Of a stretch of DNA of 35,334 nt, positions 1-35,334 are shown piece by piece. A program made the translations under genes and the position numbers. Source of the stretch: a virus. The stretch covers positions 1 through 35,334 of IMG/VR virus record IMGVR_UViG_3300020711_000023. One strand, 5' to 3'. How positions within the stretch are numbered: position 1 is the first letter of the stretch; the number at the start of each line of letters is the position of its first letter. The notes beneath the pieces are model-generated. The model did no database searches. It was not told the DNA's origin and saw nothing but the letters and a program-made list of their open reading frames with translations.

Positions 1-219
1 AGCGGGTTCTGGAGGGCTGAAATCATAAGAGCCTGAATCTTCATACTCAGGAAGTCCAGTATCAGGGTTAACACTACCTGATCCACCCCGTCTTTTAAGA
101 AGGGCAGCTTCTTTAGGCGTAATGTGAGCAAGCATAGTATCTTTACCACGCCCTTTAGCCCGTAGCATTTGTGCTAATGCGGGTAAATCTGTTTTAAGTG
201 CTTGTTCAATTTTTGCCAT
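1..219 (-). CDS. N-terminal part of a 359-aa virion/ejection-type protein (continues across the end joint)
   Basis: The ATG at 219 opens a frame that runs off the left edge after 73 codons without a stop. The N-terminus (MAKIEQALKTDLPALAQML) is followed by a basic, Ala-rich stretch and a Gly/Ser/Pro segment ending in PPEPA. The last 16 bases of the window repeat this end in the same frame, so the gene continues at 35317 and stops at 34457, giving 359 residues in all. It sits between other putative internal virion proteins, with 1 base before the next gene. Function is not recognised; a role as a structural or DNA-ejection protein is inferred only from position and the Ala/Gln/Pro-rich composition of the other half. 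Confidence 0.75.
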   Translation of the reverse strand, partial: MAKIEQALKTDLPALAQMLRAKGRGKDTMLAHITPKEAALLKRRGGSGSVNPDTGLPEYEDSGSYDFSPPEPA

Positions 220-220
220 T

Positions 221-1501
221 TTATACTCCCAATGCTCCCCGTAATGATTCTAAATTCCAAACATCTTTTCGCTTGCCATCACTTAATAGAGTAGGTTCTC
301 CCGTAGCGTTGGCTGGATTATCTGCTGGAGAACCACCCAATAATGCTGATGATAATGAACTTGAAGCCCCTCCATTACCGCCAACAACTGATTGCGATCC
401 TAAAATATTACCAATGGTGCTAATACCTGGTGCGGGAGTATATCCTGAATCTCCCCCTTCTCCATCACCCGATCCACCACCGCCTCCCCCACTACCCGAT
501 CCACCACCGCCACTGCCAGATCCAGGGGTGGCAACACCTTTTCCAGATCCAGGAGTTACGCCAAATCCAGATTGAGTTGCGGAAGTATTTATATTCCCAG
601 GAGTAGCTCCGCCTCCAGAGCTTTTAGATTGCTTAGAAATTGTGTTTAATATGCTTGGATCTATAATTTGTGGGCTAAGAGTAATGTAATCTCCTTGACC
701 TGCTACTGATTGCGCTAATTGAATACCTTTATCGTAGTCTGATGAACTAATTAGCCCTGAATTTAACCAATCTTTTAATGTTGCTTCATCAGGTGGGGTA
801 TTAGGAACTGGAGATCCCATTAAATTTGAATAGCTACCATCACTTTGAATACCTTGAACGGTTACATTTTGAGCATATTGAGGTACGCTAGGATCAATTC
901 CCGCAGTAGTAGTTGTTGGTGTTTTTGTTGAATCATAAACACCAGAAGCCAAATTGGTCAGAAAAGATAAAGCAGCAGAAGCGGTAGGATCTTTTCCAGT
1001 TAATGAAGCTACCGTTGCACCACCAGCAGCCCCACCAACAGCTTTTGACAATGAAGTACCAACATCTCCTGCGTTAGCAGCTTCAACAATACCAGTGCCT
1101 ACAGCACCACCCGCAGCTCCAGCTAAAGGATCTCCGCCAGAAACGACTGATTTTGTTGCGCCCGTAGCAGCGTTAGCAATAATACTAGCTGCTTCAGGAC
1201 CTACAGATTCAGATAATTGACCAGCTAAAGGAGCAGAAGCACCGCCAATAGCTCCAGTAGCGCCACCAATTAAAGCAGCGTTAGCGATTTGATCTCCATT
1301 ACCACCGTTAGCAGCAGTAATTATTGCCGATTCACTTGCGCCAATAGTGGCGTATCCCGCAGCAGTAGCAGCAGCTCCAGTTAATCCCATTTCAGTACCA
1401 ATTAAAGGAGCTATTTCAGGAGCGACTATGGCTACCGCAACAATGGCAACTATTTCGACTACTTGTAAAACATCAACTGATCCGCCTCCGCCTCCGCACA
1501 T
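221..1501 (-). CDS. Gly/Ala-rich putative virion (ejection) protein, 426 aa
   Basis: The protein starts MCGGGGG, followed by a strongly hydrophobic Val/Ile/Ala segment at about residues 10-40 and a long Ala/Gly-rich region to about residue 190. A Gly/Ser low-complexity linker lies at about residues 295-350 and the C-terminus is charged (KDVWNLESLRGALG). No catalytic motif is visible. Composition and place (next to the other internal-protein candidates at the end of the structural operon) fit a membrane-interacting ejection or core protein of a podovirus. Cys at position 2 could suggest lipidation, but there is no signal peptide, so I do not claim it. Confidence 0.75.
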   Translation of the reverse strand: MCGGGGGSVDVLQVVEIVAIVAVAIVAPEIAPLIGTEMGLTGAAATAAGYATIGASESAIITAANGGNGDQIANAALIGGATGAIGGASAPLAGQLSESVGPEAASIIANAATGATKSVVSGGDPLAGAAGGAVGTGIVEAANAGDVGTSLSKAVGGAAGGATVASLTGKDPTASAALSFLTNLASGVYDSTKTPTTTTAGIDPSVPQYAQNVTVQGIQSDGSYSNLMGSPVPNTPPDEATLKDWLNSGLISSSDYDKGIQLAQSVAGQGDYITLSPQIIDPSILNTISKQSKSSGGGATPGNINTSATQSGFGVTPGSGKGVATPGSGSGGGGSGSGGGGGGSGDGEGGDSGYTPAPGISTIGNILGSQSVVGGNGGASSSLSSALLGGSPADNPANATGEPTLLSDGKRKDVWNLESLRGALGV

Positions 1502-1510
1502 AACAGCTCC

Positions 1511-1951
1511 TTAATGTAAATGTTTAACTGTATTAAATCCTACTGTCTTATAGCCTAAATGCGTATAAAATCGTTGGGTTTTTTCAATGTCTATTGCAGT
1601 AGTTTGTCCAAAGCAAATATCTTCTACACCTTGATCTTTAGACCATTTTTCAAATGCTTGAACTAATCTAATGGCAGCAGATGACCCCCTGTACTCTGGC
1701 AATACAAAAAATCCCATGTCAGTAGATTTCATACGGTCACTAAAAAAATATTTTTGTGTTATTCCCGCAATAAAACCAATTAGTTTATTGTCTTTTTCCG
1801 CTAAAAACACTATTAAATTAGGCATCAAAGTCATTAAATAGATTTGATTTTTGTCGGGAAGGGCTTTATCAAATTCCGATTCGGCAATCATAGAACAAAC
1901 AAGTTCATAAAATAAATTGAATTGGTCATTAGATAAGCGTGAAATCTTCAT
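1511..1951 (-). CDS. GNAT-family N-acetyltransferase
   Basis: This 146-residue protein has the usual length and order of a GNAT fold: a mid-protein beta strand pair (IVFLAEKDNKLIGFIAG), a strand before the acetyl-CoA loop (MGFFVLPEYRGSSAAIRL, a relaxed version of the R/Q-x-x-G-x-G/A motif A), and a C-terminal FYTHLGYK motif typical of the family. It would transfer an acyl group from CoA to an unknown amine. The gene overlaps the upstream gene by 4 bases (ATGA), so it is expressed with the late structural genes. GNAT genes among virion genes recur in podoviruses; the substrate is not known. Confidence 0.8.
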   Translation of the reverse strand: MKISRLSNDQFNLFYELVCSMIAESEFDKALPDKNQIYLMTLMPNLIVFLAEKDNKLIGFIAGITQKYFFSDRMKSTDMGFFVLPEYRGSSAAIRLVQAFEKWSKDQGVEDICFGQTTAIDIEKTQRFYTHLGYKTVGFNTVKHLH

Positions 1952-2319
1952 ACACCGCCTTCTTGTTTGATTTGTTCTGCTAATCTTCCCGCAGAAATAC
2001 CACTAGCAACTAATCGGTAATCAAAACCTTTTTTAATATTTTCAGGTTGAATCAAGCCTTCTTTGACCGCCATTTCAATCATCATGGGGTATTCTTTTTT
2101 GTCTTGCAATGCTCTTTCAGCCATTTTCCCCGCACGAATTAACACATCGGCAGAAATTCCATGTTGCTGCATAATTTTTTTTAAATCATCTTTGCACTTT
2201 TGCAACACAGGTGAGCTTGATTCTGGTTTTTTACCAGAAATCAAATTCATTACATCCGAATTTATTGGTTGTGTTTGTTGCGGTGCAGAAACCTGATTTT
2301 TTTGGGGGGTGGGAATCAT
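1948..2319 (-). CDS. hypothetical late protein, 123 aa
   Basis: I do not recognise a domain. The first 40 residues are Gln/Pro/Ser-rich and probably disordered; the rest is predicted mostly helical with alternating Lys/Glu (DDLKKIMQQHGISADVLIRA onward). It overlaps the GNAT gene by 4 bases downstream and shares one base with the gene upstream, so it is translationally coupled within the late operon. Position between fibre and ejection-protein genes suggests an assembly or minor virion role, by inference only. Confidence 0.7.
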   Translation of the reverse strand: MIPTPQKNQVSAPQQTQPINSDVMNLISGKKPESSSPVLQKCKDDLKKIMQQHGISADVLIRAGKMAERALQDKKEYPMMIEMAVKEGLIQPENIKKGFDYRLVASGISAGRLAEQIKQEGGV

Positions 2320-2654
2320 TATGTTAATCCTAAAGAATCAGCAATTTGCTGATGTATTGTTAAATGTGTACCAATCCAATCGTAAAATTGATCCTCTTTA
2401 TTAAAATCTACATCTAGCATATTAAAAGGATTTTCCAAACCTAAATAGCTTGCAAGGGCTTGATGTTCTACTTGATGAGCCAATAACCAGTCATCTAGGT
2501 TCTCAATATTGGCATCTGTAATAGGGAATTTAGGGTATAAAAGCCCTTGATCCGCTAAGTTTTCCCAAAATAATAGGTGTTGAGTGCCATTTTCAAACAA
2601 AAATTCTCCTAGTGATTCAGGATCACCAAATTTAACAATGGAGAGGATCTCCAT
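2319..2654 (-). CDS. hypothetical late protein, 111 aa
   Basis: A small acidic protein rich in aromatic residues and histidine (DDWLLAHQVEHQALASYLG; THLTIHQQIADSLGLT at the C-terminus). No membrane segment or known motif is seen. It shares one base with the following gene and lies 10 bases after the HNH endonuclease gene. Late operon context only; function unknown. Confidence 0.7.
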   Translation of the reverse strand: MEILSIVKFGDPESLGEFLFENGTQHLLFWENLADQGLLYPKFPITDANIENLDDWLLAHQVEHQALASYLGLENPFNMLDVDFNKEDQFYDWIGTHLTIHQQIADSLGLT

Positions 2655-2664
2655 ATTGATAGCT

Positions 2665-3078
2665 TTACCCTGCCTTCCGAGTTGTTACAGCTCTTTTAAC
2701 AGACCAACCATTTTTAATACGCATCCACACAGCTCCAGGAGCTAAATTTAAATCCCTAGCCCATTCCCTAGAATTTTTAGTAATTCCATCATAAGTAAGC
2801 AACATAGCGCATTTTCTATTAGATTGTTGCTCACTTGGGGTAGCCCAACGACAATTTTCTTTTGAATAGTTCTTTGTTGTATCAATACGATCAAGTGTTT
2901 TGCCTTCGGGTCTGTTTCCCATGTCCAAAACAAACTTTTCAAAGTCTAACCATTCTGGATTTAAAGTAATCCCAACACCGCCATATCGTTTGTAATTATC
3001 AAAAGACGGGTTTGTGCAACGACCTACTAAGCATCGCCAAGATACATAAGTTGGATTGTTTTTAGACCTTAAATTCAC
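2665..3078 (-). CDS. HNH-type (homing) endonuclease with C-terminal HTH
   Basis: The 137-residue protein carries the phage HNH signature: YGGVGI near residue 33, GKTLDRIDTTKNYSKENC and CRWATPSEQQSNRK at about residues 59-89. A C-terminal module (SREWARDLNLAPGAVWMRI) looks like the small helix-turn-helix often attached to such nucleases. It would nick or cut DNA at a specific site, and such genes usually spread as free-standing homing elements. It overlaps the upstream small membrane-protein gene by 4 bases and interrupts an otherwise structural stretch, consistent with insertion between genes. Confidence 0.8.
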   Translation of the reverse strand: MNLRSKNNPTYVSWRCLVGRCTNPSFDNYKRYGGVGITLNPEWLDFEKFVLDMGNRPEGKTLDRIDTTKNYSKENCRWATPSEQQSNRKCAMLLTYDGITKNSREWARDLNLAPGAVWMRIKNGWSVKRAVTTRKAG

Positions 3079-3296
3079 TTGTCAGCCTTGGTATCGAGCT
3101 TATCAAAGATTCTAGCTAACATTCCCTTGATCTCCGCAATATCAATACGGTAATCATCCTTCATTACATAGCCTTTTTCAATCTCTTTGACATCATCACG
3201 AAGATCTCGCACAGCATCCCATAAGACCTTGAGAACCCATCCTACTAGCGTTCCCGCTAGGGTAGTAACAATATTAAACAAGAATTGACTGTCCAT
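3075..3296 (-). CDS. small membrane-anchored coiled-coil protein
   Basis: 73 residues: one N-terminal transmembrane segment (about residues 6-27, FNIVTTLAGTLVGWVLKVLW) followed by a charged helical region suited to a coiled coil (DAVRDLRDDVKEIEKGY through DKLDTKADK). The topology resembles small phage proteins sometimes annotated as holin-like or XhlA-like, but I see no decisive motif. It sits directly after a fibre gene and overlaps the HNH gene by 4 bases. A second holin candidate lies near the endolysin at 30858-31079. Confidence 0.7.
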   Translation of the reverse strand: MDSQFLFNIVTTLAGTLVGWVLKVLWDAVRDLRDDVKEIEKGYVMKDDYRIDIAEIKGMLARIFDKLDTKADK

Positions 3297-3299
3297 TAG

Positions 3300-3965
3300 T
3301 TAGACCGAGTAGTAAGGGATTTTGACATTAACACCATTTAAGTTAATGATTAAATAGTTAGCGGGAATTAGCATCATGGTTGCAGAGCTAAATGTAGCGT
3401 TTGCAGCTATGTTTGAAGTGTGATTAACAATAGTGACATTCATCGTACCGCTAGGAATGGTCACATTAGCTAAAGTAAGGTTTCCAAGGCTTGTAGCTGT
3501 GTTGCCTAAACCAACGGTAGTGTTACCAAGGGTAATGTTGCCACCCGTAATAGCTGTGTTAGCAATAGCAATTGCCACATTTGCTGCCGTTGTTACTCTG
3601 CCTTTGGCATCAACGGTAACTTGTGCAACAGTGGTTGCATTGCCGTAAACACCCGCAGCTACACCGCTAGTATTTAAAGTAGGGCTAGGATATGTACCAG
3701 TAAGATCGCCACCCGCAACACCGCCAGGAGAAGTACCGCTAATCACCACATTGGCAGCATTAGTCAATCTACCTTGAGCATCAACCGTAAATACCCCGTT
3801 GATAGTGGCATTGCCATAAGTTCCAGCCGTTACCGCAGTATTAGCAAGCGATACTGTGCCATTACCCGTAATTGGGCTTGGGCTTACATTGATTCCAGTA
3901 CCAGCGTTAATCTGGGTTACTGTACCGTTAGTAGTACTACCACCTATGTTTACGGTCTTTAACAT
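3300..3965 (-). CDS. tail fibre-like protein with GxYG/DAxGR repeats
   Basis: 221 residues with two copies of a phage fibre repeat: [20 protein letters not shown] and [20 protein letters not shown], each followed by GR(L/V)T and Ala/Asn. [14 protein letters not shown] motif, common in phage fibres and fibre-associated proteins, lies between them. Near residue 150 the segment [16 protein letters not shown] is nearly repeated in the fibre gene at 4467-5114 (17 identical bases, 3505-3521 and 5002-5018). Expected to be a trimeric beta-rich virion appendage; whether it binds a receptor is not shown. Confidence 0.8.
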
Positions 3966-3968
3966 GAT

Positions 3969-4295
3969 CTACAAACCATCTCCAGGGGTAATGTACACAA
4001 CGGCATTAGCCGTACTTGTGCCAGTAAAGTAAGCATTGGGAGCAAAGGTCAGAATCTCATCTGTACCCGCTAACAATGGGAAAGCTAATCCCGTACTGGT
4101 TACATTGGCTGAAGCAGTATTAGCAGTTGCAGCATCGTTGCCATAACCCAAAAATACTAGCGTTGATCCAGCATTGATAATCCGATACTGATTGCCACCT
4201 AAAGTAGTGGATGACACTTGAACAGGCGTGGGAGCAACAACACCAGCCGTAAAAGTAATGGTGTTGCCAGTTTTGCAGAAGGCGTTAATTCCCAT
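3969..4295 (-). CDS. small beta-rich virion protein, paralogue of 30294-30632
   Basis: 108 residues, rich in Thr/Ala/Asn, ending VVYITPGDGL. A protein of similar length at 30294-30632 ends VFITPGEGL and shares spaced features (QYRIINAGST versus QYMIVNTGNV), so the two look like diverged copies. The ATG overlaps the stop of the upstream 56-aa gene (4295). A small decoration or fibre-accessory protein is the natural guess given beta-type composition and position; no enzyme motif is seen. Confidence 0.75.
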   Translation of the reverse strand: MGINAFCKTGNTITFTAGVVAPTPVQVSSTTLGGNQYRIINAGSTLVFLGYGNDAATANTASANVTSTGLAFPLLAGTDEILTFAPNAYFTGTSTANAVVYITPGDGL

Positions 4296-4465
4296 TATTG
4301 CACCGCATCTAGTTGTTCTTGCGTTGGTCTAGCCAATGTGGGGTGTTCCCATTTAGCAATGTAATCGCCTTTGCCGTCTGAATCGTTTTGTAGTGTGATT
4401 ACAGTTGAGAAATCCTGTTGTGTAAGGCTAGGATATAGAGCCATGATTTTTTCAGGTAATGTCAT
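4295..4465 (-). CDS. small fibre-associated protein, 56 aa (XkdW/assembly-like)
   Basis: An ATG at 4465 opens a 56-codon frame ending TAA at 4295-4297, filling the gap between two fibre-region genes with 1-base spacing on either side. It begins MTLPEKIMALYPSLTQQDFS and continues with VITLQNDSDGKGDYIAKW, ending ARPTQEQLDAVQ. The pattern of an N-terminal helix, a WxHP core and a P-T-x-x-x-L-D tail is typical of small proteins next to phage fibres (XkdW-like or fibre-assembly proteins). The assignment is from memory of the family. Confidence 0.7.
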   Translation of the reverse strand: MTLPEKIMALYPSLTQQDFSTVITLQNDSDGKGDYIAKWEHPTLARPTQEQLDAVQ

Positions 4466-4466
4466 T

Positions 4467-5114
4467 TTAGCTAGTCCTTGTCATAGAACCACTCATAAAG
4501 CAAAGTGATTCGTTTAATCCGTACAAAATAGGGATTGTTGCGGTTACATAAGCATACAATTCAAGATAATCTGTTGAACCATTCATTTGAATATCAACAC
4601 TTGTACTTGCACCACCACCACCAGCTAATGGGTAGCCATCACATTGTGCTACTGCACTACCATTTTTGTATATAAGAACTAAAACTCTTGTTGCTCCAGT
4701 AGAAGCTGCAATACTAATATTTCCAGAAATTTTGTAATACCCAGCCACAGTAGGTGTAAAACGATAATTGGTTGTTGAATCAAAATTGTTATTAGTATCA
4801 AAAACTTTAGTATTTAATGTGACTTTTGTAAAGGTTGTTGTAGTTAAAGATTGATTGACATTTAAATATGCTTTAAACGCTGGCATATTACCGCTAATCA
4901 TTACTGTGCCATTAGCAGTCGGAATTGTTGCAGTTGAAAGTAAACCGCTATTGATTGTGACATTGTTTAATGTGACATTACCAAGCGTGGTAACAGTGTT
5001 TCCTAAACCAACGGTAGTATTCCCAATGGTTACTGGCGTATTAAAGTCAGCATCTAGGTTACTTAAAGGTATGCTCGTTGTAGCATTACCAAAGACAAAC
5101 GGAACTCCAGCCAT
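4467..5114 (-). CDS. tail fibre/receptor-binding protein with C1q-like head
   Basis: 215 residues. The N-terminal 65 residues are a fibre-like region ([20 protein letters not shown]) that shares sequence with the 3300-3965 gene. From about residue 78 the protein resembles a C1q/TNF-like jelly roll: FKAYLNVNQSL, FDTNNNFDSTTNYRFTPTVA, GYYKISGNISI, then LVLIYKNGSAVA and a Gly-rich loop. Such heads trimerise at fibre tips and are candidate host-recognition domains. It follows the nozzle gene directly (nozzle stop and this ATG overlap by 1-4 bases around 5114), as expected for a podovirus tail fibre. Confidence 0.8.
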   Translation of the reverse strand: MAGVPFVFGNATTSIPLSNLDADFNTPVTIGNTTVGLGNTVTTLGNVTLNNVTINSGLLSTATIPTANGTVMISGNMPAFKAYLNVNQSLTTTTFTKVTLNTKVFDTNNNFDSTTNYRFTPTVAGYYKISGNISIAASTGATRVLVLIYKNGSAVAQCDGYPLAGGGGASTSVDIQMNGSTDYLELYAYVTATIPILYGLNESLCFMSGSMTRTS

Positions 5115-7136
5115 TTAGAACCTCACTCTCAATTCATGTTCAAATTCAAATGTATTGACCACAAAACCTGCTGAGTTTGAAGTTTGTGTCAACCCTAAAT
5201 ATTTACCCCATTGTTGCGCATCTGACTTGTACAGTTCATACCCTGTACCACCTACCCAAGATATTACAGTAGAACTGTTGTTAATCCAAGGGATGGTAGT
5301 GTTAGATGTGTTATACCAAGTAATGTAATTTCCAAGCGTGTAAACAGGACTAGCGCCCGATTCAGAATCTACTGTGACATTTATTTCTACGCCCGAAGTG
5401 ACCGTAGCCTCAATAGCAAATTTGAGGGCTTGCTTGGTCCGAATTGGATCGCCCATTGGATTTAATGCAGTCTGAATACGACTGGTAATTGCCGATTGCG
5501 AATCCTGATACAAACGATATAAACGATCATTTCGCACACCGTACATATTGATAATCCCACTTACAGGCACGGAAACGACATATAACATATCGTCACCTTG
5601 GCTAGTAATAAACCATTTTTTCTCAAAAAACACCGCTTGAATGTACCGATATGACTTGGTAAATTCAGCATCGTAGTACCTAAAATTAAACGCAGCGCAC
5701 AAAATGTTGTTTAAAAGCACCTGTCCAGCAGTAGTTTCTTCGGTGGCAAAGTCAATATTCGGAAACATTCCGTCAAGCGAATCAGATATTTTGCTAGTGG
5801 TAGATCCTACAAGGGCATATACCCCGTAGTTATTCATAAATAATACTGATCTAAAATAAGGAAAAATAGCATACGCTAACTTAGTCCCTACTGATGCGCT
5901 TACATTGGTATTAGTAAATAAAGTAGTACCGCTAGTAGTAACCCTGACATCCGAAAATACATTGATGGAATCATCACCAAAAATATACAAAAAGTTATTA
6001 GCAGAAAGAAGTTGCTGTATGTTGCCATGAAGTGTGCTGTCCGTTAATGTTACAGATCCCGCAGAAACGCTTGTAAAGTCACTATACGATCCCGCAGCGC
6101 TGTAGTAGATAGTTCGCCCTTGGGCAATCCAAACACGACCTGAAAAGCTCTCTATTGCGACATTTTTTTGAGTGTTAATAAGCGCAGTTAAAACAGCGCC
6201 CGATCCACCACCACCTGATACCGTTGCCGTAATGTTGGCAGAATTAGTGTATCCCGTACCATTGTTGGTCATAATGACCTGAGTAACGGCATTGCCAGAT
6301 ACAATTGGTGTGCCTGTTGCTCCTGTGCCACCTCCACCCAAAATAGTCACAATTGTATTGGCAGGATCGGTATAGCCAGAACCACCAGAAATTACATTGA
6401 CATAAACTGTGCCAGTAGCAAAGCTAGTAATCCCCGCTATTGCAGAAGCGCCTGATCCACCGCCACCACTAAAAGTAACGGATAAATTAGCTCCGTTGGT
6501 GTATCCTGAACCACCATTTACCAAAGAAACATAATTAACCGTATTGCTACCGCTAGTTAAACTAGCTACCGCATTAGCTTGAACACCGCCAGTTTGGTCA
6601 TATCCTGAAATAACTACAGTAGGAGCAGTAGTATATCCAGTGCCGTTATTGGTAACACCAATAACCCCTACTGATCCAACGCTAATAACCGCATTACCAT
6701 CCCAAGTAAAATATCCCTTGTCTGGGTCAAGAATAAGCATCCTATCGTTGTACCACTGAGTGGTGTTAATAGGATAAAGTTCAGAAACACCAACAGTAGA
6801 AAAAGTCCCCGCTGGCGCTACATTTCCTGTGGTGTTATTAGAAATATTAAAATATTGGGCTGATCCATCTGCTAAAAATCCCACTACATAATCTGAAACG
6901 CCCAAATTACATGAAGTAAGATAAACAACCTCATTAGAAAATGAAACAGCTACATTAAAATTATCTTCAACCGCAACGCTATTAGGAGTAATTTTAATGT
7001 TGCCAGATCCAATTGGTTGAGCATTTTCAATCCAAGAAAATTCATTTTCATCAATTGCAGTGCGGTTTGCTTTAGTGTTAAGACCTTTAAAAGCCTTAAC
7101 AACCTGATATGACTTTTTCTGTTCGGCTGCTGCCAT
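5115..7136 (-). CDS. tail nozzle / DNA-stabilisation-like protein with GSGYT repeats
   Basis: 673 residues starting MAAAEQKKSYQVVKAFKGLN, then ANRTAIDENEFSWIENAQP, a start typical of podovirus nozzle or packaged-DNA stabilisation proteins (P22 gp10 / T7 gp12-type beta-propellers). Between about residues 175 and 310 an inserted region carries four tandem repeats of about 35-45 residues centred on NGTGYT, GGSGYT, GGSGYT and NGTGYT, each with a Gly-rich GGGGSGA turn. After it, WIAQGRTIYYSAAG and later blocks resume the propeller-like body. It lies 2 bases after the tail adaptor gene, matching the usual adaptor-then-nozzle order. Confidence 0.8.
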   Translation of the reverse strand: MAAAEQKKSYQVVKAFKGLNTKANRTAIDENEFSWIENAQPIGSGNIKITPNSVAVEDNFNVAVSFSNEVVYLTSCNLGVSDYVVGFLADGSAQYFNISNNTTGNVAPAGTFSTVGVSELYPINTTQWYNDRMLILDPDKGYFTWDGNAVISVGSVGVIGVTNNGTGYTTAPTVVISGYDQTGGVQANAVASLTSGSNTVNYVSLVNGGSGYTNGANLSVTFSGGGGSGASAIAGITSFATGTVYVNVISGGSGYTDPANTIVTILGGGGTGATGTPIVSGNAVTQVIMTNNGTGYTNSANITATVSGGGGSGAVLTALINTQKNVAIESFSGRVWIAQGRTIYYSAAGSYSDFTSVSAGSVTLTDSTLHGNIQQLLSANNFLYIFGDDSINVFSDVRVTTSGTTLFTNTNVSASVGTKLAYAIFPYFRSVLFMNNYGVYALVGSTTSKISDSLDGMFPNIDFATEETTAGQVLLNNILCAAFNFRYYDAEFTKSYRYIQAVFFEKKWFITSQGDDMLYVVSVPVSGIINMYGVRNDRLYRLYQDSQSAITSRIQTALNPMGDPIRTKQALKFAIEATVTSGVEINVTVDSESGASPVYTLGNYITWYNTSNTTIPWINNSSTVISWVGGTGYELYKSDAQQWGKYLGLTQTSNSAGFVVNTFEFEHELRVRF

Positions 7137-7138
7137 GA

Positions 7139-8056
7139 TTAGTAAGGACTACTGTAAACGCTAGGAATCCTACGAGTAAAGGTGCTGTTAATGACACTTG
7201 CGCCTTGCTTGCTGTATTCCTGCTTGTAAATCTCAGCTTCACCGTAACTTTGTTCATAGTATTTAGCTAAATAAGCAGCGTAGAACTTAACCATAGTGCT
7301 ATACGGATCGTTAATGACATCCGTTACTGCTGGCGTGTTTAATGACAATGGATTAGGCAAGACTACGCAATCAATCTCAATTTGATAAATTTGATCTGGT
7401 ACTGGTCCTAAATAGATCTGTCCTTGACCATAGATACTAAAAGCCAATGGTCTGCCAATATAGTTTTGCCAAAATCTTAATCGTGCATTGAAGTCACTCC
7501 AAGCTAAGTAATCCATCGGTACACGAGTATTACCCCAGTACAGATTGATGTTGATAATGTCTAAGACTGTGTTTCCAGAGCTTGGTGACAATGGGGATGA
7601 CCCCATTAACTGTGTCAAAGCTGCATAGCTAATGTTCTCGCAATTACCCACATAAGTCAATTGGGCTGACCCGTCTGCAAAGGGAGCTGTTGGAGGGTAA
7701 TTGCTGTAATTGTTTGTGCCACTAGCAGGGTAAGCGGGAGCAGTAGATCCTGAAGTTCCCGCAGTAGTGTATTGATAAATAAAAATATTTGAAAATACAA
7801 AACTGTTTAAAGTAACGGCTGTATTAGCTACCCATGCGGTAGGATTTGATGGCGTTACACCACCAATGGTTGCTGTGGGTGCGACTTGACATGGAGTTTG
7901 CGTAATAACAATTTCACGCAAGCATCCAGTATCTCTGACAGCTCTTTCTCTGGCAGAGTTAATGTAATCGGTTAACTGCGAATCGCTATAGAAATTCCCG
8001 TTAGCATCATGCAGTAACCTACGGACTTCCGTAATGTACGAATTAAGCGTTGCCAT
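7139..8056 (-). CDS. head-tail adaptor (tail tubular A / gp4-like)
   Basis: 305 residues. The N-terminus (YITEVRRLLHDANGNFYSDS, then QLTDYINSARERAVRDTG) is the helical pattern seen in podovirus head-tail adaptors that bind the portal, including P22 gp4-like proteins. A Pro/Ser/Gly-rich middle is followed by a beta-rich part (GQIYLGPVPDQIYQIEIDCV) and a C-terminal helical segment (YSTMVKFYAAYLAKYYEQSY). Context supports this: nozzle 2 bases downstream, capsid-region genes upstream. Confidence 0.8.
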   Translation of the reverse strand: MATLNSYITEVRRLLHDANGNFYSDSQLTDYINSARERAVRDTGCLREIVITQTPCQVAPTATIGGVTPSNPTAWVANTAVTLNSFVFSNIFIYQYTTAGTSGSTAPAYPASGTNNYSNYPPTAPFADGSAQLTYVGNCENISYAALTQLMGSSPLSPSSGNTVLDIININLYWGNTRVPMDYLAWSDFNARLRFWQNYIGRPLAFSIYGQGQIYLGPVPDQIYQIEIDCVVLPNPLSLNTPAVTDVINDPYSTMVKFYAAYLAKYYEQSYGEAEIYKQEYSKQGASVINSTFTRRIPSVYSSPY

Positions 8057-8070
8057 TTATTGACCATAAC

Positions 8071-8409
8071 TCATGCTACCGCTTGAAGGACTTTTCCCCC
8101 GCCCTTCCTAGAGGTTGGGAGGGGTACTCTTTCCACCAACGGGGATAACGATTGGTTCTTGCTTGGGGGTTGGGTAGAAATCTCCCACTGGGATAAAAGC
8201 TCCATGCCTTTTTCCAAGTCATTTTGAGAGATGATCCACCCTAACCTTGCCAAATAAGGCTCTTTGTTGTCATCTCCATAACCAAAAATGTGACGAGCTA
8301 CTTCTTGTGGAATCTCTACAGTTTCATCTTTAGGAAAACTATAGAACACTCCCGCAAAGCCATCTTTTAGCTTTTTGTCAGAACGATTGGTTACGAAGAT
8401 ATTTGACAT
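8071..8409 (-). CDS. hypothetical capsid-region protein, 112 aa
   Basis: Begins MSNIFVTNRSDKKLKDGFAG, with a short beta-type core (YSFPKDETVEIPQEVARHIF) and WIISQNDLEKGMELL, then a Pro/Ser/Lys-rich tail. I have seen similar small proteins between capsid and adaptor genes in environmental phages but know no function. It abuts the preceding gene (8410). The role could be head completion, inferred from position only. Confidence 0.7.
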   Translation of the reverse strand: MSNIFVTNRSDKKLKDGFAGVFYSFPKDETVEIPQEVARHIFGYGDDNKEPYLARLGWIISQNDLEKGMELLSQWEISTQPPSKNQSLSPLVERVPLPTSRKGGGKVLQAVA

Positions 8410-8883
8410 TTAGAAACTCACGACATCGCCAAATACAGCAATGGTTGCAGTGTTAGCGACATTACCGCTACCAGTGTTCACATTGACATATAGAGCTTGG
8501 GTTGTAAAACCAGTAATAGCAGAACTGCTGTTATACGGACTAGCAATTGTAAGGTCTTGGTAAATACCAGCGCCTGTCAAATTGGTTAGCGTTGTATTTG
8601 CTACTACAGCGTTAGAAATGTTGCCGTCAGAGCTAGTAGTTACAGAAATAACCACATTTGAGATATTCCCAATTGGATTATTTACAGTAATTCTACGAAC
8701 AATAACGCCACCAGATCCAACGGTTGCATTAGCATTAGTTAAGCCACCACCTAACAACGGCAGGGTAATACCAGTAACGGTAGCGTTCCCTGTCGTGTTA
8801 AATGCTGTAGCTTGCTTAACAGCAATACGACCATTCCCGAATGAATCAAGGTAAAACTGTGATACTGAATCAGGATTAGCCAT
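8410..8883 (-). CDS. Asn/Thr/Val-rich putative head decoration protein, 157 aa
   Basis: No enzyme motif. The protein is unusually rich in Asn, Thr, Val and Gly (GNATVTGITLPLLGGGLTNA; GSGNVANTATIAVFGDVVSF at the C-terminus), predicting all-beta structure. Gene order MCP, 8894 gene, this gene suggests a decoration or minor capsid protein. The same composition recurs in the fibre genes and at 30294-30632. Confidence 0.7.
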   Translation of the reverse strand: MANPDSVSQFYLDSFGNGRIAVKQATAFNTTGNATVTGITLPLLGGGLTNANATVGSGGVIVRRITVNNPIGNISNVVISVTTSSDGNISNAVVANTTLTNLTGAGIYQDLTIASPYNSSSAITGFTTQALYVNVNTGSGNVANTATIAVFGDVVSF

Positions 8884-8893
8884 TTATCGCCCC

Positions 8894-9235
8894 TTAACTG
8901 TTAAAAGTGCCAGATACAGGAGAACCACCATTTACAGTCACTAATTGCACTGTAGCGTTAGTAGTTGCCAATAACTGCACGTTCACACCGTCAGAAATTA
9001 CCATGCCACCTGAGTTAATCGGATACACATTTGACCATGTAGCCACATTAGAAGTAGAGTTGTAACTGGTAACAGTCTGAATAACCACATTGGTTGCGCC
9101 AACTACTAGATAAGTTCCAGCAGGTACGACATTTCCAAGGGTGGTTGCAGCGATGTTTGAAGCGTTTTGAAAATACGAACTTGGCGTATTTGCATAAGTA
9201 CCTGCAATGAGGATTTTATTTAAACCGAGTGCCAT
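8894..9235 (-). CDS. small beta-rich virion protein, 113 aa
   Basis: Starts MALGLNKILIAGTYANTPSS, Asn/Thr/Val-rich and probably all-beta, ending GGSPVSGTFNS. It is the first gene after the major capsid gene (12 bases apart), with an RBS-like AAGGAG just before its ATG. Likely a capsid-associated protein by position; not recognised otherwise. Confidence 0.7.
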   Translation of the reverse strand: MALGLNKILIAGTYANTPSSYFQNASNIAATTLGNVVPAGTYLVVGATNVVIQTVTSYNSTSNVATWSNVYPINSGGMVISDGVNVQLLATTNATVQLVTVNGGSPVSGTFNS

Positions 9236-9247
9236 GACTAATTCTCC

Positions 9248-10258
9248 TTAGATTGAAATAGAGTTATAGCCAGATACTCTGGTCATTGACTTAGGCTTGG
9301 TGCTTACTAATTCAGCAATCATCAAGACAGCGCCAACATAACCAATCTGCCAGTTAGGTAGAGTGGACTCAAATCCAGTAAATACAAACGAACCTTGATC
9401 GTGAATGTACAAGCTCAAGTAGTTTGAGTTAATGAAATATACAGTACCTTCTGGGCAGTATGGGTCTGGATAGATTGGAACACCAGCTACCATCAAAGCA
9501 CGGAAAGCTGCTTGAGGACCGTTGCTATCACCATCAAAACCATGTCCTGGCGTAATTACATATTGCTCTTGACCAACATAATCTTGGGCTAAGAGTGTCC
9601 ATGTACCAAATCCGCAAACACCAAAAGTAGGAACTTCTGCACCGTTTTTAACAGTACCAGAAATATACTGAAGAATATTCTGACGGGTTGGATTTACTGA
9701 ACCTGCGTTGTAAACCTTAGACTTCCACCATGTGTAGGTAGTACGGTTGATGTTACCGTAGGTAGTCATGTTTGTACCATCATCAATAGCGCCTGGCAAG
9801 CCAATGAACTGTTGAGTGTTGGTGTAGTTGTTGTACAAGGCAGTAGCCATTGCATCCATCATTACATTGGTCGCATCGTTCATGCGTGCTTCGATCAATG
9901 GAATAATGGCGTAATCTTGCTGTACTGCACCTTCCATACCGAGAAACGGTACTGGAGCAATCATTAGCTTCAGATTAAATTCAGCATTGAAAGCACCCTG
10001 TTGTACTGAAGGCTGGTTAAAAGAACCAGAATAATCAGACCACTGAGCGTTAACAAACTGCGCACCTTGTACTGGTACGGTTACTTGGGATACACCGCCT
10101 GAAGCCTGTTGACTATTTGCAATCAACGCAGCCATCAATGGTGTGCTGTTATAAAGCTGTACTACCAGCTTGGGGATAAACGCTCTACGAGTTACATAAG
10201 TAAGCTCATTGTATTGGCTTGATCCTGATGCTGGGACTATTCCGCCACCTATTGGCAT
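9248..10258 (-). CDS. major capsid protein (HK97 fold)
   Basis: 336 residues, a normal length for an HK97-type coat protein without a covalent scaffold domain. Visible features are the N-terminal arm (YNELTYVTRRAFIPKLVVQL), a long helix and beta region (MIAPVPFLGMEGAVQQDYAI then PLIEARMNDATNVMMDAMAT, the spine-helix style segment) and a C-terminal VGAVLMIAELVSTKPKSM strand. It follows the scaffold gene by 42 bases and starts a block of small virion genes. The fold call is from pattern, length and gene order. Confidence 0.88.
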   Translation of the reverse strand: MPIGGGIVPASGSSQYNELTYVTRRAFIPKLVVQLYNSTPLMAALIANSQQASGGVSQVTVPVQGAQFVNAQWSDYSGSFNQPSVQQGAFNAEFNLKLMIAPVPFLGMEGAVQQDYAIIPLIEARMNDATNVMMDAMATALYNNYTNTQQFIGLPGAIDDGTNMTTYGNINRTTYTWWKSKVYNAGSVNPTRQNILQYISGTVKNGAEVPTFGVCGFGTWTLLAQDYVGQEQYVITPGHGFDGDSNGPQAAFRALMVAGVPIYPDPYCPEGTVYFINSNYLSLYIHDQGSFVFTGFESTLPNWQIGYVGAVLMIAELVSTKPKSMTRVSGYNSISI

Positions 10259-10300
10259 AATAATTCTCCGTTAAAAGTAAATATCCCCATTTACTGCTGT

Positions 10301-10825
10301 TTAAATACCTATTGGTCTTGTGTTTTTACGCAAGTCCTTTAGTGCTTGTGCTGCTTCTTCCCTTGCGCCCATTTGTGGATTTTTCCAATACTTAGAAAGG
10401 TCAAACTTGTTTAAGGCGCTTGGCGTATAACCCATTGCTGAGTTAGGTGTTGGTTCTGCTGCTTGGCGCATCCAATCAAAATACTCTGCTGCTGTTTCGT
10501 GATTGGTCATGCCTTTATCAAGCATGAGTTTTTCGATTTCTTCAATTTCTTTGGTAGGGCGATTTAATCTTGCTCTACGCTTATTGAGTTCTTCTACGGC
10601 ATCACGCTCACGCATTTTTGCTTCCAAATTCATTACCCGTGTTTCGGCTGCGGATACTTTAGTATTTGTAAAGTCCTCAATGTCGAGTTCAGGAATGGAC
10701 ATTTCAGGCTTAACCTGTTTTGTCATGCGTAAAAATTGTTTTCTTGTAGCAGGATTATCAGCTAATTGGCGAGCCAACATAGCTAATTCATCACGCTGTT
10801 CTAGTGAAAGATCTTCTAAACTCAT
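10301..10825 (-). CDS. scaffolding protein
   Basis: 174 residues, highly charged and helical: LSLEQRDELAMLARQLADNP, a coiled-coil stretch (AAETRVMNLEAKMRERDAVE then ELNKRRARLNRPTKEIEEIE) and a short basic C-terminal end (QALKDLRKNTRPIGI). Low hydrophobicity, coiled coil and position immediately before the capsid gene fit an assembly scaffold that is absent from the mature virion. No protease is visible nearby. Confidence 0.78.
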   Translation of the reverse strand: MSLEDLSLEQRDELAMLARQLADNPATRKQFLRMTKQVKPEMSIPELDIEDFTNTKVSAAETRVMNLEAKMRERDAVEELNKRRARLNRPTKEIEEIEKLMLDKGMTNHETAAEYFDWMRQAAEPTPNSAMGYTPSALNKFDLSKYWKNPQMGAREEAAQALKDLRKNTRPIGI

Positions 10826-10843
10826 CTTCTATCCCCTTATTCG

Positions 10844-11029
10844 TTAGATGACTTTTTTGGTATCGCCTGGCTTAGACATAGACATCATGTTTTTGTAGCC
10901 AGCTTTTGGTGCAGATGATAAGCCACCAAACTCTGAATAGCGTGGAGTATTGATAACTTGACCATTTTTCTGATTATTGTCAGTAGGTCTGCGTGGCATT
11001 GATGAACCACGAGGTTTAAAGAGTTCCAT
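10844..11029 (-). CDS. hypothetical basic protein, 61 aa
   Basis: Starts MELFKPRGSSMPRRPTDNNQ after an AAGGAATT ribosome binding site; ends MMSMSKPGDTKKVI. Basic, Ser/Pro/Lys-rich and probably disordered. It lies between a Pro/Met-rich gene and the scaffold gene. Function unknown; a capsid-assembly accessory is possible from position. Confidence 0.6.
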   Translation of the reverse strand: MELFKPRGSSMPRRPTDNNQKNGQVINTPRYSEFGGLSSAPKAGYKNMMSMSKPGDTKKVI

Positions 11030-11038
11030 AGTAATTCC

Positions 11039-11539
11039 TTACATTTGTGGAGTTGCGGAAGGCATACCGCCTGGCATACCACCTGGCATTGCTGGAGGTG
11101 GTGTTGGGGCAGACATACCTGGGATTTGCGGAGCTTGTTGCATTGCTTTTCCTTCAGCCGTTGCTCCACCAGCTTGAGGTAATGTTTGTAGCATCTGCAT
11201 AATTTCAGCAGGTTGCAATTCATTTGTTTTTGATTTTTTAGGACCAATTACACCTGTCATTGTGCGAATAGCGCCTAAAATCTTTTGACCTTCTTCTGTT
11301 TCGCTACCAAGAGCTGGTAAGGCTTGTTCTAACAAATCCATTGCCATTGCTAAGTTAATCATAGCTGCTTCACGATTACCCATCTTTGGTTCTGGGGTAC
11401 TCATTGGTGAAGCCATTGGAGGCGCAGAAGTATCAGACATCCCCGTTACGCCTTCTGGGGCGGGTGGAATACCAGCAGGTGTTGCGCCATCCCGTTGGGA
11501 TTTAATCATCTGCATTAACTGATCTGAGGGTACGCCCAT
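11039..11539 (-). CDS. Pro/Met/Gly-rich protein, 166 aa, first gene of the capsid block
   Basis: Disordered ends (about residues 18-50 and 125-166, with PGGMPGGMPSATPQM at the C-terminus) flank a helical core (NREAAMINLAMAMDLLEQAL). No known domain. It is the first gene after a 140-base non-coding gap holding a good sigma70-like promoter (11566-11593), so it probably leads the capsid transcript. Similar Pro/Met-rich proteins occur near portal/scaffold genes in environmental podoviruses; function is unknown. Confidence 0.68.
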   Translation of the reverse strand: MGVPSDQLMQMIKSQRDGATPAGIPPAPEGVTGMSDTSAPPMASPMSTPEPKMGNREAAMINLAMAMDLLEQALPALGSETEEGQKILGAIRTMTGVIGPKKSKTNELQPAEIMQMLQTLPQAGGATAEGKAMQQAPQIPGMSAPTPPPAMPGGMPGGMPSATPQM

Positions 11540-11565
11540 AGCATTTTCCTATTAAGTTTCTCTGT

Positions 11566-11593
11566 ATCGTAATCTTAATCTATTGAATGTCAA
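11566..11593 (-). promoter_or_regulatory. sigma70-like promoter for the capsid block
   Basis: Read on the minus strand: TTGACA (11588-11593), 16-base spacer, TACGAT (11566-11571), 26 bases before the ATG at 11539. The -35 box is perfect. This is one of the few gaps in the late unit, so an internal host-RNA-polymerase promoter boosting scaffold and capsid expression is plausible. Confidence 0.55.
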
Positions 11594-11658
11594 GTGGGGG
11601 GAATTATTTAGTTTCCCTCCCCCTCTAGGACTTATTCGGTCAACCCGAAGTAACTTCA

Positions 11659-11674
11659 GAGGGTTTTAGCCCTC
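11659..11674 (-). other. short hairpin (GAGGG/CCCTC) after the 13-codon genes
   Basis: A 5-bp GC-rich inverted repeat with a 6-base loop lies just downstream of the stop at 11681. A second small palindrome, GAAGTAACTTC (11647-11657), follows at once. There is no U-run, so it is not a classic intrinsic terminator; it may stabilise the 3' end or attenuate transcription before the promoter at 11566-11593. Confidence 0.4.
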
Positions 11675-11680
11675 ATCCGA

Positions 11681-11722
11681 TTACTTGCGTGCTTTACGAC
11701 CTTTGCGAGATTTGCGTGCCAT
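11681..11722 (-). CDS. 13-aa arginine/lysine peptide MARKSRKGRKARK
   Basis: An ATG at 11722 with a strong AGGAG ribosome binding site 8 bases upstream opens a 13-codon frame ending TAA (11681-11683). Eight of 13 residues are Arg or Lys. An in-frame ATG 7 codons earlier exists (MLSGEIH extension) but the AGGAG lies after it, favouring the short form. A second 13-codon basic gene sits 80 bases upstream. Peptides like this could neutralise packaged DNA, as the basic J protein does in microviruses; that is an analogy, not homology. Confidence 0.6.
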   Translation of the reverse strand: MARKSRKGRKARK

Positions 11723-11802
11723 GTGAATTTCTCCTGATAGCATACGGTCACCTATTTATAGGGTAAGGCAGCCACAACCCTTTCCTCGTGAAGGAAGAAA
11801 CC

Positions 11803-11844
11803 TTATCTGCGTGACTTGCGTGCTTTTTTATGTGACTTGCGCAT
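11803..11844 (-). CDS. 13-aa basic peptide MRKSHKKARKSRR
   Basis: An ATG at 11844 preceded by TTGGAG (spacing about 7) opens 13 codons ending TAA (11803-11805). Eight Arg/Lys and one His. It begins 19 bases after the stop of the 54-aa gene and precedes the similar peptide at 11681-11722; both share the RKS, KARK and SR themes, so they look like a duplicated pair. Role unknown; DNA or RNA binding is inferred only from charge. Confidence 0.6.
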   Translation of the reverse strand: MRKSHKKARKSRR

Positions 11845-11862
11845 TTTAATCTCCAAGTTAAG

Positions 11863-12027
11863 CTATCCCCTAACTGAACGACCTAGATCCCTTGTTTTAG
11901 CAGATCTATCCAAACTCTTTACACCTTGTACACGATACTGCAAACTTGGGCTTTTTTCACCTCTTTTAAGAGATTCAGTAGTCACCCTTGGTTGATCTGC
12001 TTTCGGTTGTACATTGCCTGTTGCCAT
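11863..12027 (-). CDS. hypothetical basic protein, 54 aa, coupled to portal
   Basis: The portal stop and this ATG overlap (TAATG, at 12027). The frame has 54 codons, beginning MATGNVQPKADQPRVTTESL and ending KTRDLGRSVRG. It is basic (many Arg/Lys) and Gln/Ser-rich, with no hydrophobic segment. Translational coupling to the portal supports it as a real gene. With the next two mini-genes it forms a run of three small basic products between portal and capsid block. Confidence 0.65.
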   Translation of the reverse strand: MATGNVQPKADQPRVTTESLKRGEKSPSLQYRVQGVKSLDRSAKTRDLGRSVRG

Positions 12028-13649
12028 TAGCCCACCTCTGGTTCTTTTTTACCTTTAGGACTAGGAGGTGGTTGCTTCTGTTCCCCACCGCCTTCTTTTT
12101 CCTTCCGCTTCAACTTATCTTTCAACAATTGTTTCATCGGTGGCTCTAATAAGTCAAGTAAAGATTCTTTATCAATTGCACCCGCTTTAAACAAATTAAA
12201 CGCAAGTGTTTTAAGATCTTCAGTAAATATTGGGCTGTTAGAGTGAGCATCTACTTTTACTACAAAATCCTTAGTAAATTGCTCGGCAATAAATGGTACT
12301 TCTTCTGTATCCCTAAAATGCGTGTTGTCATACACTTGCATGAGCTTAAGATACAGTGTTGCAACCTTTTCCAAGCTATCTTCAACAATCAAAGCCCGTT
12401 TTTTAGCTCTTGAAGAACCTAATCTGGCTAATTGACTTGCATGACCCTGACTTCTTACGCCTGATTCGCCTTTACCAGAAAGAACATTAGATATTCCTGA
12501 TACTTCAGCAAACATATTGTCAATTTCATGGATCACCTCAAATAAATCAGGTGGCATATTTGGCGCAAGGCGATCTGCCTTTGCATTAGGCATATCTGAA
12601 GATAAAAGACCACCAGCACGGTTTAATGCAAAGTTCTTTTCATCCAAAATGCCTGTAAAGCCCGTCAACGCTGTTGGTGGGTTCACTTGTTTAGATAACA
12701 AGTCCAAAATCTCTGTCATGCGAGTATTGCGTAGCTCTTGAAGCAACAATAACTGTTGTACTTCAGATGCACCCCAGAAATAGTCATATAAAGGGTTAGG
12801 GCAGATCTGTACAAATGGACATTCCCCTTTAAGGAACACGGATGCGCCAGGTCTGTCATACACAATAATGTTTGGAGCTGCCATTGTGACTACTTGATAA
12901 TCCTCAGTGTCATCGTTCCATACCCACAGCTCAGTCATCTCAACGGTATCTTCAGCTACTCTAGCCTTGTAACGGTTCATGCCGTACAAGTCCATATTCA
13001 CATTACCGTAGATGGTAGGGTTGGTTTGGCTCATCACAATACGGTTTACAGCTTCTGGAATGTCCGATTCCGATACTTTTGTACCTGTAGAAATCCTTGA
13101 AACAATGCTTTCACGCTTTGGATGGGAATACAGACGGGCGTAGAGTTCGCTTTTCGTAATGTAGTATGTTTGAACAATCGCCTCTTGCCTGTCTGTATAG
13201 GGTGTGTCCTCCCGCAATACACCAATAGCGGATGGCTCAATCATGTACGGATGTATTCCGTTCTTGTAAACGAGCTTAACAAAGGTGGTGTTGTACACCA
13301 ACGCCCATGTTAAAGCTGTTGAAAACACCTGATCCGCATTAGAGTTAAGCCATTCGTCATTCAAGGCTTGGGTTAATGCAGGTGATTTACGATGTTCGTT
13401 AGTGTGAACAGATGCGCCTAGAGCAATAGAGAACCGTGTGGTTTCAGCAGAATACAGAAAGCTAGTGAGCTGATCTAGGTGTGGGTGAATCTTATTAAAG
13501 TAAGCGGGTGCTTCTTCAGGACCAGCTCCAAATAAATAATACGCTCGGAGTGTCGTGTAGTCACCCCTTCTTTCTTCCTTGGACACCATACACTTGTTGA
13601 TGATGTCTAAGTAAAAATCCTCACGACTTTCTCCGCTAGGTATTTTCAT
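12027..13649 (-). CDS. portal protein (podovirus type)
   Basis: 540 residues, in the size range of podovirus portals. Features are an N-terminal helical region (SREDFYLDIINKCMVSKEER), a wing/stem body with WVWNDDTEDYQVVTMA and an aromatic segment (QICPNPLYDYFWGASEVQQL), a long helix (LLLLQELRNTRMTEILDLLS), and VSGISNVLSGKGESGVRSQG before the C-terminal helices and a Lys/Glu/Pro-rich tail. It follows the terminase block and forms the dodecameric ring through which DNA is packaged. It overlaps the upstream zinc-ribbon gene by 4 bases. Confidence 0.85.
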   Translation of the reverse strand: MKIPSGESREDFYLDIINKCMVSKEERRGDYTTLRAYYLFGAGPEEAPAYFNKIHPHLDQLTSFLYSAETTRFSIALGASVHTNEHRKSPALTQALNDEWLNSNADQVFSTALTWALVYNTTFVKLVYKNGIHPYMIEPSAIGVLREDTPYTDRQEAIVQTYYITKSELYARLYSHPKRESIVSRISTGTKVSESDIPEAVNRIVMSQTNPTIYGNVNMDLYGMNRYKARVAEDTVEMTELWVWNDDTEDYQVVTMAAPNIIVYDRPGASVFLKGECPFVQICPNPLYDYFWGASEVQQLLLLQELRNTRMTEILDLLSKQVNPPTALTGFTGILDEKNFALNRAGGLLSSDMPNAKADRLAPNMPPDLFEVIHEIDNMFAEVSGISNVLSGKGESGVRSQGHASQLARLGSSRAKKRALIVEDSLEKVATLYLKLMQVYDNTHFRDTEEVPFIAEQFTKDFVVKVDAHSNSPIFTEDLKTLAFNLFKAGAIDKESLLDLLEPPMKQLLKDKLKRKEKEGGGEQKQPPPSPKGKKEPEVG

Positions 13650-14227
13650 TTTTTAATCTGTAAGTTTTGTGGATCTCTTAGTGTACCCCCAGGAAGCGTA
13701 ACTGGTCCAGTTTTAATACCCGCTTGGCTTGGAGCAAAATTAGTAGGCTCTGCTTCTTTGCCAAGTGATGGTCCTACTGGCTGAGAGAATCTTCCCGCTA
13801 GGATGGATTGCATATTCATTCCTTGCATACCGCCACCCCAGACCGCTGCATCGCCTGGTCTTGCTTCTCTTGGACCTTCTTGTGGCGCTTGTGGCGCTGT
13901 TGGTTTAATTCGATCTTTGTTAACACCTTTTTTACGGGTGGCGAACTTTTCGGCATCTGCGTATTCTTTTTCGGTGAACTTGTTTTTCTTGGCGAGGAAG
14001 CCTTCTTGGTGCTCGCCTTCACGGGTGCTTTTAATGTCTGACATTCCAAATTCGATGGCAAGTTGTTTAGTGGACTTATCGGTAAATCTGGTTTTTGCAC
14101 TAACGAGGTTAGGTGCTTGCAAAAATACGACCATAACTTCTTCATGGCAACCTTTCATGGGGCATTTAGCCTCCCGTGATTCAAAATACCCGTGTACTGC
14201 ACAGTGAAAATCGTTAACTACCGCCAT
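13646..14227 (-). CDS. zinc-ribbon-like protein of the packaging block, 193 aa
   Basis: The N-terminus has Cys9, His12, Cys22 and Cys27 (FHCAVHGYFESREAKCPMKG followed by Cys-His), a likely single zinc site. The middle is Lys/Glu-rich (KKNKFTEKEYADAEKFATRK) and the last 80 residues are Pro/Gly-rich and likely disordered. A GGGGAGATAACA stretch gives a good RBS. It lies between an HTH protein and the portal and overlaps the portal by 4 bases. Function not known; nucleic-acid or portal/terminase contact is possible. Confidence 0.7.
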   Translation of the reverse strand: MAVVNDFHCAVHGYFESREAKCPMKGCHEEVMVVFLQAPNLVSAKTRFTDKSTKQLAIEFGMSDIKSTREGEHQEGFLAKKNKFTEKEYADAEKFATRKKGVNKDRIKPTAPQAPQEGPREARPGDAAVWGGGMQGMNMQSILAGRFSQPVGPSLGKEAEPTNFAPSQAGIKTGPVTLPGGTLRDPQNLQIKK

Positions 14228-14229
14228 TG

Positions 14230-14625
14230 TTATCTCCCCTTCAATTGTTCGTCAAGCGTTAATTCTGAATAATCATATCTATTGCTAATCCCGACCTTAA
14301 TCTTAATCTCTCCATTCACCACTTGCAAGCCCGTACTACGATGTAGTGTTGGGCGTGCTTCTTTACGATATTGAACAAATTTAGAGGTATCTCGGTTTTG
14401 CATGATTGCTACTTCACCGTTTAGCCACTCGTTATAGGCTTTTGACACCCTACGCTGTACATATTCGGTTAAAGGTTCGGTTTCATTCAAGAAAACATCC
14501 TTCAAATGTGACAAAGAGATCCCCGCAAGGTCTGCAAACAAAGGCATGGAGATTCCCCGATCTTTATCTTGCAAAAAGCGCATCATCACTCGTCTGAGTT
14601 CGCTTCTAGGCATGGTGGCTCTCAT
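14230..14625 (-). CDS. HTH DNA-binding protein, small-terminase candidate
   Basis: 131 residues. Residues 26-62 form a helix-turn-helix (ISMPLFADLAGISLSHLKDV, then LTEYVQRRVSKAYNEW), followed by a basic linker and a short beta-type end (VVNGEIKIKVGISNRYDYSE). The ATG overlaps the terminase stop (ATGA). DNA binding plus coupling to the large terminase makes it a candidate small terminase subunit, although that gene more often precedes the large subunit; a transcription regulator is the alternative. Confidence 0.6.
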   Translation of the reverse strand: MRATMPRSELRRVMMRFLQDKDRGISMPLFADLAGISLSHLKDVFLNETEPLTEYVQRRVSKAYNEWLNGEVAIMQNRDTSKFVQYRKEARPTLHRSTGLQVVNGEIKIKVGISNRYDYSELTLDEQLKGR

Positions 14626-16385
14626 GTACCGTAAACCCCAATCTTTTTCAGATAATCACTGACATTTCTTCCGACTGTGAGTTGTTCGGGGGAAAAGTCA
14701 TCCTGTACCCTAGAAACTTGTCTGGTAATTTTCTGCGCAATAAGCCTGGGCTGCACCTGTTCGGCAAAGGCTGCGCAAGCTAGGGCGCAAGCAATAACCC
14801 TATCGTCTTTGTTTCTGCCAGAGGCTTCAATTGATCCGCCATCTCGAATGGTGGTTTTCATTTCTTCAAGGGTGTCCATATCCCACAAGTCCAACATACC
14901 TCTTTCAAAGTAGTCTTTCATGTAAGTGAGCATACGCTCTTTGGTAGCTGCCGTAGTCATCCAACCAATAGAATTGCTCATGCCACCAAGGGTATCGTTT
15001 CTGCGCCAGATGTAGTTTTGCATATTGCCGTACACATCCATGAGGTCTTTTCCTAAAGCAGTGCCCATCGCAGCAGCTTGGCGCTTGAGGTTTCGCAGTT
15101 CATTGATGACAGCTTGCCCTGGACCATTGATCTCCAAGTTTAATGTGGAGTTCTTATACGCACCCGCTAAGTGAGAGATCACCCAAGCAAACTGGTAAGT
15201 GTTTAATTCAGAAGTGGCAAATGAAGCCACCTGCTCAAGCCCATCTGCATATACCCGCAACACCTGAATACAAAACCGATCAGCCCAATCACTAGATCCA
15301 TAAGCGGGATCAGCACCGATAACATAATAAGCAGTATCCACAGGTTCTTCCCAAATCTTGAGTGTGGCAAGGCGTTCTGTAGATTTAAGCACCTCGGTAT
15401 CTTGGAAATTAACGCCAAAGCTGTAGCGGTAATAATCGCAACTAACTTTCTTGAGCTTCTTGACAGCATCGGTACACCTCGCATTGGAGAAGAACGATGT
15501 TCCCGTCATCACAAAGGCGTAGTCCTCGGTAGGCGGAAACTCCTGATACATCAGGCTATCATCTTTGATCCCTTCGTACAACTTCCACCGCCACCACGCT
15601 ATCTGGCGAGAATTGATCTCTACCCCATAGAGTTTCTTAATGTCCCGTACCCATTCCTTTTCTTCACCAGTGAGCTTGCCATCCCAATACACCTTGTAGG
15701 TCTGACCTTCAGGATCTAGGCTATACATCTCATTACGCCACCATCCACAAAAGATTGCCCGTTGGGTTTTAGCCCGTTTAGCAGTGGTGTACATATCGTG
15801 AAACATATTAAAACCACGAGCTGTAGATTCAAAGGTGTAAAGCCGATCAGGGTTGGTTTCCGCAAGGGAAGCTAACAGGGAAGCTAATCCTTCTTCGTCA
15901 CCCCACGAGCTTGTTTCTGTGCCATGAAGGAAGGTGATACCTTTCCCACGACCCAAAGATCCTTTCGCTCTAAGCCCAGCGACTTGATAAAATAATCGAC
16001 TGCGATTCTTGAGGGCAAGGGCGTTCCTGTTGTGAGTAAGGATCGGGATTTTGTACTCTTTGGGTAAACCATCCATGTACATTGCGAGGGTGCTTCTGAA
16101 CATATCTCGATTTTCTTCGGTGTCTGTTGTGAGCGTTCCTTGCAACCCTGGGTGGGTGAAGTGCCAATAAAGGTCAAGTGCGAGGGAGATTGTGGTGATT
16201 CCAAGTTGCCTTCCTTTCAGAATGACAAAAAAATGGCATCCATCTGCCAATCCTTTAGCCATTTCGTTCATTACATAGGTCTGAGAACCCATGAGGTTAT
16301 CGAGCTTGCGTAAGCCTTGCTCTTTTGTTTCAATTTTGAGTTGATTACAAAAATGATAGAAATGCTTGAGGTTAAACTGGCTCAT
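14622..16385 (-). CDS. terminase large subunit
   Basis: About 587 residues. An N-terminal ATPase has a Walker A variant KGRQLGITT (near residue 60) and a Walker B/catalytic region ITFLHGTETSSWGDEEG (near residue 157). The C-terminal RNase H-like nuclease shows IGADPAYGSSDWADR, LNLEINGPG and a late NKDDRVIACALA acidic motif. It packages DNA into the prohead through the portal. I chose the ATG at 16385, which overlaps the upstream stop as ATGA; a TTG four codons earlier is less likely. Confidence 0.92.
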   Translation of the reverse strand: MSQFNLKHFYHFCNQLKIETKEQGLRKLDNLMGSQTYVMNEMAKGLADGCHFFVILKGRQLGITTISLALDLYWHFTHPGLQGTLTTDTEENRDMFRSTLAMYMDGLPKEYKIPILTHNRNALALKNRSRLFYQVAGLRAKGSLGRGKGITFLHGTETSSWGDEEGLASLLASLAETNPDRLYTFESTARGFNMFHDMYTTAKRAKTQRAIFCGWWRNEMYSLDPEGQTYKVYWDGKLTGEEKEWVRDIKKLYGVEINSRQIAWWRWKLYEGIKDDSLMYQEFPPTEDYAFVMTGTSFFSNARCTDAVKKLKKVSCDYYRYSFGVNFQDTEVLKSTERLATLKIWEEPVDTAYYVIGADPAYGSSDWADRFCIQVLRVYADGLEQVASFATSELNTYQFAWVISHLAGAYKNSTLNLEINGPGQAVINELRNLKRQAAAMGTALGKDLMDVYGNMQNYIWRRNDTLGGMSNSIGWMTTAATKERMLTYMKDYFERGMLDLWDMDTLEEMKTTIRDGGSIEASGRNKDDRVIACALACAAFAEQVQPRLIAQKITRQVSRVQDDFSPEQLTVGRNVSDYLKKIGVYGT

Positions 16386-17101
16386 GTAATGATCCAAGGC
16401 AATTTACCGTCAAACTTCTCCAAAATGCGCTTGTTGCCTTCAATAAAGAACTCAGGCTGTACTCCACAGCTCCCACCCATCCGAAAATGAAAGGTGTGCT
16501 TATTTGTGGAGGCAAACTTGGGAACAATACGGGTAGCTGCCTGATAGAACTGGCGATCTACCGTAGGATCGGGGCGATTTAGCAAAATAGCGAGTTGTTT
16601 TAGGTATTCTGTTTTCATACCCCACATACACCAGTCCACAAAGCGATGCCCTGGGATATTCCAGGTATCGTGTAGCTCTCCGAGGGCTTCGCAGTTGTCA
16701 TCAAACAAAAAGTTGCCCTCCTTATCGTGAACTGATCTAAGGCTATAAGCCCAATCATAGCCCTCATCAATTCTATCCATGATACTTTTTACATGGTCAG
16801 GGGAATACCAATCATCATCATTACAAAAGAAAGTAACATCCTCGGTAATCAATTGAGGCGCAGCAGCGAGCCAGCGTTGCCCCGCATACCCATTGCCACC
16901 GATCTTGCCATCCCAGTAGCAGATCTTTACGCAACCATTGGCGTAAAGCCTTCTGAGTTCGACAAAGGTATTAAAGTCCCCGTCACACAAAATGTAATGC
17001 GTTGGGGTTATCCCTTGTTGTCTTGCAATAGATTTAAGGCAGTTTGCTAACTCTGTTGGGCGCTTACCATTGGTTACGGTCACTACGGCACAAGTTTTCA
17101 A
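16382..17101 (-). CDS. GT-A (family 2-like) glycosyltransferase
   Basis: 239 residues. The N-terminal nucleotide-sugar fold is clear: AVVTVTNGKRPTELANCLKS, ITPTHYILCDGD, and the metal-binding FFCNDDDWYSPDH with Asp95-97. A conserved C-terminal part includes HRFVDWCMWGMKTEYL and DPTVDRQFYQAA. It would transfer a sugar from a nucleotide donor; the acceptor could be DNA bases, a virion protein or host surface glycan. It is coupled to the terminase gene by an ATGA overlap, an unusual place for a glycosyltransferase, which ties it to late expression. Confidence 0.82.
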   Translation of the reverse strand: MKTCAVVTVTNGKRPTELANCLKSIARQQGITPTHYILCDGDFNTFVELRRLYANGCVKICYWDGKIGGNGYAGQRWLAAAPQLITEDVTFFCNDDDWYSPDHVKSIMDRIDEGYDWAYSLRSVHDKEGNFLFDDNCEALGELHDTWNIPGHRFVDWCMWGMKTEYLKQLAILLNRPDPTVDRQFYQAATRIVPKFASTNKHTFHFRMGGSCGVQPEFFIEGNKRILEKFDGKLPWIIT

Positions 17102-17337
17102 TTGTGTTTATCCAATCTCTTTGTTTCAAAGTTAGGTAAGTCCCAATAAGCCACCTTTAAACGGGCTACATGGTTCTTAGCAAGGCTAATTAAGCCGTCA
17201 TAGGTCATTGCACTAAACCTCTCCCGCCACTCGGCTGCCAAGGCGATCTTCTGCTTCTTGGTCTTGCAAGAAAGCGCCCTCATCATCTCGGTCTTGAACA
17301 TCAGGCGCTCTTTAGCTAAACGCTCAATGTCTTGCAT
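17098..17337 (-). CDS. hypothetical helical protein upstream of the glycosyltransferase
   Basis: A basic helical protein (MQDIERLAKERLMFKTEMMR; AAEWRERFSAMTYDGLISLA). The start at 17337 has AGAGG six bases upstream; an earlier ATG at 17355 lacks an RBS. It overlaps the glycosyltransferase by 4 bases. No domain recognised. Location one gene before the terminase block leaves a small-terminase role possible, but nothing in the sequence shows it. Confidence 0.62.
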   Translation of the reverse strand: MQDIERLAKERLMFKTEMMRALSCKTKKQKIALAAEWRERFSAMTYDGLISLAKNHVARLKVAYWDLPNFETKRLDKHN

Positions 17338-17560
17338 CCCCATCCTCTGGACCATCTAGCAATGATTTGAGGTATAGGATTTCCTTCTCAGCTTTGAGTA
17401 AAAGTTTGGATGATTCACCATGAACACGCATTAACTCATGGAAAATGGCATCTTTCTCCATCCGCCAGATCCGATCCATGTACATCTTCTTTGCCTGATC
17501 GTCTGCTTTAGAGATATATTGCTCTACGGTTTCCATCTTGTTGTTTATTCCGTTCTCCAT
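17324..17560 (-). CDS. hypothetical coiled-coil protein, 78 aa
   Basis: Starts at 17560 after AAGGAG (spacing 8). Highly charged helix (ETVEQYISKADDQAKKMYMD; SSKLLLKAEKEILYLKSLLD). It overlaps the previous gene by 16 bases and the next by 14 bases (32 if that gene starts at 17355), so these small genes are packed as one transcript. Function unknown. Confidence 0.65.
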   Translation of the reverse strand: MENGINNKMETVEQYISKADDQAKKMYMDRIWRMEKDAIFHELMRVHGESSKLLLKAEKEILYLKSLLDGPEDGDARH

Positions 17561-17760
17561 ACTCGCACTCCTTCTTTGTCTTTTCTAGCGATGAACTTCT
17601 TATTTAACTGCTTGCCTGTACGGTAGTTTGCATTACAGACAATTTGAATCTTCCCCTGTGGGATAAAGAAACTTTCCCCACATTCCATAACCTTATATGG
17701 GTACACATTGCGCTTTTTCTCAGGGGGTATGGGAATATTTTTTTCTACTTCAATAGTCAT
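17545..17760 (-). CDS. hypothetical small protein, 71 aa, first gene of the leftward unit
   Basis: I place the start at 17760 (MTIEVEKNIPIPPEKKRNVY), preceded by AAGGAG at ideal spacing; an upstream in-frame ATG at 17814 would overlap the divergent gene and lacks an RBS. The core YPYKVMECGESFFIPQGKIQ followed by a basic RTGKQLNKKFIARKDKEG segment matches a small phage family I have seen often without a known function. It leads the minus-strand unit. Confidence 0.75.
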   Translation of the reverse strand: MTIEVEKNIPIPPEKKRNVYPYKVMECGESFFIPQGKIQIVCNANYRTGKQLNKKFIARKDKEGVRVWRTE

Positions 17761-17784
17761 GCTATTCTCCTTATAACTTAACTC

Positions 17785-17814
17785 ATCATACACTACCATG
17801 ATACACACATACAA
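17785..17814 (-). promoter_or_regulatory. candidate leftward promoter at the divergence point
   Basis: On the minus strand TTGTAT (17809-17814), 18-base spacer, TATGAT (17785-17790), 24 bases before the ATG at 17760. The two divergent genes are only 37 bases apart, so the promoter would overlap the start of the rightward gene. Moderate match to sigma70 consensus; not proven. Confidence 0.4.
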
Positions 17815-18514
17815 TGAATATCATCTAGGGGATAACCTAGTTCATCTTAATTACTTAAGGCGGGTTTGCAAAGAGAACCCCGACCTTGAGTTCACCCACC
17901 ACTGTAATCCGATGCACCACAGTCAACTAACCCCGTTGCTTGAGGATGTTCCTATTAGCTTGCAAGGGTTAAGTATTCCGCCTGGCACAGTAAACGCTTG
18001 GATTGGTAGGGATAATTACTTTTACAACCATCCCCTACAGCATGATTGGGTTAACTTTCATCTGGAATGGTTTGACCACCTATCTAACCTTCTTGAATTA
18101 CCCTCCCCTATGGCTTGCAGAGAGGATCTACTCTTTGAGTACCCCGCCTTAAACGCCCCCATTCCCATTGAATTTGATTACCTCATCATTAACGCCCTCC
18201 CACAATCAGGGCAATTGCCAGACTTTGATGCTCAATTCTTCAAGAATCGGGTACGCAATCTTCTAAATGAGGGGTTTTCTGTCATCACAACGAACCCTAC
18301 AGGCATGGGTTTATCCACTTTAGAGATGGGTTTAGATGTTACAGGCATCGGAAGCCTATCCAAATACTGCAAACACATAGAAGGCGTTGCTACTGGTCCG
18401 ATGTGGACAACCTTTAATATATTCAATAAAGACAAGGTGTTAAGCCGTAAGTTCTATTGCTCTCATCAAAGCGTGAACTTAACCGACAACACAACCACGC
18501 TCAATAAACTGTAA
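17798..18514 (+). CDS. GT-B/heptosyltransferase-like protein, 238 aa
   Basis: The start MIHTYNEYHLGDNLVHLNYL matches the GDxxxxxxxL loop at the beginning of family-9 (ADP-heptose:LPS heptosyltransferase-like) GT-B proteins. A later VITTNPTGMGLSTLEMG, then GIGSLSKYCKHIEGVATGPM resembles their donor-binding domain, where an xGP(S/M)-type loop binds the nucleotide sugar. At 238 residues it is shorter than cellular enzymes (about 320-350). It is the only rightward gene left of the AT-rich region at 18515-18993. No strong RBS is visible before the ATG. Confidence 0.65.
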   Translation: MIHTYNEYHLGDNLVHLNYLRRVCKENPDLEFTHHCNPMHHSQLTPLLEDVPISLQGLSIPPGTVNAWIGRDNYFYNHPLQHDWVNFHLEWFDHLSNLLELPSPMACREDLLFEYPALNAPIPIEFDYLIINALPQSGQLPDFDAQFFKNRVRNLLNEGFSVITTNPTGMGLSTLEMGLDVTGIGSLSKYCKHIEGVATGPMWTTFNIFNKDKVLSRKFYCSHQSVNLTDNTTTLNKL

Positions 18515-18993
18515 TTTTTTTTGGGGTGGACTCGGAAGGGGGTGCACACCTCACCGTACTCATGCCCAACTCAAAGGGCAAACAGTCATCGTGCAATCGT
18601 TTAATCTATCCCGATCCCAAATGATCTAACCAGGCTCTAGGTTATATCTATGGGCATCTCAGAGCGTACCCGTACCCCTATTTAGAATTGATAAGAGCGC
18701 ACGATGTGCAAACCTACCCGCCTTTAATCTTACCCTACGCCTTATCTATATATCTACTTACTAAGATCCTAGATGATCTATAGACAATAGATGATAGCTA
18801 TATACACTATATAGACTATAGACAATCTAAATATAGATATTATAGATATGCGACATCTTACCATAGCTATAGACTATTGACAATAAAACAACAATTAAAA
18901 AATACAATGGTATAGTCTAATCAATCTATGCTTATAATCATATCTATGCAGTAAAGCATTACACTTAAAACCTAACTACTAAGAGGATATACC
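18515..18993 (+). promoter_or_regulatory. 479-base non-coding AT-rich region: origin/early promoter candidate
   Basis: No credible gene here. The left part has a T8 run after the upstream stop, a hairpin TGCCC/GGGCA (18563-18580) and an inverted pair CATCGTGC (18587-18594) and GCACGATG (18699-18706). The right part (about 18740-18960) is very AT-rich, with three copies of CTATAGACAAT or CTATAGACTAT (18778-18788, 18816-18826, 18867-18877) and many TATAG/CTATA palindromes. A TTGACA lies at 18877-18882 and a TATAAT at 18933-18938, though they do not pair at standard spacing. Iteron-like repeats next to AT-rich DNA suit an origin; a regulated early promoter is the alternative. Confidence 0.5.
18971..18978 (+). 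promoter_or_regulatory. CCTAACTA leader element, copy 1 (ArdC gene)
   Basis: CCTAACTA preceded by AAAA, 15 bases before the ATG at 18994 and just upstream of the AGAGGA ribosome binding site. One of at least five exact copies in early-gene leaders. Confidence 0.6.
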
Positions 18994-19869
18994 ATGCAAA
19001 ATACTACAAGCCGTATCAGCGTATATGACAGCGTTACTAATAAGATCATCTCTCAACTTGAGAGCGGGATAGCACCTTGGATCAAGCCTTGGAAATCTGG
19101 TCAAGCTGGCGGAGCTGATCGCAATATCGTATCTAAAAAAGAGTATTCAGGCGTTAACCGTTTAATTCTAGGTATGAGCGGTTACAGCTCACCTATTTGG
19201 GGATCATTCAAACAATGGCAGGAATTAGGCGGGAATGTCAGAAAAGGTGAAAAGGGTACGCAAGTAGTTTTCTATTCACAAGTGACTAAAGGTGAGATAA
19301 AGCCAACTGATCTGAACCCTGATAAATCTACCTATGCACTTCTCAAGTCTTATTATGTTTTTAACTTGGATCAGATTGATGGATTAGAAATAAGCAAACC
19401 AGAGCCAGTAATCTCCACCTTTAATCCAGTACCCGCTTTAGATGATCGCATTATTAAGACTGGCGCTCAGATCTCTCATGGCGGAGGCAGGGCATTTTAT
19501 CGCCCTGGTACTGACAGCATTACCTTACCAGCTAGAGATCTATTCCTAAGTGAAAGCCACTACTATGCGACTGTATTGCATGAGTTAACTCATTGGTCAG
19601 GCGCTGAGCATCGTTTAGATCGTACAAAAGGCAAACGGTTTGCTGATACAGCGTACGCATTTGAGGAGCTGGTTGCTGAAATGGGCGCTGCATTTTTATG
19701 CGCTGATTATGGTATCCAGGGTGAGCTGCAGCACGCTGACTACATCGGCAATTGGCTACAGTGCCTTAAAAATGACAATAAAGCAATTTTTAACGCTGCA
19801 GCATTGGCACAAAAGGCAGCCGATTACATAAACAATCTAGATGCACTGACTAACCAGGCAGCAGCTTAA
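18994..19869 (+). CDS. ardC: ArdC-type antirestriction protein (ssDNA-binding domain plus zincin)
   Basis: 291 residues. The N-terminal ArdC domain spans roughly residues 5-125 (VYDSVTNKIISQLESGIAPW, then YSGVNRLILG and a FKQWQELGGNVRKGEKGTQV block). The C-terminal zinc metallopeptidase-like domain has HELTHWSGAEHRL, with HExxH at residues 196-200, and AFEELVAEMGA supplying a third ligand. Known ArdC proteins bind DNA and protect incoming DNA from host restriction. Here it is the first gene after the AT-rich region, so it is probably expressed on entry. The RBS (AGAGGA) follows a CCTAACTA element. Confidence 0.88.
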   Translation: MQNTTSRISVYDSVTNKIISQLESGIAPWIKPWKSGQAGGADRNIVSKKEYSGVNRLILGMSGYSSPIWGSFKQWQELGGNVRKGEKGTQVVFYSQVTKGEIKPTDLNPDKSTYALLKSYYVFNLDQIDGLEISKPEPVISTFNPVPALDDRIIKTGAQISHGGGRAFYRPGTDSITLPARDLFLSESHYYATVLHELTHWSGAEHRLDRTKGKRFADTAYAFEELVAEMGAAFLCADYGIQGELQHADYIGNWLQCLKNDNKAIFNAAALAQKAADYINNLDALTNQAAA

Positions 19870-19879
19870 ACAGTGATAC

Positions 19880-19911
19880 CTAGTAAGCGCTTAGTGATAG
19901 GCGCTTACTGG
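19880..19911 (+). other. strong hairpin after the antirestriction gene
   Basis: A perfect 9-bp inverted repeat AGTAAGCGC (19882-19890) and GCGCTTACT (19901-19909) with a 10-base loop, extended by a U-G and a C-G pair to 11 bp. No U-run follows, so it is more likely an RNA processing site, stabiliser or attenuator than an intrinsic terminator. Confidence 0.6.
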
Positions 19912-19932
19912 ATTGTCATTAGACAGTCAAAA

Positions 19933-19940
19933 CCTAACTA
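19933..19940 (+). promoter_or_regulatory. CCTAACTA leader element, copy 2
   Basis: AAAACCTAACTAA, 12 bases before the ATG at 19953 and directly upstream of TTGGAGGA. Confidence 0.6.
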
Positions 19941-19952
19941 ATTGGAGGATTT

Positions 19953-20153
19953 ATGGATCAAGTAAGAGCCGATATAAAACTATCAACTGGCAGGATAGTA
20001 AAACATACTAGGCAGGAAAATGGATCACAACTTGCAACACCTACACCAGGATGCTATGAAATGACTAACCAGGAATGGATAGAGTATTGCAAGATCATCA
20101 ATGGGGGATATATTCCACGATACCCCATGCAAGGAGAGGATCTAACAGCATGA
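19953..20153 (+). CDS. hypothetical early protein, 66 aa
   Basis: Begins MDQVRADIKLSTGRIVKHTR after a strong GGAGGA ribosome binding site; contains YEMTNQEWIEYCKIINGGYI. No known domain. The stop overlaps the next ATG (ATGA), coupling the pair. Position right after the antirestriction gene suggests an early host-takeover or anti-defence role, by location only. Confidence 0.68.
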   Translation: MDQVRADIKLSTGRIVKHTRQENGSQLATPTPGCYEMTNQEWIEYCKIINGGYIPRYPMQGEDLTA

Positions 20154-20326
20154 GCCTACTATCTGAGATGCAAAAACATGGTTTAGCAGATTGTGAGTTC
20201 AATCGCCAATTTTTTACACTTGATGAGCTGTATAAATCATATTGCTATAGAGCTGCTAAACAAGGGTTTCAGGCGTTATCGTTTAATTCGTGGCGATACT
20301 GTCATAAAGCAAATATCACGCTGTAG
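20150..20326 (+). CDS. hypothetical early protein, 58 aa
   Basis: Start chosen at 20150 (MSLLSEMQKHGLADCEFNRQ), which overlaps the upstream stop by 4 bases and has AAGGAGAGG upstream; an ATG at 20075 in the same frame would lie within the previous gene. Helical, with aromatic and Cys residues (YKSYCYRAAKQGFQALSFNS). Not recognised. Confidence 0.65.
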   Translation: MSLLSEMQKHGLADCEFNRQFFTLDELYKSYCYRAAKQGFQALSFNSWRYCHKANITL

Positions 20327-20327
20327 A

Positions 20328-20377
20328 GCGATTAAAGGGTTTAGTGGTATTAGGTATCACTTACCCTTATTTATCGC
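20328..20377 (+). other. long imperfect hairpin after the 58-aa gene
   Basis: GCGAT (20328-20332) and AAGGGT (20335-20340) pair with ACCCTT (20363-20368) and ATCGC (20373-20377); AGTG (20343-20346) pairs with CACT (20358-20361). Small bulges separate the stems. With the hairpin at 19880-19911, two successive early intergenic gaps each carry a hairpin followed by a CCTAACTA element. Confidence 0.5.
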
Positions 20378-20432
20378 CTTGGCGCTTGTTTTAAAGTGTT
20401 TTAAATTGATTTTATGTATTTGTCTTACCTAA

Positions 20433-20440
20433 CCTAACTA
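20433..20440 (+). promoter_or_regulatory. CCTAACTA leader element, copy 3
   Basis: Preceded by another ACCTA, giving ACCTAACCTAACTA; 15 bases before the ATG at 20456, upstream of CGAGG. Confidence 0.6.
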
Positions 20441-20455
20441 ATTTTCGAGGTATTT

Positions 20456-20614
20456 ATGAGAAATAATGATATTTATACAATTGATCGCAAAATCTTTATA
20501 AAGAAGAAATATTCCCTCATGCGTGTGCAAGGGGTAATCAGTAAAGATCAGTTAATTGACTTAGTAGCTGTATTTGGTGGTTTGCTACTGGTTTGGTTAT
20601 TGTTGGCTTTGTAA
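20456..20614 (+). CDS. small C-terminally anchored membrane protein, 52 aa
   Basis: 52 codons from the ATG at 20456 (CGAGG RBS) to TAA at 20612-20614. Residues 1-30 are basic (MRNNDIYTIDRKIFIKKKYS) and residues 32-52 form one hydrophobic segment (LIDLVAVFGGLLLVWLLLAL), so it is likely tail-anchored in the inner membrane. A CCTAACTA element precedes it. Function unknown; early phage membrane peptides often target host processes. Confidence 0.65.
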   Translation: MRNNDIYTIDRKIFIKKKYSLMRVQGVISKDQLIDLVAVFGGLLLVWLLLAL

Positions 20615-20953
20615 GAACCCCAAAACCCCAATGAACCCCGAGAGAATAAGAACCTTACCCGCCTTACGGTGGGGGATCTCTTTTCAGAGAGTGGTTATCG
20701 TTTATCGGTGGCACTTAACTAAAGCGGTGCTGTCCAGTAACGGTCCGCCAGATGGTAGCTGCCTTGTTTATCCCTATCCATCACCACAATGTTTAGGAGG
20801 GCTGGGTTATAGCCCCGTAGTAGTTCGCTTTAATCGTGATTTTGATGGTGTTGGTCTTAAATCGTTATGAGAACCCAATTCATAACAGACCCAAAACCAC
20901 GACTAAAACAAACTTAATCGGATTAGATCATACTTTTTAAAGGAGTGCAATAG
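20615..20953 (+). other. 339-base stretch without a convincing gene; weak 79-codon frame
   Basis: A frame from ATG 20631 to TGA 20870 could encode 79 residues but has no RBS (ACCCCA precedes the ATG) and an odd, Pro/Gly/Tyr-rich product (SSNGPPDGSCLVYPYPSPQC). The DNA looks more GC-rich than its neighbours and begins with two small hairpins, CCCGCC/GGTGGG (about 20658-20674) and CTCT/AGAG just after. It may be a degraded gene, an uncoupled small gene or a structured leader. The true next gene begins after AAAGGAG at 20954. Confidence 0.35.
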
Positions 20954-21112
20954 ATGCGTGTTTTAGTAGCGTGCGAGTTTAGCGGAACAGTAAGAGATGC
21001 GTTTATAAGAGCAGGTCATACCGCTTTATCTTGCGATCTTATGCCAACTGATAAACCAGGACCACACTATCAAGGTGATGTTATGGACATCATTGGGGGG
21101 GGTGGGATTTGA
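20954..21112 (+). CDS. methyltransferase-like protein, N-terminal part before the G8 frame break
   Basis: ATG at 20954 after AAAGGAG. The 52-residue product (MRVLVACEFSGTVRDAFIRA, then GHTALSCDLMPTDKPGPHYQ and GDVMDII) has the SAM-binding start of phage DNA cytosine-methyltransferase-like proteins: VACEFSG loop, SCDL acidic residue and GDV. The frame breaks at a run of eight G (21095-21102) and stops at 21110. A nine- or six-G run, or a -1 ribosomal shift, joins it to the next frame as GGGWDLMIAHPPCTHL, exactly as the intact family reads. I see no Pro-Cys (PCQ-type) catalytic loop other than PPCTHL in the second part. Confidence 0.75.
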   Translation: MRVLVACEFSGTVRDAFIRAGHTALSCDLMPTDKPGPHYQGDVMDIIGGGGI

Positions 21113-21549
21113 TGATAGCTCACCCGCCTTGCACGCATTTGGCAGTATCAGGTGCTAGGCATTTTGAAAAGAAAAGGGCAGATGGAAGGCAGCAGGAGGG
21201 AATTGATTTCTTTATGGCATTAGCTAGAGCAGCCATTCCCCGTTACGCAATAGAGAACCCTATAGGAATTATGAGCAATATTTGGAGAAAACCCGATCAA
21301 ATTATTCAACCTTGGCAATATGGGCATAGTGTTACAAAATCCACTTGCTTGTGGCTTAAAGGGCTGCCAGCTCTTACGCCTACGGATATAGTCGATAAAG
21401 GGGTAACTTGGACAGCCAAAAGCGGTAAAAGAATGTCGCAGTGGTATTACGACAGTAGTTGTTTAAATCCTAAAGAAAGGGAAAAGATGAGAAACAAAAC
21501 ATTTCAAGGTATAGCAGATGCTATGGCACAACAATGGGGGATTTTATGA
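21109..21549 (+). CDS. methyltransferase-like protein, C-terminal part after the frame break
   Basis: About 146 residues from the shifted frame: MIAHPPCTHLAVSGARHFEK (PPC motif of the methyltransferase fold), AIPRYAIENPIGIMS (the ENP motif matching ENV of cytosine-5 enzymes), QPWQYGHSVTKSTCLWLKGL and FQGIADAMAQQWG. Together with the fragment at 20954-21112 it makes a protein of about 198 residues, the expected length for this phage family. The internal TTG/ATG at 21109-21112 has no RBS, so independent translation is doubtful. It might be a methyltransferase or an inactive relative; the target is not known. Confidence 0.8.
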   Translation: MMIAHPPCTHLAVSGARHFEKKRADGRQQEGIDFFMALARAAIPRYAIENPIGIMSNIWRKPDQIIQPWQYGHSVTKSTCLWLKGLPALTPTDIVDKGVTWTAKSGKRMSQWYYDSSCLNPKEREKMRNKTFQGIADAMAQQWGIL

Positions 21550-21704
21550 GTAAAGCAGATAAAGATGCGCAGAAGTGGCAAGAGATGAACCAGGCAGCTC
21601 AGTACCGAGAATGGATCAGAGCAACGGAAACAGGTACGCCTTATTACATCAATCCTCAAGGCGATGTAGTGACTGAAGATAAAAAAACAACACCTAATAA
21701 ATAA
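21546..21704 (+). CDS. hypothetical small protein, 52 aa
   Basis: The ATG at 21546 overlaps the preceding stop (ATGA). 52 codons end at TAA 21702-21704. Begins MSKADKDAQKWQEMNQAAQY and ends EDKKTTPNK; charged and helical in its first half. Coupling to the methyltransferase-like gene is the only clue. Confidence 0.62.
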   Translation: MSKADKDAQKWQEMNQAAQYREWIRATETGTPYYINPQGDVVTEDKKTTPNK

Positions 21705-21755
21705 ATTGCACTAATCGTAGTAATGTAGTAATGTTCTATCTGTAGTAACTGAAAC

Positions 21756-21763
21756 CCTAACTA
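21756..21763 (+). promoter_or_regulatory. CCTAACTA leader element, copy 4
   Basis: AAACCCTAACTA, 17 bases before the ATG at 21781, upstream of AAGGAA. Just before it the sequence repeats GTAGTAA three times (about 21717-21748). Confidence 0.6.
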
Positions 21764-21780
21764 TTTAATAAGGAATAATC

Positions 21781-21993
21781 ATGGAATATTGCGTTAATTG
21801 CAAACACCTAGACCACTCGACACTTTCGTGTGCGAAAAGCTCAACAATAAGCCTAGTAACAGGCAAAGCGCTATACAGTAGCGCATATCTATATCGTCAA
21901 GACGAGCATTATTGCGGTAAAGATGGCAAATGGTTTGAATTTATGGAAACTGAAGATCTTGACGATCTCTCAGCAATCCCTTTTGGTAAATAA
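21781..21993 (+). CDS. Cys-rich small protein, possible zinc binder, 70 aa
   Basis: Cys4, Cys7, Cys17 and Cys45, with His9, His12 and His43, could form a zinc site (EYCVNCKHLDHSTLSCAKSS). The rest is acidic (METEDLDDLSAIPFGK). RBS AAGGAA. Similar short Cys-rich proteins are common in phage early regions with no known function. Confidence 0.68.
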   Translation: MEYCVNCKHLDHSTLSCAKSSTISLVTGKALYSSAYLYRQDEHYCGKDGKWFEFMETEDLDDLSAIPFGK

Positions 21994-22001
21994 CCTATCT
22001 A
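21994..22001 (+). promoter_or_regulatory. CCTATCTA variant of the leader element
   Basis: One mismatch from CCTAACTA; 12 bases before the ATG at 22014, the same spacing as copies 2 and 5, upstream of TGGAG. Confidence 0.45.
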
Positions 22002-22013
22002 ATGGAGTTAATC

Positions 22014-22283
22014 ATGGCAAAAACACCAAGCAGTAAGAATAAACCTAAGACACCTTTTCCAGTGAAGGCAGTTGATAAGAAGATCAATGATGCTTACACC
22101 AAAAAAGAAGTAGATCGTCTTAAAAACCTAGTCGCAAGGCAAGATGACCTTATAGCTCAGATGCTAGATGAGTTAAAACAAGAGCAGATCAAAACTGGCA
22201 TGCTAGGTCAAGAGTTAGAAGATCTAGAAGATGAGATCGACAGTTGGAAAGAGATTGTTAAAACCATTATGGAGGTGGTATGA
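22014..22283 (+). CDS. coiled-coil protein upstream of the exonuclease, 89 aa
   Basis: Start at 22014 (MAKTPSSKNKPKTPFPVKAV) after TGGAG; a 4-codon upstream extension is less likely. Lys/Pro-rich first 25 residues, then a long acidic coiled coil (VDRLKNLVARQDDLIAQMLD through LEDLEDEIDSWKEIV). It overlaps the exonuclease gene by 4 bases. Function unknown; coupling suggests a recombination accessory. Confidence 0.65.
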   Translation: MAKTPSSKNKPKTPFPVKAVDKKINDAYTKKEVDRLKNLVARQDDLIAQMLDELKQEQIKTGMLGQELEDLEDEIDSWKEIVKTIMEVV

Positions 22284-23179
22284 ACGATCAAGCAGATTTT
22301 GCACCAGAGATAAGGCGTTCCGCCATATGGTCAGGTGACAGTCGTAAGGTCGCTAATGGCAAGATGGTAGATGTCATCTTAGAGAAGCAAGGTAAGAAGG
22401 AGCTAAAAGACCTCTCAGGCGTGGAAGCAGTGCAGATGGGTCATGTCATGCAACCTTTGATTGGAAAGCTGGCTCAAGATCGTTTAAAGATGGAGTTAAA
22501 AGATGCTGATTACTCGATTACCCATTCAAAGCATACTTGGTTTAAATCTCATTTTGATTTCATTAGTGCTGATGGTGGTGTGCTTGTTGAAGCTAAAAAC
22601 TACAACGCAGCAGTTCGCTCTAAGTTTGATCCCGACACTAATCGGATTCCTGATGCTGATTACGCACAACTTGTCCACGAAGCTGCTTGCCACAATGTTA
22701 ATCGGATCTTTTTGGCTGTTTTATTTGGTGGTCAAGAGTTTCATACCTTTGAATTTACTATTTCAGACCAAGAAAAAGATGATCTCATACAGAAAATGGC
22801 TACAGTTTGGGGTCATTGCCAAGCGGGTACGCTTCCGCCAGCAGAAACCATTGAGCAAACTAAGATCATTTACCCGTCATCCTCTACTGCGGTGGTTACG
22901 GCTACACAGCAAGTTGAGTTGGCTATCGCTCAGTTACGGGATGTCAAGAATCAGATTAAACACCTTGAAGCTACTGAGGAGCAGATTGAAGTGGCTGTCC
23001 GAAATCTTATGGGAGAGTGCCAAGAGATTAGAACAGTGGATGGACAGACATTAGTTTCTTGGAAGTCCTCTAAAAGCTCTAAGAAGTTCTCAGCATCACT
23101 GTTTCAGAGTGCCATGCCTGATATTTATGAGCAGTTTGTAGTCGAGCAGCCAGGTTCTCGGAGGTTCTTAGTCAAATGA
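22280..23179 (+). CDS. YqaJ/lambda-exonuclease-type recombinase nuclease
   Basis: 299 residues. The PD-(D/E)xK core of YqaJ-type viral exonucleases is visible: MGHVMQPLIGKLAQDRL (about residues 53-69), HFDFISADGG with Asp93, and VEAKNYN with Glu104 and Lys106, followed by DADYAQLVHEAACHNVNRIF, the conserved Gln/His helix. The C-terminal third is a coiled coil (QLRDVKNQIKHLEATEEQIE) common in this group. It resects DNA ends to make 3' single strands for the annealing protein at 23857-24681. RBS GGAGG. Confidence 0.88.
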   Translation: MNDQADFAPEIRRSAIWSGDSRKVANGKMVDVILEKQGKKELKDLSGVEAVQMGHVMQPLIGKLAQDRLKMELKDADYSITHSKHTWFKSHFDFISADGGVLVEAKNYNAAVRSKFDPDTNRIPDADYAQLVHEAACHNVNRIFLAVLFGGQEFHTFEFTISDQEKDDLIQKMATVWGHCQAGTLPPAETIEQTKIIYPSSSTAVVTATQQVELAIAQLRDVKNQIKHLEATEEQIEVAVRNLMGECQEIRTVDGQTLVSWKSSKSSKKFSASLFQSAMPDIYEQFVVEQPGSRRFLVK

Positions 23180-23391
23180 CAAAACCAAAAACATTTAAAC
23201 AAATAATGAATAAGTTAGTTTATCAAGAACAAGTTATTTCTGGCACAGAGGAGGAAATAAATGATATGGAGATGGACATACATGATTTGAAAGTGGAAAA
23301 CGCAAGATTAAAAGATGCTTTAGTTAAATATGCCCACAAAATCATTTATTTACAATCAATTATTAAGGGGTTCAAAGATGACCAACATTGA
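23176..23391 (+). CDS. coiled-coil protein, 71 aa
   Basis: Overlaps the exonuclease stop by 4 bases. Almost entirely a charged coiled coil (GTEEEINDMEMDIHDLKVEN; ARLKDALVKYAHKIIYLQSI). It resembles in style the 89-aa protein on the other side of the exonuclease. Function unknown. Confidence 0.6.
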   Translation: MTKPKTFKQIMNKLVYQEQVISGTEEEINDMEMDIHDLKVENARLKDALVKYAHKIIYLQSIIKGFKDDQH

Positions 23392-23467
23392 TATTGCAAT
23401 TTGGGTGATGGCTGCCAGCTCAGTCATTGATACAGTAATTACATTAGCGGAGATGATTCATGCGTGA
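23378..23467 (+). CDS. 29-aa hydrophobic mini-protein
   Basis: ATG at 23378, with AAGGGG 9 bases upstream, opens 29 codons (MTNIDIAIWVMAASSVIDTV and ITLAEMIHA) ending TGA 23465-23467. It overlaps the gene before by 14 bases and the HNH gene by 8, the dense packing seen in this operon. Hydrophobic enough to be membrane-associated. It fills the only gap between those genes; still, short frames arise by chance. Confidence 0.45.
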   Translation: MTNIDIAIWVMAASSVIDTVITLAEMIHA

Positions 23468-23879
23468 TATTCCAGAATATGAATATTTGTATGCTGTAAC
23501 TGTTCAAGGTTTGATATGGTCTTATCCCAATAAAATACATGAAGGAAGGTATTTAAAACCTTGCAAAACAAGAAACGGGTATTTTCAAGTTGTTTTATCT
23601 AAAGAAGGTAAGACTAAAAAGTTTTATGTTCATCGCCTGGTTGCACAAGTTTATCTTTTGCAAGACGAAAAAAGACTTCATGTGAATCATAAAGATGGGG
23701 ATAAATTAAATAATTGGGTTAGCAATCTTGAATGGGTAACGCCATCCGAAAATAAGCAGCACGCATTTAAGACTGGATTAACAAAGATGAAGCCTTCACA
23801 AATTGAGGCATCAAGACGCAATATTACGCATTACAACCTAACTAAAGGAAAAAATCATGTCCAACATAATCCCGTTTGA
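23460..23879 (+). CDS. HNH homing endonuclease (NUMOD4 + HNH)
   Basis: 139 residues. An N-terminal NUMOD4-like segment (EYEYLYAVTVQGLIWSYPNK) precedes an HNH domain: HRLVAQVYLLQDEKRLHVNH, KDGDKLNNWVSNLEWVTPSE and NKQHAF, with His-Asn-His type residues. It sits between the exonuclease and RecT genes, which normally adjoin, so it is probably a mobile insertion. Its last 43 bases contain the CCTAACTA element and RBS of the RecT gene, and it overlaps that gene by 23 bases. Confidence 0.82.
   Translation: MRDIPEYEYLYAVTVQGLIWSYPNKIHEGRYLKPCKTRNGYFQVVLSKEGKTKKFYVHRLVAQVYLLQDEKRLHVNHKDGDKLNNWVSNLEWVTPSENKQHAFKTGLTKMKPSQIEASRRNITHYNLTKGKNHVQHNPV
23837..23844 (+). promoter_or_regulatory. CCTAACTA leader element, copy 5 (RecT gene), inside the HNH gene
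   Basis: ACAACCTAACTAAAGGA, 12 bases before the ATG at 23857. The element is also coding sequence for the end of the HNH protein. Confidence 0.6.
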
Positions 23880-24681
23880 CGAGAAAGTTAAATTAGCAGA
23901 GGCGTTTGCCAAGTCCAAGTTATTTGGAATGACTGATGCAAACCAAGTATTAGCTCTCATGGCAGTTTGTGAGGCAGAGGGTATTCATCCCGCTAAAGCA
24001 GTTCAGGAATACCATGTTATCCAAGGCAGACCAGCATTGAAGGCTGATGCGATGCTTGCCCGTTTCCAAAATGCAGGTGGCAAAGTCGAATGGAAGGAGT
24101 ACACAGATGAGCAAGTTACAGGAGTTTTTTCACATCCCAACGGGGGTAACCTTGCGGTTACATGGACCATTGGACAAGCCACCAAAATTGGTCTTGTTAA
24201 ACCAGGAAGCGGATGGCAAAAGTTTCCCAGAGCGATGCTCAGAAGCCGTTGTATTTCAGAGGGGATTAGATCAGTTTTCCCTGGATCTGTTACGGGGTTC
24301 TACTCGCCAGATGAAGTCGAAAACTTCGAAACCCAGACCGCCAAGCCTACCGTATTAAAAGACATGGGATCAGTCATTCCTAGCGTAGTGGATCTTTCCG
24401 CTATTCCTGATGACATCCCTGATATGGCATTGCCGATGTATGTTCCTGGTAATGATGTTCCGTATGCGCATTATGTTTGTAAAGATGATTGGATTGATGG
24501 TTTCGCAGAGATGCACGCCAAGATCCATGAATCAAGCAAGATGACACCAGAGGAAAAGTTCTCCAAGATAAAGGCATTTAGAGATGTCAATGAAGCCTAT
24601 ACAAAAACATTTGACGGCAATACTACAGCGAAGTTCTTATCAAAACTCCAAGCAATTAGAAAGGAAATCAACAATGGCTAA
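23857..24681 (+). CDS. recT: RecT-family single-strand annealing protein
   Basis: 274 residues. The family core is clear: ALMAVCEAEGIHPAKAVQEY, HVIQGRPALKADAMLARFQN, then VEWKEYTDEQ, TWTIGQATKIGL and the conserved basic WQKFPRAMLRSRCISEGIRS. It coats single strands produced by the YqaJ-type exonuclease and anneals complementary DNA, giving a Red-like recombination pair. The C-terminal region after residue 160 is variable and acidic. With no phage polymerase or helicase, this pair may drive concatemer formation. Confidence 0.88.
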   Translation: MSNIIPFDEKVKLAEAFAKSKLFGMTDANQVLALMAVCEAEGIHPAKAVQEYHVIQGRPALKADAMLARFQNAGGKVEWKEYTDEQVTGVFSHPNGGNLAVTWTIGQATKIGLVKPGSGWQKFPRAMLRSRCISEGIRSVFPGSVTGFYSPDEVENFETQTAKPTVLKDMGSVIPSVVDLSAIPDDIPDMALPMYVPGNDVPYAHYVCKDDWIDGFAEMHAKIHESSKMTPEEKFSKIKAFRDVNEAYTKTFDGNTTAKFLSKLQAIRKEINNG

Positions 24682-24940
24682 TGGTCATATCGCCCAGATG
24701 GGCAAAGGTGTTCTGTTTCAGAACGAAAAGAAAACCAATGAGCGTTCACCCGACTGGAAAGGTACGCTATTGCTCTCAGAGGACTATAAAGCGGGTCAAA
24801 CACTCAAGATTGCGGGATGGACTAAGCAAACCCCTAAAGGTAGCTTAATTAGCTTATCTGAGGATAACTGGAAACCACAGAACCCTGGCGTTTATCCAAA
24901 AGAAGTGAATCGTGTCGATGATTCCGAAATTCCGTTTTAA
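24674..24940 (+). CDS. small protein with SSB-like C-terminal tip, 88 aa
   Basis: Start at 24674 (MANGHIAQMGKGVLFQNEKK), overlapping the RecT stop, with AAAGGAAA upstream. The core (SPDWKGTLLLSEDYKAGQTL, KIAGWTKQTPKGSLISL) reads as a short beta barrel, and the protein ends VDDSEIPF, close to the acidic DDDIPF tip by which bacterial SSB recruits partner proteins. A minimal single-stranded DNA-binding protein or an SSB mimic is likely. It is half the length of a normal SSB (about 170 residues). Confidence 0.65.
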   Translation: MANGHIAQMGKGVLFQNEKKTNERSPDWKGTLLLSEDYKAGQTLKIAGWTKQTPKGSLISLSEDNWKPQNPGVYPKEVNRVDDSEIPF

Positions 24941-24950
24941 GGAGAAAATT

Positions 24951-25097
24951 ATGAAAAAATTTGTTATTGCTTATGTAATATCTTTACTTTTTGTAACCAG
25001 CGTGTTTGCAGCCACAAAATGTGAGCGTGACATCAATGGTGGTGTTTGCTGCTGGGATACCAATACCGAAGGACCATTTAAACCAATTAACTGCTGA
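24951..25097 (+). CDS. secreted Cys-rich mini-protein, 48 aa
   Basis: ATG at 24951 after AAGGAG. Residues 1-20 are a clear Sec signal peptide (MKKFVIAYVISLLFVTSVFA) with cleavage likely after Ala20. The 28-residue mature part has Cys24, Cys33, Cys34 and Cys48, enough for two disulfides. It would act in the periplasm or outside the cell. It lies between the SSB-like and RusA genes, sharing one base with the latter. No known family; superinfection exclusion is one possible role. Confidence 0.68.
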   Translation: MKKFVIAYVISLLFVTSVFAATKCERDINGGVCCWDTNTEGPFKPINC

Positions 25098-25480
25098 TGA
25101 TTTACATAAACTTACCTTACCCGCCATCAATCAATAACTATTGGATTGCTAGTGGGCATCGTAGGTTTATAAGCCAACGGGGAAGGGATTTTAAGAATCA
25201 TGTTGCAGAATATTGTGCGGAATGGCGTGTACCTAAGTTTGGAGATGCTCCCATGTGGGTTGAAATCGTCTTACATCCAAGATCCAAAAAACTCATGGAT
25301 ATTGACAACTGTATTAAGCCCATTTTGGATGCCTTACAAGATGCTGGAGTTTTCGATGACGATTGCCAGGTACAACGGGTATCTATTACAAGAGGTGTGC
25401 CGAAAAAGGGTGGCGGTTGTGTAGTCATGCTTGATCGGATGGAGGATCACTCCGCAAGCTCAGATGCGAATTTGGCGTAA
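25097..25480 (+). CDS. rusA: RusA-family Holliday junction resolvase
   Basis: 127 residues, the usual length. The start INLPYPPSINNYW is the family's signature, and the catalytic acidic cluster is present: LMDIDNCIKPILDAL (Asp68, Asp70, Asp78) and GVFDDDCQV (Asp87-89). It cuts four-way junctions formed by recombination, in keeping with the exonuclease and RecT genes upstream. Confidence 0.9.
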   Translation: MIYINLPYPPSINNYWIASGHRRFISQRGRDFKNHVAEYCAEWRVPKFGDAPMWVEIVLHPRSKKLMDIDNCIKPILDALQDAGVFDDDCQVQRVSITRGVPKKGGGCVVMLDRMEDHSASSDANLA

Positions 25481-25552
25481 ATTAGCCAGATAGTTAGGTG
25501 GGCTACGGTGAGGGTCTTTTTGAGCAGCTCACCACTATTTATGGGGATAAAT

Positions 25553-25639
25553 ATGACATTATTATTTTGGCGTAAAAAGAAGTGCTACGAAATAGTGAAA
25601 GTTTGTAAGGATTGCGTGGTTATCAAGGAGTTTGTATGA
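25553..25639 (+). CDS. 28-aa basic Cys-containing mini-protein (tentative)
   Basis: Frame from ATG 25553 (an in-frame ATG also at 25541) to TGA 25637-25639: MTLLFWRKKKCYEIVKVCKD and CVVIKEFV. A GGGGAT lies upstream and the stop overlaps the next ATG by 4 bases, which argues for translation. Too short for any family assignment; the three Cys residues are notable. Confidence 0.4.
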   Translation: MTLLFWRKKKCYEIVKVCKDCVVIKEFV

Positions 25640-25908
25640 CAGTCGCTCAGACTTCGATTAACGCTTATAAAGAACATAGGGCTAGTGGCAAAGTAGGCGC
25701 ACAAGCTAAAGCCATATTGGACTTTATGAACCTTGGTGAGAGTTATTCACGCAGAGAGCTTCATGTTTTAACTGGATTAGAGTTAAGTTCAATTTGCGGT
25801 AGGGTCAATGAATTACTAGAGATGGGGATGCTTAAGGAAGGATCTAAGCGCAAATGTATGGTTACTAAAAAGACGGTTTCACCTGTTATTAAGGATTCGT
25901 TGTTTTAA
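25636..25908 (+). CDS. winged-helix DNA-binding protein, 90 aa
   Basis: Start at 25636 (MTVAQTSINAYKEHRASGKV) with CAAGGAG upstream. The core AKAILDFMNLGESYSRREL, HVLTGLELSSICGRVNELLE, MGMLKEGSKRKC is a typical winged helix-turn-helix with recognition helix and wing. It could regulate the downstream TPP/radical SAM cassette (its stop touches the next ATG) or act as a replication factor. No effector domain is present. Confidence 0.7.
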   Translation: MTVAQTSINAYKEHRASGKVGAQAKAILDFMNLGESYSRRELHVLTGLELSSICGRVNELLEMGMLKEGSKRKCMVTKKTVSPVIKDSLF

Positions 25909-26525
25909 TGAAAAATTGCGCAAAAGAAGATTTGATTGCGTTTGAGAAAGCGGTAGCATCTCATTGGGAAGCGGGAGATTTACCCTACCTCATTCACCTA
26001 TCAGGCGGTAATGAGGATTTTTTGATTGACTTGTTCAAGGAGATTAAAGATGGAGATTGGATTTTCAGCACTCATCGGAATCACCATCACGCTCTATTGG
26101 CTGGAATACCCGCAAATGAGCTTATGGCAAGCATTTTGGATGGCGATTCTATGTTTATTTTCGACAATAACCGTCACTTTTTTACTTCGAGCATTTTATC
26201 TGGCACTTGCGCTATTGCAACAGGTCTGGCTTATGCTTTAAAAGAAGAAGGTAGCTCTAGTAGGGTCTGGTGTTTCTTAGGTGATGGTGCAGAAGAACAA
26301 GGACACTTCTATGAGGCGGTAATGATGGTCCAAGGACATGATCTACCTTGTACATTTATTATTGAAGATAACAACCGTAGCGTAGATTCAACGCTAGAGG
26401 AACGCTTACCTTATCAGTTTAGGTTTAGGCTGCCAGGATGCGTAATCCGCAACAACTACGATCCTACCTATCCTCATGCTGGCAACGGCACTAAAAAGCA
26501 TATTGTTTTTAAGGATGTTAAATGA
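25908..26525 (+). CDS. TPP-dependent enzyme, E1 alpha-like subunit
   Basis: 205 residues, shorter than cellular E1 alpha (about 320-400). It keeps the cofactor parts: STHRNHHHALLAGIPANELM (the His-rich E1 alpha loop), SGTCAIATGLAYALKE, and the TPP/Mg motif FLGDGAEEQGHFYEA (GDG at 125-127) ending in IIEDNN (Asn155-156), the standard 28-residue spacing. It binds thiamine pyrophosphate and would act with the beta-type protein encoded 4 bases into its end. No E2 or E3 gene exists here, so a dehydrogenase complex is unlikely; ketol/aldehyde transfer or decarboxylation is inferred. Confidence 0.82.
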   Translation: MKNCAKEDLIAFEKAVASHWEAGDLPYLIHLSGGNEDFLIDLFKEIKDGDWIFSTHRNHHHALLAGIPANELMASILDGDSMFIFDNNRHFFTSSILSGTCAIATGLAYALKEEGSSSRVWCFLGDGAEEQGHFYEAVMMVQGHDLPCTFIIEDNNRSVDSTLEERLPYQFRFRLPGCVIRNNYDPTYPHAGNGTKKHIVFKDVK

Positions 26526-27037
26526 GCTACAAGGATGAGCTTACTAAAGCCAATACCAAATTAGCCCAAAACCCTCAAGTGCGTTTTATTGGCTATGGTC
26601 TTAAAAAAGGCAGAGCATTAGGTACGCTAAAAGAAGTGGCAGATAGTCAGATTATTGAGATGCCTGTAGCAGAGAACCTGATGATGGGGTTTGCAATAGG
26701 ACTATCACTCAAGGGATACCTCCCAGTGGTCTTTATTGAGCGTATGGACTTCTTAATGAACGCAATGGATGCAATGGTCAACCATTTAGACAAAATAGCC
26801 AAAATCTCTCATGGTGAGTTCCACCCAAAAGTCATTATTCGTTGCATTGTGGGCAATACCAAGAAGCCTCTTTATACAGGCGCTACTCATACTCAAGATT
26901 TAACCGAAGGAATACGCCAAATGGTGAGCTTTCCTGTGTGGAAAATGAAAGATGAGGGTGATATTGAAGTGTTTTATGACCTTGCCAGCAAGACTTTTGA
27001 TTCCGTAATGTTGGTCGAATATAAGGATTTAGCGTGA
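26522..27037 (+). CDS. TPP-dependent enzyme, E1 beta-like (transketolase Pyr) subunit
   Basis: 171 residues, only the pyrimidine-binding domain of an E1 beta subunit. Visible are IIEMPVAENLMMGFAIGLSL (Glu51, the TPP-activating glutamate), YLPVVFIERMDFLMNAMDAM, VNHLDKIAKIS and TGATHTQDL (His123, matching the conserved HSQ/HTQ His). The C-terminal transketolase domain of usual E1 beta is absent. With the alpha-like protein it forms a complete split TPP site. It overlaps its neighbours by 4 bases on each side. Confidence 0.82.
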   Translation: MSYKDELTKANTKLAQNPQVRFIGYGLKKGRALGTLKEVADSQIIEMPVAENLMMGFAIGLSLKGYLPVVFIERMDFLMNAMDAMVNHLDKIAKISHGEFHPKVIIRCIVGNTKKPLYTGATHTQDLTEGIRQMVSFPVWKMKDEGDIEVFYDLASKTFDSVMLVEYKDLA

Positions 27038-28128
27038 AAAGCAATAAATATAGCGATTTTAAGATCTTTCATCATCCAGAAAAGCTGATTTCTTTTGGGG
27101 CGGGGAAGGTTACTGCACCTGTGTATGTTCGGGTCAAGCCAATTAACCTTTGTAATCACGGATGTTTCTTTTGCGTGTATAGCACTGGTTTTAGAGTAAA
27201 AGACGGTGGAGAAGAAGAACACATCGTTAGCGGTATGCACGAGGACATGAAGGAAGATGACATCATCCCTAGAGATAAGATGATTGAGATCTTGCATGAC
27301 CTAGCCAACATGGGTACTAAAGCTATTACATGGAGTGGGGGTGGAGAGCCATTGATGCACCCTGATATAGCAGACTTCATGCGCTTAACATTAGCTCTCA
27401 AGATGGACCTATCCATCATCACCAATGGTCAGAACCTAGTTAAAGAAAAAGCGGAAGTCTTAGCCAAAGCCAAGTGGGTGCGTGTATCAATGGATTACAC
27501 CAATGGCGAGGAAATGAAGCGGTTTAGGAATGTGCCAGAAAAGAGTTTTGATAGCATCATCCGCAATCTAAGAGGTTTTGCGGGAATGAAAGATGCGGGA
27601 TGTGATCTGGCTGTTAATTATATTGTGCATCGCAACAATTACAAAAATCTTGGGGGACTAACCCAGTTATTAAAAGATAGCGGTGTTGAAAATGTGCGTT
27701 TCAGTCCAATGTATGTACCAGACTTTTATGAATACCATAAACCGATAGCAGAGGAAGTTAATGAACAGCTTAAAAACATTCAAAAGATATGTGATGATCG
27801 CTTTACTGTTAACAGCACTTACAACATTACTCCTGGGAGTAGTCACTCTCATACTAGAAGCTATCACAAGTGCTTCATTATGCAGACCGTACCCGTCATC
27901 GGTGCAGACCTCAATGTATATGCTTGTCATAACAAAGCCTACGATAAGTCAGGATGTATAGGATCTATCAAAGACAGTAGCTTTCATAGGCTATGGTTTA
28001 GCCCTGAAACACAAGCCTATATGGACAAATTCAATGCTAAGACCACTTGTATGCACGAGTGTTCTAACGACAGAAAGAACATATTGATTAACGAAGTCAT
28101 TAACGCTAGTACCGACAACTTTATTTAA
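27034..28128 (+). CDS. radical SAM enzyme with SPASM-like C-terminus
   Basis: 364 residues, GTG start overlapping the previous stop. The iron-sulfur motif is CNHGCFFC (Cys40, Cys44, Cys47), followed by the SAM-binding TWSGGGEPLMHP (about 99-110), a SIITNGQNL strand and VRVSMDYTNGEEMKRFR. The C-terminal region has further cysteines (VYACHNKAYDKSGCIGSIKD; TTCMHECSNDRKN), like the auxiliary-cluster SPASM/twitch region, and a SFHRLWFSPE motif typical of that group. Such enzymes modify peptides, sugars or other small molecules by radical chemistry. Substrate unknown; coupling to the TPP enzyme suggests one pathway. Confidence 0.88.
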   Translation: MKSNKYSDFKIFHHPEKLISFGAGKVTAPVYVRVKPINLCNHGCFFCVYSTGFRVKDGGEEEHIVSGMHEDMKEDDIIPRDKMIEILHDLANMGTKAITWSGGGEPLMHPDIADFMRLTLALKMDLSIITNGQNLVKEKAEVLAKAKWVRVSMDYTNGEEMKRFRNVPEKSFDSIIRNLRGFAGMKDAGCDLAVNYIVHRNNYKNLGGLTQLLKDSGVENVRFSPMYVPDFYEYHKPIAEEVNEQLKNIQKICDDRFTVNSTYNITPGSSHSHTRSYHKCFIMQTVPVIGADLNVYACHNKAYDKSGCIGSIKDSSFHRLWFSPETQAYMDKFNAKTTCMHECSNDRKNILINEVINASTDNFI

Positions 28129-28136
28129 GGAAAATC

Positions 28137-28916
28137 ATGGCAACTAAGAAGAAGGCAGTATCAAAAGAACCCGTACAACCGATTATTTTTATTGCCACCC
28201 CCATGTATGGCGGTATGTGCGCTGGCTTTTACACTCAGTCGATATTGCAATCCATTAGCGTATTAAGCCAAGCGGGAATCCAAACTCAGTTTAGCTTTAT
28301 GTTTAACGAGAGCTTGATTACTAGGGCTAGAAACGCTTTAGCGCATACTTTCTTGAAGTCCAACTCTACCCATTTGATGTTTATTGATGCAGACATCAAA
28401 TTCAGACCAGAGGACATTGTGAGAATGATCCAAGCTGATAAAGACATCATCTGCGGTATCTACCCTAAAAAAGAGATCAATTGGAATAGCACCAAGCAAG
28501 CAATGGATGCAGGTGTTCCTAATGACCAGTTAAAGAGCCATACAGGAAGTTTTGTAGTTAACCTAGTTGACTATGCGGGTGAAGTTACTGTTCCCATAGA
28601 TCAACCAGTAGAGATCTTTAATGGCGGTACTGGCTTTATGTTGATTAAACGCAAGGTGTTTGAGAAGCTCAAGAAAAAAGTACCTTCTTACACCAATGAT
28701 GTAGGAGATCTTTCAGGTCAGTTAAATCACGCAGAGCAGATCCATGAATACTTTGCTACCTCGATTGAACCTGATAGCAATCGCTTGCTTTCAGAGGATT
28801 ATCACTTTTGCCGTATTTGGAGATTAGCGGGTGGAAAAGTGTTTGCAGCGCCTTGGGCTAACTTAGGACATTTAGGAAGCTACTTGTTTGAAGGGCAACT
28901 TACTCCAGCGCCTTGA
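28137..28916 (+). CDS. GT-A-like glycosyltransferase, last gene of the cassette
   Basis: 259 residues. After a Lys-rich start, PIIFIATPMYGG begins a nucleotide-sugar fold; FNESLITRARNALAHTFLKS and HLMFIDADIKFRPEDIVRMI contain the DxD (Asp84, Asp86), and FNGGTGFMLIKRKVFEKL and SEDYHFCRIWRLAGGKVFAA complete the pattern of phage GT-A proteins. It follows the radical SAM gene by 8 bases with an AAGGAAA RBS. Its 3' end overlaps the convergent DUF2061 gene by 17 bases. Confidence 0.8.
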   Translation: MATKKKAVSKEPVQPIIFIATPMYGGMCAGFYTQSILQSISVLSQAGIQTQFSFMFNESLITRARNALAHTFLKSNSTHLMFIDADIKFRPEDIVRMIQADKDIICGIYPKKEINWNSTKQAMDAGVPNDQLKSHTGSFVVNLVDYAGEVTVPIDQPVEIFNGGTGFMLIKRKVFEKLKKKVPSYTNDVGDLSGQLNHAEQIHEYFATSIEPDSNRLLSEDYHFCRIWRLAGGKVFAAPWANLGHLGSYLFEGQLTPAP

Positions 28917-29100
28917 TCTTTAACCAGATACGCTCATGTAGCCAATACAGGGCTATCTTGGTAAATAACTCTATAAACGCAATGGAGAAAGCAAGGGAGA
29001 CATGACCAGTGATAATCCAAGACAAAACAAATGTGTCAAGGCTACCTGTCATGCGCCAAGTAACTGCTTTAGCTAAAGACTTGTAATGAGAGTCGATGAT
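28900..29100 (-). CDS. DUF2061 membrane protein without a canonical start codon
   Basis: The minus-strand frame ending TAA at 28900-28902 encodes IIDSHYKSLAKAVTWR then MTGSLDTFVLSWIITGHVSL, AFSIAFIELFTKIALYWLHE and RIWLKIKALE: the whole DUF2061 pattern (KAxTWRxxGxxDT and YxxHExxW) with two membrane helices. The only ATG (29052) would cut off the conserved N-terminal part. AAAAGGG lies before ATC codons at 29100 and 29097, so a rare ATC start or a point change from ATG is likely. It follows the 50-aa gene by one base and overlaps the rightward glycosyltransferase gene by 17 bases. Confidence 0.65.
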   Translation of the reverse strand: MIDSHYKSLAKAVTWRMTGSLDTFVLSWIITGHVSLAFSIAFIELFTKIALYWLHERIWLKIKALE

Positions 29101-29101
29101 C

Positions 29102-29254
29102 CTAACCCTTTTTACTTGCTCGCTTGGATCGTTTTGATTTACGCTTTTCTGATAGCGCTATTGCTACCGCTTGTTTTTGCTTTCGACCTTCTCCTATCAG
29201 CTTGCGGATGTTTGCTGACACAGTCTTATTTGTTACACCTTTAGCGAGTGGCAT
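29102..29254 (-). CDS. small basic protein, 50 aa (MPLxKG...QAVAIAL family)
   Basis: ATG at 29254 with GATGAGG upstream; ends TAG 29102-29104. MPLAKGVTNKTVSANIRKLI followed by GRKQKQAVAIALSEKRKSKR matches a family of short phage proteins with the pattern MPL.KG......NI..L...G....QAVAIAL and a Lys/Arg tail. No function known. It overlaps the Rz gene end by 14 bases. Confidence 0.72.
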   Translation of the reverse strand: MPLAKGVTNKTVSANIRKLIGEGRKQKQAVAIALSEKRKSKRSKRASKKG

Positions 29255-29666
29255 TGTTTACCTCATCATATTGTTTGTAACAGGCTTCTAGCGCTGTCCG
29301 CAGTCCGTCTGCTCTGGCAGCTTCCCTGTCAAGAAAAGCTGCATCCTCGGCAGAAAGGGACAGCCCAGTTCCACCTTGTCCATTGTTGGCGCTGTACTGA
29401 CTACGACTGGGTCTTGAGCGCAACTTGATAAGAGCATCAGCAAGCTGATTGTTGATAGCGTTAATTTGAGCATCTTTTTCTTTCCTAATCTGATCGGCTG
29501 CTTGTTGATTTTCTTTTTCTTTGGCTGCTATTGCTTGTTCCTGAGCTATCTTCTGAGCTGCTTCTTTCTTTTGATAGCGCCATCCGTTGACAGTCCAGCC
29601 AGCAGAAAATGTCAAGACTACTGCAACGATGTAAGCAATCAGTTTGAATTGGATGGAAGCGAACAC
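29241..29666 (-). CDS. Rz: i-spanin (Rz-like)
   Basis: 141 residues: N-terminal inner-membrane segment (FKLIAYIVAVVLTFSAGWTV), then a long Gln/Lys/Glu-rich periplasmic coiled coil (YQKKEAAQKIAQEQAIAAKE to NQLADALIKLRSRPSRS) and a C-terminal domain with CYKQYDEV. This is the architecture of lambda Rz. It overlaps the endolysin by 28 bases and contains Rz1 in another frame. It links to the Rz1 lipoprotein to fuse inner and outer membranes at lysis. Confidence 0.85.
   Translation of the reverse strand: MFASIQFKLIAYIVAVVLTFSAGWTVNGWRYQKKEAAQKIAQEQAIAAKEKENQQAADQIRKEKDAQINAINNQLADALIKLRSRPSRSQYSANNGQGGTGLSLSAEDAAFLDREAARADGLRTALEACYKQYDEVNNATR
29288..29473 (-). CDS. Rz1: o-spanin lipoprotein (Rz1-like), nested in Rz
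   Basis: A 61-codon frame inside Rz, different register. MLKLTLSTISLLMLLSSC is a lipoprotein signal with lipobox LSSC and lipidated Cys18; the mature part is about 44 residues and has Pro residues and two more Cys. Full nesting of Rz1 in Rz is the lambda arrangement, so this is a real overlapping gene. Confidence 0.82.
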   Translation of the reverse strand: MLKLTLSTISLLMLLSSCAQDPVVVSTAPTMDKVELGCPFLPRMQLFLTGKLPEQTDCGQR

Positions 29667-30103
29667 TTTTCATATTCCTCTTGTCTGCGCTTTAAAAGCC
29701 CTGGCTCTACTTTACCGCCAGCGGTATCCCATTTCAACAACTCTTTGCAAGCACCTGCATAGTCCATGCTATTAAGTTTTTTATTAAGGGTTGAGTAGCA
29801 GAAAGCAGACACCCCAACATTGTAGGTAAAATCCAAATAAGCATCGTATTCTCCTTGAGAAATAGGCACATGAATACACTTCACCATGCCTTTAGCGTGT
29901 TCATCAAGGCTTTCTTCCAGCTTGACTAACGCTCTTACGGGATCTGTTTTATCACCCTTTTTGACACCGTCAGCTTGACCATAACCAACGGTATAAACAC
30001 CGCCTACATCTTGGTAAGCAGTGCCACTATATCCTTCATGTACAGCAACTCCAACAAGCACCGCTGCGCTTGCGATTATGGCAGCAGCGGGCTTTCTATC
30101 CAT
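29639..30103 (-). CDS. SAR endolysin (GH24 lysozyme)
   Basis: 154 residues. Residues 5-21 (PAAAIIASAAVLVGVAV) form a weakly hydrophobic Ala/Gly-rich signal-anchor-release segment. The GH24 catalytic triad follows at once: Glu23 (HEGYSG), Asp32 (YQDVGG) and Thr38 (YTVGYG). Later family motifs are QGEYDAYLDFTYNVG and LLKRRQEEYEKC. It degrades peptidoglycan after release from the membrane, when the holin or loss of proton-motive force triggers lysis. It overlaps Rz by 28 bases. Confidence 0.9.
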   Translation of the reverse strand: MDRKPAAAIIASAAVLVGVAVHEGYSGTAYQDVGGVYTVGYGQADGVKKGDKTDPVRALVKLEESLDEHAKGMVKCIHVPISQGEYDAYLDFTYNVGVSAFCYSTLNKKLNSMDYAGACKELLKWDTAGGKVEPGLLKRRQEEYEKCSLPSNSN

Positions 30104-30297
30104 TACTCGGCTGGAGTTTGCTCTACTGGGGTTACATCAGCAGGAGGAGCAACTTCAGGGGCTACTTCGGTAATCGCTTGTGCTTCCTCTTGTGGTTCAG
30201 CATGAGCAACAAAGCGTTGAATAAGCTGGTGCATTGCACTGCCCATTTCAATACATTCTTTGCTTACAAAAGACTCGATCTTATCTAATAAACTCAT
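30103..30297 (-). CDS. hypothetical acidic protein upstream of the endolysin, 64 aa
   Basis: Helical first half (LLDKIESFVSKECIEMGSAM; HQLIQRFVAHAEPQEEAQA) and a Pro/Val/Glu-rich tail (VAPEVAPPADVTPVEQ). Shares one base with the endolysin and overlaps the upstream gene by 4. No membrane helix. Unknown role. Confidence 0.65.
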   Translation of the reverse strand: MSLLDKIESFVSKECIEMGSAMHQLIQRFVAHAEPQEEAQAITEVAPEVAPPADVTPVEQTPAE

Positions 30298-30632
30298 AAT
30301 CCTTCTCCTGGAGTAATAAATACATTGGCGCTACCAGATGAGGTAATTCCAGCAGCATATACAGTCACATTAGCATTGCTTTGATACTGTGTGATGACTT
30401 TGGTTGATCCAGCGCCTACGCAAAATGATGTTGAGTTTGCTGTAGCGTTGGCAACGGTTGCCGTCACATTTGCATTACCGCTTAAAGTAACAAAAGCTGC
30501 CACATTGCCAGTATTGACAATCATGTACTGATTTACAGGGCTGACAGCAGTAATTGATGCGTTTGAAGTCGTAGTAGTACAAGCAAGCAATACTGTATTG
30601 CCCATCGGTTGAAAAGCAATATTATTAGCCAT
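30294..30632 (-). CDS. small beta-rich virion protein, paralogue of 3969-4295
   Basis: 112 residues, Asn/Thr/Ala/Val-rich (GNANVTATVANATANSTSF), ending VFITPGEGL, matching VYITPGDGL of the protein at 3969-4295. Lying between lysis genes but related to a fibre-region protein, it may be a second decoration or head-fibre type protein. Function inferred from similarity and composition only. Confidence 0.72.
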   Translation of the reverse strand: MANNIAFQPMGNTVLLACTTTTSNASITAVSPVNQYMIVNTGNVAAFVTLSGNANVTATVANATANSTSFCVGAGSTKVITQYQSNANVTVYAAGITSSGSANVFITPGEGL

Positions 30633-30886
30633 TAGTAGATACTCTTTTTACCAGCGTTGCCAGGCTTAGTTGTAGCGGAGTTTTTGGTGTTTTTATTACC
30701 ATCAAAATTCCATACAGAAACATACCCTGCTGGCATCTTTCCACCTAAAGAAGTGTTAATTCCATCGGCAGATCCATCTCTAGGCAATGGAGGTCGAACA
30801 GCTTTAGATACTTGCTGATTGTTTTCTGATGGTCTTTTATGAGGAGTGCTACCTGTACTACCCTGCGTTTTCGGTTTTAGGCTCAT
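30632..30886 (-). CDS. hypothetical basic protein, 84 aa
   Basis: Start chosen at 30886 (MSLKPKTQGSTGSTPHKRPS) because AAAGGA lies 7 bases upstream; a longer version would start at 30907. Low-complexity, Lys/Ser/Asn/Pro-rich, with a short ordered-looking YVSVWNFDGNKNTKNSAT near the end. Not recognised. Overlaps the holin-like gene by 29 bases. Confidence 0.6.
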   Translation of the reverse strand: MSLKPKTQGSTGSTPHKRPSENNQQVSKAVRPPLPRDGSADGINTSLGGKMPAGYVSVWNFDGNKNTKNSATTKPGNAGKKSIY

Positions 30887-31079
30887 TTTTTGTCCTTTCT
30901 TTGACATTTACTATAAGGTAACAAAATACTACGAATATGGCTAGTGTTGTTACCCGTTCCCACATGGGATTCCACATTGTCCAACCGCACATAATGCTCG
31001 CTGCTATTAAAGCCATAATCGTTATCAAGCGGTCTGTAATGACCCCTAACGCTAGGCGTACCAAGGCTACTGCTTCCAT
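30858..31079 (-). CDS. two-helix membrane protein, holin candidate
   Basis: 73 residues with two transmembrane segments (about residues 19-35, ITIMALIAASIMCGW, and 43-60, VTTLAIFVVFCYLIV) and a Lys/Glu tail (KERTKNEPKTENAG). Size, topology and place three genes before the endolysin fit a class II holin or pinholin that triggers the SAR endolysin. Good RBS (AAAGGGG). Holins share little sequence, so the call rests on topology and context. Confidence 0.65.
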   Translation of the reverse strand: MEAVALVRLALGVITDRLITIMALIAASIMCGWTMWNPMWERVTTLAIFVVFCYLIVNVKERTKNEPKTENAG

Positions 31080-31116
31080 AATTATCCCCTTTACTAATGA
31101 ATATCATAGTTTAACC

Positions 31117-31326
31117 CTATTCATCATCTTCGTCATTTGGAATAGCAAATCCCGCACCCCATTCCTCATCACTCAGCTTCTGTTTTAGCTTCTCAATGTT
31201 GACGGCACGATCAATAACCTTGCATTTATCGGTCAAAGAAGCAGTTTCATCCGCCATGACCTCTTTTAACAAGGTGCTTACTGCTTCCTCTAAATCGGGG
31301 TTAACGCCTTTACTTTTCTTGCTCAT
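31117..31326 (-). CDS. hypothetical acidic helical protein, 69 aa
   Basis: Starts MSKKSKGVNPDLEEAVSTLL and ends WGAGFAIPNDEDDE. Charged, helical, no membrane segment. It directly abuts the 618-aa protein gene (31326/31327). Similar small proteins occur near podovirus internal proteins; function unknown. Confidence 0.65.
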   Translation of the reverse strand: MSKKSKGVNPDLEEAVSTLLKEVMADETASLTDKCKVIDRAVNIEKLKQKLSDEEWGAGFAIPNDEDDE

Positions 31327-33183
31327 TTAATCACCGCCTAATGTTTTGCCAGTCAAATATGCTGCTCCACCACCTACTAAACCATATCCTGTTGCACGAT
31401 AAGCAAGTAATTTCATTTGTTGGTTTAATGTTGTTGCATTTTTGGTGGTTTGTCTTACCCGTTCAATTTGGCGTTCTAATTCACGATATTGAGTTTGGTT
31501 AATATGACCATGTTCTAACATAGACTTAGAAAGACTGTGTGCAGCCGATGTAATTTTAGCGGGATCATTGGCTGCAACAGAAAGATTTGATTCAAAAGTT
31601 TGATAATCTTGAACCAATTGTTTTTTCTCTTTAGCAATAGTTTCCTCAGATTTTTTAACCTGTCCAGCAGCAGCTCCACGCTTTTCGTAAGTTCTTAAAT
31701 CTATTGCATATTTTTCAGCCATTGGCAAAGAATTGGTTTCTCTAAGCATGGCTCTATTTGGATCTTGACGAATGAAGTTTTCTACTTCTTTAGCAGTGCC
31801 TTTACTCTCTAATTGACTTGCAAAGTAACGCTTGGCTTCCGCCTCTGCCAATTTTCGATTACCACCAAAAGCATCTACTAAAGCATTGTAGTTTTCTCTT
31901 GATTTAAATACTCTGCTTGGGATGTCTTGAGCAGCAACCGTAGCAAAATCAGTTCCTGGTAATTGGGTATCAGTTAACGCTTTACCAACTTTAGTTTTAA
32001 ATACATCTAAAGGTTCAGAATCTTTTTTGTATTGATTTAAAAATTTTTCAAAAGAAGATGTTTTTTCGCCAGGTTTTAAAGAAAATTCTTTTTGAATAGC
32101 CTCAATACGATCAGCAAAACGACCTGCCATTTGTTGGCTAATAGCATCATATCCTTGCGCTGGCACACCATAAGATTTATCACGCAACCACCGTCTTGCA
32201 TCTTCCAGTCCTTCAAAATTTGCTGGTTTTCTGGATATAACAGTGCCATCTACATCAACAATAGTACGATCCAATATTCCACGAATCTTTTTAAGTTGAG
32301 CCTCAAGTTCACCTACAGGAACGCCTGATAACCCAGTAGTAGGATTTTTAATCATGGCATCAATTTCTTGAAGGGCATTGTTATAAGCCTTGGTTTCTTT
32401 AATAGTTTGTCCAGCAGCTTCTTTTTGAAAAGCATAACCAAAAGCAGCTTGTTTGTTTTTTTCAGCGTTGGCGTTTCTTTTTGAACGCAAATTTTCCATA
32501 ACTTTATTAGCAGAGTCTTTAATTCTTGTGCCAATATCTTGAGCAGTCTGAGCAATAGGCTTAAATCTTCCCGCTTCCATTTCAGTAGTAACACCTGGCA
32601 ATGGTTTTAATGCTGTTTCACCGCCTCGACCTGCTTTTTCTTCTGCTTTACCCGCAATAGCAGATCTTTGCTCAGCAGCAGTCATTTCTTGACCAGTTTG
32701 TTTAGCAATTTGACCCGCTTGTTTTTCAGTGGCAGATCGCAATGATTCAGCTAATTCTCTTGAAGTTTTGCCTAAAGAAAGTCTTTCAGCAAGGGTTTTT
32801 CCCAAGCCATATAATGCTTTACCGCTTTCATAAACCGCTTTACCGCCTCCAACAACAGCAGGAGCAATTTCACCAGCAGTGATATAGCCTTTTACAGCAG
32901 GATTAGGAGGTGGTGGCAAGCCTACTTTAGTTAACATTTCCCTAATGTTTTCAGTAGTTGGAGCTATTGTTTCGTGACCTTTTAATGCGCCCTGACCTTT
33001 TGCTCCTACTTCAGGTCCACCAGGCAACATGGTTTCAATATCACCTAACATACCAGGGATACCAGTAGCTAAACCATAAACAAAGCCCTCTGCTTTTTCC
33101 CCAAAGCTAGGTTTAACAGGAATATCTGCAAACGGATCTTTTGATTCGCCTTTAATTGGAATGTCTGCAAATGGATCAGCCAT
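31327..33183 (-). CDS. putative internal virion/DNA-ejection protein, 618 aa
   Basis: The N-terminus carries a repeated ADPFADIPIK / KDPFADIPVK motif (residues 2-11 and 15-24). A Gly/Ala-rich, mildly hydrophobic region (to about residue 130) precedes a long Gln/Glu/Lys-rich helical body and a hydrophobic C-terminal GYGLVGGGAAYLTGKTL. Long helical proteins with amphipathic ends encoded next to each other are typical of podovirus ejection proteins (P22 gp7/gp16/gp20 or T7 gp14-16 roles). No lytic transglycosylase motif is seen. Confidence 0.7.
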   Translation of the reverse strand: MADPFADIPIKGESKDPFADIPVKPSFGEKAEGFVYGLATGIPGMLGDIETMLPGGPEVGAKGQGALKGHETIAPTTENIREMLTKVGLPPPPNPAVKGYITAGEIAPAVVGGGKAVYESGKALYGLGKTLAERLSLGKTSRELAESLRSATEKQAGQIAKQTGQEMTAAEQRSAIAGKAEEKAGRGGETALKPLPGVTTEMEAGRFKPIAQTAQDIGTRIKDSANKVMENLRSKRNANAEKNKQAAFGYAFQKEAAGQTIKETKAYNNALQEIDAMIKNPTTGLSGVPVGELEAQLKKIRGILDRTIVDVDGTVISRKPANFEGLEDARRWLRDKSYGVPAQGYDAISQQMAGRFADRIEAIQKEFSLKPGEKTSSFEKFLNQYKKDSEPLDVFKTKVGKALTDTQLPGTDFATVAAQDIPSRVFKSRENYNALVDAFGGNRKLAEAEAKRYFASQLESKGTAKEVENFIRQDPNRAMLRETNSLPMAEKYAIDLRTYEKRGAAAGQVKKSEETIAKEKKQLVQDYQTFESNLSVAANDPAKITSAAHSLSKSMLEHGHINQTQYRELERQIERVRQTTKNATTLNQQMKLLAYRATGYGLVGGGAAYLTGKTLGGD

Positions 33184-34457
33184 TACAGCTCCTCTCCTGT
33201 TAAATCTTTAAACATTTTTCTTACAGCTTCTTCAGAAGCGCCAGCAGCAATCCTTGCTTTTGCTTTAGATCTTAGATCAGTCACATCTTCTTTTGATTTT
33301 TCAACAATTGGAGGCACTTGTCCACCATAAGGTGTATAAGCGTGTTCCGCAGACTTTTCTTCAATGTCTTTTTGACTCATTCCTAAATCTTGCAAATTGT
33401 TATACAACTGCCTTCTTCTTCCTTCTAACAATGCTTTATAAGTTTCAGGTCTATAGTTTGTAGGATCAAGAACTGGACCAGCTTGTTTCATCATTTGTAC
33501 AGTTAAACGACCACCTCCCAAAGCTGCTCTTTCAATTGCATACGATTCGAGCAAAGCACTTTTAAGGAATAATGTAGTTTTGTCTGTGCCAGTTAAATTT
33601 TCATTTACCGCAGCTTCAAAATCTTTTTTACCTAAAGATGCAATTTTTTCTAATATTGGTGCTACTTTTGCTTTTAATCCCGCCTGAACTTCAGGATCAT
33701 TTAATTGAGTTTCTAAATCATTGATGCCACGAATACCTTGAATTGCTGGCAATATGTCTTTTGTTAACGCTTTACCAGAAACGCTGTGTTTAGCAGCTAA
33801 TTTTTTCATTTCCATAATGGAATTGGATACTTGATGCGCAGTATCAGCAGCAACATCAAGCCTACCTGATTCAATTTGTTGCGCAATAATCCCTGGGTTA
33901 GTAGCTGAAATCTCAGCAGCCAACAATAGAGCTGCTTCTTTATCTGTTACCCGTAACTTTTGTAATTGCCCTAAATCTTTTAATAACTTGTCGTTAATTG
34001 TCTTAATACGATTTGTTTCTTTGTCAAAAATAGCTTGTTCTTTAGTAAACAAGTCTTTGCGACCTGATTGCCATCCTTTGAGCATACCGCCCATAGCATT
34101 TAAAGAGTTCATAGCAGATAGCTTGCCAGTGCCACCCAATGCCACACCCATAGTAGCAATCACGCTAAATAAAGCGCCAAGATCCATAGCATTATCTTGA
34201 GTTGGCTTAAATTCGGGTGGTTCTACCTCTGCTCTTTTATATGTTTCGTAATCAGCTTTATCTTGAGCAGACACGCCTTCTAAAGCCTTGCGCTTTTCTC
34301 CTGCCTCTAAAGCAGTTTTTGACGATTCAAGTTTAACCTTGGCTTCAGAAGCCTTTTCTTTGGCAGCTTGCTCTGTTTTTAAAAACGGAAACTGCTTAAA
34401 GTCAGCTCCAATGGCTTCTTTTAATTGTGGGCTTTGTTCTTGTTCAATCTCAGCCAT
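33183..34457 (-). CDS. putative internal virion protein, 424 aa
   Basis: Charged N-terminal coiled coil (AAKEKASEAKVKLESSKTAL), a hydrophobic Gly/Met/Ala stretch (LGALFSVIATMGVALGGTGK, about residues 94-113), then helical Lys/Gln-rich sequence and a C-terminal end with EEAVRKMFKDLTGEEL. It shares one base with each neighbour and lies between two other ejection-protein candidates. Role inferred from composition and position. Confidence 0.7.
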   Translation of the reverse strand: MAEIEQEQSPQLKEAIGADFKQFPFLKTEQAAKEKASEAKVKLESSKTALEAGEKRKALEGVSAQDKADYETYKRAEVEPPEFKPTQDNAMDLGALFSVIATMGVALGGTGKLSAMNSLNAMGGMLKGWQSGRKDLFTKEQAIFDKETNRIKTINDKLLKDLGQLQKLRVTDKEAALLLAAEISATNPGIIAQQIESGRLDVAADTAHQVSNSIMEMKKLAAKHSVSGKALTKDILPAIQGIRGINDLETQLNDPEVQAGLKAKVAPILEKIASLGKKDFEAAVNENLTGTDKTTLFLKSALLESYAIERAALGGGRLTVQMMKQAGPVLDPTNYRPETYKALLEGRRRQLYNNLQDLGMSQKDIEEKSAEHAYTPYGGQVPPIVEKSKEDVTDLRSKAKARIAAGASEEAVRKMFKDLTGEEL

Positions 34458-35334
34458 TATGAAGTCCTCTGAGTTTGTAATGAAGGTGCAAAAGGCATTT
34501 GACCAGATCCACCAGCAGCAATACTAGCCAATTGAGCATAGAAATTGTTGGTAGTAGTTTGTAATTGTTGATCCAATTGCAATCCAGATTTAATAGCGCC
34601 CAAGGTAATGTTGTCACCAATCTGCATGATCTGCAAGCCGTATTTGTATTGGTTATCAAGCAATGATTGATACAAATTACCAATTTGGTTGGAGGCTTGT
34701 TGTGAACCTACACCACCACGATTAGCAATACCTTGATTAACTTGCGCTTTTGCAGCATCTAAGGCTTGTTGACTTGCGGGGCTTAATTGACCTTGTTGAG
34801 CCTGAGTGACCAATTGCTGACCTTGTTGGCTATATGGCTGTCCAATAGCCTTTTGTTCGGCAGTGGCAGCTTGTGTTTGAGTTCCCGCTTTACGAGCCTG
34901 ATTAGCTCCATACAAACCTAATCCAGCAGTCAAGCCAAGTTTAGCCAATGTATTTGGATCGGTAATTGCTTTGGTTAATTTGTCTGTCCATGATGGTTCA
35001 CTTGGTTTAGTAGGTGGAGCAGCAGAAGGAGCTTGTTGATCTGGGCTAATAACTCCAGGAGCTACAGGTGATGGCGCAGATGTAACGGTAGGAAAAGCTG
35101 GACCAGCTTGTTGCATTGAAGTTGGACCTGCAACATACGGAGTAGTTTGACCATATTGGTTCAATACATCAGCCGATTTATATGTGTCAGATGGACCAAC
35201 GGGAGCATAAGCATCACCGCCTGGTGTGTAGGATGATCCTACTTGTACAGGCACGCCAGTATCGGCTTGTGTAGGTGTAAATTGACCTTGTTGATTAACA
35301 ACATCATAAGTTGGAGAAGCGGGTTCTGGAGGGT
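34457..35334 (-). CDS. C-terminal part of the 359-aa virion/ejection-type protein (joins 219-1)
   Basis: The frame is open from the right edge to the stop at 34457. A GTG at 35254 could be mistaken for a start, but the frame continues upstream as PPEPASPTYDVVNQQG and overlaps the end of the fragment at 1-219 in frame. This half is Gln/Ala/Pro-rich with a Gly/Leu/Ala stretch (LAKLGLTAGLGLYGANQARK) and a helical tail (QQALDAAKAQVNQGIANRGG). Putative internal or structural protein. Confidence 0.75.
   Translation of the reverse strand, partial: PPEPASPTYDVVNQQGQFTPTQADTGVPVQVGSSYTPGGDAYAPVGPSDTYKSADVLNQYGQTTPYVAGPTSMQQAGPAFPTVTSAPSPVAPGVISPDQQAPSAAPPTKPSEPSWTDKLTKAITDPNTLAKLGLTAGLGLYGANQARKAGTQTQAATAEQKAIGQPYSQQGQQLVTQAQQGQLSPASQQALDAAKAQVNQGIANRGGVGSQQASNQIGNLYQSLLDNQYKYGLQIMQIGDNITLGAIKSGLQLDQQLQTTTNNFYAQLASIAAGGSGQMPFAPSLQTQRTS
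35318..35333. repeat. 16-base terminal overlap identical to 1-16
   Basis: AGCGGGTTCTGGAGGG occurs at 1-16 and 35318-35333. The final base (35334, T) differs from base 17 (C). Joining at this overlap restores one open frame across the joint, indicating a circular assembly or permuted genome. Confidence 0.75.

Follow-up and report, generated by a model that had tools for sequence, protein, structure and literature searches.

Results

A poly-G tract divides a methyltransferase-like gene between two frames

We found that a run of eight guanines in a phage genome is very probably a hypermutable simple-sequence repeat by which a DNA-methyltransferase-like gene of the phage is turned ON and OFF, making the gene a phase-variable contingency locus (probability about 0.85). 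The stretch of DNA analysed, hereafter the window, comprises 35,334 nt of IMG/VR record IMGVR_UViG_3300020711_000023. As in a contingency locus, the repeat sets the reading frame, with two lengths observed that correspond to two frames; its length varies between near-identical genomes, the OFF genes are otherwise intact, and the tract is kept beyond chance, as seen in its 46-fold enrichment, its restriction to the sense strand and its repeated gain and loss at two sites. A preliminary description of the sequence had listed phase variation as one of several options, and this option is now strongly supported by the G8 and G9 alleles in an otherwise identical 5.1 kb, the ON and OFF alleles of relatives and the intact DNA downstream. 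The features of the locus in the window are as follows.

20,940–20,945, + strand: Shine-Dalgarno-like AAGGAG, 8 bases 5′ of the ATG (from sequence)
20,954–21,112, + strand: N-terminal frame of the methyltransferase-like gene in the OFF allele, 52 aa, ending with TGA at 21,110–21,112 (from sequence and family alignment)
21,095–21,102, + strand: G8 tract, "site 2", the putative phase-variable repeat (contig L085, ON allele, has G9; contigs L084 and L091 have G8)
21,103–21,549, + strand: remaining coding sequence, which lies in the -1 frame and is given here with its stop codon (WDLMIAHPPCTHL...); it encodes the catalytic PPC and ENP motifs and is intact to its natural end
21,112–21,114, + strand: ATG overlapping the OFF stop as TGATG (from sequence and relatives)

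The frame opened by the ATG at 20,954 translates as MRVLVACEFSGTVRDAFIRAGHTALSCDLMPTDKPGPHYQGDVMDIIGGGGI up to the TGA at 21,110–21,112, and the -1 frame from TGG at 21,103 reads WDLMIAHPPCTHLAVSG... and stays open to 21,549. The tract, the early stop and the continuation in the -1 frame had all been proposed in the preliminary description, and the letters and their translation agree with each of them. According to the family alignment, the 52-aa OFF product contains only a motif-I-like start (ACEFSG..R) and an SCD segment. The 447 bases downstream of G8 carry no further damage. Either nine or six Gs had been suggested to restore the frame; nine was substantiated, as the in-frame site-2 relatives have G9 and yield the family length, whereas no six-G allele was found. 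Re-initiation at the ATG at 21,112–21,114 could possibly produce an N-terminally truncated fragment; the methionine concerned is also that of the conserved WD(L/M)M, so its presence does not have to reflect selection for a start codon.

G8 is the sole G/C run of at least 7 in the window, which contains no other simple repeat. A Markov model of the window predicted about 0.36 G/C runs of at least 8 per window, with one or more in 30% of simulated windows, and the observed G7 count equals the shuffled mean. On base composition G8 is therefore ordinary; the run alone proves nothing, and the case rests on the relatives.

The same phage occurs with two tract lengths

Scanning viral contigs for the tract together with its downstream motif yielded 21 contigs, three of which (L084, L085 and L091) represent the window's phage. 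L085 and positions 17,863–23,010 of the window are identical across 5,149 bp but for one gap, the ninth G, and with G9 L085 encodes a complete, family-length protein of 198 aa. The other two contigs have G8, L091 being 100% identical to the window across 8,710 bp and L084 being 99.8% identical. The window's lineage thus shows G8 in three of four assemblies and G9 in one, all of them metagenome assemblies in which each contig displays one allele. Otherwise identical DNA thus carries the tract in two lengths, neither of which is limited to one record. A close relative with about 82% DNA identity (L088 and L093) has G9 and is in frame. With nine Gs the protein reads I-I-G-G-G-W-D and is here as long as in tract-less relatives, for example I-I-N-D-G-W-D.

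ON and OFF alleles are widespread in the family

Comparison of the tract in related phages, which the preliminary description had recommended, revealed length variants in and out of frame and more than 100 clusters (at least 95% nucleotide identity) with a tract. The commonest position, site 1, lies after RDAFI in the first helix and was found in 118 contigs by a pattern scan, with tract lengths of 7 to 12. The tract stands at site 1 in 99 clusters and at site 2, the position of the window's tract, in 12 clusters. An out-of-frame allele was present in 38 of the 112 clusters with a tract vs 1 of the 97 without (Fisher test, 3e-11). Relatives were also collected by the protein part behind the tract, which gives a sample not selected for tracts, and here the counts were 16/45 for tract and 1/91 for tract-less clusters (3e-8). 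The lone out-of-frame tract-less cluster (L228) has an interrupted tract, GGAGGGGG. This same sample contained 52 G/C runs of at least 8 in 92 kb of gene vs 8 in 646 kb of flank, an approximately 46-fold higher density in the gene; all 52 are G on the sense strand, with no C runs. Outside the tract, GGG accounts for only 14% of the glycine codons of the gene. A/T runs of the same gene, used as a control, were all in frame, but with four cases this control carries little weight.

Both ON and OFF alleles were found within seven clusters. L136 (G7) and L218 (G9) show no other difference in 3 kb, and L132 (G10) and L135 (G11) differ by one mismatch besides the tract. Shifts to either side occur among the OFF alleles, and the reading frames behind their tracts are intact to the natural end. 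The in-frame length is set by the context, AGG-G8 or ATT-G9, and G8 alleles are OFF in some contexts and ON in others. In a cluster of nine contigs, OFF (six contigs) and ON (three contigs) fall into two lineages about 96–97% identical. An OFF allele can therefore be maintained over time, and this split along lineages counts against high-rate switching.

Several further observations were made. Prophage-like copies in two isolate genomes have a site-1 tract, which is G8 and out of frame in Pseudoxanthomonas koreensis KCTC 12208 (L302) and in frame in P. dokdonensis (L303); their catalytic region differs from that of the family (HFPCTD and HAPCTD, respectively). Tracts interrupted by one base but keeping the frame occur in L221 (GGGGAGGGG), L265 and L324/L327/L328, and these are probably alleles locked ON. 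The methyltransferase gene also has a third repeat site close to its 3′ end, some 360 bases past the WD motif; it is (GA)11 and in frame in L014, and (GA)10 in L023, where the last 20 or so residues fall out of frame. Site-1 DNA was not found in plasmid records.

The tract has moved or re-arisen repeatedly

A quick tree with long branches was built from the protein part behind the tract, and its well-supported branches alone were used. On these, we counted at least 7 changes for site-2 tracts and at least 13 for site-1 tracts. The window and L088, both with the tract at site 2, group with L002 and L163, both with the tract at site 1, as a set of four with 97% support. The site thus changes even among close kin, which indicates that the tract moves or re-arises in this gene. 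This is an argument that selection acts on the presence of a tract and not on one particular sequence.

The product is predicted to have a C5-methyltransferase fold

A profile search matched the protein to PHROG 757, "DNA methyltransferase" (2e-68). No Pfam family was matched at E up to 0.1, no NCBIfam model was matched, and a sequence search of the PDB gave no match; the enzyme class was found by fold comparison only. An AlphaFold model of the L085 protein, computed from a 53-sequence alignment, reached a pLDDT of 94.5, and its top PDB fold matches are all C5 methyltransferases, including DNMT3A (Z 13.4, 178 residues) and M.HhaI (Z 13.3, 191 residues). P58-P59-C60 and E101-N102-P103 are invariant in the 53 sequences, and we take them to be motif IV with the catalytic cysteine and motif VI, respectively. 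The model thus points to a C5-methyltransferase by its Rossmann-type fold, though not a member by Pfam or NCBIfam profiles, in keeping with the initial assignment of the gene as methyltransferase-like. Loss of activity in the OFF product can safely be deduced, since it ends at residue 52 and has neither PPC nor ENP.

Genomic neighbours and a second repeat-bearing gene

The gene lies among genes for anti-restriction and recombination. Its upstream neighbour is:

18,994–19,869, + strand: gene for an ArdC-type anti-restriction protein (PF08401, 2e-34; PF18818, 5e-48; PHROG 7245, 4e-85)

Downstream are recombination genes (RecE-like, RecT-like and RusA). These neighbours are compatible with a counter-restriction role, which they fit but do not demonstrate. 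Elsewhere in the window, positions 25,908–28,916 hold a metabolic-looking cluster comprising E1 dehydrogenase-like and transketolase pyrimidine-domain ORFs, a radical SAM/SPASM protein and an Anp1-like glycosyltransferase.

One of the other long G runs in the contigs was located in a phage gene that is PAPS-reductase-like (PHROG 424). For this gene, scanning with a narrow poly-G pattern retrieved two contigs only, and a protein-based search gave more. The repeats stand just behind the first helix at the following places.

L020, position 862: tract in PAPS-reductase-like gene
L147, position 2322: tract in PAPS-reductase-like gene
L172, position 9452: tract in PAPS-reductase-like gene
L310–L389: loci of the PAPS-reductase-like gene

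The relatives carry G9 or G10 tracts both in and out of frame, as well as (AG)n repeats, which keep the frame with 6 or 9 copies and lose it with 8 or 10; the exception is L377, where (AG)8 is in frame in a different context. In some genomes both genes have tracts, for example in L172 and L147; L382/L385 are the contigs of L089/L098.

Discussion

Since single-base indels are typical errors in G runs and the evidence for the window's lineage comes entirely from metagenome assemblies, we considered whether G8, like the remaining OFF lengths, arose through faulty sequencing or assembly of a homopolymer in a gene that is in truth always in frame. An error specific to the window record, as the preliminary description had envisaged, is unlikely because L084 and L091 also have G8 and L085 has G9, which makes three contigs of the lineage with G8 and one with G9. 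For the family as a whole, error is very unlikely: G8 OFF alleles coexist with G8 ON alleles elsewhere, so that length alone does not make the call, and the isolate genome of P. koreensis KCTC 12208 is also OFF. Nor would errors account for long G runs at two places in the gene, 46-fold denser than in the background, or for the (AG)n counterparts in the second gene. Decay into a pseudogene that has no switching role is a highly improbable explanation of the one-base loss and of the OFF state in three of the four lineage assemblies, given the 447 undamaged bases downstream and the ON allele in otherwise identical DNA; moreover, out-of-frame alleles are overwhelmingly linked to tracts, and homologues that have no tract are hardly ever broken.

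Programmed -1 ribosomal frameshifting or transcriptional slippage could yield a full-length protein alongside the short one from G8, and the slippery heptamer G_GGG_GGT present at 21,097–21,103 is a possible tandem-slippage site from which a -1 slip enters the WDLM frame exactly. However, most tract-bearing relatives are in frame as they stand and require no shift (site-2 relatives mostly have G9), and OFF alleles are displaced both ways, which one programmed shift cannot mend. The position of the tract is not conserved, and no stable structure was detected 3′ of it (z = +0.54 vs shuffles, 21,104–21,190). With both kinds of shift needed, most alleles in frame and no stimulatory fold, the programmed shift put forward initially is quite unlikely as the main device, although frameshifting or slippage may allow leaky expression from OFF alleles. 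It is extremely improbable that the OFF allele encodes an enzyme in two pieces that assemble, one of 52 aa and one of 145 aa made by re-initiation at TGATG (21,110–21,114). The overlap of stop and ATG resembles that of coupled genes, but this ATG encodes the conserved Met of WD(L/M)M also found in in-frame relatives, and site-1 OFF alleles are built differently.

Under phase variation by repeat length, slipped-strand mispairing during replication would add Gs to the tract or remove them, presumably reversibly within a population. A tract of G9 would specify the 198-aa protein with the predicted cytosine-C5-methyltransferase fold, and a tract of G8 would bring a stop three codons past the tract, before PPC and ENP, so that no enzyme would be made. 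The ON product is probably an active DNA methyltransferase, and the benefit may be bet-hedging: methylated phage DNA would resist restriction enzymes that cut unmodified DNA, but would be exposed to methylation-dependent nucleases of other hosts. As a more tentative proposal, with the odds somewhat against it, many environmental phages may use repeat-switched C5-methyltransferase-like genes (with two poly-G sites, plus (GA)n close to the end of some) and PAPS-reductase-like genes to spread their populations over modification states, hedging against opposing host restriction systems.

If the phase-variation reading is true, repeats switch a common phage DNA-modification family in many environments. 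Methylated and unmethylated members would then coexist within a phage population, which would change the view of phage host range against restriction. Annotation pipelines would also be throwing out many such genes as frameshifted.

Simple-repeat phase variation is a textbook device of bacteria. In the open-licence literature searched, no direct precedent appeared for phage-encoded phase-variable methyltransferases, and the Campylobacter phage case is known via citing papers. As far as these sources extend, what is new here is the phage methyltransferase gene, and what was already known is poly-G in receptor-binding genes of Campylobacter phages and the switching of bacterial methyltransferases.

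Compared with M.HhaI and DNMT3A, the phage protein shares the fold and the PPC and ENP motifs, but it has about 190–200 aa vs 327 for M.HhaI, 12–16% identity to the two enzymes and no Pfam match; its size leaves little room for a target-recognition domain. PHROG 757, with Burkholderia phage Bcep1 gp12 and Prochlorococcus phage P-SSP7 gp12 as examples, is the same family by profile and sequence. No tract was found in the GenBank phage relatives retrieved by DNA similarity, and the six examined are tract-less and in frame, unlike the window gene. According to the citing accounts, Fletchervirus phages of Campylobacter carry receptor-binding genes with hypermutable poly-G (Sorensen et al. 2021, via PMC11868660 and PMC11959909), and a 2025 review regards this case as still exceptional among phages (PMC11959909). 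As described there, a phage gene is switched by poly-G length, as here; however, those genes are receptor-binding, whereas the present gene is DNA-methyltransferase-like and is found with tracts in more than 100 clusters, mostly from uncultivated phages, at two tract positions. Phase-variable DNA methyltransferases of bacteria, in particular type III mod genes with repeat tracts, underlie phasevarions (PMC3711429). To the extent covered by that source, a repeat inside the methyltransferase gene shifts the frame and turns the gene ON or OFF in both cases, but phasevarion enzymes belong to bacterial restriction-modification, whereas the protein described here is phage-encoded, small and stand-alone, and its fold is of the C5 type.
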